In this document: piece after piece, positions 1-64,000 of the stretch
Layout of the letters: each line of letters opens with the position of its first letter
Numbering within the stretch: the first letter of the stretch is position 1
NCBI RefSeq assembly: GCF_000017625.1
Contig: NC_009712.1
Coordinates: 1,426,001 to 1,490,000 of the forward strand
Direction of reading: 5' to 3'
DNA from: Methanoregula boonei 6A8
GTDB lineage: Archaea; Halobacteriota; Methanomicrobia; Methanomicrobiales; Methanospirillaceae
Length of the DNA: 64,000 bases
Position numbers and translations under genes: made by a program
Notes under the pieces: model-generated
Databases searched by the model: none
Seen by the model: the letters and a program-made list of their open reading frames with translations, nothing else
What the model was told of the DNA's origin: nothing

Positions 1-1
1 C

Positions 2-391
2 TTTCCCCCGTGCATGCAGGCATTAATTTCTGCTCTTGCAGCGGGCACTAACCTCACGCATGCAGGCCGGTTCTCGCTTACTGCATTCCTCCATAACATA
101 GGTATGGACCTCACCGGGATTGCAGAACTGTACGCACGCTCCCCGGACTTCGATATTGAGAAGACCATGTACCAGGTTGAGCATATCACCGGTCGCGGGG
201 GAACAGGGACTGAGTATACGACCCCGGCCTGCGCAGCTATGCAGACCACAGGCCTCTGCGTGCACCGGGATGCAATCTGCGAGAAGATCAGCCATCCCCT
301 GAGTTATTACAAAGTAAAAAAGTCCCGACCTCTCAAACCTGCCCCTCAGAACAGAGAGACTAAAAATGCCGGTGACCCGGAGAACACATAA
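2..391 (+). CDS. priL: DNA primase large subunit PriL, C-terminal part (5' truncated by window edge)
   Basis: C-terminal [4Fe-4S] domain of the archaeal/eukaryotic primase large subunit, which works with PriS to make RNA primers for replication. The frame is open from base 2, and the codons before the ATG at 14 read FPPC. That first cysteine, with those in TPACAAM, GLCVHR and AICEK, gives the four cluster ligands of the family, so the ATG at 14 is internal and the gene starts outside the window. The helical stretch MDLTGIAELYARSPDF and the QVEHITGRGGTGTEY segment are typical of this domain. The last ~25 residues are a charged tail. The product name is secure; the N-terminal half cannot be seen. 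Confidence 0.93.
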   Translation, partial: FPPCMQALISALAAGTNLTHAGRFSLTAFLHNIGMDLTGIAELYARSPDFDIEKTMYQVEHITGRGGTGTEYTTPACAAMQTTGLCVHRDAICEKISHPLSYYKVKKSRPLKPAPQNRETKNAGDPENT

Positions 392-497
392 AAAAAATTC
401 TATGCTGTCGAAAACCTTGCGGATCCCACCAGACAAGAGATCACGAAATATGCGGATTGCTAGGAATAATTAGGATGACCGGGTTTTTTGCCGGGAA

Positions 498-530
498 AAA
501 TGCCGGCATTTCTTTTTTCGCGCGAAAAAA
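498..530. terminator. Palindromic terminator-like region between convergent genes
   Basis: AAATGCCGGCATTT (498-511) is a perfect palindrome followed by C and six T. The six T begin a second perfect 18-bp palindrome, TTTTTTCGCGCGAAAAAA (513-530). The site lies between priL (plus strand) and the small membrane-protein gene ending at 645 on the minus strand, so it could stop transcription from both sides. Function is inferred from position and sequence only. Confidence 0.5.
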
Positions 531-644
531 AAGATCCGGGTGGAATCCGTACTCCTGGACAATACCGCAGTACATACACCGGTAACAAACGGTTATATTT
601 CCAAGTTTCTGACAGGGCCAAAAAACAAAAAATCGCCAGGCTAT

Positions 645-824
645 TCAGACGATCTTCTCGTTAACCATGTATCCTGCCCCGGAGAGGAACAGGATAAAGA
701 TGACAATGGCGATGATATAGGCTGCTCCTGTAGCGGGAATGACCATAGGGAGTATCGCAAGGCAGACAACCAGGATCGCAAAGCCCGTTACGCCAATAAG
801 AACATCGAGCAGTCGTGCATCCAT
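645..824 (-). CDS. Small two-helix membrane protein, 59 aa
   Basis: Short gene on the minus strand. It begins MDARLLDVLIGV, has a first hydrophobic helix (about residues 7-30, VTGFAILVVCLAILPMV), a turn with P-A-T-G, and a second helix (about 33-52, AAYIIAIVIFILFLSGA), and ends VNEKIV. An in-frame stop lies 27 bases before the ATG, so 824 is the only good start. A TATA-like stretch (tatgcatata) lies just upstream near 850. Two well-formed membrane helices in so short a frame argue for a real gene, but I recognise no family and assign no function. It is convergent with priL and divergent from the gene at 1015. Confidence 0.6.
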   Translation of the reverse strand: MDARLLDVLIGVTGFAILVVCLAILPMVIPATGAAYIIAIVIFILFLSGAGYMVNEKIV

Positions 825-1014
825 CCCAGAAATGTGGGCTTTTATCGGTTATATGCATATCCCCGGGAATAAGTTATTGTGATGACGATACGGCAATCAT
901 ATTTATTTACAACCTCGGGGCAGATTCAGGTCGATAAGAATCGCAGCGGATCACAGGCTATGACATAAGAGAAGAGAATAAAAGCCCTCCGGATAAACAA
1001 AAGGAGCAGATACG

Positions 1015-1572
1015 ATGACCAGTCCGGATCGACAGAGAGATGAGGTCCTTGCAGAGCTTTCCAAAGCCACTGCATCTCTAGGGGGTACGATGGCTTCGGT
1101 GCTGGCAGTTAAAGGGATAACCAACATCGGGTATGCGATCCGGGGGGCCCGGGACAGTGCCGGTGTTGCCGCAGTGACAGGAGGATTTGAGGTTCAGGGC
1201 GATACGGTCAGGGCAGCGGGAGCATGCACATTTGATGCTGATGCTGCTCTTGCAGCAATTATCCTTACTGCCTCAAAATTTGATCCGGTGATGCGCTCGG
1301 CCGCTACGATCCGATTCACTGACGAGGCAGGCCAGATCCTTGAAGGCATGTTCCTTGAATGCTGCACCGTTGACCGGCGCGGGAAACCCCCGGGAATCGG
1401 TACCATGGACTGGGGAATCGCATCCTGCTGCAAAGAGGGGGTGCCGGAAGCAATTATCGACCGCGGGAATCCTGACCATCTCCCCCGGATTCACCTGTTC
1501 GGCGAAAAACCCGGAGATGTTGCAGCCAATATTATTATGTTGTCGAACCGCATTATACCTATAGAACTTTGA
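1015..1572 (+). CDS. Conserved methanogen protein, possibly DUF2111 family
   Basis: 185-residue soluble protein without signal peptide or membrane segment. After a helical N-terminus it has a mixed alpha/beta body with a GFEVQGDTVRAAGACTFDAD segment, a Cys pair (ECC) near residue 118 and another (SCC) near 138, and a ProGly-rich loop. It resembles the uncharacterised DUF2111 family of methanogens, recalled rather than checked. The start follows AAGGAG at the right distance. rps17e begins 10 bp downstream and dapA/dapB follow, so it may be co-transcribed with them. Biochemical role unknown. Confidence 0.7.
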   Translation: MTSPDRQRDEVLAELSKATASLGGTMASVLAVKGITNIGYAIRGARDSAGVAAVTGGFEVQGDTVRAAGACTFDADAALAAIILTASKFDPVMRSAATIRFTDEAGQILEGMFLECCTVDRRGKPPGIGTMDWGIASCCKEGVPEAIIDRGNPDHLPRIHLFGEKPGDVAANIIMLSNRIIPIEL

Positions 1573-1582
1573 GGAATAACGC

Positions 1583-1774
1583 ATGGGAATCAAGCCATCG
1601 TATATCAAAACTATCGGTACGGCACTCCTTTCCACCCAGAAAGAGCATTTCAGTAACAACTTCGACGCAAACAAGCAGCAGCTTGCCAGCTCGGTCTCCG
1701 TTGACAGCAAAAGGGTCAGGAATCGAATCGCCGGGTATATAACAAGAAAAATTAATACAAAAAGACACCCATAA
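1583..1774 (+). CDS. rps17e: 30S ribosomal protein S17e
   Basis: 63-residue ribosomal protein of the archaeal/eukaryotic small subunit. The start MGIKPSYIKTIGTALL and the core DSKRVRNRIAGYITRK are hallmarks of S17e. GAGGAATAACGC precedes the ATG. The gene sits 8 bp before dapA, an association of a ribosomal protein gene with lysine biosynthesis that suggests a shared transcript. Length is normal for the family. Confidence 0.95.
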   Translation: MGIKPSYIKTIGTALLSTQKEHFSNNFDANKQQLASSVSVDSKRVRNRIAGYITRKINTKRHP

Positions 1775-1782
1775 CGCATGGT

Positions 1783-2724
1783 ATGTTTGAAGGTGTCCTT
1801 CCCGCTATTATCACTCCTTTTCGGCGCAATTCCGCGACGAGCCTGGATATCCCGGGGCTTGAGCGGAATATCAGTTACCTCCTTTCCTGTGGCATCCACG
1901 GAATTGTCCCCTGCGGCTCGACCGGTGAGTCGGCAACGCTCTCGTTTGCCGAGCATGAAAAGGTCGTAAGCACTACCATCGACAAGGTCAACGGCAAGGT
2001 GCCCGTCCTTGCGGGAACGGGCTCAAACAACACCGCAGAAGCAGTCATCCTCACCAAGGCGGCAAAGGACACCGGTGCCAATGGCGTGCTCGTTATCAGC
2101 CCATATTACAACAAGCCCAACCGGGCTGGCCTTATAAAGCATTACACGAAGCTTGCGGACCTTGATATTCCCGTGGTCATCTACAATGTTCCCGGCCGCA
2201 CGGGCCAGAATCTGGAACCCGACCTGATCGCGGAACTTGCAAAACATCCCAGTATTGTCGGGATCAAGGAGGCAAGCGGCAACATCGGCCAGGTCTCCCG
2301 GATTATCGAAATGACACAGGACGAGGACTTTACGGTTACCTCCGGTGACGATAACCTTACCCTCCCGATCATGGCGCTGGGCGGAAAAGGCGTGATCTCG
2401 GTGGCCGCAAACGTGGACCCCACACGAATGGTTGCTCTCTACGAAGCGGCAAAAAAAGGTAACTGGGATAAAGCGCTTGCCCTGCATTACGCCCTCTCCC
2501 CGGTCTTCCGGGCAATGTTCGTTGATACCAACCCGATACCTGTCAAGAAAGCGGTGGAGCTGATGGGCATGGCAGGCGGCCCGGTCCGGCTCCCTCTCGA
2601 TGATCTGGACGAGAAAAAGACGGCGGATCTCAAAAAGATTCTTGCCGCTATCCCGACAGCAAAAACGGCGGCCGCGCAGAAGAATCCCGCAAAGAAAACT
2701 GAGGTAAAACGCAGCCGGAGGTGA
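1783..2724 (+). CDS. dapA: 4-hydroxy-tetrahydrodipicolinate synthase with basic C-terminal tail
   Basis: Condenses pyruvate with aspartate semialdehyde, the first committed step of the diaminopimelate branch to lysine. The TIM-barrel signature is intact: PCGSTGESATL near residue 45, the catalytic tyrosine in YNVPGRTG, and the Schiff-base lysine in VGIKEASGN. At 313 residues it is slightly long because the last ~26 residues form a Lys/Ala/Arg-rich tail (ending KKTEVKRSRR) that is not part of the barrel. dapB follows after 7 bp, then a ferredoxin and asd, so precursor supply and use are encoded together. Enzyme call secure; tail function unknown. Confidence 0.96.
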   Translation: MFEGVLPAIITPFRRNSATSLDIPGLERNISYLLSCGIHGIVPCGSTGESATLSFAEHEKVVSTTIDKVNGKVPVLAGTGSNNTAEAVILTKAAKDTGANGVLVISPYYNKPNRAGLIKHYTKLADLDIPVVIYNVPGRTGQNLEPDLIAELAKHPSIVGIKEASGNIGQVSRIIEMTQDEDFTVTSGDDNLTLPIMALGGKGVISVAANVDPTRMVALYEAAKKGNWDKALALHYALSPVFRAMFVDTNPIPVKKAVELMGMAGGPVRLPLDDLDEKKTADLKKILAAIPTAKTAAAQKNPAKKTEVKRSRR

Positions 2725-2731
2725 ATCCGAA

Positions 2732-3499
2732 ATGGCAAAGGTTGTTATCTGCGGCGCCTCCGGTCGTATGGGCCAGACTTTGGGAAGGATGGTAGCAGAA
2801 TCGCAGGATCTCGAACTCGCCGGCGGGATCGATCTGCACCCGGGATCCTTCTTTGGTGCCGAGATCGTGGCAGCAAAAGAGATCGAGGCGCTCCTTGCAA
2901 GCAAAAAACCCGATGTACTGATTGATTTCACGGTCGCACACGCTGCAGTGGAAAACGTAAAGAGTGCGGCAAGGAATAACGTTGCCCTGATCGTGGGAAC
3001 CACCGGATTTACACCGGAGCAGCGTGAGGTTATGGCAACTGCGATCAATGGACACGTTCCGGCCGTTATCTCGAGCAACTACTCAGTTGGCGTCAACATC
3101 TTCTGGCAGCTGGTACGGGAAGCCGGAAGGCTGCTTAAGGATTACGATATCGAGGTTATCGAGGCCCATCACCGGAACAAGAAGGATGCTCCGAGCGGGA
3201 CGGCTAAAACCATCCTCCAGATCCTTGATGAAGAGGCAGGGGAACGCAGGAAACTTTACGGTCGCGAGGGCATGATGGAACGGCAAAACGAGATCGGTGT
3301 CCATGTTATCCGTGGCGGGGATATTGTGGGCGATCACACGGTCATGTTCTCAAAGAACTTCGAGACGATCGAACTCTCCCACCGGGCATATGACCGCTCG
3401 GTCTTTGCAAGCGGGGCACTTCGTGCTGCACGCTGGGTTGTCGGGAAAAAACCGGGCATCTATGGTATGAACGACGTTCTTGGCCTGGAGAAAACCTGA
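2732..3499 (+). CDS. dapB: 4-hydroxy-tetrahydrodipicolinate reductase
   Basis: Reduces the DapA product with NAD(P)H to tetrahydrodipicolinate. The Rossmann motif GASGRMGQTLGRM is at the N-terminus, and the active-site segment EAHHRNKKDAPSGTA carries the conserved histidine pair and lysine. The C-terminal half has the substrate-domain signatures GVHVIRGGDIVGDHTV and LSHRAYDRSVFA. Length 255 residues is normal. It lies directly behind dapA and is probably on the same transcript. Confidence 0.97.
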   Translation: MAKVVICGASGRMGQTLGRMVAESQDLELAGGIDLHPGSFFGAEIVAAKEIEALLASKKPDVLIDFTVAHAAVENVKSAARNNVALIVGTTGFTPEQREVMATAINGHVPAVISSNYSVGVNIFWQLVREAGRLLKDYDIEVIEAHHRNKKDAPSGTAKTILQILDEEAGERRKLYGREGMMERQNEIGVHVIRGGDIVGDHTVMFSKNFETIELSHRAYDRSVFASGALRAARWVVGKKPGIYGMNDVLGLEKT

Positions 3500-3571
3500 C
3501 CGTGTTTTCCTCTGTATACATCGAAACCTATTTTTTGTCTTTTACCGCATTATTACGATGGAGTGAACTCT

Positions 3572-3745
3572 TTGGTTGCAGTAATTGACATGACCAAGTG
3601 TACCGGATGCGAAACCTGCGTAAGCGAATGCCCGGCTTCCGCCATATCCATGGAGAATGAAAAGGCAAAAGTAGACAAGGATATGTGCGTGGACTGCCAG
3701 ACCTGCGTTGATGCCTGCCCGTCCGAAGCCATCCAGATGGAATAA
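3572..3745 (+). CDS. 2[4Fe-4S] ferredoxin
   Basis: Small electron carrier with two complete CxxCxxCxxxCP clusters (CTGCETCVSECP and CVDCQTCVDACP). A GTG at 3563 is in frame, but it overlaps the GGAG at 3560-3563. The TTG at 3572, eight bases behind that GGAG, gives a 57-residue protein starting MVAVIDMTKC and is the better start. The position between dapB and asd is notable, but no ferredoxin-dependent step is known in this part of the lysine pathway, so its partner cannot be told from context. Confidence 0.9.
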   Translation: MVAVIDMTKCTGCETCVSECPASAISMENEKAKVDKDMCVDCQTCVDACPSEAIQME

Positions 3746-4001
3746 TTAAAAAAAATGTGCGCTCTTTTTTAACCCCGCGTTGCAGGCCGGCCTATGAACA
3801 TATGACGGACCGGGCAGCGATATAACCCCCAATTGCGGACAACTTTCCCGGATTACCTTAATACGGCCGGGAATTTGCAGCAGGAGAACAGGGACAAACT
3901 GTAAAAAACAATGTTTTTATTATCACAGATGAAATGGGACTTTACAACCCGCCATCATCTCAAACGGGATAGATAATCACCAAGAACAGGACCTGTCAGC
4001 C
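3746..4001. promoter_or_regulatory. Ferredoxin terminator and asd promoter region
   Basis: A run of A then CTCTTTTTTAA (about 3748-3771) looks like the T-rich stop after the ferredoxin gene. Nearer asd, AAAAAC-AAT-GTTTTT (3904-3918) is a perfect 6-bp inverted repeat next to a TATT-rich stretch and may be an operator or part of the promoter. Nothing else is seen in this gap. Confidence 0.35.
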
Positions 4002-5018
4002 ATGATCAATGTTGGAGTGCTCGGAGCAACGGGCGCGGTTGGTCAGAGATTTGTCGAACTTTTATCGGATCACCCCTGGTTCAATCTGACAACCCTCGCA
4101 GCCTCGGAACGCAGTGCGGGAAAACCCTACGGAAAAGTAGTCAACTGGCGCCTTGAGACGCCCTTCCCGGAGAAGATTGCAAAACTTAAGGTCACTGCCA
4201 TTACCCCTTCTGCAATGAAGGATGTGGATCTCGTATTCTCCGCGCTTCCTGCAGAAATTGCACAGGATGTGGAGAATACATTTGCCGATGCAGGTATTGC
4301 AGTCTGCAGCAACGCGAGCTCGCACCGCATGGAACCGAACGTCCCACTCGTAGTGCCTGAGGTCAACCCGGAACATCTGGGACTGATCGATGTCCAGCGC
4401 GATGCGGGACGGGACGGATTTATCGTGACCAACCCGAACTGCTCCACGATCATGCTGGTTTCTGCCCTGGCACCTTTAAGAAAATTCAAGTTTTCGGATA
4501 TTCGTGTCGCAACGATGCAGGCGATCTCGGGAGCCGGTTTTGCCGGTGTGGCCGCGATGTCCATCTACGACAATATCATTCCCTACATAGGAAAAGAAGA
4601 GGAGAAGATGGAGACCGAAACCCTCAAGATCATGGGGACACTCAAAGGAAAAAAAGTGGTCAATGCCCCGTTCCAGGTGAGCGCAAGCTGCCACCGGGTG
4701 CCGGTCATTGATGGCCACACGATGGCAGTCTGGGTGGATATCAAAGAGCCGGTCGAGACGGTAAAGAAGGCGTATGCGGACTACAAACCCCCGATCAAGG
4801 GACTGCCCACCCAGCCCGCAGAGTCCGTGCACCTGTGTGCCGAAGAGGACCGGCCCCAGCCCCGGCTCGACCGGATGCGGGGGCATGGCATGACCGTATC
4901 GGTCGGGCGTGTGCGCGAAGGCCTCAGGTTCGTGGCCATGGGACACAACACCATCCGCGGTGCAGCGGGTGCAAGTGTGCTGAATGCAGAGCTGATCTCA
5001 AAGAAGAAGTACCTGTGA
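4002..5018 (+). CDS. asd: Aspartate-semialdehyde dehydrogenase
   Basis: Makes aspartate semialdehyde from aspartyl phosphate, feeding DapA and the threonine/methionine branch. [14 protein letters not shown] is the NADP-binding loop, and [10 protein letters not shown] holds the catalytic cysteine (near residue 147). The histidine in [15 protein letters not shown] completes the active site. Length 338 fits the archaeal/fungal class. It has its own upstream region, so it may be transcribed separately from dapAB, with which it cooperates. Confidence 0.96.
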
Positions 5019-5035
5019 TTTTTATGGAGACAAGC

Positions 5036-5317
5036 ATGCAGCCGATGAAAGAAAATACCGTGTTTGTGGGAAACAAACCCGTGATGAACTATGTGCTTGC
5101 GGTCGTCACCCAGTTTAACAACGGGGCCGGTGAAGTCTCCATCAAGGCCAGGGGCAAGGCAATCTCACGGGCAGTCGATACCGCAGAGATTGCCCTGAAC
5201 CGGTTCCTCGATGGAATCAGCAAAAAGGAGATTATTACCTCCACTGAGGTGATCGACACCGATACCGGCAAGACCAATGTCTCGAGCATCGAGATTATCC
5301 TTTCTGCAAAAAAATAA
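5036..5317 (+). CDS. albA: DNA/RNA-binding protein Alba
   Basis: Archaeal chromatin and RNA-binding protein. [19 protein letters not shown] is the Alba N-terminal signature, followed by [22 protein letters not shown] and a beta-hairpin ending in SSIEIIL. Several starts are possible. ATG 5036 (MQPMKENTV) has GGAG six bases upstream and gives the usual ~93 residues; ATG 5024 would overlap that ribosome-binding site. The gene begins 17 bp after asd and may share its transcript. The acetylatable lysine region (GNKPVMNY) is present. Confidence 0.94.
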
Positions 5318-5430
5318 TTTTTCCGGGGAGGGAGAAAACGTTCCACCTCGAAAATTCTTCAGTAAACCGGAGGACAGGGCAGTAGAAAAACCGTAAACCA
5401 TTTAACTGGTGCATTCACAGTCATAGTGTT

Positions 5431-5910
5431 ATGAATGCACGGGCAGCCACGTGTATTTTTCTTATTCTGATAGCACTCTGTATCGTACCGGCTGCAGCTG
5501 CCAATGACGAACGATATGGCTATATCACCCTTGAGTCGGTGCAGATCCAGCTCCACAACGATACTGCAATTGTTGATATGCATTATTCAGTTGATGAAGG
5601 AACAAGGATTATTTTCTTCCTGCTGGGAAAGCAGGATCTCAAAAACAAACTAATCACTATTCTCAATTATGACGGCGCCCAGATGCAGTACGTCAACCTC
5701 TCCGATGCCGAATTTGTGGTGGACAATGCATCGTACTCCTACGGAAACGGGGTGTACTGGTTCCCGACGCACCAGTTTAATGTGGTTATTCCCCGGCTGA
5801 CGATCACTTCCCCCCAGGTGATCCGTAATTATACCAATACAAACCTGTTCCCCGAGGGAATGGGATACTTCGAGAATCCCCCTGAGGATCAACCGGCATC
5901 TTCGGCGTGA
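5431..5910 (+). CDS. Secreted protein with signal peptide, unknown family
   Basis: 159 residues: a signal peptide (about 1-24, hydrophobic core IFLILIALCIV, ending AAAA) and an exported domain. The domain has D-x-HYSVDEGT, LNYDGAQMQYVNLSDAEFVV and a C-terminal FPEGMGYF segment. There is no second membrane anchor. Its core can be aligned by eye with the first ~150 residues of the secreted protein at 63063-63893, where D-x-HYTLEG, NKSDARLLLKNFA and FPDGYSQQF fall in the same order, so the two are probably distant paralogues. Function unknown. Confidence 0.75.
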   Translation: MNARAATCIFLILIALCIVPAAAANDERYGYITLESVQIQLHNDTAIVDMHYSVDEGTRIIFFLLGKQDLKNKLITILNYDGAQMQYVNLSDAEFVVDNASYSYGNGVYWFPTHQFNVVIPRLTITSPQVIRNYTNTNLFPEGMGYFENPPEDQPASSA

Positions 5911-6105
5911 TTATTACATCCTTGAAGCACGGCAGGTATCAGCATTGAACGGACTGTACCCTCTCGTGGCACGCAGAGGTTCCTTCCTGATTCCTCAAAT
6001 AATCCGGGAGAAATCATCCTGTTCTGGAGTCCTGTTCATATCATTTCAGATATTAAAAAGGGAGCTTTCGGCATATCAGCCCGGCCCAAACACTCTTTGT
6101 CAGTA

Positions 6106-7239
6106 TCAGATTGTTTCGATAATAGCTTCCTTCTGCGCTTCAGCCGCCCTTTTTGCAAGGACATACTGAACAACAACGCCGGCGATCGCGCACGCGAGCC
6201 CGAAGAGGGTAGAGTACACAATATATATCCCGGCGGATGACGGGCCAATGGGGAAACCGGAAACACTGCTGACCGCAAGGATATAGGTACTTGCCCCGTA
6301 CAGGATCAACCCGATTGCCGTTACAAAGAACGGGAAAACAACGACTTTGACCAGGTTCTCCCGCTCATTGATGTACACATCGGTGATAACTCCAAGCGAG
6401 GTGACAAGGCCGGCAACGATCAGCCAGAGGATAGCGCCATATATAAAACTCATGACATACAGGAGGACTCCGAGGCTGTTGTCCGCTGCATAATAGTTCA
6501 GTACCGTGAAAAAACCGATGGTAAACCCGATAACCACCAGCACGATGGTAGTGGAATACGTGACAAAGGAGAATTTACCCCGGGACATCGATGCCCGAAG
6601 TGCATTGATCACCCCGTGGATCACTTCATCCAGGCCAAATCCTTTGTACAGCAGGTACATCCCGATGACGCCAACGACAATGATGGTTGCAGTCCCGGGG
6701 TACCCAAGGATGTACGCACTTGCGTACAGCAACATGGCAAGCCCGAGGGGGACAAATACCACCCGGGATACCTTGGGATCGTCCAGAAGCTTTTTGAGGA
6801 TATAATAGGTCCCCTCAAGGTTGGGCATCTGGTTGACAATCACGCGCCGGATACTTGCCACCGGGATCCGGGACTGGATAATGGGAACGACGAATTCATC
6901 TTCGGCCCCGTCGGAAACAAGAATGCAGGAGGTCGGCTGCGTTGCTTTTATCACATCATCGAGGGTTGCTGCGATCTTCCGGTCACCCTCGATCATATGG
7001 AGGTGATTGCCGGCAATCACCGCCACTACTGCATCTTCCCCTTTTGCGATCAGTTCATCATAAATTTTTACCGCAGAAAAGATCGCATTGACATCAGAGT
7101 CCTCGGGATCGGCAAGCGCAAGCCCGTCTGCCGCTTTAAGGCATTCCTGCCTGCCAACAACCGGGCTTTCAATCTTGGCTTTCCACCCGATATCATCGTC
7201 CCGATCCACGCTCAGGACGAGCGTCCGCTCTTTTGTCAT
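6106..7239 (-). CDS. DUF373 family membrane protein
   Basis: 377 residues. The cytoplasmic N-terminal part (1-~150) starts TLVLSVDRDDDIGWKA and contains AVVAVIAGNHLHMIEGDRKIAATLDDVI and SCILVSDGAEDEFVVPII. About seven hydrophobic helices follow from VVFVPLGLAMLLYASAYIL onward. This is the archaeal DUF373 architecture; the aspartate-rich start and the VSDGAEDE segment suggest a nucleotide- or phosphate-binding domain, but no activity is established. Monocistronic on the minus strand, with the T-rich end of the coiled-coil gene about 70 bp upstream. Confidence 0.85.
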   Translation of the reverse strand: MTKERTLVLSVDRDDDIGWKAKIESPVVGRQECLKAADGLALADPEDSDVNAIFSAVKIYDELIAKGEDAVVAVIAGNHLHMIEGDRKIAATLDDVIKATQPTSCILVSDGAEDEFVVPIIQSRIPVASIRRVIVNQMPNLEGTYYILKKLLDDPKVSRVVFVPLGLAMLLYASAYILGYPGTATIIVVGVIGMYLLYKGFGLDEVIHGVINALRASMSRGKFSFVTYSTTIVLVVIGFTIGFFTVLNYYAADNSLGVLLYVMSFIYGAILWLIVAGLVTSLGVITDVYINERENLVKVVVFPFFVTAIGLILYGASTYILAVSSVSGFPIGPSSAGIYIVYSTLFGLACAIAGVVVQYVLAKRAAEAQKEAIIETI

Positions 7240-7311
7240 TGGTATAATAGAGTCACTGTAAATCTATTAATTATTACCTGCGATGAGGAAAAAAGAATTG
7301 ACGGGGGGAGA

Positions 7312-8157
7312 TCAGATGAGTTTTGAACGCTGGAGCAGGAGGATATCGTCCGTGGTGAGTTTTTCTCCTGCCCGGAAATTCTTGAACAGGTGCTCAGCTT
7401 CCTGGCGGACGGCTTTCTGTTCCTTGGTTACCTTGACCTTCTTGGTCTTCTTGCGCAGGCCGGAGATCACCTTATCATAATCACGCAGTTCCTTCTGGCA
7501 GGCAATAAACGCCTTGTGTTCGGCATCGGCGGATTCCTGTGCCTCGACAAAACTCTTGTGGGCAGCGTCTGCAGCCTCACGTGACTTGTCGGCCTTCCGG
7601 TATGACTCCACCATCAGGTCGTGGTGTTTCTGGGCAAGTTCGGCAAGTTCGGTTACCTTTGCATGGAGATCAGATGCCTGTTTGCGGAAATCCCGTGCAG
7701 ATGTGATCTTGGTCCGCATCTCCTTGTTCTGCTCAAGCTCTGCTTCCTGCTCCCGGACCTGACCTTTCATCTGCTTGATCTTCTCGATAAGTTCGCGCTC
7801 CTTATCGGTGGTAAAGACCTCAGTCTGCTGCCGGTACTCCATGTACTCGATCTGCTTCTGGAGTTCCTTGATGCCCCGGTTCTTGAGCGAGCCGTGCTCC
7901 TTTTTGAATGATTCGATCTCCTCGAACAGCACATTTGCCTTATCGTTAAAGTCGTTGCGCTGTGCCTTGAGGTCAAGAACATCCTGATTGTACTTGTCCC
8001 GGAGATCCTTGTTCTTCTGGGCTTCTTCTACAAATTCCCGGGTCTGATTATTGAGAGTGTTACGCTCCCGTGCTGATTTGCTCGCGTTAGCGTTGAGATC
8101 GTTTCTCTTATTCTTGTGCTCTTCAGACTCGGCAAGGATCTTCTTTCTCTTTTCCAT
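7312..8157 (-). CDS. Coiled-coil protein (COG1340-like)
   Basis: Almost wholly charged heptad-type sequence (residues ~1-230: KRNDLNANASKSARERN, EEIESFKKEHGSLKNRG, KQMKGQVREQEAELEQN), predicted as long coiled coils, then a short globular C-terminus AVRQEAEHLFKNFRAGEKLTTDDILLLQ. This matches the euryarchaeal COG1340 family, sometimes mislabelled phosphoserine phosphatase. No enzyme motif is seen; a structural or scaffolding role is likely. An in-frame ATG at 8172 adds MLNDI; ATG 8157 (MEKRKK) is preferred. A strong TATA box lies about 300 bp upstream, giving a long leader. Confidence 0.85.
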   Translation of the reverse strand: MEKRKKILAESEEHKNKRNDLNANASKSARERNTLNNQTREFVEEAQKNKDLRDKYNQDVLDLKAQRNDFNDKANVLFEEIESFKKEHGSLKNRGIKELQKQIEYMEYRQQTEVFTTDKERELIEKIKQMKGQVREQEAELEQNKEMRTKITSARDFRKQASDLHAKVTELAELAQKHHDLMVESYRKADKSREAADAAHKSFVEAQESADAEHKAFIACQKELRDYDKVISGLRKKTKKVKVTKEQKAVRQEAEHLFKNFRAGEKLTTDDILLLQRSKLI

Positions 8158-8648
8158 TATGTCATTCAACATGCGGTACCACTCCTCATCCTGATTCCGG
8201 TAAGGGATGGGCAGGCATACCCTTCAGAGGCAGATGCAGGGATACGCGCGATCTGTTCGCTTCCCGGCAATGAGCCGCTCTGCATGCCAGCTGCAGGGCA
8301 AAAAACATCAGAAAAGGATCGTTTGTTCAACGGTTTACAAGACTTCAGACAGAAGCCTTTGTTCGACACTCGATTCATGATGTTCAACTCCCGATACACG
8401 GATGATACCCCTTTTTGGAGTATCGCCCACCATTCTCCCACCAGATGATCTGGTCGAATGTACTATATTTTAAAGGCGGGGAGTCCACATAAGCGTTTCG
8501 CCGGGGAAACAGGAAACGGAAAGCGAAGGCTACAGAGCGACTTAAAAAAACAGATCTAAAGAAGTGTGCCTGAAAAAATCCGGGGGACTGGATTAATTCC
8601 ATTTCCCCCGGACGTATGGGTATTTTCTATTTGTTTTGTAATGACGTT
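8158..8648 (-). promoter_or_regulatory. Promoter and long leader of the coiled-coil gene; FtsZ 3' flank
   Basis: On the minus strand, TTTAAAATATAGTA (8461-8474) is a good TATA box. A perfect inverted repeat ACCAGAT-G-ATCTGGT (8440-8454) falls at the predicted transcription start. Next comes GATACTCC-AAAAA-GGGGTATC (about 8405-8425), an 8-bp stem with one mismatch. The remaining ~250 bases to the start codon hold open frames without coding character. The stretch 8480-8648 is A/T-rich and otherwise featureless. Confidence 0.4.
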
Positions 8649-9815
8649 TCATCCAACCCATTCAAGGACGCCGCCGCCGCTGGTCTGGTCCCGGGGGGCT
8701 ACCTTTCTTGCCTGGGGCATCTCGACCTGCTTGGGGCTGGATCTCTTTGCATCGATCTCCTGGACCATGGTCTTGTAAGACTGGCGGGTCCCGAGGATCT
8801 GTGCGCTCTTGACACCGGTCATGATCGCAAGGACACGGATCTTGCCTTCCATGTCCGGACGGACACGGGCACCCCAGATGACATCTGCGTGCGGGTCAAG
8901 TTCGTACGTGAGCGAGGTTGCGACCTCTTCTGCATCCTGCAGGGTAAGGTCTGTTCCACCGGTAATATGGATCAGGCTGCCGGTTGCACCGCGGTAGTCG
9001 ATATCGAGCATCGGGTTGCTCAGGCACTCGCGGACAACGCTCTCTGCCTTGTTCTGCTGCTTGCTCTCTCCAACAAGCATTGAGGCAACACCGCCCTTGG
9101 ACATGATGGCCCGGACATCAGCGTAATCGATGTTGATGAGGGAGGGCTCGGTGATGGTCTCGGAAATACCCTTAACGGTCTCACCGATAAGCTGGTCCAT
9201 GACGGAGAATGCCTGGCCCAGCGGGAGATTCGGGACAAAGTTCTTGAGCCGGTTGTTATCGAGAACAATGACTGAGTCTGCTGATGCGGCAAGTGCCTCA
9301 AGTCCTTCTTCTGCACGGATCAACCGGGCCTTCTCAACCTGGAACGGGTAGCTGACCATCCCGACCACGATTGCGCCCTGTTCCTTTGCTACCTGAGCAA
9401 CAACCGGGGCTGAACCGGTACCGGTACCGCCTCCCATACCAGCGGTAATGAACACGAGATCCGCCGATTCAAGCAGTGCCTCGAGTGTCGGGCGGGCCAT
9501 CTCGGCTGCGCGCTTACCGACATCGGGGTAACCACCGGCACCAAGACCACGGGTCAGGGACTTCCCGATAAGGACACGCTTGTCAGCCTGGATCATATCC
9601 AGGTGCTGCTTATCCGTGTTGATCGCAATGGTTTCCGCGCCCGAGACACCCATGTGGTGAATACGGTTGACGGTGTTATTGCCACCGCCTCCGCAGCCGA
9701 TAATAACAATTCTCGGCTGCCCGAGGAAATCTTCATCCGGTGCATTGGATCCGGACTTTTTTACTTCCATTTCAAGTTCGGAATTTTTGAGTGCATCGTT
9801 GATTATGCTCTGCAT
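8649..9815 (-). CDS. ftsZ: Cell division GTPase FtsZ
   Basis: Tubulin-like GTPase that forms the division ring. Seen are the nucleotide loop [23 protein letters not shown], the tubulin signature [13 protein letters not shown], the [17 protein letters not shown] segment, and the T7 catalytic loop [11 protein letters not shown]. The C-terminal ~35 residues form a linker ending GGGVLEWVG, a likely C-terminal peptide. The frame extends upstream to 9851, but that overlaps the preceding gene. ATG 9815 ([12 protein letters not shown]) follows GAGAGGGTAG and gives 388 residues. It is 10 bp downstream of a ribbon-helix-helix gene and surely co-transcribed with it. Confidence 0.96.
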
Positions 9816-9825
9816 TTCTACCCTC

Positions 9826-10005
9826 TCATACCTTGAATGAAACCTGGTCATTATCTTTTAAGACACGGCCCGCTCGCTTTTCAACGAGATCACGGACTGC
9901 AGCCCGGACTGCTTCAGATACATTGGGATACTCGCCTGCATCCACCATCTGCTGGAGCAGGCCAATCTGTTGTTCGGGCAACCGTAAGGTGATTCGTTGC
10001 ATCAT
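9826..10005 (-). CDS. cdrS: CdrS-like ribbon-helix-helix regulator, 59 aa
   Basis: [20 protein letters not shown] gives the beta-strand and first helix of a ribbon-helix-helix DNA-binding protein; [17 protein letters not shown] is the second helix. Size, order and sequence match CdrS, the short regulator encoded immediately before ftsZ2 in haloarchaea, where it controls division genes. GGAG stands five bases before the first of two tandem ATGs. Three direct TGTCTG repeats lie just upstream in the leader, which suggests autoregulation of the cdrS-ftsZ transcript. Assignment is by similarity and neighbourhood; the regulatory role here is inferred. Confidence 0.85.
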
Positions 10006-10024
10006 TGTATCTCCATTTCTGACA

Positions 10025-10078
10025 CATGTCTGCTATTTGTCATCTATGTGTCTGACAAGGGGAACACTTGTGTCTGAC
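10025..10078 (-). promoter_or_regulatory. Candidate operator: three direct repeats, 22-bp period, before cdrS-ftsZ
   Basis: TGTCTG occurs at 10027, 10049 and 10071 (plus-strand reading), each exactly 22 bp apart; the two distal copies share the longer TGTGTCTGAC (10047-10056, 10069-10078). They lie between the TATA box (about 10109-10119) and the ribosome-binding site of cdrS. Same-face spacing of about two helical turns is typical of cooperative binding by a ribbon-helix-helix repressor. Confidence 0.55.
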
Positions 10079-10106
10079 TTAACCAGATAAACCAAAATGA
10101 AACACA

Positions 10107-10124
10107 ATAATATAAATATCTTTT
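10107..10124 (-). promoter_or_regulatory. TATA box/BRE of cdrS-ftsZ
   Basis: On the minus strand AAAAGATATTTATATTAT reads as a BRE (AAAAGA) plus an archaeal TATA box. It places the transcription start near 10085, about 80 bases before the cdrS ATG, with the 22-bp repeats inside the leader. Confidence 0.6.
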
Positions 10125-10200
10125 CATTTGATTCCGGGCCATTCTCCAAACGCATTTATGACTTACCGGCCAAGTATTTTGAAAAAAGACGGTTGATTTG

Positions 10201-11199
10201 ATGGCTGCTGATTTTCCAAAGCCGGTGATTCACGGAGGAACCGGAAAGAGGGAGCGTGAAAATACCGGGAATAACCTGTTGGATTTCAGCGCGAGCCTCA
10301 ACCCCCTGCCGCCGGAGTTCACCTGGTCATGCGCATCTGCGGATCTCGCAATCTACCCGGACAATGAATACCACCGGCTCAAGGAGTGCATCGCCAGAAT
10401 ATTTCACCGGGACAGGGATGAGATCTGTGTGGGGAACGGATCCATCGAACTTATCCGGGTCTTCTGTTCGGTTGTGCTCTCGGACAGGAAAACCTACTAT
10501 GCCGGTATGCCTACATTTGGAGAGTACGATCTCTCTGCCCGCCTGGCCGGTGCAGTTCCTGCCACCAGCGAGAAAACGGCAGATGTAACCTTTGCCTGCA
10601 ACCCCAACAACCCGACCGGGGATCTCTCCACACGCAGCGATATGCTGAAATGCTCCCGGACCGCGGCATTGCATCGCGGGATCCTTTTTGCCGATGAGGC
10701 ATTTATCGAGCTGGCAGATCCTGCCCAGTCCGTTGTCCGGGATGCCGGAGAATCGCTCTTTGTCCTGCGGTCACTCACGAAAAGTTTTGCCGTTCCGGGC
10801 ATCCGGTTCGGGTATGGTTTTGGGGATCCCGACCTGATCGCCAGAATAGAAACTACACGTCCCCCGTGGAGCGTGAATGCGTACGCAGAGGCGTTTGCCC
10901 TTGCAGCATTTGACCACCTTAAAGATCTGGAAAAATCCCGGGCATACATTGGAAAGGAGCGGGAATTTCTCGAAATGAAGATCCGGGATCTCGGCCTGCA
11001 GTGCCATCCGTCACAGGTAAATTATATCCTGGTGGATTGTACCCGCGATGCGGGTCCGCTCTGTTCAGAGCTTGCAAACCGGGGCATTCTCGTGCGTGAC
11101 TGCAGTTCGTTTGGCCTGCCAAAAAGCATCCGGGTGGCTGTCCGGACCCATGAAGAGAACGCACAGCTTATGGAGGCACTTGCCGCATGCGTGCGCTGA
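10201..11199 (+). CDS. cobD: Threonine-phosphate decarboxylase-like aminotransferase (CobD/HisC family)
   Basis: PLP enzyme of fold type I. Landmarks: NGSIELI, PTFGEYDLSARLAGA, CNPNNPTGDLS, FADEAFIEL, and the PLP lysine in RSLTKSFAVPGIRFGYGF. HisC and CobD cannot be separated firmly by motif, but the next gene, overlapping by 13 bases, is cobY, so CobD (threonine phosphate to aminopropanol phosphate, for the cobamide nucleotide loop) is the best call. A TTG at 10198 is adjacent to ATG 10201; the ATG is chosen. Length 332 residues is normal for the family. Confidence 0.85.
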   Translation: MAADFPKPVIHGGTGKRERENTGNNLLDFSASLNPLPPEFTWSCASADLAIYPDNEYHRLKECIARIFHRDRDEICVGNGSIELIRVFCSVVLSDRKTYYAGMPTFGEYDLSARLAGAVPATSEKTADVTFACNPNNPTGDLSTRSDMLKCSRTAALHRGILFADEAFIELADPAQSVVRDAGESLFVLRSLTKSFAVPGIRFGYGFGDPDLIARIETTRPPWSVNAYAEAFALAAFDHLKDLEKSRAYIGKEREFLEMKIRDLGLQCHPSQVNYILVDCTRDAGPLCSELANRGILVRDCSSFGLPKSIRVAVRTHEENAQLMEALAACVR

Positions 11200-11792
11200 T
11201 CATGGCCGGGGGGGCCGGAAGCCGCCTCAATCTCGGTGAAAAACCCCTTATCCTCATCAACAACCAGCCAATGATCCGGTACATTATCGATGCATTTTGT
11301 GGCGCCGGGTGCGGGGTTATTGTCGCTACGTCCGGAAAAACACCCATGACACGGAACTGGTGCCGGGCGCAGAGGATCGATTTGTACGATGCAAGAGGCG
11401 CAGACTACATCACAGATATGGTTGAGGCAGTCCGGGCACTGGAAGAAAAGCGGCCGCTGTTTGTGTGTGCTGCCGATATTCCCTGTATCGATACCGAAAT
11501 AATTACTACGGTCTCGGAGGCATACTCTGCTTCGGGAAAAGATGCCTGCTCTACATGGGTCCCGGCACGAACAGTCACCTCTTGCAGGGGAGGGATCACC
11601 TACAGGTCAATGATCCGGGATACCGAAGCATGTCCAGCCGGACTCAACATCCTGCGGGGCGATCGTATCGCGGAAACCCAGGACGAACTCCAGCTTGTAC
11701 TCGATGACCCGCGGATTGCCATCAATGTCAATGCCCGCTCTGACATTCTTGCTGCAGAAGCATTTCTCCGGAAGCGACAGGGTACAGCGTGA
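11187..11792 (+). CDS. cobY: Adenosylcobinamide-phosphate guanylyltransferase CobY
   Basis: Archaeal enzyme that transfers GMP from GTP to adenosylcobinamide phosphate, replacing bacterial CobU. The nucleotidyltransferase signature MRALIMAGGAGSRL opens the protein, KPLI and FVCAADIPCID (metal-binding aspartates) follow, and the C-terminus has LNILRGD and DDPRIAINVNARSDI. Length 201 residues fits. It overlaps the end of cobD by 13 bases, indicating translational coupling and a shared role in nucleotide-loop assembly. Confidence 0.9.
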   Translation: MRALIMAGGAGSRLNLGEKPLILINNQPMIRYIIDAFCGAGCGVIVATSGKTPMTRNWCRAQRIDLYDARGADYITDMVEAVRALEEKRPLFVCAADIPCIDTEIITTVSEAYSASGKDACSTWVPARTVTSCRGGITYRSMIRDTEACPAGLNILRGDRIAETQDELQLVLDDPRIAINVNARSDILAAEAFLRKRQGTA

Positions 11793-11933
11793 ACTGTCCC
11801 CGGTATACCGTGATGTACGTTCATACCACATGTTAACAAACCCCAATCGGGGCTGTATCCCCCAAATAAAGGCAGATCCTGCCGTATTTGATACGAATCA
11901 ATATTAAGGTGCGGGGATTAATAGTGTAGTACT

Positions 11934-13169
11934 ATGGCGGAGTCGCAGGAGATCGAGCTGCAGGGTCATATCATTGATTCCGGTATTATGACCCAGCTCT
12001 TTGACCGGGTCATGGACATGGGGGGAAATTTCGAGATCCTCACCTTTGACGTCGGGAAAAAGAAGACCGATCCCAGTTATGCCCGCCTTAAGATCGTTGC
12101 ACAGGACAAGGAGAAACTGCGTTCCATCCTTTCGGAACTTCATCGCCTCGGTGCACGCCTCCCCCCGGTGCAGTCCGTCCATTATGTTCCTGCCGCCAGC
12201 AACCGGAACGCTCCCCGGGAATTTTACACAACCACCAACCATCCCACCCAGGTCAGGCTGGCTGACGAATGGGTGACGGTTGAAAACATTGAGATGGACT
12301 TTCTGATCGTGGTCGATCCGGCAAAGAAGAAAGCCCGGTGCACGCCCCTTGGGAAGATCAAAAAAGGCGATCTCGTGGTAGTCGGGGAAGAAGGAGTTCT
12401 GGTAAATTACCCCGAGCGGCCCCGGACAAGCAGTACGTTTGAGTTTATGCATGGCACGGTCTCCTCCGAGCGCCCCAGCGAGACCCTGATCGCCCAGATT
12501 GCAAAAGAGATCCTCGAAGTCCACAAAACCGGGGGGAAAATCATCCTCGTGGGAGGGCCTGCCATTATCCATACCGGCGCTGATCATGCAGTAGCGGAGA
12601 TGATCCGGAAAGGCTACATCAATGTCCTCTTTGCGGGAAATGCCCTTGCCACGCACGATGTCGAGTGCAATCTCTATGGGACGTCCCTTGGTATGGATAT
12701 AAAAACCGGGAAACCGGTGATGGGGGGACACCGGCACCATCTCTACGCTATCAGTGAGATCATGCGGGCCGGCTCGTTAAAAAATGCAGTGGACCAGGGC
12801 ATCCTTACAGGAGGTATCATGTACGAGTGCGTAAAGCACGACATCCCCTTTGTCCTAGCCGGCTCCATACGGGACGACGGCCCCCTGCCCGATGTGATCC
12901 AGGACACGATGGCAGCGCAGGACGAGATGCGCAAGTACATTCCCGGCTGCAAGATGGTCCTGATGGTAGCAACCCTCCTGCACTCGATCGCGGTAGGAAA
13001 CTGTCTGCCCTCCAGCGTGAAGACGGTCTGCGTGGATATCAACCCCGCCTCTGTCACCAAACTCATGGACCGCGGCACAACGCAGGCTATCGGTATTGTC
13101 TCTGATGCCGGCACCTTCTTCCCCCTTCTTGCCGAACAGATCGAGAAGCAGAGCAAAGGGAAAAAATAA
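11934..13169 (+). CDS. Archaeal ornithine cyclodeaminase-like protein (TIGR00300, LOR/SDH domain)
   Basis: 411 residues. The N-terminal LOR/SDH-like domain (IELQGHIIDSGIMTQLFDRV, FEILTFDVG) is followed by a Rossmann-like part with GGKIILVGGPAIIHTGADHAVAEMI, GNALATHDVECNLYGTSLG and GGHRHHLYAIS, and a C-terminal VDINPASVTKLMDRGT segment. The family was linked in methanococci to conversion of ornithine to proline, and this organism has no other proline gene in the window. It is not related to the bacterial mu-crystallin type cyclodeaminases. A TATA-like CAATATTAAG lies just before the start. Family call is strong; the exact reaction is inferred. Confidence 0.85.
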   Translation: MAESQEIELQGHIIDSGIMTQLFDRVMDMGGNFEILTFDVGKKKTDPSYARLKIVAQDKEKLRSILSELHRLGARLPPVQSVHYVPAASNRNAPREFYTTTNHPTQVRLADEWVTVENIEMDFLIVVDPAKKKARCTPLGKIKKGDLVVVGEEGVLVNYPERPRTSSTFEFMHGTVSSERPSETLIAQIAKEILEVHKTGGKIILVGGPAIIHTGADHAVAEMIRKGYINVLFAGNALATHDVECNLYGTSLGMDIKTGKPVMGGHRHHLYAISEIMRAGSLKNAVDQGILTGGIMYECVKHDIPFVLAGSIRDDGPLPDVIQDTMAAQDEMRKYIPGCKMVLMVATLLHSIAVGNCLPSSVKTVCVDINPASVTKLMDRGTTQAIGIVSDAGTFFPLLAEQIEKQSKGKK

Positions 13170-13250
13170 CCGGCCACTCCCAGACAGGAGAAAACCCTTA
13201 TCTCTTTTTCCCGGGCCGGGAATGCCTATTAAAAACCGTGATGGGGGGGG

Positions 13251-14237
13251 TTACCGCGTCAGCGGCATACAGTACGGCTGCTCGCGGGTAAGCACGTACT
13301 CCCACTCGTTTTTGCAGGCGCAGTCCGTTTCCAGGAGAGCCCCGATGAGGTCGCGATCACCGCTCATGGAGTAATCACGGATGCCGCGGACAATCTCGTA
13401 ATCGCACGTCCCGCAATTATGCGGCCCCCGTTTCTGCCCGCCACCGAGCGGATCGCAGGTAACTTCCATGGGGGCATCTTTTAAGAGGGACAGGACGCTC
13501 CAGAGATAGGGAGGACGGTATGCACCCTGCTTCCAGTACAATTCAAGCTCGGTCCTTTTCTGCACGGTACAGGGATTCATGGAGACCATCTCCACTCTTC
13601 CGGCAAGATCGGCAAACGAGGATCGCATGTCGGCTGCGGCTTCTGCCTCAGTTAAAAAGAGCGGTTTGAAGAGAAGATAGGCTTTTACCCCGGCTCCTGC
13701 GGCATGAGCCGCCGATGCAGCAGAAAAGAAATCTGCAGAGGAAAATCCCTTGTTGATGCACTTCTCCCGGATCGTATCACTGGTTGTTTCAAGGCCGATC
13801 GCACAGTAGAGGGGGACCCGGTGGGTTCCGTTGTCGAGTGCTGCGACCAACCGTTCAAGGGTATCCCGGGCTATGTACTCGGGCCGGGTCTCCGCGATCA
13901 CAATTTTTCCCCGGAATACCACCCCGATCTCATCAAGGAATGCGGGTGGGACCTCGTTTGGGTCAAAAAAACTCCCCGAGGTAAAGATCTTGATCATTGA
14001 AAAATCATCAAGGGAAAACTCCGAACGCACCCAGGCAAGCTGGGAATGCAGGTGGGCATGCAACTCTTCACAGGACCGGGCACGGTACTTCTCGAACCGG
14101 TAACTGCACATCCGGCACCGGGCCCAGGAACAGCCACCCGATTCAAAGATGATGGTCAGGCACTCAACGGTGCCCCTGTTGTACCGCTCCTTTCCCCGCC
14201 AGCACGCGAGGGGCTTTCTTGGGGCTTCAGAAATCAT
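13251..14237 (-). CDS. raSEA: Archaeosine synthesis radical SAM enzyme RaSEA
   Basis: Radical SAM protein of the TIGR01210 family that works with ArcS to convert lysine-modified preQ0 in tRNA position 15 to archaeosine. The cluster motif is in GGCSWARCRMCSY (C-x4-C-x2-C); further family segments are KIFTSGSFFDPNEVP, ETRPEYI, CAIGLETTSDTIREKCINKGF, LLFKPLFLTEAEA and MNPCTVQKRTELE. Cysteines in HNCGTCDYE and TDCACKNEWEY lie near the C-terminus. Its start is only 30 bp from the divergent gene at 14268, with no ribosome-binding site on either, so both mRNAs may be leaderless. Confidence 0.88.
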   Translation of the reverse strand: MISEAPRKPLACWRGKERYNRGTVECLTIIFESGGCSWARCRMCSYRFEKYRARSCEELHAHLHSQLAWVRSEFSLDDFSMIKIFTSGSFFDPNEVPPAFLDEIGVVFRGKIVIAETRPEYIARDTLERLVAALDNGTHRVPLYCAIGLETTSDTIREKCINKGFSSADFFSAASAAHAAGAGVKAYLLFKPLFLTEAEAAADMRSSFADLAGRVEMVSMNPCTVQKRTELELYWKQGAYRPPYLWSVLSLLKDAPMEVTCDPLGGGQKRGPHNCGTCDYEIVRGIRDYSMSGDRDLIGALLETDCACKNEWEYVLTREQPYCMPLTR

Positions 14238-14267
14238 TAACAGCCCAATTGTTGATCTTGTACATAG

Positions 14268-15362
14268 ATGAAGAAGATCCTCCTTCTCTGTACCGGGATC
14301 CTTTTTCTTATCGCCGGCGTGACGGCGTACCAGGTTTACCTGTATGCCCCCTCTGACCTTACGGTAGGCATGCCACTTGTGGTTAACGGCACAACGACGT
14401 TTGGCATCGGGACACCTATCGATGTGGTCCTCTACCAGCAGGTGACAACCAGCACAGAGATCGAACGGACGGTAGCGTATGTCCAGTCGGATAACACATT
14501 CAGGGTGATCTTTGACACGACCGATCTCACCCCGGGAACCTACAAGGTCGAGATCCCGGCAAGCGGCACGGGGGACTCGATTACCATGAGACAGGTCAGG
14601 CTTGTGGAACGCTCTGACGAACTTTCCCTGTCATCCCCGATAGCCCAGGCACTGCCCGGCCCCCTGCTCGTTGCCGGGCAGATCCCGGCCGATATCAATA
14701 CCGGTGTCCAGATTATCGTAATCGAGGCGGACAACAGTATCTTCTTTGGCCCGGCATATGTAGGAACGGACAGCCAGGGCAGGTTCAACATCTCGGTTCC
14801 GGTCAGCCAGCCCGGGGATTATGACGTGAGTTTTACCGATGCTGACGGGTATATCCGGACACAGACATTCCGGGTTACCGGGGGATCTGCACAGGCTTCA
14901 GCGGAGACCATCTCGCCGGTCGCTGCAGTCTCGGCTTTAGGGATCGCATCCCGCGAGGATCCGGTGTACTTTACCGTGCAGCCATCAGGAAACGGTCCCC
15001 TCACCATCACCACTTCAGCCACTTCAGACTGGATTGTCGAATACACGGATGCAGACGGGAACCGGAATACCCTTCATGAACAGGGCGGGGCCGTTTCTCC
15101 GGATATCGTCATTAATGACACCGGGACACCCCTGTACTTCAAGGTCTATCCTGACAAGTACTCGGTCACCGACGATATCTCAATCTCAGCCACAAATGCA
15201 GATTCCATCGACGTCAGCGGGAATCCACCGGCAGCCTTTGGGCAGGCGCAGCTGCCTTCCCAGCAGGTACCGGTAACGCAGTCCCCGCTTGGGGCAGAAA
15301 CAGGAATCGCTGCGGCGGGGATCGCCATGCTGTGTCTCCATTTCCTTGTACGCAGACCATAA
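14268..15362 (+). CDS. Secreted, membrane-anchored surface protein
   Basis: 364 residues with a signal peptide (LLLCTGILFLIAGVTA) and a C-terminal hydrophobic anchor (about 343-360, IAAAGIAMLCLHFLV) followed by RRP. The exported part looks like tandem beta-sandwich modules: YLYAPSDLTVGMPLVVNGTTTFGIGTP, a second with PLLVAGQIPADINTGVQIIVIE, and a third with VYFTVQPSGNGPLTITTS. The style resembles surface proteins of Methanomicrobiales; I recognise no named family or enzymatic motif. A Gln/Pro-rich linker precedes the anchor. It is divergent from RaSEA and ends about 100 bp before tRNA-Ser. Confidence 0.75.
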   Translation: MKKILLLCTGILFLIAGVTAYQVYLYAPSDLTVGMPLVVNGTTTFGIGTPIDVVLYQQVTTSTEIERTVAYVQSDNTFRVIFDTTDLTPGTYKVEIPASGTGDSITMRQVRLVERSDELSLSSPIAQALPGPLLVAGQIPADINTGVQIIVIEADNSIFFGPAYVGTDSQGRFNISVPVSQPGDYDVSFTDADGYIRTQTFRVTGGSAQASAETISPVAAVSALGIASREDPVYFTVQPSGNGPLTITTSATSDWIVEYTDADGNRNTLHEQGGAVSPDIVINDTGTPLYFKVYPDKYSVTDDISISATNADSIDVSGNPPAAFGQAQLPSQQVPVTQSPLGAETGIAAAGIAMLCLHFLVRRP

Positions 15363-15464
15363 GGATCGATCCATTCATTACCATTCCCGTATTTTTCCGC
15401 ATGCTTAAACACCGGATAAGAAGCCTTTTTCATATTGCACCGCAAAAAGAGTAGACGCATAAAT

Positions 15465-15549
15465 GCCGGGGTAGTCTAGTCCGGTAAGGCGGTGGCCTTG
15501 AAAGCCACTGGTGCCCTGCACCTCAAGAGTTCAAATCTCTTCCCCGGCG
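15465..15549 (+). tRNA. tRNA-Ser (anticodon TGA)
   Basis: Cloverleaf with acceptor GCCGGGG pairing CCCCGGC, anticodon stem GTGGC/GCCAC, loop CTTGAAA (anticodon TGA at 15499-15501), a class II long variable arm (TGGTGCCCTGCACCTC region) and T-loop GTTCAAATC. Discriminator base is G; no CCA is encoded. The long variable arm and TGA anticodon identify serine. Confidence 0.95.
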
Positions 15550-15682
15550 TCCGGCCCCTTATTCTCCCGATCTTCCGCATCCGGTACAGCAGTCCCCACA
15601 TAAGGCCTGTGCGATTCGTATCACTGTTTTTATGAGTGAGGACATGCTATAGTAGATAACCGGATACAGGTGTGATCCATCG

Positions 15683-15907
15683 ATGTGCGTTGCAGTTCCT
15701 GCCGAAGTGCTTGAGATAAAAGACGGGAATATCGGGGTTGTGGATTACGGCGACCTTAAACAGGAAGTCCGACTCGATCTCGTTGACGTAAAAGTCGGGG
15801 AGTTCGTGCTCGTGCATGTGGGTTTTGCGATCCAGCGTCTCTCCCGAGAGGATGGTCTTGAGACCCGAGAGATCTTCAAGCAGGTGTATGCCGCACTGGA
15901 GGAGTGA
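15683..15907 (+). CDS. hypC: [NiFe]-hydrogenase assembly chaperone HypC
   Basis: 74-residue chaperone that carries the Fe(CN)2CO unit with HypD to the hydrogenase large subunit. MCVAVPAEVLEI has the essential N-terminal Cys2 and beta-barrel start; VGEFVLVHVGFAIQRL is the family signature. hypA starts on its stop codon (TGATG) and hypE follows, forming a three-gene maturation operon. hypB, hypD and hypF are not in the window. Confidence 0.96.
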   Translation: MCVAVPAEVLEIKDGNIGVVDYGDLKQEVRLDLVDVKVGEFVLVHVGFAIQRLSREDGLETREIFKQVYAALEE

Positions 15908-16251
15908 TGCACGAGTACAGCATCGCTTACGACCTGTACGTAACCGCAAAGAAAGCAGCGATTGATAATAAGGCAACGCAGGTAAAACGGATACGGGTTG
16001 ACGTGGGAAAGATGGCCATGGTAAACCCGGAACAGGTGGTCTTTTTGTTCGATACCATAAAAGAGGACGACCCGCTCTTTTCTGCCGCAGTCCTTGACTG
16101 CACGGAGGTAGAACCGGAAACGAAGTGCCCCTGCGGTTACCAGGGAAATGAGATCTATGTCTGCCCCCGCTGCGGGGCACTGCCTGAAGTGGTACGCGGG
16201 AGGGAAATTGTGGTGACCAATATCGAGATCGAGGCGGAGGATTCCCCATGA
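15907..16251 (+). CDS. hypA: Hydrogenase nickel incorporation protein HypA
   Basis: 114-residue nickel metallochaperone. MHEYSIAYDLYVTAKKAA supplies the Ni-binding His2, and CPCGYQG...YVCPRCG forms the zinc site. IRVDVGKMAMVNPEQVVFLFDTI is typical of the family. A GTG directly before the ATG (15904) is in frame, but ATG 15907 restores the required M-H start. It overlaps hypC by one base and hypE by four, so translation is coupled. Confidence 0.95.
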   Translation: MHEYSIAYDLYVTAKKAAIDNKATQVKRIRVDVGKMAMVNPEQVVFLFDTIKEDDPLFSAAVLDCTEVEPETKCPCGYQGNEIYVCPRCGALPEVVRGREIVVTNIEIEAEDSP

Positions 16252-17243
16252 AGGTCAACCTGATGCACGGTGCCGGGGGAGAAGTAATGGGCGAACTCCT
16301 GCAGACGCTCACAAAATTCTCCCACAACAATGCCGGCGGGATCGGATTAGAGTCCCTTGACGACGGGGCCGTAATTCCGATCAACGGTACAAACATTGTT
16401 TTTACTACGGACTCCCACGTGGTCCGCCCGCTCTTTTTCCCGGGCGGGGACATCGGGAGGATATCGGTCTGCGGTACCGTGAACGATCTTACCATGATGG
16501 GGGGCCGGCCGGTGGCACTCTCGTGCGGGATGGTGATCGAAGAGGGTTTCGATGTGGCCGATCTCGCCCGGATCGTTGCTTCGATGGACGAGGCGCTGGG
16601 GGAAGCCGGGGCATGCCTTGTAACCGGCGACACAAAAGTGGTTGAACGGGGATCGCTTGACGGGATTGTTATTAACACCGCAGGGATTGGTGTTGCAAAG
16701 ACCGTTGTACGGGACAACGGACTTGTCCCGGGTGATGTGATCATCGTTTCGGGGACGCTGGGCGATCATGGGATCGCGATCATGGCCCACCGTGAGGGCT
16801 TCGATCTTGGCGAGCAGATCCATTCCGATGTTGCCCCGCTGTGGGGAATGATGGAGGGGGTTCTTGCCGCCGGCACCATCCACGCGATGAAGGATCCGAC
16901 ACGGGGCGGGTTTGCCAGTGCCATCAACGAGATGGCCAAAAAGAGCCGGGTTCAGGTAAGGATCGAAGAGGACCGCATCCCGCTGCGCCGGAGCGTGAAG
17001 AGTGCGGCAGGGATGCTCGGGATCGATCCGCTCGAAGTGGCAAACGAAGGAAAGGTCGTAATGGGAGTGCCGGCAGCCGATGCAGATGCGATCCTCGCCG
17101 CACTGCACTCACACAAATACGGCAAAGATGCAGCAGTTGTCGGCAGGGTGGTTGCCGGGTCCCACGTGATCATGGAGACGGCGATTGGCGGCGAGCGGTT
17201 CATCGAGCCGCCCATGGGCGATCCGGTGCCCCGGGTCTGCTGA
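16248..17243 (+). CDS. hypE: Hydrogenase expression/formation protein HypE
   Basis: Dehydrates its C-terminal thiocarboxamide to make the cyanide ligands of the [NiFe] site. The AIR-synthase-like body shows LMHGAGGEVMGELL, DDGAVIPI, FTTDSHVVRPLFFPGGDIG, VCGTVNDLTMMGGRPVALS and KDPTRGGFASAINEMA. The protein ends PRVC, the C-terminal cysteine that is carbamoylated by HypF. Length 331 is normal. Starts inside hypA (ATGA). Confidence 0.97.
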   Translation: MKVNLMHGAGGEVMGELLQTLTKFSHNNAGGIGLESLDDGAVIPINGTNIVFTTDSHVVRPLFFPGGDIGRISVCGTVNDLTMMGGRPVALSCGMVIEEGFDVADLARIVASMDEALGEAGACLVTGDTKVVERGSLDGIVINTAGIGVAKTVVRDNGLVPGDVIIVSGTLGDHGIAIMAHREGFDLGEQIHSDVAPLWGMMEGVLAAGTIHAMKDPTRGGFASAINEMAKKSRVQVRIEEDRIPLRRSVKSAAGMLGIDPLEVANEGKVVMGVPAADADAILAALHSHKYGKDAAVVGRVVAGSHVIMETAIGGERFIEPPMGDPVPRVC

Positions 17244-17274
17244 TATCACCCATTCGTTTTAAAAAATAACAGAG

Positions 17275-17307
17275 GTGCCGGTGTCCGGCACGCTTTCGTG
17301 CGGCACC
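17275..17307. terminator. Hairpin between convergent hypE and DUF447 genes
   Basis: GTGCCGG-TGT-CCGGCAC (17275-17291) is a perfect 7-bp stem. An alternative longer stem GGTGCCG...CGGCACC spans 17274-17307. A T/A-rich stretch (TTTTAAAAAATAA) lies just before it. Probable two-way transcription stop. Confidence 0.45.
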
Positions 17308-17870
17308 TATTCTCCGATATACTGCATCAGCAGGTCGAGCGCCTCAATCTCTTTTTTCCCGCCGCATTTGCGCACGATGCTGATGTGATAATCGATCAGC
17401 TTTTTTAACTCCGGGTCCCGGTTGTCCCGGTACCGGGTCGCATGCACGGTCGCATCGATAAGGTTAGAGAAGCCCCGGTTTACCGGGTGGACCGCAACGC
17501 TCTCGATGATCTCTTTTTCCCGGGTGAGCCCGACCCTGATGGTCCCGGAGGTATTCTTTTCCACATGTGCAGTAAACGCCACCCATGCCTCGGCATCTGC
17601 AAGCCGGTACATCGGTTTTCCTGCCACCGGCTCTTCCACAAATGCATCCCGGGGGAGATCATCAAACGCAGTCTTTACGTACAGCAGCGGATCATGGATG
17701 AGGTTTGCCACCACCCACCCGTCCCGCACAACGTTCTCTACAGTGTGGGTGCCGGAGAAGAGGAGCATGGTCGTGCTCCCGTCACGGACATGGATCCCGA
17801 TAGGTGCCGCATTGAATGCGGTGGTCGCGATCACTTCATTGATGCCGGATTTCAAGAGTCCCATTCCCAT
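17307..17870 (-). CDS. DUF447 family protein
   Basis: 187 residues, soluble. The start GMGLLKSGINEVIATTAFNAAPIGI and the segment LFSGTHTVENVVRDGWVVANLIHDPLLYVKTAFDD match the DUF447 flavin-reductase-like fold found in methanogens and in methylotrophs with H4MPT-linked C1 metabolism. It overlaps the end of the citG-like gene by 19 bases. In methylotrophs these two families also sit together in the archaeal-type C1 cluster (recalled), so a role in H4MPT, methanofuran or a related cofactor is suspected. No activity is proven. Confidence 0.82.
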   Translation of the reverse strand: MGMGLLKSGINEVIATTAFNAAPIGIHVRDGSTTMLLFSGTHTVENVVRDGWVVANLIHDPLLYVKTAFDDLPRDAFVEEPVAGKPMYRLADAEAWVAFTAHVEKNTSGTIRVGLTREKEIIESVAVHPVNRGFSNLIDATVHATRYRDNRDPELKKLIDYHISIVRKCGGKKEIEALDLLMQYIGE

Positions 17871-18673
17871 CCCTCGCCAAGGGCAATAAAGATCGCCGCA
17901 ATCGTGATATCGGCAATCGAACCCGGGTTGATGCCGGCTTTAATACATTCGGCATCAAAGGTTTCGAGCACTTTTTTTTTGTCCAGCACCTGCCGGGCAT
18001 TCTCCATAGTCTGCTCCGCAACTGACCGGCCGTGCTTCTTGATGATAAACGTGTCCGGCTCGGTGGCAAGGAGAGTTAAGAACATCTCGACAATTGCTTC
18101 CCGGCCCGGCCCTATCTGGCGGAGGATGTCGGCCCCGCGCCGGGTAAGGGCAAAGCCGTTGATCCACTCCCGGGCCACCATGTCGTGGGGCGCAGAGTGC
18201 TGCATCACATCGAGCAGGGACATATTACGCTCACGGAGCTCGTCAAGGGCCCGCGGATCATTTACATCGAGCTCATCCGTATCGTTCATCCGGACCCGGG
18301 TAAGGGCAAAGGCCTTGTAGAACGCCACGGCATCAGAGATATCGGTCCTGGTGACAGCTGCATTTCCCCCCGCGATATCGCCACCGTACAGGAGAGGGAC
18401 AAGGAGGAGGAACGCCCCAAAATGCGTGTTTCCCCCCGAATGGACATTGGTCTGCCGGACCGCATGACCAATGATCTCGCCAATCCGTCCCCTGCCGGAC
18501 GCGGCTTCTTCAAGCGCCGGGCGGGCGAGAATCACAGATGCAAGAAAATGTTCGAGCCGGGTATCGGGGTAATCGTGGCACCGGTCCACGTTACCGGGTT
18601 TGGGGAACGCGCAGACCTCAAGCATCATGGCAAGCTGCGCACGTTCAGCGGGAGTCAGGAGATGGGACGTCAT
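17852..18673 (-). CDS. Triphosphoribosyl-dephospho-CoA synthase family protein (CitG-like)
   Basis: 273 residues. CitG landmarks are present: VCAFPKPGNVDR, a modified HDYPDTRLEHF, VRQTNVHSGGNTHFGAFLLLVPL, and DTFIIKKHGRSVA near the C-terminus. Bacterial CitG makes the prosthetic group of citrate lyase, but no citrate lyase genes are near and methanogens lack that use, so it probably condenses a related ATP-derived ribose substrate in cofactor synthesis. The ATG at 18673 overlaps the upstream marker protein 9 gene by 29 bases; a later start (MMLEVC, residue 16) is possible. Confidence 0.82.
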   Translation of the reverse strand: MTSHLLTPAERAQLAMMLEVCAFPKPGNVDRCHDYPDTRLEHFLASVILARPALEEAASGRGRIGEIIGHAVRQTNVHSGGNTHFGAFLLLVPLLYGGDIAGGNAAVTRTDISDAVAFYKAFALTRVRMNDTDELDVNDPRALDELRERNMSLLDVMQHSAPHDMVAREWINGFALTRRGADILRQIGPGREAIVEMFLTLLATEPDTFIIKKHGRSVAEQTMENARQVLDKKKVLETFDAECIKAGINPGSIADITIAAIFIALGEGWEWDS

Positions 18674-19784
18674 GGAAGATACGACTCATTATCGTATCTG
18701 AAAGATCGCGTTTCCGGCGCATATACTCTTTCTTTGAGAGTCTTTCAGAGGCAAGCGTCATGTCCCGGAACATGCAGGGTGAAGAGGTCTTGCAGCACCA
18801 TGCAAGGCTTCCAAAACAGGTATGGGGGCCGCCATCGAGCGGTGTGCCTTTTATCGCCTCCTGTTTCATGCCGATATAATCCTCCTTTGACATGCCGATC
18901 TTTGTTAAGGCAGGAAGAAGCGGGCATTCCTTGACCGGCATGCAGCAGAACGTGAGAGCCCGTATGTCCCCGCCCCGGCAGAGCTGCTTTGGGGAATTGT
19001 ACCAGCCTTCTTCATCAGCATACCGGGAGATGGCTGCATCCAGCCCCGCAAGGGTCTGAACATCAGATTTGCGGGCAAGCGAGACCAGATCGGCACCGTG
19101 GGAGAGCATCTCCCGCATCCGGTCAAAGCTTGTTATCCCGTTGTTTGCGATGATCATAAGCGGGCAGGTGTTCCGGATCTGGCGGAGCTTTGCAATGCCC
19201 TCATCCATGAGATCGATATGGAGGATATCTGCCCCTGCCTGCCACAATGTCCGGACAAGTGCCCGATCATCACCGGAAACCCCTGCCCGGATCTTGACCG
19301 AGACCGTGACCCCTTTCTCTTTGAGAGCCTTTACCACAGCAACAAGGGTCCCGGTATTTTTGAGATAATACTCCCCGGCCCCGGCTGCAACCATGGGAGC
19401 CTGCCGGCAGTGGGCATCGATCTCGTACACCACCGCATTTCCAAAGGCTTCCGCAACAGCCGTGAAGGCTGCCGGTGAACTCCCCCGAAGGTTGATGCCG
19501 GTAACCACACCGGACCCTTTGAGCAGATCTATTTCGGCACCCAGCGCTGCGATGGGATCGTCGTACAGGAATTCCTTTCGCTCGCCCCCGGCTGCCATCT
19601 CCCGTGCGGCATCCATCGTGGGCCGGTCTATGGAGTACCCTCCGATGAATGCAACCCCGGCGTGATTTTTGCGTTCGAGCACGTACCGGGCATCCACGAT
19701 TCCCGCCATGGATGCAATGACCACCGGCGTCTTTACCACGTGATCGTTAATAACAAGGCCGTACCGTTCGAACGCATCCATCAT
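18645..19784 (-). CDS. Methanogenesis marker protein 9
   Basis: 379 residues. The N-terminal two-thirds is a TIM-barrel resembling dihydrouridine synthases or dihydroorotate dehydrogenases (TPVVIASMAGIVDARYV, VTGINLRGSSPAAF, VSVKIRAGVSGDD, IIANNGITSFDRM, GADLVSLARKS). The C-terminal domain is cysteine-rich: QLCRGGDIRALTFCCMPVKECPL and HTCFGSLAWCCKTSSPCMFRD, the marker-9 signature recalled as confined to methanogens. The cysteines could hold an Fe-S cluster. The overlap with citG-like and DUF447 genes suggests one pathway. Substrate unknown. Confidence 0.85.
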   Translation of the reverse strand: MMDAFERYGLVINDHVVKTPVVIASMAGIVDARYVLERKNHAGVAFIGGYSIDRPTMDAAREMAAGGERKEFLYDDPIAALGAEIDLLKGSGVVTGINLRGSSPAAFTAVAEAFGNAVVYEIDAHCRQAPMVAAGAGEYYLKNTGTLVAVVKALKEKGVTVSVKIRAGVSGDDRALVRTLWQAGADILHIDLMDEGIAKLRQIRNTCPLMIIANNGITSFDRMREMLSHGADLVSLARKSDVQTLAGLDAAISRYADEEGWYNSPKQLCRGGDIRALTFCCMPVKECPLLPALTKIGMSKEDYIGMKQEAIKGTPLDGGPHTCFGSLAWCCKTSSPCMFRDMTLASERLSKKEYMRRKRDLSDTIMSRIFHDVPSPDSR

Positions 19785-20063
19785 AAGTTCATATCAGTTG
19801 CGAGTTGCATCGGAAATATCCTTTGGATCGGAACACTCATGCCCAAGCATGATATGCGGGGAATTTGGCATAGCCAAAAAAAGGAAATCCTTTCACCGTG
19901 AAACTCGCGCTTTTCCCAATCTGCTGTCTCTCGTTCGCGGACGATCCAAATGACAAACCATTATTACGATCACATCCCATTTTTCATACGTAATGTGTTA
20001 TCGTGGGAAAAAGTACACGAATCTCAATAAACACAGAACGGTCTCAACAGCGGAGTTACCCCC
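19785..20063. promoter_or_regulatory. Divergent promoter region, marker protein 9 / cfbA
   Basis: 279 bases between divergent start codons, containing both promoters. A GGAG (20053-20056) precedes cfbA. T/A-rich stretches near 19978-19990 (CATTTTTCATACG) could be a core element. No convincing inverted repeat or nickel-regulator site was found. Confidence 0.35.
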
Positions 20064-20465
20064 ATGAGTAAAAAGGGAATGTTACTGGTAGGCCATGGCA
20101 GCACCATGCCCTACAACAAGGAGCTCATCGAATCCACGGCAAAGATGATCGCAGCGCAGACCCCCGAGTTTGTGGTAAAATGCGGTTTTATGAATATCAA
20201 TAAGCCCTCGATCAAGGAATCACTTGCCGAGTTTTCCAAAGAAAATATCGATGCACTTGTTGTTGTCCCGCTCTTTCTTGCAAAAGGCGTCCACATTGAA
20301 AAAGACATCCCCGGCGAGATCGGCCTCCCTGAGGGAACCAAGAAGGGCACGTTCGGGCTCAACGGGAAGACCATCCCGCTCGTGTACGCCGATCCCATCG
20401 GGATCGACCCGCTCCTTGCCGAGCTGATGGTCAAGAACGCCCACAAAGCCCTTGCACACGTCTGA
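20064..20465 (+). CDS. cfbA: Sirohydrochlorin nickelochelatase CfbA
   Basis: First step of coenzyme F430 synthesis: Ni insertion into sirohydrochlorin. It is a single-domain CbiX-type chelatase of 133 residues. MLLVGHGSTMPYNKEL holds the first metal-binding histidine, and PLFLAKGVHIEKDIP the second. GGAG lies before the ATG. cfbE follows after 6 bp and cfbD, cfbB after that, so the chelatase function in F430 rather than cobalamin synthesis is well supported by context. Confidence 0.95.
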   Translation: MSKKGMLLVGHGSTMPYNKELIESTAKMIAAQTPEFVVKCGFMNINKPSIKESLAEFSKENIDALVVVPLFLAKGVHIEKDIPGEIGLPEGTKKGTFGLNGKTIPLVYADPIGIDPLLAELMVKNAHKALAHV

Positions 20466-20471
20466 CCGCAT

Positions 20472-21683
20472 ATGCGGGTACTGGTCCTCGATACGATCCA
20501 TGGCGGAACGGAGATAGGGCGAGCCTTTGCACGGGTCGGTCACACCGTTGATGCTGTGGACGTGTACCGGGGGACTACACCCGACTCAGCAGACCGGGCC
20601 GCAACAGCCACGTATGATCTGGTGACAGCCCCGGTCCATCTCGATCCCTCCCACCCGCTCCTTGCCGGGCGAACGGAACCGGTGATCACCCACCATGAGG
20701 CCGTGCGGCGCCTGCTTGCAGGGAAAATACCCCATCCGATGATCGAGATCACCGGGACCCGGGGAAAAACAACAACAGCATATGCCCTCGCACATATCCT
20801 TGCCGGGGCCGGTCTCCTTCACACTTCGACCGGCACGTACGCGATGCCCGGCCGCCGGCTGCTTTTCAAAAAGAGTATTACCCCGGCCTCGGTGCTGGAT
20901 GCAGCAGGAGAGGCCATTGCCCTCAAAGGCTGGCTTGTGGCAGAAGAATCGCTGGGGGTAACCGGGGCCGGCGACCTTTCCATCATTACCTCCCCTGTCG
21001 ATTACCGGTGCGCAGCCGGGAAAAAGAGCGCGCTTGCAGAGAAGGTGACAGCTGCCCAAAAAAGCCCGCTGCTTCTCTGTGCCCCGGGCGTCGCGTCCGG
21101 CGGGCACCCGAATGCCGTGCATCTGGATGATGTGGCAACGGTTAACGGCGACCGGTGCAGTATCACAGTTGCCGGCCGGTCCGGGACTTTTGCAAACCCG
21201 CTGCTTGCCCTGCCCGGGTACCGGGTTCCGCTTGCCCTTGCCGGAACTGCAGCCCTCCTGCTCGGACAGAACCCTGCCCCGCTCTCCACGTTCCCGGGAG
21301 TTCCCGGGCGGATGGAGGTACGAAAAGAGCAGGGGATCCTTGTGATCGACAACGCAAACAGCGGGACAAACGCGGAGACCACTATTGAGGCCGCCCGGTA
21401 CGCCCGTGACTGTTCAGGATCTCCCGAGATTACTCTTGTGATCGGGACGGTCAAAGGCGATGGTGCTGTGTGCGAAGGGTTCCCCGAGGATCAGATACTA
21501 TCAGCGATCCGGACAACCCGGCCCCGGACCCTTATCCGGGTCGGGAATCCCCCTAAGTGTTCCGAAATCCCTGGCCTGCCTGCAATTGATGCAGTCTGCC
21601 AGACCCTCGAAGAAGCAGAACGCTGCGCCCGGGAAAGGACGCAGACCGGAGCCATCGTGCTTGCGGTCAAGACCTGGAGATAA
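20472..21683 (+). CDS. cfbE: Coenzyme F430 synthetase CfbE
   Basis: MurF/Mur-ligase-like enzyme that closes the last ring of F430 with ATP. ITGTRGKTTTAYALAHIL (near residue 100) is the ATP-binding loop, preceded by a small N-terminal domain with MRVLVLDTIHGGTEIG. The C-terminal domain contains VIDNANSGTNAETTIEAARYA and LVIGTVKGDGAVCEGFPEDQIL. Length 403. It sits between cfbA and cfbD with gaps of 6 and 2 bp. Confidence 0.92.
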   Translation: MRVLVLDTIHGGTEIGRAFARVGHTVDAVDVYRGTTPDSADRAATATYDLVTAPVHLDPSHPLLAGRTEPVITHHEAVRRLLAGKIPHPMIEITGTRGKTTTAYALAHILAGAGLLHTSTGTYAMPGRRLLFKKSITPASVLDAAGEAIALKGWLVAEESLGVTGAGDLSIITSPVDYRCAAGKKSALAEKVTAAQKSPLLLCAPGVASGGHPNAVHLDDVATVNGDRCSITVAGRSGTFANPLLALPGYRVPLALAGTAALLLGQNPAPLSTFPGVPGRMEVRKEQGILVIDNANSGTNAETTIEAARYARDCSGSPEITLVIGTVKGDGAVCEGFPEDQILSAIRTTRPRTLIRVGNPPKCSEIPGLPAIDAVCQTLEEAERCARERTQTGAIVLAVKTWR

Positions 21684-21685
21684 GT

Positions 21686-22759
21686 ATGCCTTCACGATTC
21701 ATGCACCCCCGCCCGAGCTCGATTGTGGCCGCCCTCTATACCGCACGTGACCTCGAAGTGGATGTCGCCATCCTGCACGGCCCCTCGGGCTGCTCTTTCA
21801 AGCACGCCCGTCTTCTCGAAGAGGACGGGATGAGGGTGCTTACGACAGCGCTTGCGGACAACGAGTTTGTCTTTGGCGGCCAGAAGCCGCTCGAAGAAGT
21901 GCTGAGGTATGCCGAGGACCATTTTGCTCCCAAAAAGATAGCCGTGATCGGGACCTGCGTTTCTATGATCATCGGTGAGGACCTGCAGGCCGCCATTGAC
22001 AGCGCCGGGATCACTACCCCGACAATTGCCGTTGATATTCACGCGGGCTTTACCGAGAATATTGCCGGCGTGCTCGCGACACTTGAGGCGGCGGCCGGAG
22101 CCGGATGGATCAGTGCCGATGAGCTTGCCCGCCAGCACCGGCTCATGGGAAAGGCAAATGAGGTGGAGAAACTCCGGGGCGCTGCCTCGCAGGAGTACCT
22201 GGAGCCCTCGCGGGGCGATCTCAAGCACGTAGCTGCACAGCGCCTTATCGAGTGTGCAAAGAGCGGGGCAAAAGGGGTCGCGATCCTGAACGCGAAAAAA
22301 GAGACCGCATACATGTTTGCCGATGAACTGATCGCTCTCCACGATGCCTGCCCGGATGCGGATATCACCTATATTGCGAACCTGGACAACGGAGGCCTGC
22401 CCAAGGTGCGGGCGGACGCCGGTCGTATCCTTGCGGAAATGGAGAAACGCGGAATTCATCCTGAGCTCATCGGTGCGCTGGATGAATACGGGGCAAACGG
22501 CGATGCACTCGGGGCCCGGATCCGGGAGATTGCACCCGCGTTTGCACTTATCGTCGGCGTCCCGCATGCAATCCCCCCGGAGTACACAAACGGTATCGAG
22601 TGCTTCTCGGTGACAAACGGCCCGCGGCAGGTGGCGCCCCTCAAGGCCATCGGTCACCGGCATGTGCTCGTGGAGATCGACCTCCACCCGCGGACGCTGG
22701 GCGTGCGCGAGATTGTGGAAAGCGAGTTTGGGGCAGTAGTTCGGAGCCTTGCGCGATGA
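21686..22759 (+). CDS. cfbD: Ni-sirohydrochlorin a,c-diamide reductive cyclase, catalytic subunit CfbD
   Basis: NifD-like subunit which, with the NifH-like CfbC, reduces the nickel tetrapyrrole and forms ring E of F430. Seen are ILHGPSGCSFKHARLL, GGQKPLEEVLRYA, VIGTCVSMIIGEDLQA, and a C-terminal VEIDLHPRTLGVREIVE. Length 357 is typical of this short nitrogenase relative. Cysteines in GPSGCSF and IGTCVSM probably hold the shared cluster. Starts 2 bp after cfbE and overlaps cfbB by four bases. The partner cfbC is not encoded in this window. Confidence 0.93.
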   Translation: MPSRFMHPRPSSIVAALYTARDLEVDVAILHGPSGCSFKHARLLEEDGMRVLTTALADNEFVFGGQKPLEEVLRYAEDHFAPKKIAVIGTCVSMIIGEDLQAAIDSAGITTPTIAVDIHAGFTENIAGVLATLEAAAGAGWISADELARQHRLMGKANEVEKLRGAASQEYLEPSRGDLKHVAAQRLIECAKSGAKGVAILNAKKETAYMFADELIALHDACPDADITYIANLDNGGLPKVRADAGRILAEMEKRGIHPELIGALDEYGANGDALGARIREIAPAFALIVGVPHAIPPEYTNGIECFSVTNGPRQVAPLKAIGHRHVLVEIDLHPRTLGVREIVESEFGAVVRSLAR

Positions 22760-24129
22760 AGTCCCTCCTCATAACGGGTGACCGGTCCGGCAGCGGGAAG
22801 ACCAGCATCACCCTTGCATTAGCTGCGCTCTTAAAAAAGCGGGGAACGGTCCAGACATTCAAAGTCGGGATGGACTACATCGATCCTTCGTACCTTGCAG
22901 CAGTCTCGGGCCGGCCCTGCCGGAACCTGGACAACTTTGCCCTTGGTGACGGGCAGATCCGGGGTATCTTTGCCCACGGATGCAAAGGCGCAGACATCGC
23001 GCTTGTGGAAGGTGTCCGGGGACTGTACGAGGGTGCAGAGGCACTGGACGACACCGGGAGCACCGCCGCCATTGCAAAAGTCCTTGATCTCCCGGTCGTG
23101 CTCGTGGTCTCGGCCCAGAGCATCACCCGGAGCGCGGCTGCGATCGTGAAAGGTTTTCAGGCATTTGATCCCGATATCCGGATCGCCGGCATTATCCTCA
23201 ACCAGGTCAAGGGCGGATCGCACCGGGAGAAAGCTACGCGGGCGATTGAGCACTACTGCGGCGTTCCCGTGATTGGCGCCATCCCCCGGATGGAGGAGAT
23301 GCAGCTTGCCATGCGCCATCTCGGCCTTGTCCCGTACCGCGAGGGCGCGGGCTGCGGGGATTTTGACGAACGGATCCGGACGATCACCGGGATCATCGGG
23401 GACCACGTGGACATCGACCGGCTCCTTGCGCTTGCAAAAGAGGGTACGCCATCAGCAAGGGACACGCTCTTTGAGCCTGCACCGGAGCAGGACATCCGGA
23501 TCGCTGTTGCCTACGATGAGGCGTTTAACTTCTATTATGCCGATCTCTTCGATCTTCTTCCAGCGCTCGGAGCAACAGTCGAGCAGTTCAGCCCGGTCCA
23601 TGACCGGCTTCCCGAGTCGGACGGCTACATCATTGGGGGAGGTTACCCGGAGCTTTTTGTCCCGGAGCTTGAGAGAAACGATCGTATGCGGGAGGCAATC
23701 CATGATGTTTCCCGGAACGGGACACCGGTCTATGCCGAGTGCGGCGGGCTCATGTACCTCACTGACCGGATGGTGTTAAAAGAGGGATGGCAGGGCAGGA
23801 AAACGGAACTCTCCGGGGAGATGTGCGGGATTTTCAAAGGAGAGACCGTGATGCCGGCAAAGAGGGTGGTCAGCTACGTGGAGGGGACAAGCAGCAAAGA
23901 CTCACCCGTGGGTGCTGCCCGGTTCCGGGGCCACGAGTTCCATTATTCCGGGGTTACGCTTGACCCCTCCACGAAATACGCGTACCGCCTCTCGCGGGGG
24001 ATCGGCATCCATGACACCCTCGATGGTGCGGTACGCGACAATACGCTGGGGAGTTACACTCACCTCCACCCGGTCGGGAGCAGCGAGATGTTCCGGCACT
24101 TTACCGATCTCTGCCGTAGTCGCCGGTAA
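22756..24129 (+). CDS. cfbB: Ni-sirohydrochlorin a,c-diamide synthase CfbB
   Basis: CobB/CbiA-type amidotransferase that amidates the a and c side chains of Ni-sirohydrochlorin. N-terminal ATP-binding domain: LLITGDRSGSGKTSITLALA, VGMDYIDPSYL, EGVRGLYEGAEALDDTGSTAAIAK. C-terminal glutaminase: GGGYPELF, the nucleophile in YAECGGLMYLTD, and the histidine region SYTHLHPVGS. The frame is open further upstream, but ATG 22756 overlaps the cfbD stop as ATGA and gives 457 residues, the family size. CobB and CfbB are alike; the cfb operon decides. Confidence 0.93.
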   Translation: MKSLLITGDRSGSGKTSITLALAALLKKRGTVQTFKVGMDYIDPSYLAAVSGRPCRNLDNFALGDGQIRGIFAHGCKGADIALVEGVRGLYEGAEALDDTGSTAAIAKVLDLPVVLVVSAQSITRSAAAIVKGFQAFDPDIRIAGIILNQVKGGSHREKATRAIEHYCGVPVIGAIPRMEEMQLAMRHLGLVPYREGAGCGDFDERIRTITGIIGDHVDIDRLLALAKEGTPSARDTLFEPAPEQDIRIAVAYDEAFNFYYADLFDLLPALGATVEQFSPVHDRLPESDGYIIGGGYPELFVPELERNDRMREAIHDVSRNGTPVYAECGGLMYLTDRMVLKEGWQGRKTELSGEMCGIFKGETVMPAKRVVSYVEGTSSKDSPVGAARFRGHEFHYSGVTLDPSTKYAYRLSRGIGIHDTLDGAVRDNTLGSYTHLHPVGSSEMFRHFTDLCRSRR

Positions 24130-24255
24130 GGCACGTTTCCCGAAATATTCGTGCACCGGAAATATTGGCGGATTCCTGTTTTGGCAGGGGAATTGCCAGT
24201 CTTTTAAAAAAAACAACAAAAAACTACAAAAGCACTGACACCCCATTTTATTTTT

Positions 24256-25299
24256 ATGATAATCTATATTGACGGGAAATACCTCCCCGAAGGCCTTGCC
24301 AAGGTCTCGGTCTTTGACCACGGCCTGCTCTACGGGGACGGGGTTTTCGAGGGGATCCGTGCGTACAACGGCCGGGTCTTCCGGCTCAAGGAGCACCTGG
24401 ACCGGCTCTATGATTCGGCAAAGACGCTCGATATCACCCCGCCGATCACAAAAGATGAGATGGCCGAAGCGATCTGCGAGACGCTGCGCAGGAACAAGCT
24501 TAAGGACGCCTACATCCGCCCGATCATCACCCGGGGCGTGGGCGACCTTGGCCTTGACCCCCGCAAGTGCAGGAGAGCGTCCGCTATCGTTATCGCGGTG
24601 ACCTGGGGCGCAATGTACGGCGACCTGTACGAGAAGGGGCTCAAAGCGGTCACGGTCTCGGTCCGGCGCAACCCGGCAGAATGCCTGCCGCCGAACGTGA
24701 AAAGCCTCAACTATCTCAACAACATCCTTGCAAAGATCGAGGCGAACTACAAGGGCGGAGACGAGGCGATCTTCTTTGACACGAACGGCTATGTCTCTGA
24801 AGGCTCGGGCGACAACCTCTACGTGGTCAAGAACGGCGAGATCTTAACGCCCCACACCCTCAACAATCTCCGGGGCGTGACCCGGATGGTGGTGCTTGAG
24901 ATCGCGGCGTCCCTTGGCATCACGGTCAAGGAGCAGAACCTCGGATACTTCGACCTTTATACCGCAGACGAACTGATCTGCACGGGGACCGCGGCGGAAG
25001 TCGCCCCGATCACCTGGGTGGACGGCAGGGTCATTGGCTCGGGTAAGCCCGGGCCGGTCACCCGCCAGCTGATGGCAGCCTTTACGGCGGTTACGAAGAC
25101 GGAAGGCCACGCGATCTATACCAAAGCCCCCGCAAAGGGAAAGGTGGCAGCGGCTGCAAAATCCGTAAAGAAAAACAAGACCGTTGCAGCGGCAAAGGCA
25201 AAGCCCGGGGCAAAGAAGACAGCCGCCGCAGCCACAAAAAAGCCGGTTGTCCGCAAGGCCACGGCACCGGTAAAGAAGACCGCAGCCCGGAAGAAATAA
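24256..25299 (+). CDS. ilvE: Branched-chain amino acid aminotransferase with histone H1-like basic tail
   Basis: Class IV PLP transaminase for the last step of Val, Leu and Ile synthesis. Signatures: [31 protein letters not shown], the PLP lysine in [35 protein letters not shown] and [12 protein letters not shown]. The enzyme body ends near residue 289. The last ~58 residues are almost only Lys, Ala, Pro, Thr and Val (for example [17 protein letters not shown]), like a histone H1 tail, and are not part of the fold. ilvB/ilvN are 29 kb away in the same window. Enzyme certain; tail unexplained. Confidence 0.95.
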
Positions 25300-25409
25300 T
25301 CCCCATCCCTTTTTCCCAGCGGGGCTTCTACCGGAACCGGCAAAAGGCTGGTGGCGATCCCGTTCCATAACCTATTTATGAGGCAGAGTAAAACTAGTTA
25401 GAGCAACGC

Positions 25410-25484
25410 GCTGCTATAGTGTAGACCGGCCAATCATGCGGGCCTTTCACGCCCGCGACTGGGGTTCAAATCCCCATAGCAGCA
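25410..25484 (+). tRNA. tRNA-Glu (anticodon TTC)
   Basis: Acceptor GCTGCTA pairs with TAGCAGC; anticodon stem CGGGC/GCCCG encloses CTTTCAC with TTC at 25446-25448; T-arm GGGGTTCAAATCCCC. Discriminator A, no encoded CCA. The AT-rich accessory region begins directly after its 3' end, as expected for a tRNA used as an integration site, though no second copy of the tRNA end was found. Confidence 0.95.
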
Positions 25485-25538
25485 TTCGAACACTGACAGT
25501 ACAACACTCTAATTCAACTTTAAAATAGAATTTATCAA

Positions 25539-26504
25539 TTAATCTGTATCCCTTGCTAATGAGGCAAGTTGTTTTTCTAATTCAATAGATCTATCATACT
25601 GTCCCTTTGCGGCCGCCACCATACTTTTCATCCGAATATCTCCTCCCTTTTCAATTGCATCGGCATTTTTTAGGAGGAACTCGTTTAAAGCATCATCCCA
25701 CCCTAACTCTTGTAGGGCTCGTATTTGCCACCACAAATCGCCATCATTAGAAGCTTGTTTAAACGCTTTAATAAAAAGAGTCTCAATTAGATTCTTTTCG
25801 ACAAATTCTTTCAAATAAAAGGCGGCAGTAAAAGCAGAGTCATATTGATGAATTGCATGATGTATACCATCGATGTAATCAATAGCAGCCTGATCAAATC
25901 TCTTTAAGTCGTAATTTAATCGTCCCATTTGCAAATAGTCTTTATTTTTTAAGTATGTATCAAAATTTCTTTTCAAAACAGCTTCAGGAATTAATTCTTG
26001 TTTGTTTTGGAGACATCTTAGCCAAATTATAGTTGAATCGGGTTGCTTCTTCTTTAAGGCTAGCTCAATGTATTTATCACGTAATTCTAGGTTGTTAATT
26101 GAATGATACAATCCCGCTAATAATACATATTGCCTATGTTCTTTGAAAATTTCTGCTTGAGACGTTATCAGTTCTAATTCTCCAGTGGCAAATGGCGGTT
26201 CAGTGTCTTCAAGCGTAAATATTGCTCTTTGCTGTAAGACTAACCTAAGCCAATCTTCACGGTATAATTTGATTTGATCGGCATCTAACTTCCTATCAAA
26301 GCCACCACGAGTATGCGTTTTACCATGACATTCAAGACAAAGAACCGCTAAATTATCCAACTTATTATTGGAGGGATTCTCATCAAGATGATGAATGATG
26401 ACTTGTTTTGAGTCATTTCTGCATACACAGCATGTCCTATTCGAGTCAAACAAAACTTTAGCTGATATATCAGCAGGAATTTCAGTCCGTTTTTTCTTTA
26501 TCAT
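25539..26504 (-). CDS. HNH endonuclease-domain protein with helical repeat C-terminus
   Basis: 321 residues, markedly AT-rich. The N-terminal HNH nuclease (about 1-75) has TCCVCRNDSKQVIIHHLDENPSNNKLDNLAVLCLECHGKTH: two zinc CxxC pairs, the catalytic HH and the central Asn. The rest is helical with TPR-like spacing (YVLLAGLYHSINNLELRDKYIELALKK; YLQMGRLNYDLKRFDQAAIDYIDGI). It lies just behind tRNA-Glu and is unlike its neighbours in base use, so it was probably acquired. The layout fits a defence or mobile-element nuclease, but no partner gene is seen; function is inferred only from the HNH motif. Confidence 0.85.
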   Translation of the reverse strand: MIKKKRTEIPADISAKVLFDSNRTCCVCRNDSKQVIIHHLDENPSNNKLDNLAVLCLECHGKTHTRGGFDRKLDADQIKLYREDWLRLVLQQRAIFTLEDTEPPFATGELELITSQAEIFKEHRQYVLLAGLYHSINNLELRDKYIELALKKKQPDSTIIWLRCLQNKQELIPEAVLKRNFDTYLKNKDYLQMGRLNYDLKRFDQAAIDYIDGIHHAIHQYDSAFTAAFYLKEFVEKNLIETLFIKAFKQASNDGDLWWQIRALQELGWDDALNEFLLKNADAIEKGGDIRMKSMVAAAKGQYDRSIELEKQLASLARDTD

Positions 26505-27023
26505 TTAAAAATAGAAATGAGAATTAAACAGAAATAATTTTGGATTAACGATAATGTGCATTTTTTTCTCCCTTGTTCACTCATCCAGTACATATCTTTC
26601 CAGAACGAGTTTATCACACCTCCTTCAGGGACCAAATCATCCGGATAAGGCTCATCGCTAAGGTTCGGGAACAGCGTTCCGTCATCCCCCTTACCCATTC
26701 CTCAATCTTCCCTTGTCCAGCGATTCCACCCCCTCCCTGTGCTTCGCAGTGAGTCACTCGGGCGCCTCGTCGGGCCCTCGCTGGGTAAGGATCCTAAAAA
26801 GCTCAATCCCGGTAAGTGCGTAGCGCAAAAGCCGACGAGGTGTTTTGCGCGTCCGGCATCGCTCCGGTTCAGCGGCCCGGAAAAAATTCTACGGGACGAA
26901 TCCTTTCTTACTTTGAAATGGTCTTTCTGTTTTCTCCGGCCGCGTCCATATGATCCTTTCTCGTATACTGCGGGACGTTCCTTCAGGGAGGGGCGTCTGT
27001 CTCCCCCAAACGGGGGGATACCA
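26505..27023. other. Non-coding accessory stretch before repeat copy A
   Basis: AT-rich next to the HNH gene, then GC-rich from about 26700. It includes hairpin-prone segments such as GTGCGTAGCGCAAAAGCC followed by GTGTTTTGCGCG (26817-26849). Open frames here, including one of 65 residues ending at the HNH start codon, lack coding character. No gene can be supported. Confidence 0.4.
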
Positions 27024-27368
27024 CCCCCCATCCACCCGATCTGACTTATCCTAATCCGAGCCCAAATTGAGCTCCGATAACCTCTTTTCAGATCCGAAAA
27101 AACCCGTATCGGGCTCCGATTTAAAACAAGCCCAAATAGGCCGTATTTTGGCAAACGGACGAATTTAATTGGTCTCATAAAGGCCATTTCCTGCCCTGAT
27201 CTCACCTCAAATGGGTTTTCGGTCGATCCCGGAAAAAGATGCCAAAAAAAGGCCGCTATAGGCCGATTATGGGCGTTATATGGGGCCCAATTTGGGCGTA
27301 TTTTGGCAAATAAACTGATATAATAGCCCTAATTATCTTCATGTGGAATCGGACGGTTTTACGGGCGT
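27024..27368 (+). repeat. Long direct repeat, copy A (~345 bp)
   Basis: Begins CCCCCCATCCACCCGATCTG and ends GGACGGTTTTACGGGCGT. It matches 35419-35774 over its whole length in the same orientation, nearly identical in the first ~90 bases and diverged with small indels after that. It carries an internal partial duplication: GCCCAAATAGGCCGTATTTT (from 27130) and GCCCAATTTGGGCGTATTTT (from 27285), both followed by GGCAAA. A hairpin ACCCGTATCGGGCT lies near 27102. An open minus-strand frame crosses it, but the frame is not kept in copy B, so the element is non-coding. Confidence 0.85.
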
Positions 27369-27486
27369 GTTGTGAAGAGAGTGAGAAATCTGGCCCTATC
27401 CCTCTCAAAGAGTTTGATTCGATAGTAAATCTATGAGTGAATTGATAAAAATAATTTAGGAATGTACTATTGGAGACTGAATATTC

Positions 27487-27840
27487 TCATGCAGAATCTT
27501 CATTTTGAGATTTTTCAAGCCAACCAAAAAAATGACCAATTGCAGCACCTAGAGCCGTTCCAACCATTATTTCAATTACTGAATATGATAATATAAGATA
27601 ATTTGCAGTTATTTTTTGGTAAAATGGAACTGTAATTAAAAAAGTGAAGAACTGAATGGGGAAAAAGAGAATAATCCCAATAAATTCATACATGCCAGAG
27701 CATGTATCTTCACATTGCATAATAGGAAAATGTGATGATGGAAAATATTGCATTACTAAAATTGGTATCCAATATATCGCACAGATCAAACCATAAATAA
27801 AGCCAATTGTCGCCCCGGTTTTCCAGTTTTTCCAGTTCAT
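27487..27840 (-). CDS. Small membrane protein, 117 aa, unknown family
   Basis: Starts MNWKNWKTGATIGF and has three to four hydrophobic helices: FIYGLICAIYWIPILVMQYF, FIGIILFFPIQFFTFLITVPFY, and LILSYSVIEIMVGTALGAAIGHFFGW. Two cysteines (QCEDTCSG) lie in the loop after the first helix. AAAGGAGG stands before the ATG, a good ribosome-binding site. The DNA is strongly AT-rich compared with the core genome and the gene lies between the two long direct repeats. No known family recognised. Confidence 0.7.
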   Translation of the reverse strand: MNWKNWKTGATIGFIYGLICAIYWIPILVMQYFPSSHFPIMQCEDTCSGMYEFIGIILFFPIQFFTFLITVPFYQKITANYLILSYSVIEIMVGTALGAAIGHFFGWLEKSQNEDSA

Positions 27841-27908
27841 TTTGGACCTCCTTTCAATTCATTCAATTTTTGCTCACTATCCCTCATCACTGAACCTTTG
27901 ATCCAGCC

Positions 27909-30900
27909 TTATTGCGATCCACCGATCCCTTGTTTAGCAGAGTCATTCCCGGTAAAATATTTTGCGGAATCCGGCCAAGTCAGCAGGACAGGATTTCCCG
28001 GTACTACCGTATTGTCATTGTATACTGACGCAACACTGAAATAATATTTTTCCCCGGGTATCAGATGGCCTCCAAAGTCCCCGCCATGATAGAGCATTGT
28101 TGTATCAATGTCCGTGAAATTCGTACCCGGATCAATGGTCCCTGTCACGTATCCGTCATCGGGATAGCTGGGGTTAGGGTTATTCTTCGAAATTACCACA
28201 TAATAACTTCGAAGTTGAGGATCTGAAATCCGATCCCAGGTAAGCCGGACTTTGTTGTCTTCGATAGATTCAGAAATTTTGGTGCACGGGTGCGGCGGGA
28301 CAATCGTACAGGTCTGTGTGGGTGTTATGGTTGGTGTTGACCATCCCCCTGAAGAGACCGAGATATAATCCACCCGGGTTTTTGTCGAATTTCCCTTTGG
28401 ATTACCTGCTGTCAGAGAGATCGTAAATCTCCCCGCTATTGTATAGGTGTGCACCGGGTTTTGAGTGGTCGCATTGGTTCCATCACCGAAATTCCAGTAC
28501 CAACTGGTCGGGGAACCGGTTGATTGGTCAGTGAATAATACCCTGAGGGGAGATTTCCCATACGTTGGTGTACCACTGAAATCAGCGACAACGGGTTTGG
28601 AGCTGCTGACAGAAACATAGTCCTGCCGTACTTTCGTATCACTTCCTGCGGCATTCGTTACTTTCAAGGAGACCGTATACTTTCCCGGAGTTGTATATGT
28701 ATGAACCGGGTTTTGGGTTGTGGCATTGGTTCCATCACCGAAATTCCAGTACCAACTGGTCGGGGAACCGGTTGACAAATCCGCAAAGGTCACAGTGAGC
28801 GGTGTTTTTCCGCAGGTGGGTATTCCTTCAAAGTTTGCAGTAGGTGATTTTAACGATCCGCCACTCACGGTTACGTAATTCTGTCGGGTCAGAGTATTGC
28901 TTCCCCCGGCATTTGACACGGTCAGAGATACGTTGTATTTTCCGGAAGAAGTGTAGATATGAACCGGGTTTTGGGTTGTGGCATTAGTCCCATCGCCGAA
29001 ATTCCAGTTCCAGCTTGTCGGAGAACCGGTTGAAGTATCATTGAACACTACACTCAGTGGTGCATTCCCGCAAGTTGGCTTTGCGGTAAAATTAGCAACA
29101 GGGGATGATGCAATGGCCGAGACCGAAATGTAATTCGATCTGATGGTAGTGTTATTTCCATCAGGATTAGCGACTTTCAAGGAGACGGAATAAGATCCTG
29201 CTGCCGTATACGCATGGGTTGGGTTCTGGGTGGTTGCATTTGTCCCGTCGCCAAAGTCCCAGTACCAACTGGTTGGCGAATTAGTGGATAAATCAGTAAA
29301 TAATACACCAAGAGGTACATATCCTGAAGTTACGTTCGCCGTGAAATTTGCAACTGGGGGCGTGCGTGGAAGTACAGTAATGTAACCGATCCTGAGGGTC
29401 TGGTTACTCCCATATACGTTCGATGCAGTCAATGAAACATTGTATGAACCTGCGGTACTGTAGAGGTGGGCCGGGTTTTGAGTTATGGCACTTGTCCCAT
29501 CACCGAAGTCCCAGGTCCAGTTGGCGGGGAACCCGGTCGAAGTATCCATGAATGCAACACCCAGCGGCGTCTTTCCCTGGGTGACATTAGCAGTGAAGTT
29601 GGCGAGAGGGGGATTTGGCGGCGCAGGCTGCAATGTTACGACGGTTTCTGTAAGATAGACCGAGACGTAATCGGTCTTGAGCAGGCTGTTTGTACCATCT
29701 GCGTTGATCACCTGGAGATTAACTGAATAGTTTCCGGGTTCTGAATAAACATGGGTGGGATTTTGTTGATCCGATAAGGCGCCATCCCCAAAGGTCCAGT
29801 TCCACCCGGTTGGATTATTGGTTGAAGTATCTGTGAATGCAACCGCAAGAGGTGCTGTCCCCGTCGTGACATTTGCCGTGAAATTAGCTGCCGGGGACGC
29901 GCGTGGAAGAACCGAAATATAATCGGTTTTCGTTGTTGAGTTGCGGCCATTATCATTTACCACGATCAATGAAACGGAGTACGTGCCTGCATTCTGGTAG
30001 GTATAGACAGGATTTTGATCAGTAGAGTTTCCGGAATCGCCAAAGGTCCAGTTCCATGATGTCGGGAAACCCGTCGAAGTATCGTTAAACGAGACGGTAA
30101 GCGGTTCCTTTCCCGTAGTAACGTTGGCAGTGAAATCCGCTATTGGTGACTGCGGTGAAGTGACATTGATGCAGTATGTCTTGGTGGTGGAATATGTATC
30201 AAGCCATCCTCCAATATTATTGGGATGGATTCCCTTGACCACGGAAGTGAAGAATGGTTCGTTGACATAATAGTACAGTGTTACATTATAAGTTCCTGGC
30301 GAGTCGTATTCATGCGAAATTGTGGTTACCGACGGATTTAGTTCACCGGTATCGTTTCCATCCCCAAAATCCCATTCATTGCCTGATGCGAGATTCCCGT
30401 TCGGCGTGATGTCGGTGAATGTGACGTTTAGCGGCACTGGGCCGCTGACTGGTTCTGCCGTGAAATCCGGTGATAATGCCTGTTTGACATGGATGTAATC
30501 CTGATATGCTGACGATCTTCCGAAATCATCGGTGACTGTGAGGTTTACGGTATAAGATCCGAATAAAGTTCCCGGAGATACGTTGAAGATGTGAATGGGA
30601 TTCTGATCAGCAGAATTTGTTCCGTCTCCGAAATCCCAACTCCAAGCGGTGATATTTCCACTGGAGGTATCATTAAAGGCCACAGCAAGTGGGGTAAATC
30701 TGTTCTGGGAGGTATAATTTGATACGAACCCCGCAACCGGGGTCGGGTACGGATAGATATAGATATAATTCAACCGGGAGAGGGTGTCGTTCCCGAAACT
30801 ATTCCCGGCGGTGAGGTTAACTGTATAGTATCCGCCGGATTCATAGGCATGCGTGGGGTTTTCTAACGTCGAGTTGGTACCATCCCCAAAGTCCCAGTAC

Positions 30901-31994
30901 CATTGTGTTGGCAATGCGTCGGAGGAGTCAGTGAACGATATGGTATCTCCAATAGAGGCATTGGTGGGGCTTGCAGTGAAGTTGGAATTGAGGGGTTTCT
31001 TATAGGAAACGCTGATTAAATCCGGTTTTGATAGGGTATCGCTTGAAATGTCGTTCCATGCAGTAAGATTCACCGTGTAATTACCCGGTGCTGAGTATAT
31101 GTGCTCGGGATTCTCCAATGTCGAATTAGTCCCGTCGCCAAAGTCCCAGTACCATTGCGTTGTGTTGGTATCCGAGGTGTCAGTGAAGTTCACAGCCTGC
31201 CACATGGAAACATTTGTTGGCTCTGCAGTAAAGTTGGCGAAGTGCCGGGCATAAACGTAAAAATCGATGGGATCCCCTGATGACGTATTGGCATAAAAAA
31301 TCCACACCGGTTCGAAGTAATCCTGTTGATCACTTGCTCCCGTTTCATAATATCCAAGTGAGATGTTGTTTATAGTTACATTAACCGGATCCTGAGGGGT
31401 CTGGATCAATTCTCCATTCAGCAATTTATCGATAGCCTCATCTGCTGTAATGACTTTTTGGGAACCCACTGGTGTTGCGGTTCTCCATACCTTTAACAGA
31501 CCGAGATTTTCACCGTTTTCCCCAAGAGAGATATCAATAATCCCTCCCGGGCCACCAACCGGCATTCCGTTTATTTCACGAGAGTATGCGACCTGGGTGA
31601 GGAGCGGCGTCTGGCTGGTTGTCTGTCCTGTTTGTATGTTATACCCGGTAAGATACACTGTTTTGACATAAGATAAAACGGCTCCACTCGGTACTCCACC
31701 ATTTTCATTTAATACAGCCATCGCAGCCTGTGGAGCATCCGCTTCAGAAGTCACATTCTGCTGTTCCTGCATCAGATCCGGGCTCCAGGATTGTATGATA
31801 TCTCCCGTATTCGTTGTTGAGGCAATAATGGGAATCTCCGATGGGGACGAAGGAATTGTGGTATTGAAACTGATCTCACCGAAGACGGATTGATTGGGAG
31901 AAAGTGCGATATCATCGGCGTATGCTAAACCCCCAATGTTTAATAATGCGATAGTGACAATTATTGCAGTTATTGTCGCTTTTGCATATTTCAT
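27909..31994 (-). CDS. Giant secreted protein with 11 PKD domains
   Basis: 1361 residues. ATG 31994 overlaps the stop of the upstream gene as ATGA, has AAGGAG upstream, and opens a signal peptide (MKYAKATITA, then IIVTIALLNIGGLAYA). Residues ~25-250 form an unrecognised N-terminal domain containing ITADEAIDKLLNGE. Eleven PKD beta-sandwich domains follow, each with W-x-W-x-FGDG and NP-x-H-x-Y (for example WYWDFGDGTNSTLENPEHIY). The last three are nearly identical. The end is an FN3-like domain (KVRLTWDRISDPQLRSYYVV). No C-terminal anchor is present, so it may be released or held by other means. Likely a cell-surface adhesin or sheath component; function inferred. Confidence 0.9.
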   Translation of the reverse strand: MKYAKATITAIIVTIALLNIGGLAYADDIALSPNQSVFGEISFNTTIPSSPSEIPIIASTTNTGDIIQSWSPDLMQEQQNVTSEADAPQAAMAVLNENGGVPSGAVLSYVKTVYLTGYNIQTGQTTSQTPLLTQVAYSREINGMPVGGPGGIIDISLGENGENLGLLKVWRTATPVGSQKVITADEAIDKLLNGELIQTPQDPVNVTINNISLGYYETGASDQQDYFEPVWIFYANTSSGDPIDFYVYARHFANFTAEPTNVSMWQAVNFTDTSDTNTTQWYWDFGDGTNSTLENPEHIYSAPGNYTVNLTAWNDISSDTLSKPDLISVSYKKPLNSNFTASPTNASIGDTISFTDSSDALPTQWYWDFGDGTNSTLENPTHAYESGGYYTVNLTAGNSFGNDTLSRLNYIYIYPYPTPVAGFVSNYTSQNRFTPLAVAFNDTSSGNITAWSWDFGDGTNSADQNPIHIFNVSPGTLFGSYTVNLTVTDDFGRSSAYQDYIHVKQALSPDFTAEPVSGPVPLNVTFTDITPNGNLASGNEWDFGDGNDTGELNPSVTTISHEYDSPGTYNVTLYYYVNEPFFTSVVKGIHPNNIGGWLDTYSTTKTYCINVTSPQSPIADFTANVTTGKEPLTVSFNDTSTGFPTSWNWTFGDSGNSTDQNPVYTYQNAGTYSVSLIVVNDNGRNSTTKTDYISVLPRASPAANFTANVTTGTAPLAVAFTDTSTNNPTGWNWTFGDGALSDQQNPTHVYSEPGNYSVNLQVINADGTNSLLKTDYVSVYLTETVVTLQPAPPNPPLANFTANVTQGKTPLGVAFMDTSTGFPANWTWDFGDGTSAITQNPAHLYSTAGSYNVSLTASNVYGSNQTLRIGYITVLPRTPPVANFTANVTSGYVPLGVLFTDLSTNSPTSWYWDFGDGTNATTQNPTHAYTAAGSYSVSLKVANPDGNNTTIRSNYISVSAIASSPVANFTAKPTCGNAPLSVVFNDTSTGSPTSWNWNFGDGTNATTQNPVHIYTSSGKYNVSLTVSNAGGSNTLTRQNYVTVSGGSLKSPTANFEGIPTCGKTPLTVTFADLSTGSPTSWYWNFGDGTNATTQNPVHTYTTPGKYTVSLKVTNAAGSDTKVRQDYVSVSSSKPVVADFSGTPTYGKSPLRVLFTDQSTGSPTSWYWNFGDGTNATTQNPVHTYTIAGRFTISLTAGNPKGNSTKTRVDYISVSSGGWSTPTITPTQTCTIVPPHPCTKISESIEDNKVRLTWDRISDPQLRSYYVVISKNNPNPSYPDDGYVTGTIDPGTNFTDIDTTMLYHGGDFGGHLIPGEKYYFSVASVYNDNTVVPGNPVLLTWPDSAKYFTGNDSAKQGIGGSQ

Positions 31995-34513
31995 TGGCCA
32001 CACACTCCTTGTGCGCACCAACTAACATAATATGTAATATTATTATCGGGACTTTCATCGGCGGCAATTGTTCCATGGCCCGGCATATGGTCATGATAAA
32101 ATTGATCAGGTGTGGCGAAAATGACTGCAGGAGCATATCCAGCTTGTGAAGCGATTGTGGCTTCATAGTACGATTGAACGATAGATTCGTTTCTGACGAA
32201 TGCATTGTAAAAGAATGCATTTGGAAGATCTGTACTAACGTACTTTGAAGATTGATATCCGAGAATTCCGTGTGATGTATTTAATGCCCCCCCCCATCGT
32301 TTATCGGTAAGTAAACTACAGGCATCCAAGAAAACCCATTTGTTCTGACCGCCCCATTTTTTATAGACATCAGAAGGTTTCACGCTAGTACTCGGTGTCG
32401 GATAAAAGGCGGACCATCCAGACAGCGGGATGTATGTATCTGTAGTGATTAATTCGGATCCTTCCATCAAAAAAAGTAAATGTCCATGTCCAAAATGGTA
32501 AAAGAAAGTAGCATTATCTAATCCTTGATAGTTAGTTCCAAAATCGACCTGTGTAACTTGATCTTCCGTGTGATAAAATGTATTTGACCATCCCTCTTGA
32601 GTTTCCAGCCAATTTTGTACGACACCATGAACTGCTGTCCCCCATCCAAAACCATCCACAATTAGGCTAGAGACCCCCCCCAATGGGCCAGGATTTTGAA
32701 TCATAGTCATCGAGTATGTTTGTCCAATCGCTGGTCTGTCAAATGAGGTTAAATATACGTTGACGGTCTGGTTGGTAATCTCAAACTTCACGTTTTCGGA
32801 TGCGGAAGGATACCCGCCAGCAGATACACTCAAGCCGAAAACCCTGTCATCCGTAAAATTGAATGCATTCAATCCCACGGATCCGTTAAATACAACCGGT
32901 CCATCCCCAACTGTTTGATTCATCCAGACATCGTATTTGGAATCGTACAATCCAACATTGGATCCTGGAATAAATCCGCCGGTATCGGAATCCATCACGT
33001 TAACGACAAAACGGGGGGTGAGTTTCACTACCCACGCGTCTATATTTCCATGATTTTGTTCGGCCACTACCCCACTATTACTCGAATAGGATCGTCCGGT
33101 GACAATGTATCCTCCATCAGATGTTGACTGAATAGATTCTGCCTGATCGTAGGCAGATCCTCCAAGTGGAATCTGCCATTGGAGATTCCCGTTAGAATCT
33201 GTTTTCCCTACCCAGTAATCCCCGTTTCCATAACTTGCGCCTACATCTCCGGAGTTATCCGAATAAGTAAATCCGGTAAAGACATAACCCCCATCGGGAG
33301 TCTGGTTAATGCTTATTCCATTATCTGCGTTGGATCCCCCATAGGGACGTTCCCAGATAATATTTCCGTTGTTATCCAGTTTGATTATGCAGACATCACC
33401 TGCGCCATGATTTATCCCTATTTGCCCGCCGAAATCCGTTGAAGTAGTTGTACCAATAATGACATACCCGCCATCGGAAGTTTGCTGAATTCCGTTATCC
33501 CACCACAGACTCGTAATGTCCCATCCCGCACCTCCAAGAAGCTTTGTCCATTGAATCGTACCTGTGGAATCCAGTTTGACAACCCAGATATCTGTTAATC
33601 CGTGATTTGCTCCAACATCCCCGCTGTTATTGGAATATGTAGTGCCGACAAAGATGTATCCTCCATCGGATGTTTGTACGATACTGTTTGCCTCATCATC
33701 ACTATTCCCTCCGTATACTTTTTGCCAAGTGACGCTACCTGTGGAATCCAGTTTTACTACCCACGCATGTCCTCCCATAAACGGATGGGAGGCTATGTTA
33801 AGTTCATCGTTGAATGTAGCGCCGGTTACTCCGGAAAAAATATACCCCCCGTCTGATGTCTGCCGGATGCTAAATGCCAGATCATCGGCACTTCCTCCAA
33901 GTACTTTCTGCCACTGGATGTTCCCGTTTGAATCCAGTTTCACGATCCACGCATCGTAACCCCCATTATTTTGGCCGACATCTCCGTTATTACTGGATTT
34001 CGTAAAGCCTGCAAAGACATATCCTCCATCAGAGGTTAATTGAATGCTTATCGCTTGATCGTAACCGCTCCCACCTAACGATCGTTGCCACTGGATGTTC
34101 CCTGCGGAATCAAATTTGATGATCCAGACATCCCCCCCGCCATGGGTTGAAGTGACATCACCATCGCCGGCAAGAGATCCCACAAATCCACAAGCGATAT
34201 ATCCGCCATCGGGTGTCTGCCGGATACCAGAAAGTGTTTCTCCGTCAAGGCCACCAAGGAGATCCTGCCATTCGATGCCAGGAATGCTGGAAGCCATGAT
34301 TTGAAGGGAACTTGTATCCGAACTTGCGAAGCTTCGCGGTGAAGCCGCGTTTTGTTCTGTCGATGTTCCATTGGATGCAACCGCTCCCATGCTCATCGAA
34401 ACGGGCATAATTGAGGGTGAGGTGATATTCGAATCACCTTGTACACCTGATATCAGAAATATCGATACCAGAAAAATTGTGACGATAACATCGCCTGTCA
34501 TTGATAATCGCAT
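31991..34513 (-). CDS. Secreted seven-repeat propeller protein with caspase-like C-terminal domain
   Basis: 840 residues from ATG 34513, chosen for the GGAGG six bases upstream and the TATA-like ATTATAAG at 34573-34580; an in-frame ATG at 34570 would lie inside the promoter. After a signal peptide come seven repeats of SDGGYI-x-G...GDVG...D-WIVKLDS-GNIQWQK, enough for one seven-bladed propeller. Then an Ig-like segment (VNVMDSDTGGFIPGSNVGLYD). The C-terminal ~200 residues have FYHFGHGH and, ~55 residues on, WVFLDACSLL, the His and Cys blocks of clan CD (caspase/gingipain) peptidases, close to DUF6345. Followed by and coupled to the PKD gene. Peptidase activity is inferred. Confidence 0.88.
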   Translation of the reverse strand: MRLSMTGDVIVTIFLVSIFLISGVQGDSNITSPSIMPVSMSMGAVASNGTSTEQNAASPRSFASSDTSSLQIMASSIPGIEWQDLLGGLDGETLSGIRQTPDGGYIACGFVGSLAGDGDVTSTHGGGDVWIIKFDSAGNIQWQRSLGGSGYDQAISIQLTSDGGYVFAGFTKSSNNGDVGQNNGGYDAWIVKLDSNGNIQWQKVLGGSADDLAFSIRQTSDGGYIFSGVTGATFNDELNIASHPFMGGHAWVVKLDSTGSVTWQKVYGGNSDDEANSIVQTSDGGYIFVGTTYSNNSGDVGANHGLTDIWVVKLDSTGTIQWTKLLGGAGWDITSLWWDNGIQQTSDGGYVIIGTTTSTDFGGQIGINHGAGDVCIIKLDNNGNIIWERPYGGSNADNGISINQTPDGGYVFTGFTYSDNSGDVGASYGNGDYWVGKTDSNGNLQWQIPLGGSAYDQAESIQSTSDGGYIVTGRSYSSNSGVVAEQNHGNIDAWVVKLTPRFVVNVMDSDTGGFIPGSNVGLYDSKYDVWMNQTVGDGPVVFNGSVGLNAFNFTDDRVFGLSVSAGGYPSASENVKFEITNQTVNVYLTSFDRPAIGQTYSMTMIQNPGPLGGVSSLIVDGFGWGTAVHGVVQNWLETQEGWSNTFYHTEDQVTQVDFGTNYQGLDNATFFYHFGHGHLLFLMEGSELITTDTYIPLSGWSAFYPTPSTSVKPSDVYKKWGGQNKWVFLDACSLLTDKRWGGALNTSHGILGYQSSKYVSTDLPNAFFYNAFVRNESIVQSYYEATIASQAGYAPAVIFATPDQFYHDHMPGHGTIAADESPDNNITYYVSWCAQGVCGQ

Positions 34514-34882
34514 TCTTTGCCTCCGGGCCAATTCTCTGCTCCGCTCGAAAGGCACGAACACAAACTTCATTTCTTATAATGGTGAGTATGTTATGCCTTC
34601 GGGCGGAAATGGGATCATCCGGCTTTCAGGGTGGGTGAACCCATCTCTTCGGTTTTTATGAGTGTTTTCTGGAACTTTTAATCGGTTATGGGAAAACAAT
34701 TAATAAAAATATTGTGTTTTGTATTTTCAGAGATGTAATGGCTTAAAAAATTTTAAAGAGATTAAAATAAATATTAGTTTGGGTAAAAAAGGGAGATATA
34801 TTATTATCCCCTCATTGAATGAGGAAAGTATCAATCCAAAAAGTGTTCGAAGAACATAAATCCGCTAAAGATTTTCAGTATT
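34514..34882. promoter_or_regulatory. Promoter region of the propeller/PKD operon and upstream flank
   Basis: CTCACCATTATAAGAA (minus strand, about 34571-34586) is the likely core promoter for the operon. A GGGTGGGTGAACCCATC hairpin-prone segment lies near 34628-34646. From 34680 the DNA is very AT-rich, up to the lipoprotein gene. Confidence 0.4.
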
Positions 34883-35215
34883 TTGCTATGTCTTTCATTT
34901 TTTGCTTTTTTCATAGGATGTTTACAGGAAAATAACGCAGTATCCGGTGAGTACATAAGCGAGAGAAATTTTAGAGAAAATAATGAATCCATTATTTTTA
35001 ATAACAGTAATTTTCTCTTTTACGAGGGAAACTTTACTCATATAAATTATAATAATTCCACGAACGTCGTAAAATACGGTATGTTTAAAAATAATAACAA
35101 CCTGCTCACCCTGAATTATGTCGATGGAGATATTATTGAATATACTGTTACATCAAGCGGGCAGGTATTAATTCCGGTTAATGAGAATATCTCCCTCCCG
35201 GAAGATGACAACTGA
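34883..35215 (+). CDS. Asn-rich lipoprotein, 110 aa, start uncertain
   Basis: A hydrophobic stretch LLCLSFFAFFIGC forms a signal peptide with a lipobox cysteine; the mature part is Asn/Ile-rich (NNESIIFNNSNFLFYEGNFTHINYNNSTN). The only listed in-frame start is TTG 34883, which leaves a very short signal. The frame stays open upstream to 34823 and would read KNINPLKIFSILL before it, but no ATG or GTG is there. An ATG at 34819 is one frame off, so a frameshift or an unusual start is possible. Very AT-rich; no family recognised. Confidence 0.5.
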   Translation: MLCLSFFAFFIGCLQENNAVSGEYISERNFRENNESIIFNNSNFLFYEGNFTHINYNNSTNVVKYGMFKNNNNLLTLNYVDGDIIEYTVTSSGQVLIPVNENISLPEDDN

Positions 35216-35418
35216 ATGATCATTTTTACAAAAAATTATATTCCCAGTGATGATGTTCAATAATAGGATTGGCCCTCTCTGAAAATGTATTCTATTTGAG
35301 AGTATGAGTCCGGGCACGACGAGGCAAATATCGGTCGTGTTCTCTTCCTCGTTCCGCCTCGGAGGTGCCTCGTCTGAGGCGGTGGCAGGTCTCCCCACTA
35401 TTGGAAGATGAAGGTACT

Positions 35419-35774
35419 CCCCCCATCCACCCGATCTGACTTACCCTAATCCGGGCCCAAATTGAGCTCCGATAACCTCTTTTCAGATCCGAAAAAGCCC
35501 GTATCGGGCTCCGTTTCCCGACTCTCCAAAATAAGCCCAAATTGGCCGTATTTTTGCGATCGGACGATTTTAAGGGATCGCATAAAGGCCTTTTCCTGCC
35601 CGGATCTCACTTCAAACGTGCATTTGTTCATTCCCGGAAAAAGATGCTGAAAAAAAGGCCTCTATGGGCCGGTAAAGGGCATTATATGGGGTTTAATTTG
35701 GGCGCATTTCGGCAAAATACACAATTAAAACGGTTTTTTTCCATGCGAACCAAATCGGACGGTTTTACGGGCGT
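35419..35774 (+). repeat. Long direct repeat, copy B (~356 bp)
   Basis: Same orientation and ends as copy A at 27024-27368. It starts CCCCCCATCCACCCGATCTG and ends GGACGGTTTTACGGGCGT. Relative to A it has a ~10-bp insertion (CCCGACTCTCC region, near 35517) and scattered substitutions. The hairpin AGCCCG-TAT-CGGGCT (35496-35510) is perfect here, whereas copy A has one mismatch. The two copies bracket about 8 kb of accessory genes. Confidence 0.85.
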
Positions 35775-36087
35775 ATTTTTAGATGATTTCCCCTCAGGGA
35801 ACGTATGTAATATCACCACCTATGCTCCGGTGATGAGTCCACTGTTCAACCAGCATTGGGTTTTTCATAGATTACCTCAATACAGCGGGGAATTTCCCGG
35901 AAAATCCAGTGGGGATTATTTTTGAATTTCAAAAAGAATTTGGGATTTTGGCGATAAATTCAAACGGGCACCGACACCGGAGAGTGCACGGTAAAGTTTC
36001 CGTGCAACCGGGCGTATGAGAATCCGGAAAAAATAATTCACATCACAGATTTCGTTTTTAGAAAAAAGAAAATGGATTCAGGAGTTT
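35775..36087. other. Non-coding stretch after repeat copy B
   Basis: No gene is supported. Open frames are short and overlap the repeat. The last ~30 bases before 36088 (GTTTTTAGAAAAAAGAAAATGG) are an A/T-rich end region for the DUF350 gene. Confidence 0.35.
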
Positions 36088-36588
36088 TCACGCCAGCGCT
36101 GCCGTAATGCCGACAACACCGGACTGGATGATAAGGGCAACGGCGATAATGACACCGGCAACTTCAAGCGCCACTGCGACATTGCCTTTTTTGAGTTCCT
36201 CGAATGCGTTGATCTGTTTTGTGAGCTTGTCAAAGATATTGATGGCAAGGTAGATGGAACCAATCGCAAGGAGAACCCCGAGCACCAGCTGGATGATGGC
36301 AATAGCAATTACCAGCAGGCCGTCAACTGATGTAAATCCCATGGTCGCAGCCTTGCTGATACCCACCGAGATGCCGGTAACACCGGACTGGACAACAACC
36401 CCGATTGCGACAAAGATTGCAGCAACAATGATACCGAATGCAACATTGCCCTTTGCAAGTTCCTTCTGCTCGTCAACTTCCCTGGTGACCTTGCCAAAGA
36501 CAGCAAATCCGATATACAGTGCCACTACCGCAAAGATGACCGCGATAATCAACTGGATAATTCCAACAACTGCGGTTAAAAGATCCAT
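36088..36588 (-). CDS. DUF350 membrane protein (internally duplicated)
   Basis: 166 residues built of two similar halves, each with two helices: IIQLIIAVIFAVVALYIGFAVFGKVT...ELAKGNVAFGIIVAAIFVAIGVVVQSGVTGI and IIQLVLGVLLAIGSIYLAINIFDKLT...ELKKGNVAVALEVAGVIIAVALIIQSGVVGI. The ExxKGNVAxG motif is the DUF350 signature. The frame opens at 36594 (MYM), but GGAGG suits ATG 36588. A divergent TetR gene 145 bp away is the probable regulator. Function unknown; an envelope or stress role is often proposed. Confidence 0.88.
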   Translation of the reverse strand: MDLLTAVVGIIQLIIAVIFAVVALYIGFAVFGKVTREVDEQKELAKGNVAFGIIVAAIFVAIGVVVQSGVTGISVGISKAATMGFTSVDGLLVIAIAIIQLVLGVLLAIGSIYLAINIFDKLTKQINAFEELKKGNVAVALEVAGVIIAVALIIQSGVVGITAALA

Positions 36589-36607
36589 GTACATTCCTCC
36601 AATTTCG

Positions 36608-36620
36608 CGGGATTATCCCG
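36608..36620. promoter_or_regulatory. Candidate TetR operator
   Basis: CGGGAT-T-ATCCCG is a perfect 6-bp inverted repeat around one base. It lies between the minus-strand TATA box (GATTTAAATAAA, 36644-36655) and the DUF350 start, at the expected transcription start, within the DUF350/tetR divergent gap. Confidence 0.45.
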
Positions 36621-36732
36621 TTATATCATAAAAACACTTCATGTTTATTTAAATCTTTTTAACATTTCTAAAACCGGATTAAACATCCTGAGAACAAACT
36701 GAATATACTGTCCGGACCAACAAGGGAGGAGA

Positions 36733-37347
36733 ATGGCAAAAGTCAATAAACAATACCGGGAGGATGCAAAGGAAAGGATCATCGCCGCGGCCATCGAAGT
36801 CGCCGGTGAGAACGGCTGGGATGCCGTGACACTCGATGCAATTGCCCAGAAAGTCGGCGTCACGATTCCTGCGCTCTACCATTATTACAAGAACTGCGAT
36901 GCATTGCTTGACGAAGTGATCCTCAAAGTTGCCCATGTTACGCAGCTCCATCTTGAAGCAGGCGTGGCCCACGAAGATGATATTCATCAGATTATCCGGG
37001 ATATCGCCGATCTGACCTTTAACCAGAAGAAATACTACGGACCTGCCTTCATCCAGCTTCTCGCCCAGTTATCCCAGCATCCAAAACAACGAAAAAAAAT
37101 AGCCAGGATCTTCAAAATCCACAGCATCATACTCCGCGACGCACTGATCCGGGCAAAAGCCAAAGGAGATCTTCTTCCCCGGGTAGATCCTGATGAGGCC
37201 GTGCGGATGATCTTTGCGATCTCTATGGGTATTTCGCTTGGCTCAATTATGATGGAAGAGGAAGATACCGAAGGAGACAAGAGGATCTGGATCAATGCAG
37301 TGGAACGGTGCCTCCTGATCGCCGGAAATGCCGCAGGCAGATCGTGA
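36733..37347 (+). CDS. TetR/AcrR family transcriptional regulator
   Basis: 204 residues. The N-terminal helix-turn-helix is clear: AKERIIAAAIEVAGENGWDAVTLDAIAQKVGVTIPALYHYYKNCDALLDEVI. The C-terminal ligand-binding domain is all-helical, with DPDEAVRMIFAISMGISLGSIMM. GGGAGGAGA precedes the ATG. Divergent from DUF350 with a shared control region, so local regulation of that membrane protein, and of itself, is likely. The ligand cannot be told. Confidence 0.92.
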   Translation: MAKVNKQYREDAKERIIAAAIEVAGENGWDAVTLDAIAQKVGVTIPALYHYYKNCDALLDEVILKVAHVTQLHLEAGVAHEDDIHQIIRDIADLTFNQKKYYGPAFIQLLAQLSQHPKQRKKIARIFKIHSIILRDALIRAKAKGDLLPRVDPDEAVRMIFAISMGISLGSIMMEEEDTEGDKRIWINAVERCLLIAGNAAGRS

Positions 37348-37638
37348 GATGTATCACCGGGGTTCTTCAATTTTTTTTATTGAGAGAGTAACCTGAATCA
37401 GTGCGCCACTGACTGATAACCGCACACCTGTTTTCCGGGATCTTTTTGTCACATCCCGTTCAGGGCAGGAATCATCGAGCAATTTCGTCATAACGGTTCG
37501 GAAAAAATCCTGTGTCCCCGAAACCAATGATTAAATATTAACGATTGTGAATCTTCAATAAACAAACGGACCCCGGGATTGCTGCCGGGCCTCCCTTCGA
37601 TTATGAGCGTGTTTTCTTCGCGCAGATAAAAACCGGTT

Positions 37639-38181
37639 ATGGATGAAAACAGGTGGACTCGTGTGATTGACAACCGTGAATATCTCAACGTGCTCGAACA
37701 CTTGTACAGTAAAACGATCACCCTCTGGGATGTGCGGAAATTCCACCCGGTATTGTATTTCTATTTCGTGGACTCGCTCGCCCATATCGATTATACGCTC
37801 GGGATACTCACTTTCCGTTCCCATAAATTCGCAAAAAATTTTACTGCCCACGAGTACATGCGCTGGCGGGTGGACGAAGAGAAGAAAGGCGACCGGGCGA
37901 AATTCCCGGGATTTGTCAACTGGCTTAAAACCGCCCACCCGGAGAAATTTTCTTCCCTGCCTTCACTCTGGCAGATGATTTACGATACGGAAGATCTTGC
38001 TGACTACCGGAGCTTCAAGATAGTCCTTGACCCGGACAGCCACAGCGAGACCCCGGCAAATATTTTTTTTATCATGATCGATGAGTTCTTCTCACCCGAT
38101 TTCCTCAACAGCATCTATGCCGAAGGTTCTCTTACCGTGCTCTTTGAAAAATACCGGTATATTACCGGAAGTCCCGATTAG
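37639..38181 (+). CDS. Hypothetical protein, 180 aa
   Basis: Soluble protein with mixed helical content, rich in aromatic residues: RKFHPVLYFYFVDSLAHIDYTLGILTF, HEYMRWRVDEEKKGDRAKFPGFVNWL, and FFIMIDEFFSPDFLNSIYA. No signal peptide, cysteine cluster or nucleotide motif. The ATG is the first in a long open frame and codon use is like the core genome. I recognise no family. About 290 bases between it and tetR contain no other gene. Confidence 0.6.
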   Translation: MDENRWTRVIDNREYLNVLEHLYSKTITLWDVRKFHPVLYFYFVDSLAHIDYTLGILTFRSHKFAKNFTAHEYMRWRVDEEKKGDRAKFPGFVNWLKTAHPEKFSSLPSLWQMIYDTEDLADYRSFKIVLDPDSHSETPANIFFIMIDEFFSPDFLNSIYAEGSLTVLFEKYRYITGSPD

Positions 38182-38231
38182 GACAGGTCATAGTACCTGT
38201 ACGAAAAAAAAGGGGGATCCCCAGGGGATTA

Positions 38232-38420
38232 CTAACGTACAACCTTCCAGACCGCGGCTGTTCCCGGAGTATCTCCCTCTGTCCACCACTGCGCCTGATA
38301 TGTCGTACCATTGTAGGTCACCTCGTCACCCGCAGTATATACCGCGGTGCTTACCCAGGCAACTGTTCCGGATCTTCTGGCCGCAAAACAGGAGACGGTG
38401 GCTGGATCCCTATCTTGTGC
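38232..38420 (-). pseudogene. Remnant of a chitin/carbohydrate-binding (CBM5/12-like) domain
   Basis: On the minus strand the frame ending at TAG 38232-38234 reads TVAWVSTAVYTAGDEVTYNG, then TTYQAQWWTEGDTPG and AVWKVV. This is the compact CBM5/12 pattern (AW...Y..GD.V.Y.G..Y.A.WWT.G..PG....W) found at the end of secreted chitinase-like proteins. The frame meets a TGA about 60 residues upstream, has no start codon, and runs into the end of the neighbouring gene. So this is most likely the last domain of a lost secreted protein. Confidence 0.6.
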
Positions 38421-39321
38421 CGCCTCCGCGTTTCACCATTCCCCGGATATTGTCAAGGGGTTGCCTCATCATCTCATCATACTTCTCAGCGGCCCCCTGC
38501 GTTGAGTCACTGTCTTCACACCGGTTCCCGCCCATCACATCCCTGCCTGCAAGATGCGCATCGTGCCCCCCGCGTTCCCGGGACTGCATCTGCGACCCAA
38601 GCTCGCCCCGCATGTTTGTATTCTTCACGGCCCGGGGGATAGAGAATGCATTGCGATCGGCAGGCTCCCGGGTCTTGAGGCGCCGCTCTGCCTCAGCAAA
38701 CATCTGGAGCCCGTTCCTGCCTGCCCGGCTCCTGCTTTTGATACCCCGCAGCTCGTCCCGGGAAAAGACCTTTCCGATCGCGTCGAGATCCTCCCGGGCA
38801 AGATCGGAAAGCCCGAGGATCGTAAAGAGCACCGGCATCCCCCGGGCATCAAAGAACCCGGAGAGCGCTTTTTTTCCGGCCCGCATGATAAGAGCCGGGC
38901 GGGACCGCCGGTCACAGGCAGCAGCCAGCAGGTGAAGGGCGGTAGTACCATGGGTTTCAACCGCTGCAAGGTCAGGAAGATCAGCAACCATGATGAGAGC
39001 AGCACGGTCAATCTTCCCGCCGTTGCGTGTCACTGCAATGACAAAGGAACCACCCTTCTGGCAGTCTGCATGGATGAATTCGCGCAATACCTGTTCCCTT
39101 TCCCCGGGAAGACGGTTTTCTGATCCCTGCATACCGGCCAGCAGTTCCTCTGCCGAAAGGTACAGGCCGGAAAAGAAAAGGCCCCATGCATCAGCAAGAT
39201 CTGATGAGGGAACAACTGCCGGGCGCCTTTTTGCGTAATACGCAAACATCGCGTAGAGCTGTTCGGTGCTGAGATCTTCAAGGCGCTCCCGGCCGGGGCC
39301 GGTTCCGGATATACGGGCCAT
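38410..39321 (-). CDS. Hypothetical protein, 303 aa, possible ankyrin-like segment
   Basis: Soluble. Begins MARISGTGPGRERLEDLSTEQLYAMF. Near residues 112-165 the segment DLAAVETHGTTALHLLAAAC resembles one ankyrin repeat, followed by PALIMRAGKKALSGFFDARG and a match to the start of another. The C-terminal ~90 residues are charged and low in order (MRGELGSQMQSRERGGHDAH). No enzyme motif found. Monocistronic on the minus strand; its stop abuts the carbohydrate-binding remnant. Function unknown, and the ankyrin resemblance is weak. Confidence 0.6.
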   Translation of the reverse strand: MARISGTGPGRERLEDLSTEQLYAMFAYYAKRRPAVVPSSDLADAWGLFFSGLYLSAEELLAGMQGSENRLPGEREQVLREFIHADCQKGGSFVIAVTRNGGKIDRAALIMVADLPDLAAVETHGTTALHLLAAACDRRSRPALIMRAGKKALSGFFDARGMPVLFTILGLSDLAREDLDAIGKVFSRDELRGIKSRSRAGRNGLQMFAEAERRLKTREPADRNAFSIPRAVKNTNMRGELGSQMQSRERGGHDAHLAGRDVMGGNRCEDSDSTQGAAEKYDEMMRQPLDNIRGMVKRGGGTR

Positions 39322-39408
39322 ACAGGGAATCTCAATAGATATTGTCTTTCCTATGATATAGGGTTCTGCGGGAGGAAAACAAAATAGTAAAAATTCAGTT
39401 AAAGGGGG

Positions 39409-40449
39409 TTACAAACCTTTCCGCGGGCGGAAGAATACAAACAGGATAATGGCACCGGCACAGGCGGCAAGCGGAACAATCGCAGGGATGGGAGTGAGGC
39501 TTACCGGGAGGAGACTAAAGGCAGGCTTTGCAAGCGGGAGTGTACTGGTAACCGACTGATCTGCGATCACGGAGACCACGGATTCAGACGGGATATACCC
39601 CTCAAGCGTTGCATTGACCGTGTGATTGCCGGCAAAAACCCCGTTTAAGGTAAGCGGGGAGAGACCGGCAAAAACCCCGTCAAGAGTTATATTTGCTCCT
39701 TCGGGGGTTGTGTTGATACTCAGGGTCCCGGTCTTTGGCCGGAGAGTAGCGGTTACTTCCGTTGTTGCACCCGATTCGACCGTTGCGGTAGTGGAAAGAG
39801 TCTCATAATTAAACCGGGATACATTCACCGAATACGTGCCGGGAGAAATGCCCGGGATGCTGATTGGCGATCGCCCCTGATAATTCCCGTTAACCACCAC
39901 TGACGCATCCTCCGGAACCGAACTGACGTTGAGGATCCCGGGCTCGGACTCTGCTACCGTTACCGTGCTGCCAGGCGAGTTTGATGCACTTACGCTTCCC
40001 AGGCCGGGTTCGGAAAGCGTAACCGAGATCATGCTGTACTGGGCCTGGTTGAGGTTGGCAAGATCGTTTGGACCGTCAACTGCCCATACGGTGTAGGTTC
40101 CGGCATCGAGCCTCCCACCAATCGAACCGGTGCCCCAGTCGTACTGCCAGCGGTCGTTGCTGTCTACGCTTACCTGCGTAAATCCGCCCTGGTCTGCACG
40201 CTCGTTGATATTATCCAGCGCCACGCCGTTTGCCGGCAGGTTGGGACCAGTCAGGAAGAGGTAGACGGTCTGGCTTGTGGGACAGTAGCCTGAAAGATGA
40301 ACCGTGTCTCCGATGTAGGATTGTATCGAGCTGGCAGCTGCACCACAGGCAAGCACAAAAAAGAGCAGGAGCAGACCTGCGCAGATCATACGGTATCCCG
40401 CCCGGGCCGCTGCCCCGGAATTATCCTGGTAATCTGCCCTTTGAATCAT
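39409..40449 (-). CDS. Secreted PEGA-domain surface protein
   Basis: 346 residues. An N-terminal leader (MICAGLLLLFFVLACGAAA), an unrecognised beta domain (~50-160, DTVHLSGYCPTSQTVYLFLTGPNLP), then two PEGA repeats: LNVSSVPEDASVVVNGNYQG with SPISIPGISPGTYSVNVS, and LSINTTPEGANITLDGVFAG with SPLTLNGVFAGNHTV. A C-terminal membrane helix (IVPLAACAGAIILFVFF) ends RPRKGL. Typical cell-surface architecture of Methanomicrobiales. It follows the zinc-ribbon protein gene at 40481 by 31 bp on the same strand and is probably co-transcribed. Confidence 0.85.
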   Translation of the reverse strand: MIQRADYQDNSGAAARAGYRMICAGLLLLFFVLACGAAASSIQSYIGDTVHLSGYCPTSQTVYLFLTGPNLPANGVALDNINERADQGGFTQVSVDSNDRWQYDWGTGSIGGRLDAGTYTVWAVDGPNDLANLNQAQYSMISVTLSEPGLGSVSASNSPGSTVTVAESEPGILNVSSVPEDASVVVNGNYQGRSPISIPGISPGTYSVNVSRFNYETLSTTATVESGATTEVTATLRPKTGTLSINTTPEGANITLDGVFAGLSPLTLNGVFAGNHTVNATLEGYIPSESVVSVIADQSVTSTLPLAKPAFSLLPVSLTPIPAIVPLAACAGAIILFVFFRPRKGL

Positions 40450-40480
40450 AACGAAAAAATATGGCGGACGGGTGCCCTCA

Positions 40481-42070
40481 TCATAAGGAGGAGGCCGTCT
40501 TGTTTGCAGTCGCGTTCGAACCCGTAAGTGTCGCTGTGGGTGTTGCCGTCAGTATGGCAACAGTCGGAGTCGGGGTTGACGCGGCGGGAAGCGAGAACTG
40601 CATATCAACCGTTCCGTAAGGTGCCTTTGTGGATGCTGTCGTTACTACGGCGCCATCCTTGTACAGGACAACTTTGAGCTCGTCTCCCGATCCATCGGTC
40701 TTTTTCAGGGTAATTGCCACGATCCCGTCAACCGTCGGAATACGGTAGAAATGATCCCCGGTATCACTGACCGAGGCCTGGGATCCCGGAACACCTACCT
40801 GACCGGAGTACGTATTGTCGTACGTGACTTCGGCCCAGACCCCGCTCTGGGGAACAAGGCTTTGCGGGGTAGTGGTGACGGCAACTGTGGTGACGACAGA
40901 AGTGGGGACTGGCGTGGGTGTCGGGGTCGGGGTTGCAGTAGTGGGAACAGGTGTTGGTGTCGGGGTCGGGGTCACGACAGCAGACTTGTTCAGGGCCGGG
41001 AGGACAAACAATCCCCCGGCAACAACCGCAATTACCAGAATGACGATGATCGCGGCCGCAAGAATCTTCCTGCCGCCTTTACGGGGTGCTGCAGGAACCG
41101 GCGGGATAGGGGGAGCCGGAGGGATGGCGGCGGCCGGGATCTGCTCACCTTCTGCAGGAGCGGGTGCAGCAGTCGCTGCCGGCGCTATTCCTTCAGAGGG
41201 GACGACACTCTCCTGGGCCGGCGCTGGTGTCTCAGGAGCCGGGACAGAAGACTCTGCTTCACGAGTTGCCGGTGCCGGGACAAACGGCTCGGGAACCGCC
41301 GGTGAAGATCCTGTGCGGGGGACGGAATCTTCAATCAAAGGTTCAATCGAGTGGATGATCTGTTCTATGGGCCGCCCTCCGCTGATTTTACGCTCGCCCG
41401 CTCCGGCCGTGGCTGCCGGGGCAGTGGCAATCTGGGGCGCCGCAACAGGAGCCGGCACTTCTTCTGAGGGTACGTTGACCCGGGTACCGCACCGGTTGCA
41501 GAAGGTCGATCCCGGGGGGATGCGGTTGCCGCACCGCCCGCAGAACGATCCCTCGGGAAGCGAGGTGGACTCCACCGGCTTTGGGGGAAGGTGGCTTGTG
41601 TCCACCGTAATCCTCTTGATGGGCCCGGCAATCTCGATCTTCTTTTTGATACCGGGTGTGACCCCGTGATCCGGGCGGGATTCAAACGCAGCCGGCGCCC
41701 CGGTGGCAAAATCACCGGGCTGTGATGCCGCTTCAGAAATGTACTTCCGCAGAGATTTTGCCCATTCATCGGCCTCGCGCCGCCGCTCTCCCGCGCTCTG
41801 CCGGACAAACGTGAGCGCCATCTCCCGGGTCTCTGCTGCATCTGTCTGGATCGTCAGCGTGATGACCGGATCGCGAATGGCATTCTCGCTCGCCATCACG
41901 TTCCGGATGGAAAAAAGCGTGATCTGCTGGGTCGGAACTACATTCTTCTCGCTGTCAATAATTATAAGACGACGATTGGTGAGCACCAGTTCGAACGGCA
42001 CGGATTTGACCTTCACATGCTGTGCCGTCAGGACAATGGACTCATCGCTCTTGAGATCGGGATAGCCCAT
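40481..42070 (-). CDS. Zinc-ribbon membrane protein with PH-like N-terminus
   Basis: 529 residues from ATG 42070; an in-frame GTG at 42079 is less likely. N-terminal PH-like domain (~1-100: ESIVLTAQHVKVKSVPFELVLTNRRLIIID), then a zinc ribbon FCGRCGNRIPPGSTFCNRCGTRV (~180-200), a long Pro/Ala-rich cytoplasmic linker, one membrane helix (ILAAAIIVILVIAVVAGGLFVL, ~335-356), a TPTP-rich outer linker and an exported beta domain (VWAEVTYDNTYSGQVG...). It thus links an inner sensor-like part to an outer domain. A T/P-rich tail ends the protein. Role unknown; paired with the PEGA protein downstream. Confidence 0.8.
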   Translation of the reverse strand: MGYPDLKSDESIVLTAQHVKVKSVPFELVLTNRRLIIIDSEKNVVPTQQITLFSIRNVMASENAIRDPVITLTIQTDAAETREMALTFVRQSAGERRREADEWAKSLRKYISEAASQPGDFATGAPAAFESRPDHGVTPGIKKKIEIAGPIKRITVDTSHLPPKPVESTSLPEGSFCGRCGNRIPPGSTFCNRCGTRVNVPSEEVPAPVAAPQIATAPAATAGAGERKISGGRPIEQIIHSIEPLIEDSVPRTGSSPAVPEPFVPAPATREAESSVPAPETPAPAQESVVPSEGIAPAATAAPAPAEGEQIPAAAIPPAPPIPPVPAAPRKGGRKILAAAIIVILVIAVVAGGLFVLPALNKSAVVTPTPTPTPVPTTATPTPTPTPVPTSVVTTVAVTTTPQSLVPQSGVWAEVTYDNTYSGQVGVPGSQASVSDTGDHFYRIPTVDGIVAITLKKTDGSGDELKVVLYKDGAVVTTASTKAPYGTVDMQFSLPAASTPTPTVAILTATPTATLTGSNATANKTASSL

Positions 42071-42174
42071 GATTACCACGTACTGTAGTAGTACTGTTGC
42101 ATCACCTTTGACAAAAAAGTATGTATAAAAAAATCTGCCCCGGTTCCCGGATATCTGAAAGGATACCCGAGAGA

Positions 42175-43452
42175 TCAGAGGAACTCCCGGTCGTTCATGT
42201 ACTGGCGGAGCACGTCAGGGATAGTCACGGATCCGTCCCGGTTCTGGTAATTTTCAAGAATGCAGCGCAGCGCCCGTGACGTGGCAATCGCTGTCGAATT
42301 GAGGGTGTGGACCAAGTGCTTTGTCTCGAAGTTCTCCTTGTCCCTGACACGGATATTGAGGCTCGCTGCCTGGTACGAGGTACAGTTGGAGCAGGAGACC
42401 ACTTCCTTGTAAGCGTTCTCTCTTGGCATCCAGGCTTCAATGTCGTACTTCTTTGCGGCGACCGTCCCGATATCTCCCGTGCAGATATTGACCACGTGGT
42501 AGGGAAGGCCGAGTTTTGTAAAAACCTCTTCGGCATTTGCCAGGAGTTCCTCGTGGATCTGCCATGAATTCTCAGGCCTGCAGAAGACAAACTGCTCGAT
42601 CTTTGTGAACTGGTGGACGCGGAAAAGACCTTTGGTGTCAAGCCCGTGAGCCCCGATCTCGCGCCGGAAGCAGGGTGAGAGCCCACACAGGCGCAGAGGG
42701 AGATCTTTTTCCTCAAAGATTTCATCCTGGTACATCGCGGCTATCGGGTGTTCGCTTGTGGCTATCAGGTAGGTATCGTCGCCATCGATCTTGTACATTA
42801 CCTTCTCGAAATCGTCGAGGTCGGTCACACCCTCATAGGAATCCCGTTTGATCATGAATGGTGGGATCACGGGGGTAAATCCCTTTTTCCCGAGAAGGTC
42901 AAGGGCAAAACGCTGGAGGGCAAGGTCGAGCATCACCAGCCCCCCTTTCAGGAAATAGAACCCGGCACCCGAGGTCTTTGCGGCCCGCTCAAAGTCCGCC
43001 CACCCGTTGTCGGCAGCAAGCTGTCCGTGGTTCTTGAGCTCGAAATCGAACGTGCGCGGCGTTCCCACGCGCCGGATCTCCACGTTCTCGGTATCGTCCT
43101 TTCCTTTGGGCACACTTTCGTGGAGGATGTTTGGCAGGCGCATGAGCCGGGTGCGGATAATCCCTGATATCTCCTCCTGCTCGGCATCATTTGCCTTGAT
43201 CTTCTGGGGGAGCTCGGCAGCCTCCCGGAGTAAGGGTGCTGCATCCTTTCCCGTCTTGCGCGCCTCGTTGATCTCGCGGGCGATCGTATTTCTCCTGCGC
43301 CGCAGCTCATCGGTCTGCACTTTAAGCTCGCGGGAACGTGCATCCTTTGCAAGAATTTCGTCCACCCACGCAATCTTTTCCGGTGTGCCGCGTCTCTCCA
43401 GATCGGCTTTCACGACATCCGGGCTTGCCCGTACAAACCTGATTTCAAGCAT
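42175..43452 (-). CDS. serS: Seryl-tRNA synthetase (common bacterial/archaeal type)
   Basis: Charges tRNA-Ser. The N-terminal coiled coil (~28-110: RSRELKVQTDELRRRRNTIAREINEARKTG) precedes a class II core: motif 2 in LCGLSPCFRREIGAHGLDTKGLFRVHQFTKIEQ and motif 3 in LNSTAIATSRALRCILENYQ. It is the ordinary SerRS, not the divergent form of some methanogens. GTG 43467 is in frame, but ATG 43452 (MLEIRFVRASP) sits nine bases behind GAGG and matches the family start; 425 residues. tRNA-Ser is encoded elsewhere in the window. Confidence 0.96.
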   Translation of the reverse strand: MLEIRFVRASPDVVKADLERRGTPEKIAWVDEILAKDARSRELKVQTDELRRRRNTIAREINEARKTGKDAAPLLREAAELPQKIKANDAEQEEISGIIRTRLMRLPNILHESVPKGKDDTENVEIRRVGTPRTFDFELKNHGQLAADNGWADFERAAKTSGAGFYFLKGGLVMLDLALQRFALDLLGKKGFTPVIPPFMIKRDSYEGVTDLDDFEKVMYKIDGDDTYLIATSEHPIAAMYQDEIFEEKDLPLRLCGLSPCFRREIGAHGLDTKGLFRVHQFTKIEQFVFCRPENSWQIHEELLANAEEVFTKLGLPYHVVNICTGDIGTVAAKKYDIEAWMPRENAYKEVVSCSNCTSYQAASLNIRVRDKENFETKHLVHTLNSTAIATSRALRCILENYQNRDGSVTIPDVLRQYMNDREFL

Positions 43453-43728
43453 TTTCTCGTACCTCACCCGGGACCCTGTCGATGCATATCGAAAGCCCCG
43501 GCTGCTGCTTTCCTGCTAAGAGGTATTCTCTCTTTTCCCTTATTATGCTTCAATGCATGCGGAGCACCACACTTGGGAAGCCAGGTGTGAAAAAAGGCAC
43601 CTTTGCAGGAATATTATTTTAAATCGGACAATCTGGATTTCGTTTGAATAAAGGAGACAGAATAGCGCTATTGAGAGGAATTGATGACCATGATATTCCC
43701 TAAAACTCAAAAAAACGTCTTCAGGGTC
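43453..43728. other. Gap between serS and the metal-transport operon
   Basis: CACACTTGG-GAAG-CCAGGTGTG (about 43566-43587) forms a 9-bp stem with one G-T pair, with a purine run after it. The rest is AT-rich and shows no coding character. It contains the serS promoter on the minus strand. Confidence 0.3.
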
Positions 43729-43873
43729 GATATTATTATATGAGCCCGGTGTCCACCCATTAGGCATCGGCCTTGCGGGCCGTCCTGCCCGCGCCTTTGA
43801 ACTGCCATTCGGATCGAATGGGGGGATGACAGACACAATGCACTGAATTGAACCATGAGTGTGGAGGAGCGTT
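43729..43873 (+). promoter_or_regulatory. Promoter and structured leader of the Nramp/MgtE-like operon
   Basis: CGATATTATTATATGAG (43729-43744) is a good TATA box, putting the transcript start near 43765. The ~110-base leader holds two perfect hairpins: GCGGGC-CGTCCT-GCCCGC (43775-43792) and CCATTCG-GAT-CGAATGG (43805-43821). They precede the GGAGGAG ribosome-binding site. A metal-responsive RNA element is possible but no known riboswitch consensus was recognised. Confidence 0.45.
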
Positions 43874-45142
43874 ATGGATTTTTTGTCTAAGTTCTATTTT
43901 AACTACCGGAGAATCATCAAAACCATCCAGATCTACCTGCTGCTGGCCGGTCCCGGTCTTATCGTCATGATTGCGGACAATGATGCCGGGGGTATCACCA
44001 CCTATGCGGCAACCGGGGCAAAATTCGGGTACAACCTGATCTGGTTTTTGATCCTGCTTGGACCTGTTGCCTACTTTGTCCAGGAGATGACCGTACGGCT
44101 CGGGGCCGTAACCAAGCATGGGCATGCAGAGGCGATATTTTCCGCGTTTGGTTCGTTCTGGGGCTGGTTCTCCCTGTGCGATCTGACCCTGGTGAACTGG
44201 CTTACACTCGTGACCGAGTTTATCGGGATGACCGCAGGCCTTGCAATATTCGGTATGCCCCCAGTACTAACGGTCCTTATCGTAATCTGCATCATGATGG
44301 CGATTGTCGTTTCGGGCCGGTACTGGACCTGGGAGAAGCTCACGATGGTGCTCTGCCTTGTGAACCTGATCTATATTCCCGCGGCATTCCTTGTTCACCC
44401 TTCCCTTGACCAGGTGATCCATAACGGATTTATCCCCAACTTCCCGGGCGGCTTTAACGGGGAACTGTTCTTTTTCCTGATGGCAAACATCGGTACCACA
44501 ATCGCTCCATGGATGATCTTCTTCCAGCAGAGCGCGGTCGTGGACAAGAACATGAAGGAGAAGGATATCCCCTGGGGCAAGTTTGACACAGTGGTCGGGG
44601 CCATCTTCACGGTTCTTGTTGCAGTCTTTATCATTATTGTGACCGGGACTTTGCTCAAGGGGATGGACGTGGAGAGCGCTGCACAGGCCGCAGGAATCCT
44701 GATGGGCGTACACCCATGGGTGGGAACGCTGCTTGCCATTGGCCTCTTCGATGCAGGATTCCTCGGTGCACTCTGTATTGCACTCACGAGCTCGTGGGCA
44801 TTCGGCGAGGTTTTCGGGTGGGCACACTCCTTAAACTACAAGGTAAAAGAGGCAATCTGGTTCTACCTCTTCTACTTCTTTGGACTTGCAACAGCAGGAT
44901 GTGTCGTCCTGATCCCCGGCGCCCCTCTCGTGCTTATCACACTTTTTGTCCAGGTCGTTGCAGTGACCCTGCTCCCGGCAGCGCTTGTGTTTTTGATCAT
45001 CCTTCTCAACAACGAGGAAATCATGGGGAAATACAAAAATACCCTCTTTGACAATATCGCAAATATTACCATCGTGACGGTCATCATTGTCATATCCTCG
45101 TTATATGGGATCAGCACGTTATTCCCGAACATGTTCGGGTAG
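43874..45142 (+). CDS. Nramp-family transporter with altered metal-binding motifs
   Basis: 422 residues with about eleven helices; LLLAGPGLIVMIADNDAGGITTYAATGAKFGY is the TM1 region and MANIGTTIAPWMIFFQQSAVVDK the TM6 region of the Nramp (SLC11) fold. Classical Mn/Fe Nramps have DPGN in TM1 and MPH in TM6; here these read DAGG and APW, losing the Asn and the Met that select transition metals. Absence of the Met is recalled as a feature of magnesium-transporting relatives (NRMT). ATG 43874 follows GGAGGAG. The downstream MgtE-N/CBS protein supports magnesium or another hard cation. Substrate inferred. Confidence 0.88.
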   Translation: MDFLSKFYFNYRRIIKTIQIYLLLAGPGLIVMIADNDAGGITTYAATGAKFGYNLIWFLILLGPVAYFVQEMTVRLGAVTKHGHAEAIFSAFGSFWGWFSLCDLTLVNWLTLVTEFIGMTAGLAIFGMPPVLTVLIVICIMMAIVVSGRYWTWEKLTMVLCLVNLIYIPAAFLVHPSLDQVIHNGFIPNFPGGFNGELFFFLMANIGTTIAPWMIFFQQSAVVDKNMKEKDIPWGKFDTVVGAIFTVLVAVFIIIVTGTLLKGMDVESAAQAAGILMGVHPWVGTLLAIGLFDAGFLGALCIALTSSWAFGEVFGWAHSLNYKVKEAIWFYLFYFFGLATAGCVVLIPGAPLVLITLFVQVVAVTLLPAALVFLIILLNNEEIMGKYKNTLFDNIANITIVTVIIVISSLYGISTLFPNMFG

Positions 45143-45157
45143 GGGAGGCAAAAGAAT

Positions 45158-45379
45158 ATGGCATTTAACCTGGAAAACGGTATCATCGAACCGGTCAAAT
45201 CGAGTGTTGCAAACGGCATAGCCGCGGTCAGGGCAATCAACAAAAAATACGAACACCCGAGGATCACCATGTCACCCGGGGTAAAAGCAGCCCTTCTCCT
45301 CCTGCGGCTGTACCTGATCTTCCTTGTGCTCCTTTTGGTTTACAAGTTCTATACAATCATAACAGGAGGATCGTTATGA
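45158..45379 (+). CDS. Small one-helix membrane protein of the transport operon, 73 aa
   Basis: MAFNLENGIIEPVKSSVANG and a cytoplasmic segment to ~45 precede a single membrane helix ALLLLRLYLIFLVLLLVYKFY, then a short end (TIITGGSL). GGGAGGCAAAAGA stands before the ATG. It begins 15 bp after the transporter and ends overlapping the next start as ATGA, so it belongs to the operon. It could tether the regulator to the transporter or act as an accessory subunit. No family recognised. Confidence 0.75.
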   Translation: MAFNLENGIIEPVKSSVANGIAAVRAINKKYEHPRITMSPGVKAALLLLRLYLIFLVLLLVYKFYTIITGGSL

Positions 45380-46653
45380 CCCCAAACGAGACTGCCACAG
45401 GGGCGGCAAAAGCGGCGGACAAGGAGATCTTCCTTTCCGAAATCCTCGGTATCCCGGTCCTGAGCAGAGAAAAGAAGATAGGAACTTTAAGTGACCTGAT
45501 CATCGTGGAGACCGCGAAGATCCCTGAGGTAAAATCGCTCTACGTCAAGAGGTCATTTGGGTACCCCAGCCTGATCATTCCCTGGGAGAACGTGGTGGAG
45601 CTGGGGCACCGGGTCATTGTCGATATTCCGGCACTTGAACCCTTTGAGGCTAATCCCCCTGAGGACGCACTCCTCCTCAAGGACTATGTAATGGATAAAA
45701 AAGTCCTTGATCTTGAAGAGAGCGAGGTAGAGGTAGTGTACGATATCCGCCTGGTCCACCGGAACAAAAAACTCTATGTAACGGACGTGGACACGGGCAA
45801 GTCTGCCCGACTGAGGAGATTTGGCCTGAAAACACTCTCCCGGGTATTCTCTTCTGAGGAACCCGAAGACCAGATGATCTCCTGGACCTATATCCAGCCG
45901 CTCCCGACCAACATCGGGAGCTTCAAGGGAGATGTGAAACTCAAGGTCTTAAAGGAGAATCTTGCGGAGATCCACCCGGTGGATCTTGCCGATATCATTG
46001 AGGAACTCGATCACGACCAGCGGATGGCGGTCTTTGCCTCTCTCGACAATGAACACGCATCAGATACCCTTGAAGAGATCGAACCCAATGTCCAGCGAGA
46101 CCTTATTGCCTCGCTCGACATTGCAAAAGTGGTGCCCCTCATCAGCACCATGACCCCGGGGCAGGCTGCCGATGTCCTCTCGGCGATCCCGCACTCGGAG
46201 GCTGAGGACATCCTTGAGGCCCTCACGCCGGAAATGACAAAGAAGATCCGGGCCATTACCGAGAAGCAGGAAGAGAAGGTGATCCACTACACCACCCAGA
46301 AGATCCTCAAATTCCTGCCGGAAACACTTGTCGAGTACGTGCAGAACGATTATCCTAACCATGCCCGGGGAAAAGATGTCATCATGTACATCTACGTAGT
46401 GGATGCACAAGAGCACCTGATGGGCGTGGTGGACTTAAAAGAACTCCTTATTGCCGATGACAAGGCCCCGCTTTCGGCTATCATGTCCGAGAACGTGATC
46501 TCGGTAAATGCCGAGAGCACGCTCAAGGAGGCCTCGCAGGAGTTTGAGCGGTATGGCTTTCGGGCCCTGCCGGTTACCGATGACGAAGAGCATCTTATCG
46601 GGGCCATCCCCTACCGCGATGTGATGGATCTCACCCATCACCTCCTTGAATAA
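45376..46653 (+). CDS. PRC-barrel/MgtE-N/CBS domain regulator
   Basis: 425 residues, soluble. Two PRC-barrel-like domains (IFLSEILGIPVLSREKKIGTLSD; LLLKDYVMDKKVLDLEESEVEVVYDIRLV) come first, then an MgtE intracellular N domain (~185-310: LKENLAEIHPVDLADIIEELDHDQRMAVF...MTPGQAADVLSAIPHSEAEDIL) and a CBS pair (YIYVVDAQEHLMGVVDLKELL; FRALPVTDDEEHLIGAIPYRDVM). The MgtE membrane domain is absent. In true MgtE the N and CBS parts sense Mg2+ and gate the pore, so here they may gate the Nramp-like protein encoded 230 bp upstream. Family architecture is clear; the partnership is inferred. Confidence 0.9.
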   Translation: MTPNETATGAAKAADKEIFLSEILGIPVLSREKKIGTLSDLIIVETAKIPEVKSLYVKRSFGYPSLIIPWENVVELGHRVIVDIPALEPFEANPPEDALLLKDYVMDKKVLDLEESEVEVVYDIRLVHRNKKLYVTDVDTGKSARLRRFGLKTLSRVFSSEEPEDQMISWTYIQPLPTNIGSFKGDVKLKVLKENLAEIHPVDLADIIEELDHDQRMAVFASLDNEHASDTLEEIEPNVQRDLIASLDIAKVVPLISTMTPGQAADVLSAIPHSEAEDILEALTPEMTKKIRAITEKQEEKVIHYTTQKILKFLPETLVEYVQNDYPNHARGKDVIMYIYVVDAQEHLMGVVDLKELLIADDKAPLSAIMSENVISVNAESTLKEASQEFERYGFRALPVTDDEEHLIGAIPYRDVMDLTHHLLE

Positions 46654-46685
46654 TTTTTTTAGGGTCCGGGGGAGAGAACAACACA

Positions 46686-47318
46686 ATGGACCCGGCACCC
46701 AAAACTGACCCCTGGGAATATGAGTACTCCAGGAAAGGGCGCCTCTGGGGGGGGGCAGTCCACCACCTGCCGGAGATTCCTCGTGAAGGACGCATCCTTG
46801 AACTCGGGTGCGGCGATGGGAAAACCTATCGGACCCTGCTGGAACGGGACTATGAGGTCATCGGGATCGATAGGGCAGCGTCAGCCCTGAATCTCTGCCG
46901 GTCATTGGCTCCTTTGGGATCCGGCGCACAATTTGCGCGAGCCGATGCCTGCAGCCTGCCATTTGCGGACGGATCATTCTCCAGCGTTATTGCATTCCAT
47001 GTGATCGGCCACTTGCCGGATGAGGGGCGGGCACGTGCCGCACGCGAGGCGTCCCGTGTGATACGAAATGGCGGCACGCTCTTTTTTTCCGGTTTTTCCT
47101 GCGAGGATTTCCGTGCCGGGGCCGGCTCGGATACCGAACCGGGAACCGTGCTGCGCAAAAACGGGATTGCAACCCATTACTTCTCCGAAGAAGAAGTACT
47201 CGGCTTGTTTTGCAGGCTGCATCCCCTCTCATGTATTACCCGACACTGGGTAATGACCATACGCGGACAGCCCCTCCCACGGGCCGAGATTGCAGCCGCA
47301 TTTACAAAAACCTCCTGA
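46686..47318 (+). CDS. Class I SAM-dependent methyltransferase
   Basis: 210 residues. Motif I ILELGCGDGKTYRTLL, motif II VIGIDRAASALNLCRSL, acidic motif ARADACSLPF and post-motif FSSVIAFHVIGHLPDEGRARAAREASRVIRNGGTLFFSGFS identify a UbiE/Methyltransf_11-type fold. The C-terminus has TVLRKNGIATHYFSEEEVLGLF, found in several archaeal members. No specific substrate can be read. It begins 32 bp after the regulator gene and might be on its transcript. Confidence 0.9.
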   Translation: MDPAPKTDPWEYEYSRKGRLWGGAVHHLPEIPREGRILELGCGDGKTYRTLLERDYEVIGIDRAASALNLCRSLAPLGSGAQFARADACSLPFADGSFSSVIAFHVIGHLPDEGRARAAREASRVIRNGGTLFFSGFSCEDFRAGAGSDTEPGTVLRKNGIATHYFSEEEVLGLFCRLHPLSCITRHWVMTIRGQPLPRAEIAAAFTKTS

Positions 47319-47413
47319 ATATACAAAGGAATAGACAAAATTCCGGCGTATCATAGAGGAATCCTTAAATGGGCTGGCAACCTTATTTTCTCCCGCACAG
47401 GGAAGTGCATTTT

Positions 47414-47968
47414 ATGAGAAAAGAAATTCTTCTTGTCCTGTTTGTGTGCAGTGTACTGATTGGATGTGCAATGGCAGCCGTACCGGATGCCAACCAGACA
47501 GTCGCCGCAAATACTACGACCACAGTTACGACCGCGCCGCAGCTTATCGGTGGCAACATGGGAACTTACCTTGTCACTTCAAACGTTGAAGGGGCAAATG
47601 TGACCTTCGATTCAGATTACAAAGGTATCATTACCGGCGGCCAGCTCGCGGTACCCGTATACACGACCGGCACGCCCTACCGGACGATCACCGTACAGGC
47701 ACCCGGATACCAGATTGCTACCGTGAACATCACCCAGTACCCGGCAGCGAACCAGACCGTTGACGTCCCGGTGACGCTTGTTCCGCTCGCAGCGGCCAAC
47801 ACCACTGAGGTGCAGGCAAATGCAACGGCACCGGCTACCGTTTCCACGGAAATGACAACTGCCATGGCCCCGGTCTCACCGGCCCCGACCAAGTCCGGCA
47901 GCCTGCCGTTTGCCGCCCTTGGCGCGTTTGTCGTACTTGGGATATTTGCAATCCGGTCACGCCGGTAG
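47414..47968 (+). CDS. Secreted membrane-anchored protein with PEGA-like domain
   Basis: 184 residues from ATG 47414 (MRKEILLVLF), which starts the signal peptide; the longer frame from 47369 would put 15 residues before it. After the signal (ending CAMAA) a Thr/Asn-rich segment leads to a PEGA-like domain: GTYLVTSNVEGANVTFDSDYKG...YRTITVQAPGYQIATVNITQYP. A Thr/Ala-rich stalk and a C-terminal helix (LPFAALGAFVVLGIFAI) ending RSRR follow. Typical small surface protein of this lineage. Confidence 0.8.
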   Translation: MRKEILLVLFVCSVLIGCAMAAVPDANQTVAANTTTTVTTAPQLIGGNMGTYLVTSNVEGANVTFDSDYKGIITGGQLAVPVYTTGTPYRTITVQAPGYQIATVNITQYPAANQTVDVPVTLVPLAAANTTEVQANATAPATVSTEMTTAMAPVSPAPTKSGSLPFAALGAFVVLGIFAIRSRR

Positions 47969-48094
47969 ACAATCCTCTTTTTTCTTTTCCGTTCGGATCT
48001 TTGCGGATGCGGGCGGAATGGCAGTACTGATGGTGCGATTGCACAGAGTACCTCATCCAAGCCTTCATCTTTTGCGAACTGCAACAAAATATCC

Positions 48095-48751
48095 ATGACC
48101 GATGCCACGTACGGCGCAAAGATCCAGCGCGACGGGAAGACATACGCGATCCAGACCCGGATCCCTGCTGGTGTCGTAACCCCGGCTGAGCTCGAAACCA
48201 TTGCCCGGGTTACAAGGGATTATGCTATCCCACTGGTAAAGATCACCTCAGGCCAGCGCTTCCTCCTGATTGGCGTGCAGGAACAGGATATTGCAGGGGT
48301 GAGAAAGGACCTCGGGGCGCTTGGGACCGCATCCATTACCCCCGGCGTCCGGTACGTCCAGTCATGCCCGGGGATCTCGTACTGTAAGAACGGGACTCAG
48401 GACTCGATCAGCCTTGCAAAAGCGATCTCTGATGAATATGACGGAACTGATTTCCCGGCCAAGATCAAGATCGGTGTCTCGGGGTGCCCGAGGTGCTGCG
48501 GGGAGAGTCGCGTCCGGGATATTGGCATTATGGGCAGTGCAAAGGGCTGGACCGTGTACTTCGGCGGGCACAGTGGATTTAAGTCACGCCAGGGAGAGCA
48601 GGTTGCTACCGGCCTGACCACAGAGCAGGCACTTGAGTGCGTCCGATCCCTGCTTTCCTATTACCGGACTCATGCAGAGCCAAAGGAGAGGTCGTCCCGG
48701 TTCCTTGAGAGGGCAGGGACTGACTGGATTGGAAAAATCGTAAAAGAATAG
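48095..48751 (+). CDS. Small dissimilatory sulfite reductase-like protein (Dsr-LP type)
   Basis: 218 residues. It has both halves of the siroheme-[4Fe-4S] motif: C-PGISY-C (CX5C) and C-PRC-C (CX3C) in VSGCPRCCGESRVRDIGIMG. The N-terminal ferredoxin-like part (IQTRIPAGVVTPAELETIARVTRDYAIPLVKITSGQRFLLIG) is the sulfite/nitrite reductase repeat. Too small for a full reductase and lacking an added ferredoxin domain, it matches the Dsr-like proteins of methanogens, whose substrate is not settled. RBS is weak; ATG 48095 is the only reasonable start. Confidence 0.88.
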   Translation: MTDATYGAKIQRDGKTYAIQTRIPAGVVTPAELETIARVTRDYAIPLVKITSGQRFLLIGVQEQDIAGVRKDLGALGTASITPGVRYVQSCPGISYCKNGTQDSISLAKAISDEYDGTDFPAKIKIGVSGCPRCCGESRVRDIGIMGSAKGWTVYFGGHSGFKSRQGEQVATGLTTEQALECVRSLLSYYRTHAEPKERSSRFLERAGTDWIGKIVKE

Positions 48752-48829
48752 CCGGAATCACACTACGGTAGAAGGGGGGCGGATATTATGTTGCCCCACC
48801 GGAAGAGTCCATAGGGCTCCCCCCATACT

Positions 48830-48848
48830 AACGGGCATTTTTCCCGTT
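48830..48848. terminator. Hairpin between convergent Dsr-LP and PKD genes
   Basis: AACGGG-CATTTTT-CCCGTT is a perfect 6-bp stem with a T-rich loop, located between genes that converge from both sides. Probable shared terminator. Confidence 0.4.
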
Positions 48849-48894
48849 CCTGCTTCAAGGTGTGCATCCGGGTTTTTGATCCTGATGAGGGGAG

Positions 48895-50277
48895 TTACTG
48901 CCTCCTGAATACCACTATCCCTGCAACCACCGCGAATCCGGCAAGGGCAACAGGGAAATCATATCCCGGAGCTTTTTTTGTCGTGGCTGTGGTGATGATG
49001 GCGTTCTGCTTTGCAAGCCAGTCATCAACTGATGAAGTGGTTGTGGCAGAGGTAGTGATCGCGTAGGTCGGGGCAGCGGTAAACAGCGGGGTGACGGCAG
49101 AAGTTGGCAGGGGAGTGGCAACATATGTCGAAGATATTGCCGCTGAACTTGCAGTAATATAATCTTCTTCTGTGGTCACATTGCTCCCCTCACCATTCGT
49201 GGCGGTAAAGGTGACCGTATACACTCCGGATACCGAGTAGGTATGAACCGGATTCTCAACAGAGCTTACGTACCCGTCACCAAACTCCCAGTACCACGAG
49301 GTCGGTGTGTTGGTTGACGTGTCATTAAACTGGACTGCAAACGGCACAGTTCCTGATGAGACATTACTGGAAAAACTCGCTACGGGTGTTGCGTTTGCAG
49401 TCACTGTGATGTAATCCGACACATAGGTGACGTTGCTTCCCGCAGAATTTGCTGCCGTGAGGTAAACCGTGTAGGTCCCTGCGGAAGTATACGTATGTAC
49501 CGGATTCTCGGTGGTACTGGTATACCCATCGCCAAAGACCCAGCTCCACGAGGTCGGCGTGTTGGTCGATGTGTCGTTGAACTGGACCGCGAACGGAAGC
49601 ACTCCCGAGGTAACATTTGAGGTGAAACTTGCTACCGGAGTGGTTGTCGCCGAGCTCACCGTAATGACCTTGTAACTTGTTGACTGTCCTGCTGAATTCC
49701 CTGCGGTCAGGTACACGGTATATGTCCCTGCCGAGGTATATGTCCACGACGGACTTTCCGAGGTACTCGTATTTCCGTCACCGAAGATCCAGCTCCATGA
49801 CGTAGGAGAGTTCGTAGAGGTATCGGTGAAAGTGACCGTAAGCGGTGCGGTACCCGATGTCGCGGATGCAGAAAAGGAGGAGACCGGAGTAGTCACTGCG
49901 CTTTTCACGGTTATGGTTTTGGTAGTTGAGTTGCTCCCGAAGGAGTTGGTGGAGGTAAGTGTCGCGGTGTAGGTTCCTGCTGAGGTGTACGTCCACGATG
50001 GGTTTTCCGTGGTACTTGTATTCCCGTCACCAAAACTCCAGCTCCACGAGGTCGCATTCGCGGAAGCATCGGTAAAAGTAACCGTAAGCGGTGCGGTACC
50101 CGATGCTGGCGAGGCAGTAAAGGAGGCAACCGGGACGGTTGTGTAGGTTTCTGCTGCCACCGGCAGGATCAGGCAAAGGAGACCCAGCAGAAAGATGCAT
50201 CCCGTAAGAAGGCCGTATCCGGCAAACGCAAGGGATCTTCCGCAATCAGTTTTCTTCTTTTTTATGAGGCAAATCAT
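48895..50277 (-). CDS. Secreted anchored protein with four PKD domains
   Basis: 460 residues from ATG 50277 (MICLIKKKKTDCG); the frame extends upstream but the signal sequence starts here. A hydrophobic signal (LLTGCIFLLGLLCLILPVAA) is followed by four PKD domains, each with W-W-x-FGDG (SWSWSFGDGNTSTTENPSW, SWSWIFGDGN, SWSWVFGDGY, YWEFGDGYVSSVENPVH). A Ser/Thr/Ala stalk and a C-terminal helix (FPVALAGFAVVAGIVVF) ending RRQ anchor it. Unlike the 11-PKD protein at 27909 it is membrane-held. Probable surface or adhesion protein. Confidence 0.87.
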   Translation of the reverse strand: MICLIKKKKTDCGRSLAFAGYGLLTGCIFLLGLLCLILPVAAETYTTVPVASFTASPASGTAPLTVTFTDASANATSWSWSFGDGNTSTTENPSWTYTSAGTYTATLTSTNSFGSNSTTKTITVKSAVTTPVSSFSASATSGTAPLTVTFTDTSTNSPTSWSWIFGDGNTSTSESPSWTYTSAGTYTVYLTAGNSAGQSTSYKVITVSSATTTPVASFTSNVTSGVLPFAVQFNDTSTNTPTSWSWVFGDGYTSTTENPVHTYTSAGTYTVYLTAANSAGSNVTYVSDYITVTANATPVASFSSNVSSGTVPFAVQFNDTSTNTPTSWYWEFGDGYVSSVENPVHTYSVSGVYTVTFTATNGEGSNVTTEEDYITASSAAISSTYVATPLPTSAVTPLFTAAPTYAITTSATTTSSVDDWLAKQNAIITTATTKKAPGYDFPVALAGFAVVAGIVVFRRQ

Positions 50278-50637
50278 GGTACTCATTCCTGGGACGCAGA
50301 GACGGGGCAACTCTGCACAGGGCAGTAAGCCCACCGGTTGCATCTGTGTGGAGGAGGGTATTCCCCGGGGTCGGTTTTATTCCCGGGTTTTCCTGCAGGG
50401 TGATAGCGATGGGGAGAATATAAATTGGAATTACGCTGGAAAGGCAGGACTTGCGCTGCCAGGACAACGATTGTACCAGCAGGTTAAGCATATCCCCAGA
50501 CAGGATTTTTGGCCGGAATGTTTTTTATCCACTGGGTTAAGTGAAAATTTCCCGGCAGTCATTGTCAGGGAAAGCGGAATATTGAAAAATGGATTTTTCC
50601 TTATAAGTACGCTCATCCGGAGAAAGTCTACAGATCA
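50278..50637. promoter_or_regulatory. Promoter region of the four-PKD gene, DUF2115 3' flank
   Basis: On the minus strand AATTTATATTC (about 50419-50430) is a TATA candidate for the PKD gene, giving a leader of roughly 120 bases. The rest, toward the DUF2115 stop at 50638, is AT-rich without coding character. Confidence 0.35.
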
Positions 50638-51315
50638 TTATCCATTGAAATTGTGGAAACGGTAGCAGTTGTCGATAAATTCCTGTTTGCGGTGTTCGCT
50701 TGCATTCACCGGCGGTTTCAGGTACCCGATATCTGGAGTCTGCTGTGCCGGGCAGAAAGGGCAGAGGGCAGCATCCACATCGTTTGCCTTCTCCCGCACC
50801 GGGCAGTAATATACGCCATCGATCCGCTCGACCCGGTCGCCGCCGGGAAAGCGCATCCCCACCGGGTGACCAGGTTCCTGCCGGACGATCATTGCAAAAC
50901 CCGCAAGCAGAAATTTCAAAAAACGCAGGCGGAGATCTCCCGGGCCATTCCGGCACTGCCCCTCCACCATCCCCCAGTAGGAGCGTTCATGGGCGGTGAC
51001 CTGCTCTTTCATCCGCGCAAATGAGCCCTGCTGCTCTGCGAGCCGAATATCCTGGTATGTCCCGAGCAGGTGGAGGGTAACTGATGCTTCGAGTTCTGCA
51101 CGGTACTCCATGGAGATGTCCTGAATTGTATTCCCGAAATTTGTCATCATCTGCCGGATGTCGCGGGGTGAGTACTCCAGGACAAGGGCGGCGATCTTTT
51201 TCCCGAGATCCCCGCGGGTTTCTGCAGTGCCCAGATCCTGGCACGCCTCCGCTATCAGGGCAGCAGATGCTGGAGGGTCGGAGGGGCTCTTATTACCTAG
51301 GTGAAAAAATGACAT
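50638..51315 (-). CDS. DUF2115 (UPF0305) family protein
   Basis: 225 residues, soluble, helical in the first half (SPRDIRQMMTNFGNTIQDISMEYRAELEAS). The C-terminal part holds PGHPVGMRFPGGDRVERIDGVYYCPVREKANDVDAALCPFCPAQQ, with cysteines spaced as a possible metal or Fe-S site, then NCYRFHNFNG. This pattern matches the DUF2115 proteins of methanogens, as recalled. No function is assigned to the family. Monocistronic on the minus strand, divergent from leuA. Confidence 0.8.
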   Translation of the reverse strand: MSFFHLGNKSPSDPPASAALIAEACQDLGTAETRGDLGKKIAALVLEYSPRDIRQMMTNFGNTIQDISMEYRAELEASVTLHLLGTYQDIRLAEQQGSFARMKEQVTAHERSYWGMVEGQCRNGPGDLRLRFLKFLLAGFAMIVRQEPGHPVGMRFPGGDRVERIDGVYYCPVREKANDVDAALCPFCPAQQTPDIGYLKPPVNASEHRKQEFIDNCYRFHNFNG

Positions 51316-51450
51316 GTTGGGAAAGACCGTGTTCCACTACAGGGTATTTTTCCCGGCCCTAAAGAGATTTCCTCACGGAACATCTGAACCTGACCCAAAG
51401 AAAGACATTTTTTTACTGTTTCAGGTATACCTGCCCGTGGTGCAGCGAGA

Positions 51451-51520
51451 TTTTTTATATGCACCACACATATAATGGAATATGGTGTCTGCCATGAGTG
51501 AGTGTTTTATTCGCCAGTAA
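51451..51520 (+). promoter_or_regulatory. Promoter and 8-codon leader frame of the leuA/cimA-ilvBN operon
   Basis: TTTTTTATATGC (51451-51462) is a TATA box, predicting a start near 51485. A short frame ATG 51494 to TAA 51520 (MSECFIRQ) overlaps the synthase start (GTG 51498) in another frame. The transcript would have almost no leader before either codon. Confidence 0.4.
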
Positions 51521-52988
51521 ACTGCGCTTTTTTGATACCACGTTACGGGACGGGGAACAGACCCCGGGTGTATCGTTAAACCCGGACCAGAAGTTGGAGA
51601 TTGCGACCAGGCTTGCAGCCATTGGTGTCGATGTGGTCGAAGCGGGTTCAGCTGCAGCATCAGCTGGAGAGCAGGACGCGATCAGGCTTATCTCGGATGC
51701 CGGGCTTCCCGTGGAGACCTGCACCTTTGTCCGGGCGGTAACGTCAGATATTGACTATGCCGCGGACAATGGCGCCGATTCCGTGCATCTTGTGATCCCG
51801 GTCAGTGACCTGCATATTGAGAAAAAGCTGCGGAAGACCCGCGTGCAGGTAACGGATATGGCGTGGAGCTCGGTGGAGTACGCGAAAAGCCGGGGGCTTA
51901 TCGTAGAACTCTCGGGTGAGGACGCCTCACGCGCCGACCTGGCCTTTCTTAAGGAGATCTACTCCGGGGGGGTGGAACGCGGGGCCGACCGGCTCTGTTT
52001 CTGCGACACGGTTGGCCTTCTCACCCCGGAAAAGATTGCGGCATATATCCCGCCGCTTGCCGGGATTGCACCGCTCTCCATCCACTGCCACGATGATCTG
52101 GGCTTCGCACTTGCCAATACGGTGGCGGCATTAAAGGCCGGGGCCGCCTGTGCCCATACGACAGTAAACGGCCTGGGAGAGCGGGCGGGGAACACACCTT
52201 TTGAGGAACTCGTAATGGCTCTGGAGGTGCTGTACGGGTACCACACGGGAATAAAAAAAGAGGAGATCTATTCCCTCTCTACGCTTGTTTCCCGCCTTAC
52301 CGGAGTCCCGCTGCCGGTCAACAAGGCTGTTGTGGGAGAGATGGCGTTCACCCACGAGAGTGGCATCCACGCCCATGGCGTGATCCGCGAGCCGGCCACC
52401 TACGAGTCCATCCGTCCCGAGCAGATCGGGAGGAAACGCCGGATCGTGCTCGGGAAGCATTCCGGTTCTGCCTCTGTGGAAGCAGCACTCCATGAGATGA
52501 AGTACGCACCCAACGAACAACAGCTCAAAGCTATCGTAGCAAGGATCAAGGATCTCGGCGATTCCGGCAAACGTGTGAGCGACGCAGACTTAATGGCCGT
52601 TGCCGATACGGTGCTTGCCATGGAGTGCAAACCCACCATCAAACTGCGGCAGTTCACCGTGGTCTCTGGGAGCAGCATGATCCCGACTGCATCGGTCACT
52701 CTTGAAGTGAAAGGAAAGGAGATGACCGGTGCCGCTACAGGTGACGGGCCAGTGGATGCCGCCATGCAGGTACTCGCCAAATCAGTGGCCGATGTGGCTG
52801 ACATCCGGCTCGAAGAGTACCATGTGGATGCGATCAGCGGCGGCACCGATGCGCTGGTCGAAGTGACCGTAAGGTTAAGTAAAGACGGGAAGATAATTAC
52901 TTCACGCGGTGCACGCACCGATATTATCATGGCGAGCGTCGAGGCGATGATCGCCGGGATGAACAGACTACTCGAGGAACGAACATGA
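51498..52988 (+). CDS. leuA/cimA: 2-isopropylmalate synthase / citramalate synthase
   Basis: Alpha-acyl-CoA synthase with DRE-TIM barrel ([20 protein letters not shown]), metal site [28 protein letters not shown], and [27 protein letters not shown]. Residues ~370-496 form the LeuA allosteric dimer domain ([20 protein letters not shown]). Motifs do not separate leucine-specific LeuA from CimA, which makes citramalate for isoleucine; the ilvB-ilvN neighbours fit either. Start is GTG 51498; no ATG is available in frame. Ends ATGA with ilvB. Confidence 0.9.
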
Positions 52989-54664
52989 AGACCGGGGCAA
53001 AACTCCTTGTCGAATCACTGCAGCGCGAGGGCGTCGATACACTGTTCGGCTACCCTGGCGGATCAGTGCTGCCGATCTATGATGAACTCTATGATTCACC
53101 ATTGCGGCACATCCTGGTACGGCATGAGCAGGCAGCTGCGCATGCCGCCGACGGGTATGCACGCGCGAGCGGCCGCGTAGGGGTATGCCTTGCCACCTCC
53201 GGGCCCGGTGCCTGCAACCTGGTGACCGGTATCGCAACGGCCTATATGGACTCGGTTCCCGTAGTCGCCATTACCGGCCAGGTCCCGACCACGATGCTCG
53301 GGAACGACGCGTTCCAGGAATCGGACATCCAGGGCATCACGATGCCGATTACCAAGCACAATTACCTGGTAAAAGAGACTTCAGACATTCCCCGCGTGGT
53401 GCAGGAAGCATTCTACATTGCAGGTACCGGGCGGCAGGGGCCGGTTCTCATCGATCTCCCCAAGGATGTCAACACCCGATCGGTAAAAGAGCCGATAGTC
53501 CCGGAGAAAGTGGTGCTCCGGGGCTACAACCCGACCTATAAAGGGCACAAACGACAGATCGACAAGGCCATCGAGCTCATCACGACAGCGGAACGGCCGC
53601 TCATCTACGCGGGCGGCGGGGTGATCTCATCCAATGCCTCACCGGAGCTTGTGGCCTTTGCCTCCACTCATGGAATACCGGTAACAACAACCCTCATGGG
53701 TATCGGGTGCATTCCCTGTGACCACCCGCTCAACATGGGGATGCTGGGAATGCACGGCACCGAGTACGCAAACTTCGCGGTCACCGAGTGCGATCTTTTG
53801 ATCGCCATCGGGGCCCGGTTTGATGACAGGGTCACTGGAAAGATCGATACTTTTGCACCGAACGCGAAAGTGATTCATATCGATATCGATCCGGCCGAGA
53901 TCGGGAAGAACAAGCGCGTGGATGTTCCGATTGTTGGAGACACAAAAGCAGTACTTACCGATATCATAGCAGGTCTTGCCAAAAAGAATGCAAGCGAAGC
54001 ATGGCAGAAGCGGATAAAGCACTGGAAGCAGAACCACCCCCTCCGGTACGGGAAGGACAACGGCTGCCTTCACCCTCAGTTCATCCTCCAGCAGATGAAC
54101 GAGCTCCTGAAAGGCGATGCTGTGATCGTCTCTGAAGTGGGCCAGAACCAGATGTGGACCGCCCAATACTTCTGCTTCCGCCATCCCCGAACCTGGATCA
54201 CATCTGGCGGCCTTGGCACAATGGGCTACGGCTTCCCTGCAGCAATCGGCGCACATTTTGCCCGGCCCGATGTGCCGGTCTTTGATGTGGCGGGCGATGG
54301 GAGCATCCAGATGAACATCCAGGAAATGGGAACGGTTGCGCAGTACAATATCCCGGTGAAAATCGCGATCCTCAACAACATGTACCTCGGGATGGTACGC
54401 CAGTGGCAGGAGCTCTTCTACGACCGGCGTTATGCTTACACTGAGCTCCCACCGGTAGAATTTGTCAGGATCGGACAGGCATATGGGATCGAAGGGATCA
54501 AGGTGGAATCCTGCGACGAAGTGATGCCGGCGCTCAAAGCTGCTGTGGACCATGACGGGCCGTTTGTGCTGGACTTCCGGATCGAGCGTGAGGAAAATGT
54601 CTTCCCTATGGTGCCGGCCGGGGCTGCCATCAACGAGATGATCGGGGGGCATCCTCCATCATGA
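52985..54664 (+). CDS. ilvB: Acetolactate synthase large subunit
   Basis: ThDP enzyme of Val/Leu/Ile synthesis, condensing pyruvate. [16 protein letters not shown] and [18 protein letters not shown] contain the catalytic glutamate, FAD-domain segments follow ([16 protein letters not shown]), and [29 protein letters not shown] is the ThDP/Mg motif. Length 559 is normal. It overlaps the synthase upstream and ilvN downstream by four bases each, so the three subunits and pathway enzymes are translationally coupled. Confidence 0.97.
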
Positions 54665-55164
54665 AGGCACATACACTCTCCATCCTCGTGGAGAACAAGG
54701 CCGGGGTCCTTTCAAGGGTCACCGGCCTCTTCTCACGACGCGGATTTAACATCGAGAGCCTTGCGGTAGGCACCTGCGAGGAACCGGACATGAGCCGGAT
54801 CACGATCGTTGTGATCGGCGATGATGCACAGGTCGAGCAGGTGATGAAACAGCTCAACAAACTCATCGATGTGATCAAGGTCTCGGACTTAACTGACAGC
54901 GAGCGGGTGGAACGGGAGCTTGCCATGTTTAAGGTGACGGCTGAACAGGGAGAGACCAGGGCCGAGATCATGCAGATTGCCACCATCTTCCGGGCCCAGA
55001 TTGTGGACGTGGGGGCAAAGTCCGTGATCCTTCAGGTAGTGGGAGATACCGACAAGATCAACGCGATGGAGAAACTGCTCCGCCAGTTCGGGATCAAAGA
55101 GCTGATCCGGACCGGCCGGATCGGGATCATGCGCGGCACAAAGACCGTAACGAGCAGCAAGTAA
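54661..55164 (+). CDS. ilvN: Acetolactate synthase small (regulatory) subunit
   Basis: 167 residues. N-terminal ACT domain [34 protein letters not shown] binds the feedback effector, usually valine; the C-terminal domain ([32 protein letters not shown]) contacts the catalytic subunit. Length and motifs fit the IlvN/IlvH family. Last gene of the operon; a TTTTCTTCTTTTTTAC run follows its stop as a likely T-rich terminator. Confidence 0.96.
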
Positions 55165-55311
55165 TTTTCTTCTTTTTTACACTATCCTCTTCCGGAGAGA
55201 TCGTATTTGGGATTGTCGCTCACCCGGCCTGGATGCTGTCTCTACGGAGGACAGACCCTTTCCGGGGGCTCCCGCTCCTGAGAAAATACGTGTACGAAAA
55301 AAGGGGGATAA

Positions 55312-56889
55312 TCAGAGGTACAGCATCAGCACGAGCATAATGCCGGTCACAAGGGTGAGTATAATCGCGACAGGTGCGACCTTGCGGACCACTTCGCCCT
55401 CGATACCAATCTTGTCTACGACCGCGGCGGCATTAATGATCTTTGCAACCGCAACTCCTGATGCAATGCCTCCAGCCACCAGGTGGGCAGCATAGACCTG
55501 GAGGAAGTCAAGGTTGAGGACATCGGTCGATTTTTTGAGGATGCCATAGAACATGACGTTGGATGAGGTCTCACTTCCCGAGACAAAGGATCCAAAGAGA
55601 CCCAGCATGGGGCTAAAAAGCGGGAACGCGACGCCGAAGATAAGGGCCAGCACAAGGCCGATAACCACGTTCATATTTGATGCCGCCGGGGCCAGGGTGA
55701 GTGCACCGTTGCTTACCGATTTTCCTGACCAGTCCATGACATAGGCAATAGCAAAAAAGACCATCGCGGCAAGGGTCGGGCTCCATGCCCGTTTCAGCCA
55801 GAGCTTGGTAATTTTGCCAACCTGCTCTTTTGACCGGATCAGGACAGGTGCAGTGATAAGGGTACTGATAAGCACCCAGAAATACGCCTGGCTCAGGAGA
55901 TTCAGGTTGACGATCTGGTCGGCCATGACCGGGATCTTCTGCATGTTGCCAAGAATCGAAGGCAGCCCGGACTTGAGGACCGGGATGCTGATGACAATAC
56001 AGAAGAGGACCAGCACCACCCAGGGAAGCGCTGCCTTCCAGAGCGGCATCTTGTCTTTCCGTTCGTCTTTTGCAGCCTGGACCGCGGCAGGCTCAGCGAC
56101 ATCAAGCGGCCGGCCCCGGATCTTTCTCATCAGGAAAAGGACTGCAACGGTGACAAGCCCGGAGAAGACTCCCACGAGGCCGATTGCCGCAGCCGGGAGG
56201 ATATGCACGAAAAGGATCGCACAAAGCCCCAGCGTCAGGCCGGCGACAAGTGCGGTGAAAAATCCTTTCTTTACACCGGTCCAGCCATCGGCTACCCAGA
56301 GCATGGCAAGCGCGATTCCTGTCGAGATCACCGGCAGGAACCATGCAACCGTAATCCCAAGGGAGCGAACATCGATGCCGAAGGCAGCTGCCGGAAGCGT
56401 GATCGGGACTGCCAGCAGCGAGAATGAGGTCAGCGGATCATATCCCAGGCAGGGCAGGGCAACTGCCGCAAGGGGGGAGAAACCGAGAGCGAGCATGATG
56501 GGCGGGAGCATGGTCACCGGGGTAGCCCCGATGGACACCAGAAATGTCCCGAAACCTACGTTTAACATCATAATCTGCTCGTACCGCTCCGCAGCAATCG
56601 TCTTGATGTATGCCGTGATGCTGCTGATCGCACCCGTCACGTCCATCATGGTGACCTGCAGGATGGAAAAGAGCACCATCAGCGAGATCCCAAACGATGA
56701 AAGCACGCCTTCCCAGGATGCCGCCAGTGCTACACTGGCGCTGGTCTGGAAAAAGAATACTGCAATTATAACGGTCAATACCCATCCGAAGATTCCCATC
56801 AGCGTTCCGGACTGCCGGAAAAGGACAAGCCCGATAAATATCAGGAGCATGGGCAGGATGGCCAGGATAAACAGAATACTCAGGTCCAC
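55312..56889 (-). CDS. lctP: L-lactate permease family transporter (LctP-like)
   Basis: 525 residues, about 12-14 helices. FGTFLVSIGATPVTMLPPIMLALGFSPLAAVALPCLGYDPLTSF and the C-terminal LFGSFVSGSETSSNVMFYGIL are LctP signatures. Family members exchange lactate or glycolate with protons. No lactate dehydrogenase lies nearby and lactate use by methanogens is rare, so the true substrate may be another hydroxy- or short-chain acid. Monocistronic on the minus strand, with promoter elements in 56890-57033 shared with the divergent flavoprotein gene. Confidence 0.87.
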   Translation of the reverse strand: MDLSILFILAILPMLLIFIGLVLFRQSGTLMGIFGWVLTVIIAVFFFQTSASVALAASWEGVLSSFGISLMVLFSILQVTMMDVTGAISSITAYIKTIAAERYEQIMMLNVGFGTFLVSIGATPVTMLPPIMLALGFSPLAAVALPCLGYDPLTSFSLLAVPITLPAAAFGIDVRSLGITVAWFLPVISTGIALAMLWVADGWTGVKKGFFTALVAGLTLGLCAILFVHILPAAAIGLVGVFSGLVTVAVLFLMRKIRGRPLDVAEPAAVQAAKDERKDKMPLWKAALPWVVLVLFCIVISIPVLKSGLPSILGNMQKIPVMADQIVNLNLLSQAYFWVLISTLITAPVLIRSKEQVGKITKLWLKRAWSPTLAAMVFFAIAYVMDWSGKSVSNGALTLAPAASNMNVVIGLVLALIFGVAFPLFSPMLGLFGSFVSGSETSSNVMFYGILKKSTDVLNLDFLQVYAAHLVAGGIASGVAVAKIINAAAVVDKIGIEGEVVRKVAPVAIILTLVTGIMLVLMLYL

Positions 56890-57033
56890 TTTGATCTACC
56901 CTCCGGGGTATGGAGGATTTGTCTGCTATGCCATAGCATAACACTATCGTTTTGATTCTACATTAAAAAGGACGGAAAGTGCACTAAATGCCCCGACTTT
57001 TTCCTGCCAGAAAGGTTTTAACGTGAGTTCTAT

Positions 57034-58374
57034 ATGATCTGCCCGCCAACATCTGGGGCAGTGAAGACTGCAATTCTTGGGGGCGGTTTATCCGGCCTTG
57101 CGCTGGCACGGCTCCTGTACAAACAGGGCATGGAGCTCGTGGTACTCGAAGGGGAACCGGTATATGGCGGCCTCTGCCGATCCTCCACAAAGAACGGGTT
57201 TACATTCGATAACGGCGGCTCGCACATCATCTTCTCGCGGGACACAGAGGTCCTCTCTTTTATGAGAGATATGATCGCGGACAATATGCAGGAGAATATC
57301 CGGAACACGAAGATCTTTTACAAAGGCCGGTATGTGAAGTATCCATTCGAGAACGGCCTTGCAGATCTTCCAGACGAGGACAGGTTCTTCTGCATTTCCG
57401 AGTTTGTAAAAACTCTTGTTGCAGTGGAAAAGGGCGAGCTTCCTGCTCCTGAGACGTTCCGCGACTGGATCTACTATACGTTCGGCAAAGGAATCGCCGA
57501 GTGCTACATGGTACCGTACAACGAGAAGATCTGGAAGTACCCCTCCCACAATATGTCCCTGCACTGGGTGGACGGGCGCATCCCCCGGCCCCCGGTTGAT
57601 GATGTGATTAAGTCCGCGATCGGCATCCCCACGGAAGGCTATACCCACCAGTCGGTCTTCTCGTACCCGCTGGATGGAGGCATTGAGGCTCTGGTAAAAG
57701 CAATTGCCCGGCCAATAGAACCGTTTATCAAAACAGGATTCCGGGTTCAATCGGTCAGGAAAGAACACGGGTACTGGCTCATCAGCGATGGTACAGAAAC
57801 GATACAAGCAGACCGGATCCTCTCCACTATCCCGGTCCAGCACCTGCTTGCCGCCCTGGAAGGTGTACCGGAAAATGTCAGGAAGGCCTGCAATGCGCTC
57901 ACGTACAACTCGCTGGTCTGCGTCAACATTGGTGTCCGCGGGACGGTACCGGACTACTCGTGGCTCTACATTCCTGATCCGGCGCTCGGGAAGACCAACC
58001 GGATCTCGTTTCCCTCGCAGTACAGCCGACATGTGACACCTGAAGGGTGCAGCGCAATTCTTGCCGAGATCACTCACCAGCCCGGCGATCCCGTGGCAAG
58101 GATGAATGACAACGATCTGATCGCCGAGGTCACGACAACGCTTACCGAAATGGGAATTATCACTCCCGATCAGATCGTCTTCTCTTCAGTGGTACGCCAG
58201 CCGTTTGCCTACGTGGTGTACGACAGGAACTACCAGAAGAACATCGCAATTGTCCGCGAGTACTGCAATACTATGGGCATCCCGCTTGTTGGCCGGTTTG
58301 CACAATTCGAGTACCTCAATATGGACGGGTGTATCCGGAGCGTGCTGGACTTTGTGGCATCCTATCCCGTATAA
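57034..58374 (+). CDS. FAD-dependent oxidoreductase, UDP-galactopyranose mutase/amine oxidase-like
   Basis: 446 residues. The dinucleotide fold KTAILGGGLSGLALARLLYKQG and the downstream E (VVLEGEP) bind FAD; YGGLCRSSTKNGFTFDNGGSHIIFSRD resembles the mutase/desaturase family. The middle section has WKYPSHNMSLHWVDGRIPRPP. The C-terminus GIPLVGRFAQFEYLNMDGCIRS is typical of sugar-nucleotide mutase relatives. A GTG at 57061 would give MKTAILGGG; ATG 57034 is kept. A GT2 glycosyltransferase follows after 72 bp, suggesting surface glycan synthesis. Exact reaction unknown. Confidence 0.8.
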   Translation: MICPPTSGAVKTAILGGGLSGLALARLLYKQGMELVVLEGEPVYGGLCRSSTKNGFTFDNGGSHIIFSRDTEVLSFMRDMIADNMQENIRNTKIFYKGRYVKYPFENGLADLPDEDRFFCISEFVKTLVAVEKGELPAPETFRDWIYYTFGKGIAECYMVPYNEKIWKYPSHNMSLHWVDGRIPRPPVDDVIKSAIGIPTEGYTHQSVFSYPLDGGIEALVKAIARPIEPFIKTGFRVQSVRKEHGYWLISDGTETIQADRILSTIPVQHLLAALEGVPENVRKACNALTYNSLVCVNIGVRGTVPDYSWLYIPDPALGKTNRISFPSQYSRHVTPEGCSAILAEITHQPGDPVARMNDNDLIAEVTTTLTEMGIITPDQIVFSSVVRQPFAYVVYDRNYQKNIAIVREYCNTMGIPLVGRFAQFEYLNMDGCIRSVLDFVASYPV

Positions 58375-58446
58375 AATCCCCGCGCTTTCGGCATCACGCT
58401 TATTATCAGAAAACCCTAAAAAAGTACAGGAGTTTTTCATCCCCCC

Positions 58447-59148
58447 ATGATCTCTGTTATCGTCCCCTCATTTAATGAAGAGGAGAACATTGCCCAGTGC
58501 CTTGTATCGCTCTCGCACCAGACCATTGAACGAAGCGAGTATGAGATCATTGTGGTGGACGGCGGATCCACAGATAAGACCTGCGAGATCGCCAGAAAGT
58601 ATGCGGATAAGGTATTTATCCAGACCAGCAAGAAAGTCGGCGGCGCCCGTAACGATGGGGTGATGGCAGCAAAGGGAGATATCATTGCCTCAACTGATGC
58701 CGACTGTATCCTCCCTCCGTACTGGGTAGAAAGGGTAAAAAAGGACTTTTCCGACAAGAACATAGTCCAGGTGTACGGGCCGGTGTACCCCATTGAGGAC
58801 AGTATGGGGAACCACTTCTCGCTTCTCCTGGCAAATACCTTCTCCCGGATCGGGTATTACAGCCGTACGTTTTACTATACGCTTGGCTGCAACACGGCAT
58901 TCAGGAAAGACGCATTTCTCCGTGCAGGTATGTACCGCTGCATCGATGCCGGGGATGACCTCGAAATTGCAATGCGCATGAAGGATCAGGGAAAGATCCG
59001 TTTTGACGGAAAACTTAAGGTAGGATTCTCCATGCGCCGGTACCAGCAGTATGGTACCTTTAAATCCCTGTATGAGTGGCTCTACATCGTAGCGCATGGC
59101 GGGGAGTCCCAGAAGTATGCCTACACCCAGAAAAAATACAACAAATGA
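58447..59148 (+). CDS. Family 2 glycosyltransferase
   Basis: 233 residues. ISVIVPSFNEEENIAQCLVSL and IIVVDGGSTDKTCEIAR form the GT-A nucleotide-sugar site, ASTDADCILPPYWVERV supplies the DxD metal motif, and CNTAFRKDAFLRAGMY with IDAGDDLEIAMRM gives the acceptor-site acidic residues. No membrane helix, so it acts at the inner face of the membrane on a soluble or lipid carrier substrate. Pairs with the flavoprotein upstream. Acceptor and donor sugars unknown. Confidence 0.9.
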   Translation: MISVIVPSFNEEENIAQCLVSLSHQTIERSEYEIIVVDGGSTDKTCEIARKYADKVFIQTSKKVGGARNDGVMAAKGDIIASTDADCILPPYWVERVKKDFSDKNIVQVYGPVYPIEDSMGNHFSLLLANTFSRIGYYSRTFYYTLGCNTAFRKDAFLRAGMYRCIDAGDDLEIAMRMKDQGKIRFDGKLKVGFSMRRYQQYGTFKSLYEWLYIVAHGGESQKYAYTQKKYNK

Positions 59149-59584
59149 GGGCGGGATAAGAATAACAGGGCAGCCGGAATGTGAGGACACTCCCGCCCCT
59201 GTCGCTGTTGAGGACCGGATAGCCGAATTCGAGGAGAGTGGGTTTGGCCGGCTATTGGGGCTGCATATCACCGAGGCGCGTGATGGCTATGCCCGGGTTG
59301 AGATGGACTGCGAGGGGAAGTGCAATCCGCACGGGATAGCCCACGGCGGGGCGATTTTTGCTCTTGCCGATCATGCATTTGGGATCGCGTCCAACTGCGG
59401 GAATTTCCACCACACGGCAGTCTCTGTCCACATCCAGTACCTTGCCCCGGCAAAAGGCCGGCTCGTGGCAATTGCCGAACGTGTGGGAAGAACCGGTACC
59501 TGCGAGATGCACCGGGTCACCGTGTACGAGGGTGACCGGATCGTAGCCATCTTTGACGGCGTCGCATTCCGGGTCTCATCGTAG
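59096..59584 (+). CDS. PaaI-type hotdog thioesterase
   Basis: A hotdog-fold acyl-CoA thioesterase: GRLLGLHITEARDGYARVEM, then GKCNPHGIAHGGAIFALADHAFGIASN (active-site HGG...D helix) and VSVHIQYLAPAKGRLVAIAERVGRTGTCEMHRVTVYEGDRIVAIFDGVAFRV. The hotdog domain starts near residue 40. ATG 59096 lies 52 bases inside the glycosyltransferase gene; ATG 59117 (MPTPRKNTT) also overlaps. Neither has a clear ribosome-binding site, so the first ~30 residues are uncertain. Substrate unknown. Confidence 0.85.
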   Translation: MAGSPRSMPTPRKNTTNEGGIRITGQPECEDTPAPVAVEDRIAEFEESGFGRLLGLHITEARDGYARVEMDCEGKCNPHGIAHGGAIFALADHAFGIASNCGNFHHTAVSVHIQYLAPAKGRLVAIAERVGRTGTCEMHRVTVYEGDRIVAIFDGVAFRVSS

Positions 59585-59656
59585 TTCCCACAGTGTTCCT
59601 TTCTTCCTTTCCGGTAACCTGCCGCTTTATTGTATTGTTGTACCTCATACTTCCCT

Positions 59657-60217
59657 ATGACAGCTGAGAAAGATGCAGTGGCCACTGTTGCCGGACTCAT
59701 GGCCCTTGCAGCCCGCACGGCGCCCAAAGGAAAAGGGCAGGACGAGATCCTCATCACGGTACTCACTGATGTCCAGAAAAAGAAAGTCGCAACGGCGATG
59801 CAGGAGTACGGCACGAAAAATGGCGTGGGTTTCTTCCTGCGCGACGCCGGCAATGTAGCCGCAAGCGATGCCTGCATCGTTATTGGTGCCCGGGGAAAGG
59901 CATACGTCGGGATTAACTGCGGGGCCTGCGGGTATCCCACGTGTGCGGCTTTTGCCAAGGCAACAGGAAAGGCAAAGACGCAGAATACACCTTTTGCCGG
60001 CCCGAACTGTGCGGTGAGGATGACGGATCTCGGGATCGCGGTAGGTTCCGCAGCAAAGACTGCCCAGATCCACAACGTGGACAACCGGATTATGTACTCG
60101 GCCGGGTCAATAGCGATGGCCCTTGGGTTCCTTGGCAGGGATTGTACGGCAGCCTACGCCATCCCGCTCTCGGTATCTGGAAAAAGTATCTACTTTGACC
60201 GGCCAACCTCAAAATAA
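59657..60217 (+). CDS. DUF2148 (ferredoxin-like domain) protein
   Basis: 186 residues from ATG 59657 (MTAEKDAVATVAGLM); the frame extends to 59630 without a better start. The body reads LMALAARTAPKGKGQDEILITVLTD, then the cysteine motif VGINCGACGYPTCAAF and a distal AGPNCAVRMTDLGIAVGSAAKTA. This is the DUF2148 pattern, presumably an Fe-S protein with flavin-reductase-like helices. An RBS is weak; the transcript may be leaderless. Role unknown, probably redox. Confidence 0.85.
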   Translation: MTAEKDAVATVAGLMALAARTAPKGKGQDEILITVLTDVQKKKVATAMQEYGTKNGVGFFLRDAGNVAASDACIVIGARGKAYVGINCGACGYPTCAAFAKATGKAKTQNTPFAGPNCAVRMTDLGIAVGSAAKTAQIHNVDNRIMYSAGSIAMALGFLGRDCTAAYAIPLSVSGKSIYFDRPTSK

Positions 60218-60330
60218 GATTCAAGCAGTAGTTGTAGGACCCAAAATTCGTGCAGGGCGAGCATCAGGATGCCTTTTGCATCACCTCTCTTTTAACCCGG
60301 AAATGCTAATACCGTACAGAAGGCTTCCTT

Positions 60331-61080
60331 ATGTATACCCTCGTATTGCTGCGCCATGGCGAAAGCACCTGGAACAAAGAGAACCGCTTCACCGGCTGGA
60401 CCGATGTTGACCTTTCAAAAGATGGGATTGTTGAGGCCGGGAGATCCGGCCGGCTGCTTAACGAAGCCGGCTTCACCTTTGATCTCTGCCATACATCTGT
60501 GCTCCGCCGGGCTATCCGGACACTCTGGATCGTACTTGACACAATGGACCTGATGTACCTCCCGGTTCATCATTCGTGGCGGCTAAACGAGCGTCATTAC
60601 GGGGCACTTCAGGGGCTGGACAAACGTGAAACCACCGAGAAGTACGGCAAAGAACAGGTCCTGCTCTGGCGCCGGGGCTATGCAGTACGCCCGCCGGCAC
60701 TTGCAGAGGAGGACCCCCGGCATCCCCGGTTTGATCCCCGCTATGCGGGTCTGGGGCCGGATGCACTACCGGCAACCGAATCCCTGGAGGATACGCTTGC
60801 CCGGGTGGTGCCGTACTGGAAAAATTCCATTGCCCCGGAGGTGAAGGCAGGAAAACGGATCCTTATTGCAGCACACGGGAACAGTATCCGCGCACTAGTC
60901 AAGTACCTTGATCATATTCCTGACAATGAGATCACCGGGCTCAACATCCCGACCGGTTTCCCGCTGGTGTACGAGATTGACAAGGATCTGCACCCGATCC
61001 GTCATTACTATCTGGGCGATCCCGATGAGATCCGGCGGGCAACTGAGTCGGTGGCAGACCAGACCTCGGCAAGGAAATAA
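60331..61080 (+). CDS. gpmA: 2,3-bisphosphoglycerate-dependent phosphoglycerate mutase
   Basis: Interconverts 3- and 2-phosphoglycerate. [29 protein letters not shown] holds the phosphohistidine (RHG), [23 protein letters not shown] is the substrate loop, and [19 protein letters not shown] the second active histidine. 249 residues. This is the bacterial dPGM type, while many archaea use the cofactor-independent enzyme, so ancient transfer from bacteria is likely. Not in an operon with other glycolysis genes here. Confidence 0.95.
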
Positions 61081-61176
61081 TCTTTTTTTATCAGATGCCG
61101 CTGCACCAGATTTGTCCAAAAACCTGTCTGATCGAAACCTTTTCGTTCCAATAAGGATCATAACCACTGACAGACC

Positions 61177-62256
61177 ATGCCAGTGATGATGATACGCGGC
61201 GGCGACTTGGATCTCGTGGAGTATGACTTCCGGACATTCCTCCCCGGCGAGATCCCAAAGACGCTCGGCCTGGAGAAGAACAACTACCGGCTCCGGCCAA
61301 AGAAGGGAAAGATCGTGGTAAAGGCCCCGGCCCGGATCCATCTCTCGGTTCTTGACATGAACCGGTTTGCCCCGGATCATGCTGGTGGCGGAGGGATCGG
61401 TTTTGCGATCCAGTGCTACTGCACCGCCGAAGTGGAATGTACCCGCCAGGGTCTTTTGATTGATTACAACCGGTCGGTTATTATCGAGAACTTTGTTGCG
61501 GTCTTTAACAAGGCCGTCGGGTATACCGGCGGGTTTAAGATCAAGGCAACAGACCATGAACGCAAGCATGTGGGCCTTGGATCTACGAGCACGGTGATGA
61601 TCGCTGTGGCAACCGCGTTGAATGAAGCCGTGGGATCACCGCTTTCCAATGCAGAACTCCGTACCTTGATCGGTCACAACTATGTTGAGGAAACAGCTGA
61701 CGGCGCCATTGCATTTGGTTTTGAAACCGGCGTCGGGCCTGCGGCAAGTACGTATGGGGGGATGGCCGTGATGGGCGATGAGCTGGTGCTTGTGTACCAC
61801 CATGCCTTTGCTGAGGGCAAGAATGTCTTTATCGTGGTTCCGCCCACGGATATCTCCTCTGCCGGCACAAAGGAGTTTGATCTCCTCATGAACCGGGCGC
61901 GGACGCTCGATTACCGGGACCGGGAACTCAAGGCATACTTCCTTTTGATGGACTTCGTTCCCGCACTCGAACGCAATGATCTCAAAAAGATCGGGGATGT
62001 CATCTGGGAGATCGAGTTCCGCGGCTCAAAAAGGGCCGAGGTGGAGCACCACAGTTACCGGATCTACCAGTACATGAGCATGCTTCGCGAAGCCGGTCTC
62101 GAATTCGTGGGCATGAGCTCTGTGGGGCCGTCAATCGCGATCGTAACTGATAAGAGCAGAAAGGAGATCCAGAAGATCCTCGCGCCGCTCGATCTCTCAA
62201 TTGCCATTGCCACAAAGGTGGACAATAACGGCCTCTCAGTCACGTACGGAAAATAG
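61177..62256 (+). CDS. Beta-ribofuranosylaminobenzene 5'-phosphate synthase-like protein
   Basis: GHMP-superfamily protein of 359 residues, resembling the enzyme that joins p-hydroxybenzoate-type precursor and PRPP early in tetrahydromethanopterin synthesis. Core: VVKAPARIHLSVLDMNRFAPDHAGGGGIGFAIQ, GLGSTSTVMIAVATALNEAVG (phosphate loop), NYVEETADGAIAFGFETGVGPAASTYGG, and EFVGMSSVGPSIAIVTD. An extra ~47 N-terminal residues (LDLVEYDFRTFLPGEIPKTL) precede the core, which is longer than the classical form. It could be a divergent paralogue. Start ATG 61177; M4 or M5 also possible. Confidence 0.8.
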   Translation: MPVMMIRGGDLDLVEYDFRTFLPGEIPKTLGLEKNNYRLRPKKGKIVVKAPARIHLSVLDMNRFAPDHAGGGGIGFAIQCYCTAEVECTRQGLLIDYNRSVIIENFVAVFNKAVGYTGGFKIKATDHERKHVGLGSTSTVMIAVATALNEAVGSPLSNAELRTLIGHNYVEETADGAIAFGFETGVGPAASTYGGMAVMGDELVLVYHHAFAEGKNVFIVVPPTDISSAGTKEFDLLMNRARTLDYRDRELKAYFLLMDFVPALERNDLKKIGDVIWEIEFRGSKRAEVEHHSYRIYQYMSMLREAGLEFVGMSSVGPSIAIVTDKSRKEIQKILAPLDLSIAIATKVDNNGLSVTYGK

Positions 62257-62285
62257 AATTCTCTTTTTTTAAACTACCGGGCAAA

Positions 62286-62945
62286 TTACTGGCAACCATC
62301 CTTCTTCTGCTGCCAGCACGAGGAGACAATGCCGATAATAAGCAACAGGATCGTAACTGCCGTTACTGCAGCCACCATGAGGAGAAGCAGGCTCATATTC
62401 TCCCGAACAATGGGGAGTCTGCCAAAGTAGAAACCCGACAGCACCACGACAAGCGTCCACGCGACTGCGCCGAGCACATTGTAGAACAGGAATCGGTGGA
62501 ACTCCATGGTCCCAACCCCGGCAAGAAACGGTGCAAACGTCCGTACCACCGGTACGAACCGGGCCACAAAGATAGTAGTGCCGCCGTACTTCTCGTAGAA
62601 TGCGTAGGTATCATCAAGATACTCTTTTTTAATCAGGTTCGGGAACCGCTCCTTAAAAACGTGGATCCCAATGTAACTGCCCAGCCAGTAATTGAGGGCA
62701 TCGCCGCAGACAGCTCCGAGAATGAAAGCCACGATCAGGAGGTTAAGGTTGAGGATTCCCCCGGCTGCAAGGGCTCCTGCAACAAAAAGCAGGGAATCCC
62801 CGGGCAGAAATGGCGTGACAACGAGGCCGGTCTCAAAAAAAATGATGGCAAAGAGGATCAGGTACGTCCAGAGGCCATAACTGTGCACCACCCCGGCAAG
62901 GTGCAAATCGAGATGGAAGATCAGATCGATAAACGATACCATCAT
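62286..62945 (-). CDS. DedA/SNARE-associated family membrane protein
   Basis: 219 residues from ATG 62945 (MMVSFIDLIFHLD), immediately followed by a second ATG. DedA landmarks: FETGLVVTPFLPGDSLLFVAGALAAGG, GDALNYWLGSYIG, and the basic pair FVARFVPVVRTFAPFLAGVGTMEFHRFLFYNVLGAVAWT. Five to six hydrophobic helices. The frame extends to 63017 but the extension is not hydrophobic or conserved-looking. Family members support lipid-carrier (undecaprenyl or polyprenyl phosphate) recycling and membrane homeostasis; the substrate here is inferred. Confidence 0.9.
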   Translation of the reverse strand: MMVSFIDLIFHLDLHLAGVVHSYGLWTYLILFAIIFFETGLVVTPFLPGDSLLFVAGALAAGGILNLNLLIVAFILGAVCGDALNYWLGSYIGIHVFKERFPNLIKKEYLDDTYAFYEKYGGTTIFVARFVPVVRTFAPFLAGVGTMEFHRFLFYNVLGAVAWTLVVVLSGFYFGRLPIVRENMSLLLLMVAAVTAVTILLLIIGIVSSCWQQKKDGCQ

Positions 62946-63062
62946 GGCTGGTACAAGATATGAGGCCGCCTGCATATATCTACCTGAGGTACAAACCATC
63001 GGTTGTAGGGAACCCACGCCGGGAACATTTTAATCCGGGACGCCCTACGGTACAACTGTCCC

Positions 63063-63893
63063 ATGATCCCTACCGCAAAAATCCCACGCATGGCCCTGGC
63101 CTGCGCTATTTTCTGCCTTGCGGTTCTCCTCATAGCCCCGGCCCATGCATTTACTGCAGACTCTCTTGCCATCGCGGTGGGAACAAACGGTGATGCGATT
63201 GCAGATTTCCATTATACACTTGAGGGTGTGATTGAGAACGCCATCCCGCTCTCTGTGCTTCAGGACCAGCTGATCAAGGGGCTTGCAACCAGTTCCGATC
63301 CTCCACAGGTCATATCCTTTAATAAATCTGACGCAAGGCTTCTTCTGAAAAATTTCGCGGTCCCAAATACGGTGTCAAACGGAACCGAGTACCAGACCGC
63401 CTCCATGGACTTTTCCAAAGCCCAGGTAGCACTAAAAAATTCAGCAGTAAGTACCGTAATCACTGCAGATTTTACCCCAAAGATCACTACGGTTACCTTC
63501 CCGGACGGATACTCACAGCAGTTTACCGATCAGTCCACCCTTCCCGGGATTGATCACGTCATTGCCGGCACATCACAGGCAGGCTCCCTCCAGGTAAACA
63601 CGTCACCCGAACACGCGCGGATTTCTGTTGACGGCGCCTATATCGGCGAGAGCCCCGGGCTCTTTTCGGGCATTTCCCCGGGAAACCACCAGATTTTGCT
63701 TGAGGCCGATGGCTTTGTACCCCTTTCCCGTAATGTCACAGTGACCGCAGGACAAACCGCCCAGCTCGCAGTAATCCTGTCCTATGCTACAACTCCGACA
63801 CCGCAATCGGGGGCGCCGGGAACCGGGCCGGTAATCGTGGCAATTGCCCTTGCCGGGAGCTGCGTTCTTCTCCTGCACAGGAAAATGGCCTGA
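63063..63893 (+). CDS. Secreted anchored protein with N-terminal unknown domain and PEGA domain
   Basis: 276 residues. A signal peptide (RMALACAIFCLAVLLIAPAHA) is followed by a ~150-residue domain (VGTNGDAIADFHYTLEGVI...) that aligns with the protein at 5431, a PEGA domain LQVNTSPEHARISVDGAYIG...GISPGNHQILLEADGFVPLSRNVTV, a short Thr/Pro/Gly linker and a C-terminal helix (GPVIVAIALAGSCVLLLHRKMA). ATG 63090 (MALAC) is also possible. Surface location is clear; function unknown. Confidence 0.82.
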   Translation: MIPTAKIPRMALACAIFCLAVLLIAPAHAFTADSLAIAVGTNGDAIADFHYTLEGVIENAIPLSVLQDQLIKGLATSSDPPQVISFNKSDARLLLKNFAVPNTVSNGTEYQTASMDFSKAQVALKNSAVSTVITADFTPKITTVTFPDGYSQQFTDQSTLPGIDHVIAGTSQAGSLQVNTSPEHARISVDGAYIGESPGLFSGISPGNHQILLEADGFVPLSRNVTVTAGQTAQLAVILSYATTPTPQSGAPGTGPVIVAIALAGSCVLLLHRKMA

Positions 63894-64000
63894 TCCTTTT
63901 TTGTTCATTTCCTGCTCTGTAACCTCAAGTGTTCCCTATAGATCTCCTGCCGGGTGCAGGATTGATAAGCCCGGCATACCTATCAAAAGAGTACACTTCC

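Follow-up and report, generated by a model that had tools for sequence, protein, structure and literature searches.

An NRAMP-related cation transporter of Methanoregula boonei encoded with a conserved one-helix protein and a detached MgtE-type sensor

The systems closest to the locus described here are the bacterial NrmT transporters of Shin et al. (2014; PMC4072509). According to the accessible text of that paper, most NrmT genes adjoin a gene for the N-terminal cytoplasmic domain of MgtE, the systems are often under an M-box riboswitch, and either feedback regulation or a chaperone role was proposed for the MgtE fragment. Two C. acetobutylicum NrmTs gave Mg2+ complementation; the A. capsulatum protein fully rescued Mn2+ uptake and rescued Mg2+ uptake only at low millimolar Mg2+, and co-expression of the A. 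capsulatum MgtE fragment in B. subtilis brought no gain in Mg2+ rescue. Structures are available for EleNRMT (PDB 7qia, 7qic, 7qji and 7qjj; PMC8806188), an NRAMP-related Mg2+ transporter (NRMT) with 11 helices and no described helix subunit, which carries Mn2+ as well as Mg2+. The metal-site signature of NRMTs consists of DxxG in helix 1 and TxxA/T in helix 6 (PMC8806188). The cytosolic domain of MgtE (PDB 2yvy, 2yvx) comprises an N domain followed by a CBS pair, and the Mg2+ sites of the Thermus protein (PMC5882242) served for our residue mapping.

The window, that is, the whole stretch of 64,000 nucleotides of M. boonei 6A8 DNA that was analysed, contains three closely spaced ORFs on the + strand at 43874–46653, which encode a transporter, a one-helix protein and a soluble MgtE_N protein. 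Their features are as follows:

43874–45142, + strand: NRMT, 422 aa (Pfam Nramp, E 6.6e-73; EleNRMT 7qia, 224 bits; tree)
43982–43993, + strand: helix-1 metal-site motif D37-A-G-G40, DxxG (alignment; signature per PMC8806188)
44495–44512, + strand: helix-6 metal-site motif T208-T-I-A-P-W213, TxxA (alignment; GTTIAPW also in EleNRMT)
45158–45379, + strand: 73-aa membrane protein with one helix, proposed to be a detached helix subunit of the NRMT (alignment, phylum scan, profile match to the C-terminal tails of long NRMTs)
45236–45349, + strand: conserved core of the one-helix protein, residues 27–64, with INxKYxxP arm and LRxYL...YKF helix (alignments)
45376–46653, + strand: soluble PRC-MgtE_N-CBS sensor protein, 425 aa (Pfam; AlphaFold2; Foldseek)
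45421–45633, + strand: PRC-barrel-like domain of the sensor, residues 16–86 (Pfam PF05239, E 1.1e-4; found in 50 of 72 family members)
45970–46263, + strand: MgtE_N domain, residues 199–296, with D266 corresponding to TtMgtE D95, Mg6 (Pfam, E 1.3e-21; residue mapping)
46279–46632, + strand: CBS pair with D415 corresponding to TtMgtE D247, Mg4 (Pfam, E 4.1e-15; NCBIfam mgtE, 186–420)

The ORFs and Pfam domains agree with the preliminary description of this DNA, which had recognized an Nramp-fold transporter, a one-helix protein and a PRC-MgtE_N-CBS protein lacking a pore. The ATGA coupling that it assigned to the downstream genes holds for genes 2 and 3, which overlap at 45376–45379, but not for genes 1 and 2, which lie 15 bp apart. 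A GTG is located in frame 15 bp 5' of the transporter's conserved ATG. The genes of the trio, their order and their sequences are kept in archaea and in several bacterial phyla, so the arrangement is not a product of chance. Compared with the systems of Shin et al., the locus shares an NRMT with a neighboring separate gene for an MgtE cytosolic domain. It differs in being archaeal and in having no M-box: an Rfam scan of 42000–48000 gave chance-level matches only, to the M-box or to any other element. The gene order is also different, since the fragment gene comes first in A. capsulatum and the order here is NRMT-helix-sensor, and the accessible text of Shin et al. makes no mention of a one-helix gene (PMC4072509). 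Further along the window, at 48895–50343 on the − strand, the ORF list includes what looks like a surface protein, with several PKD-like repeats that resemble one another.

Judged by its sequence, the transporter is an NRMT. It lacks the DPGN and MPH motifs of canonical Nramp/MntH (SLC11) proteins and carries DAGG and APW in their place, with D37 and G40 in helix 1 and T208 and A211 in helix 6 matching the published signature. The preliminary description had noted these replacements; the motifs are indeed present, but the change is the normal signature of the family, given that DxxG and TxxA have been published for NRMTs and that EleNRMT has the same metal-site letters. EleNRMT (7qia) is also the closest solved structure, with a score of 224 bits compared with at most 54 bits for canonical Nramps, and the two folds superpose with a Z of 47.5 and an rmsd of 3.1 over 391 aligned residues at 33% identity. 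Two trees, of 76 and 57 rows and with only three canonical Nramps and one characterized NRMT among them, split the NRMTs from the canonical Nramps with 100/100 support. The phylogenetic comparison suggested earlier thus places the transporter with the NRMTs and apart from Mn/Fe Nramps. By analogy with EleNRMT, 11 membrane helices are expected, and as an NRMT the protein would be predicted to transport Mg2+ without coupling to H+.

Several other observations were made among the transporter genes. A distinct Pfam Nramp group (L223–L236, L238–L244 and L216) has AxxMPW but no DxxG motif and probably corresponds to the outgroup described elsewhere as 'orphan'; its loci contain no sensor or helix gene within flanks of 1.5 kb (L223–L236, L238–L244) or 4 kb (L216). 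In Methanoregula sp. SKADARSKE-2 (L048, CP121470.1, 4438–5703; also G015), the NRMT frame contains one in-frame TGA beside intact helix and sensor genes, pointing to a pseudogene, recoding or a sequence error. An NRMT in two pieces was found at G002:C6:3663–4869, in the same genus as L097.

The soluble protein has the N domain and CBS pair of the MgtE cytosolic domain in the same order. MgtE cytosolic domains occupy Foldseek ranks 1–10, and they are also its best matches in sequence, with an E of 5.9e-37 in the profile comparison. The AlphaFold2 model (pLDDT 88.7) contains two small beta barrels, the MgtE_N helices and the CBS pair. The preliminary description referred to PRC barrels in the plural; one is supported by Pfam, with a match that stands just above the cut-off, while the second (residues 109–170) is visible in the predicted model only and has no Pfam match. 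Apart from these extra PRC-like barrels in front, the sensor is unlike MgtE in having no plug helix and no pore, its chain stopping behind the CBS pair. A search of this genome and of 23 others from the genus recovered no MgtE pore (PF01769). The earlier claim of MgtE_N and CBS domains without an MgtE pore is thereby confirmed, and for the genomes sampled the idea that the sensor is the detached half of a genomic MgtE was rejected.

The residues corresponding to D95 (Mg6) and D247 (Mg4) of Thermus MgtE are invariant in 73 of 73 sensors. Other Mg2+-site residues are replaced: the sensors of the window clade have Asp at E59 (Mg7) and Gly or Ala at D91 (Mg4), and they lack the plug-helix residues. 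Position D250 (Mg5) is mostly Asn in this clade, although the window protein itself has Asp there. In the other clade, 50 of 51 sensors retain D91. This combination of two invariant aspartates, changes at E59, D91 and D250, and an absent plug helix makes metal sensing plausible, at a site that appears to have been remodelled. In L097 (3455–4743; G304), the sensor gene is split by a frameshift.

Transporter and sensor genes are closely associated across genomes. In a phylum sample of 393 genomes, all 24 NRMTs (23 genomes) have a sensor beside them, and 24 of the 25 full-type sensors have a neighboring NRMT; in Omnitrophota, NRMT adjoins sensor in 45 of 45 cases. Two gene orders occur, NRMT-helix-sensor in the window clade and sensor-NRMT in the other clade. 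These counts bear out the co-occurrence anticipated in the preliminary description, but only in part: a sensor accompanies most of the surveyed NRMTs, whereas 13 helix-bearing NRMT loci (6 with a fused and 7 with a separate helix) and the Nitrospirota paralogues L198 and L199 have no sensor nearby. L201 is a lone sensor, and in the broader set of relatives, on plasmids and in one proteobacterial class, a sensor is frequently missing from the flanks (1.5–4 kb). The detached MgtE-N partner is present as described but not novel, and the core idea of a transporter-sensor pair is likewise not new, since pairing and feedback regulation were already put forward in the accessible text of Shin et al. 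(PMC4072509). As a separate observation, Uliginosibacterium gangwonense (L060, 5567–7683) has a 5'-truncated clade-1-type sensor located after a truncated response-regulator gene and before an MgtC-family gene; no NRMT of the window type was found in that genome.

The third component, the 73-aa protein encoded between the other two, is conserved in Methanomicrobiales, Omnitrophota, Nitrospirota, Phycisphaerales and Margulisbacteria. Within the 393 phylum genomes, matches above 80 bits occur in exactly 12, the same genomes that carry the NRMT clade of the window, and in all of them the order is NRMT-helix-sensor. The gene also lies unannotated between the transporter and the CBS gene on IncHI plasmids of Citrobacter and Serratia; these plasmids are conjugative, and the trio (L202, 10001–12713; L203, 7001–9713) is situated there in a transposon-rich metal-resistance region. 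Sequence searches identified no family in Pfam or NCBIfam and nothing convincing in the PDB, and a literature search, mostly of open papers, found neither a small NRMT subunit nor a PRC-MgtE protein. The one-helix protein thus looks like a new, conserved and unnamed family, as far as could be found. MgtS and MgtR provide a precedent: these small one-helix membrane proteins act on the Mg2+ transporter MgtA, which belongs to a family unrelated to NRMT. Across the small-protein family, the net charge is +3 to +11 before the helix and 0 to +1 after it, so the N-terminus is probably inside.

A clue to the nature of this protein is provided by long NRMTs of 540–580 aa, which occur in Actinobacteria and other bacteria, namely in Leifsonia, Rhodococcus, Arthrobacter, Cellulomonas, Alicyclobacillus, Burkholderiales and Methylobacterium. 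Their NRMT core is followed by a C-terminal extension made up of one more hydrophobic segment, the loop WRMPPL and an LRGYL...(K/R) helix related to the small protein, so that an LRxYL helix encoded by its own gene in the window is here fused to the transporter. The small-protein profile matches the last 55 residues of long NRMTs with a probability of 90.7, an E of 1.3e-6 and a score of 33.9 (hhalign). In a sliding-window control on the same nine long NRMTs, the tail window reached a probability of 83.2 and a score of 29.9, while the other 25 windows stayed at noise level, with scores of 10.6 or less. L49, R50 and Y52 of the small protein are invariant in the alignment of separate and fused forms, and a model built from both forms found one further fused (L217) and five further separate helices (L218–L222), all in genomes left out of model building. 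The N-in orientation indicated by the charges fits the fused form: there, the additional hydrophobic segment would bring the arm to the inner side of the membrane.

We further tallied helix and sensor in each group; the counts include a few repeated or truncated loci. In the window clade, 29 of 29 loci have both a sensor and a helix encoded by its own gene. An intermediate group contains 10 fused helices (4 with sensor) and 7 separate ones (none with a sensor nearby). The other NRMT branch has a sensor in 52 of its 54 loci and a helix in none, and no conserved helix-like small gene was seen among 51 loci of that branch; the MPW 'orphan' relatives also lack the helix (0 of 22). The helix is thus found without the sensor, in fused and separate form, and the sensor without the helix, indicating that the helix follows the transporter independently of the sensor. 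In the tree, the fused forms, the separate forms without sensor and the window clade fall together with moderate support (93/75), while EleNRMT sits in the helix-less branch (98/97). The small helix therefore looks like the separate-gene form of the C-terminal helix of long NRMTs, and we read the two forms as having arisen once, with some lineages carrying the helix fused and others encoding it in a separate gene. Both the helix subunit and its fused form look new. A predicted structure of a read-through NRMT-helix fusion agrees with EleNRMT in fold and aligned the added helix with helix 12 of 12-helix Nramps. The added part was covered by five alignment rows only, and this placement would require the N-terminus of the helix to lie outside, in conflict with the charge pattern; chain order probably produced it as an artefact, and it was given no weight.

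The identities of the three proteins, the conserved operon, the helix homology and the partly kept Mg2+ residues are read from the sequences, and on this basis we consider it somewhat more probable than an even chance that the locus encodes a three-part cation importer, composed of an NRMT, a helix subunit and an MgtE-type sensor that inhibits the transporter when Mg2+ is sufficient. In such a system, the NRMT would carry a divalent ion, most likely Mg2+. The 73-aa protein would form a single N-in helix belonging to the transporter and would display its short INxKYxxP arm in the cytosol. The PRC-MgtE_N-CBS protein may bind Mg2+ at the interface of its N and CBS domains, with the CBS pair possibly accommodating an adenine nucleotide; at sufficient cytosolic Mg2+ it would close up and inhibit the transporter by contacting either the transporter itself or the helix arm. 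The substrate, the physical complex and the direction of regulation are what we infer here. Counting against this model, besides the A. capsulatum and plasmid findings discussed below, are the replacements at D91 and, mostly, D250 in the sensors of the clade, their missing plug-helix residues and the lack of an M-box or other Rfam element in the vicinity of the operon.

Each of these elements has a competing explanation. The same complex could serve Mn2+ or another transition metal, sensed by the MgtE-like protein. We regard this as rather unlikely, though it draws on the full Mn2+ rescue by A. capsulatum NrmT beside Mg2+ rescue only at low millimolar Mg2+ (PMC4072509, accessible text), on Mn2+ transport by EleNRMT and on the surroundings of plasmid and megaplasmid relatives. 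There, heavy-metal resistance genes (ArsR/SmtB with a P-type ATPase, pco genes further off) adjoin the locus, and others neighbor cadR with CDF genes or ArsR with a P-type ATPase, which leaves room for another ion. Speaking for Mg2+ are the exact NRMT site, the sensor's retention of residues from a Mg2+ channel, and the neighbors elsewhere: corA lies divergently adjacent to the operon in five archaeal relatives (G015/L048, G020, G025, L097 and L098), and mgtC neighbors occur in several bacteria, downstream of the NRMT in Leifsonia and Acidiphilium. We therefore take Mg2+ as the likely substrate in M. boonei. It is quite improbable, in turn, that the one-helix protein stands outside the transporter and instead anchors the soluble sensor to the membrane or serves it as an adaptor. 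Its conserved cytosolic arm and the position of its gene between the other two, with the ATGA overlap with the sensor gene, would suit such a role. However, long NRMTs carry the helix in the same chain as the transporter, and 6 of 10 have no sensor nearby; seven further NRMTs have a separate helix and no sensor nearby, and 52 loci of the other branch combine a sensor with no helix. The profile match to the long-NRMT tails, together with those seven loci, is the reason why we favor a detached helix of the transporter over a sensor anchor as the reading of this protein.

The role of the sensor is the remaining point of divergence. Instead of gating, the MgtE-like protein could be a metal-binding chaperone, as also offered by Shin et al., or a nucleotide or Mg2+ sensor acting elsewhere; the missing plug-helix residues and the lack of improvement upon fragment co-expression in B. 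subtilis (PMC4072509, accessible text) are compatible with this. The near-strict adjacency to NRMT in two gene orders and two NRMT branches argues the other way, as does the correlation among the pairwise distances of the three proteins (r 0.62–0.80), which indicates co-inheritance rather than contact. We consider a non-gating role unlikely and retain inhibition of the transporter by the sensor as our working model. The preliminary description's inference of a magnesium or other hard-cation transporter gated in trans by an MgtE-type sensor is thus supported in part, with Mg2+ as the presumed substrate and gating in trans as a putative mechanism.

The role of the MgtE fragment beside NRMT genes is a puzzle from the literature, and with the small gene, overlooked in annotation, a third conserved part now joins it. 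More broadly, we tentatively propose, with somewhat less than even confidence, that one NRMT branch is heteromeric, consisting of a transporter core with a one-helix subunit that is obligate, whether fused or encoded separately, and of a detached MgtE-type sensor docking onto it. If this is true, the result is a three-part importer in which a domain that gates a channel elsewhere has come to control a carrier unrelated to that channel. The results suggest that, in the window's branch, assays of the transporter and sensor alone would omit a part of the system, and the natural fusions and defined parts offer material for testing how a Mg2+ sensor may regulate an NRAMP-type carrier.
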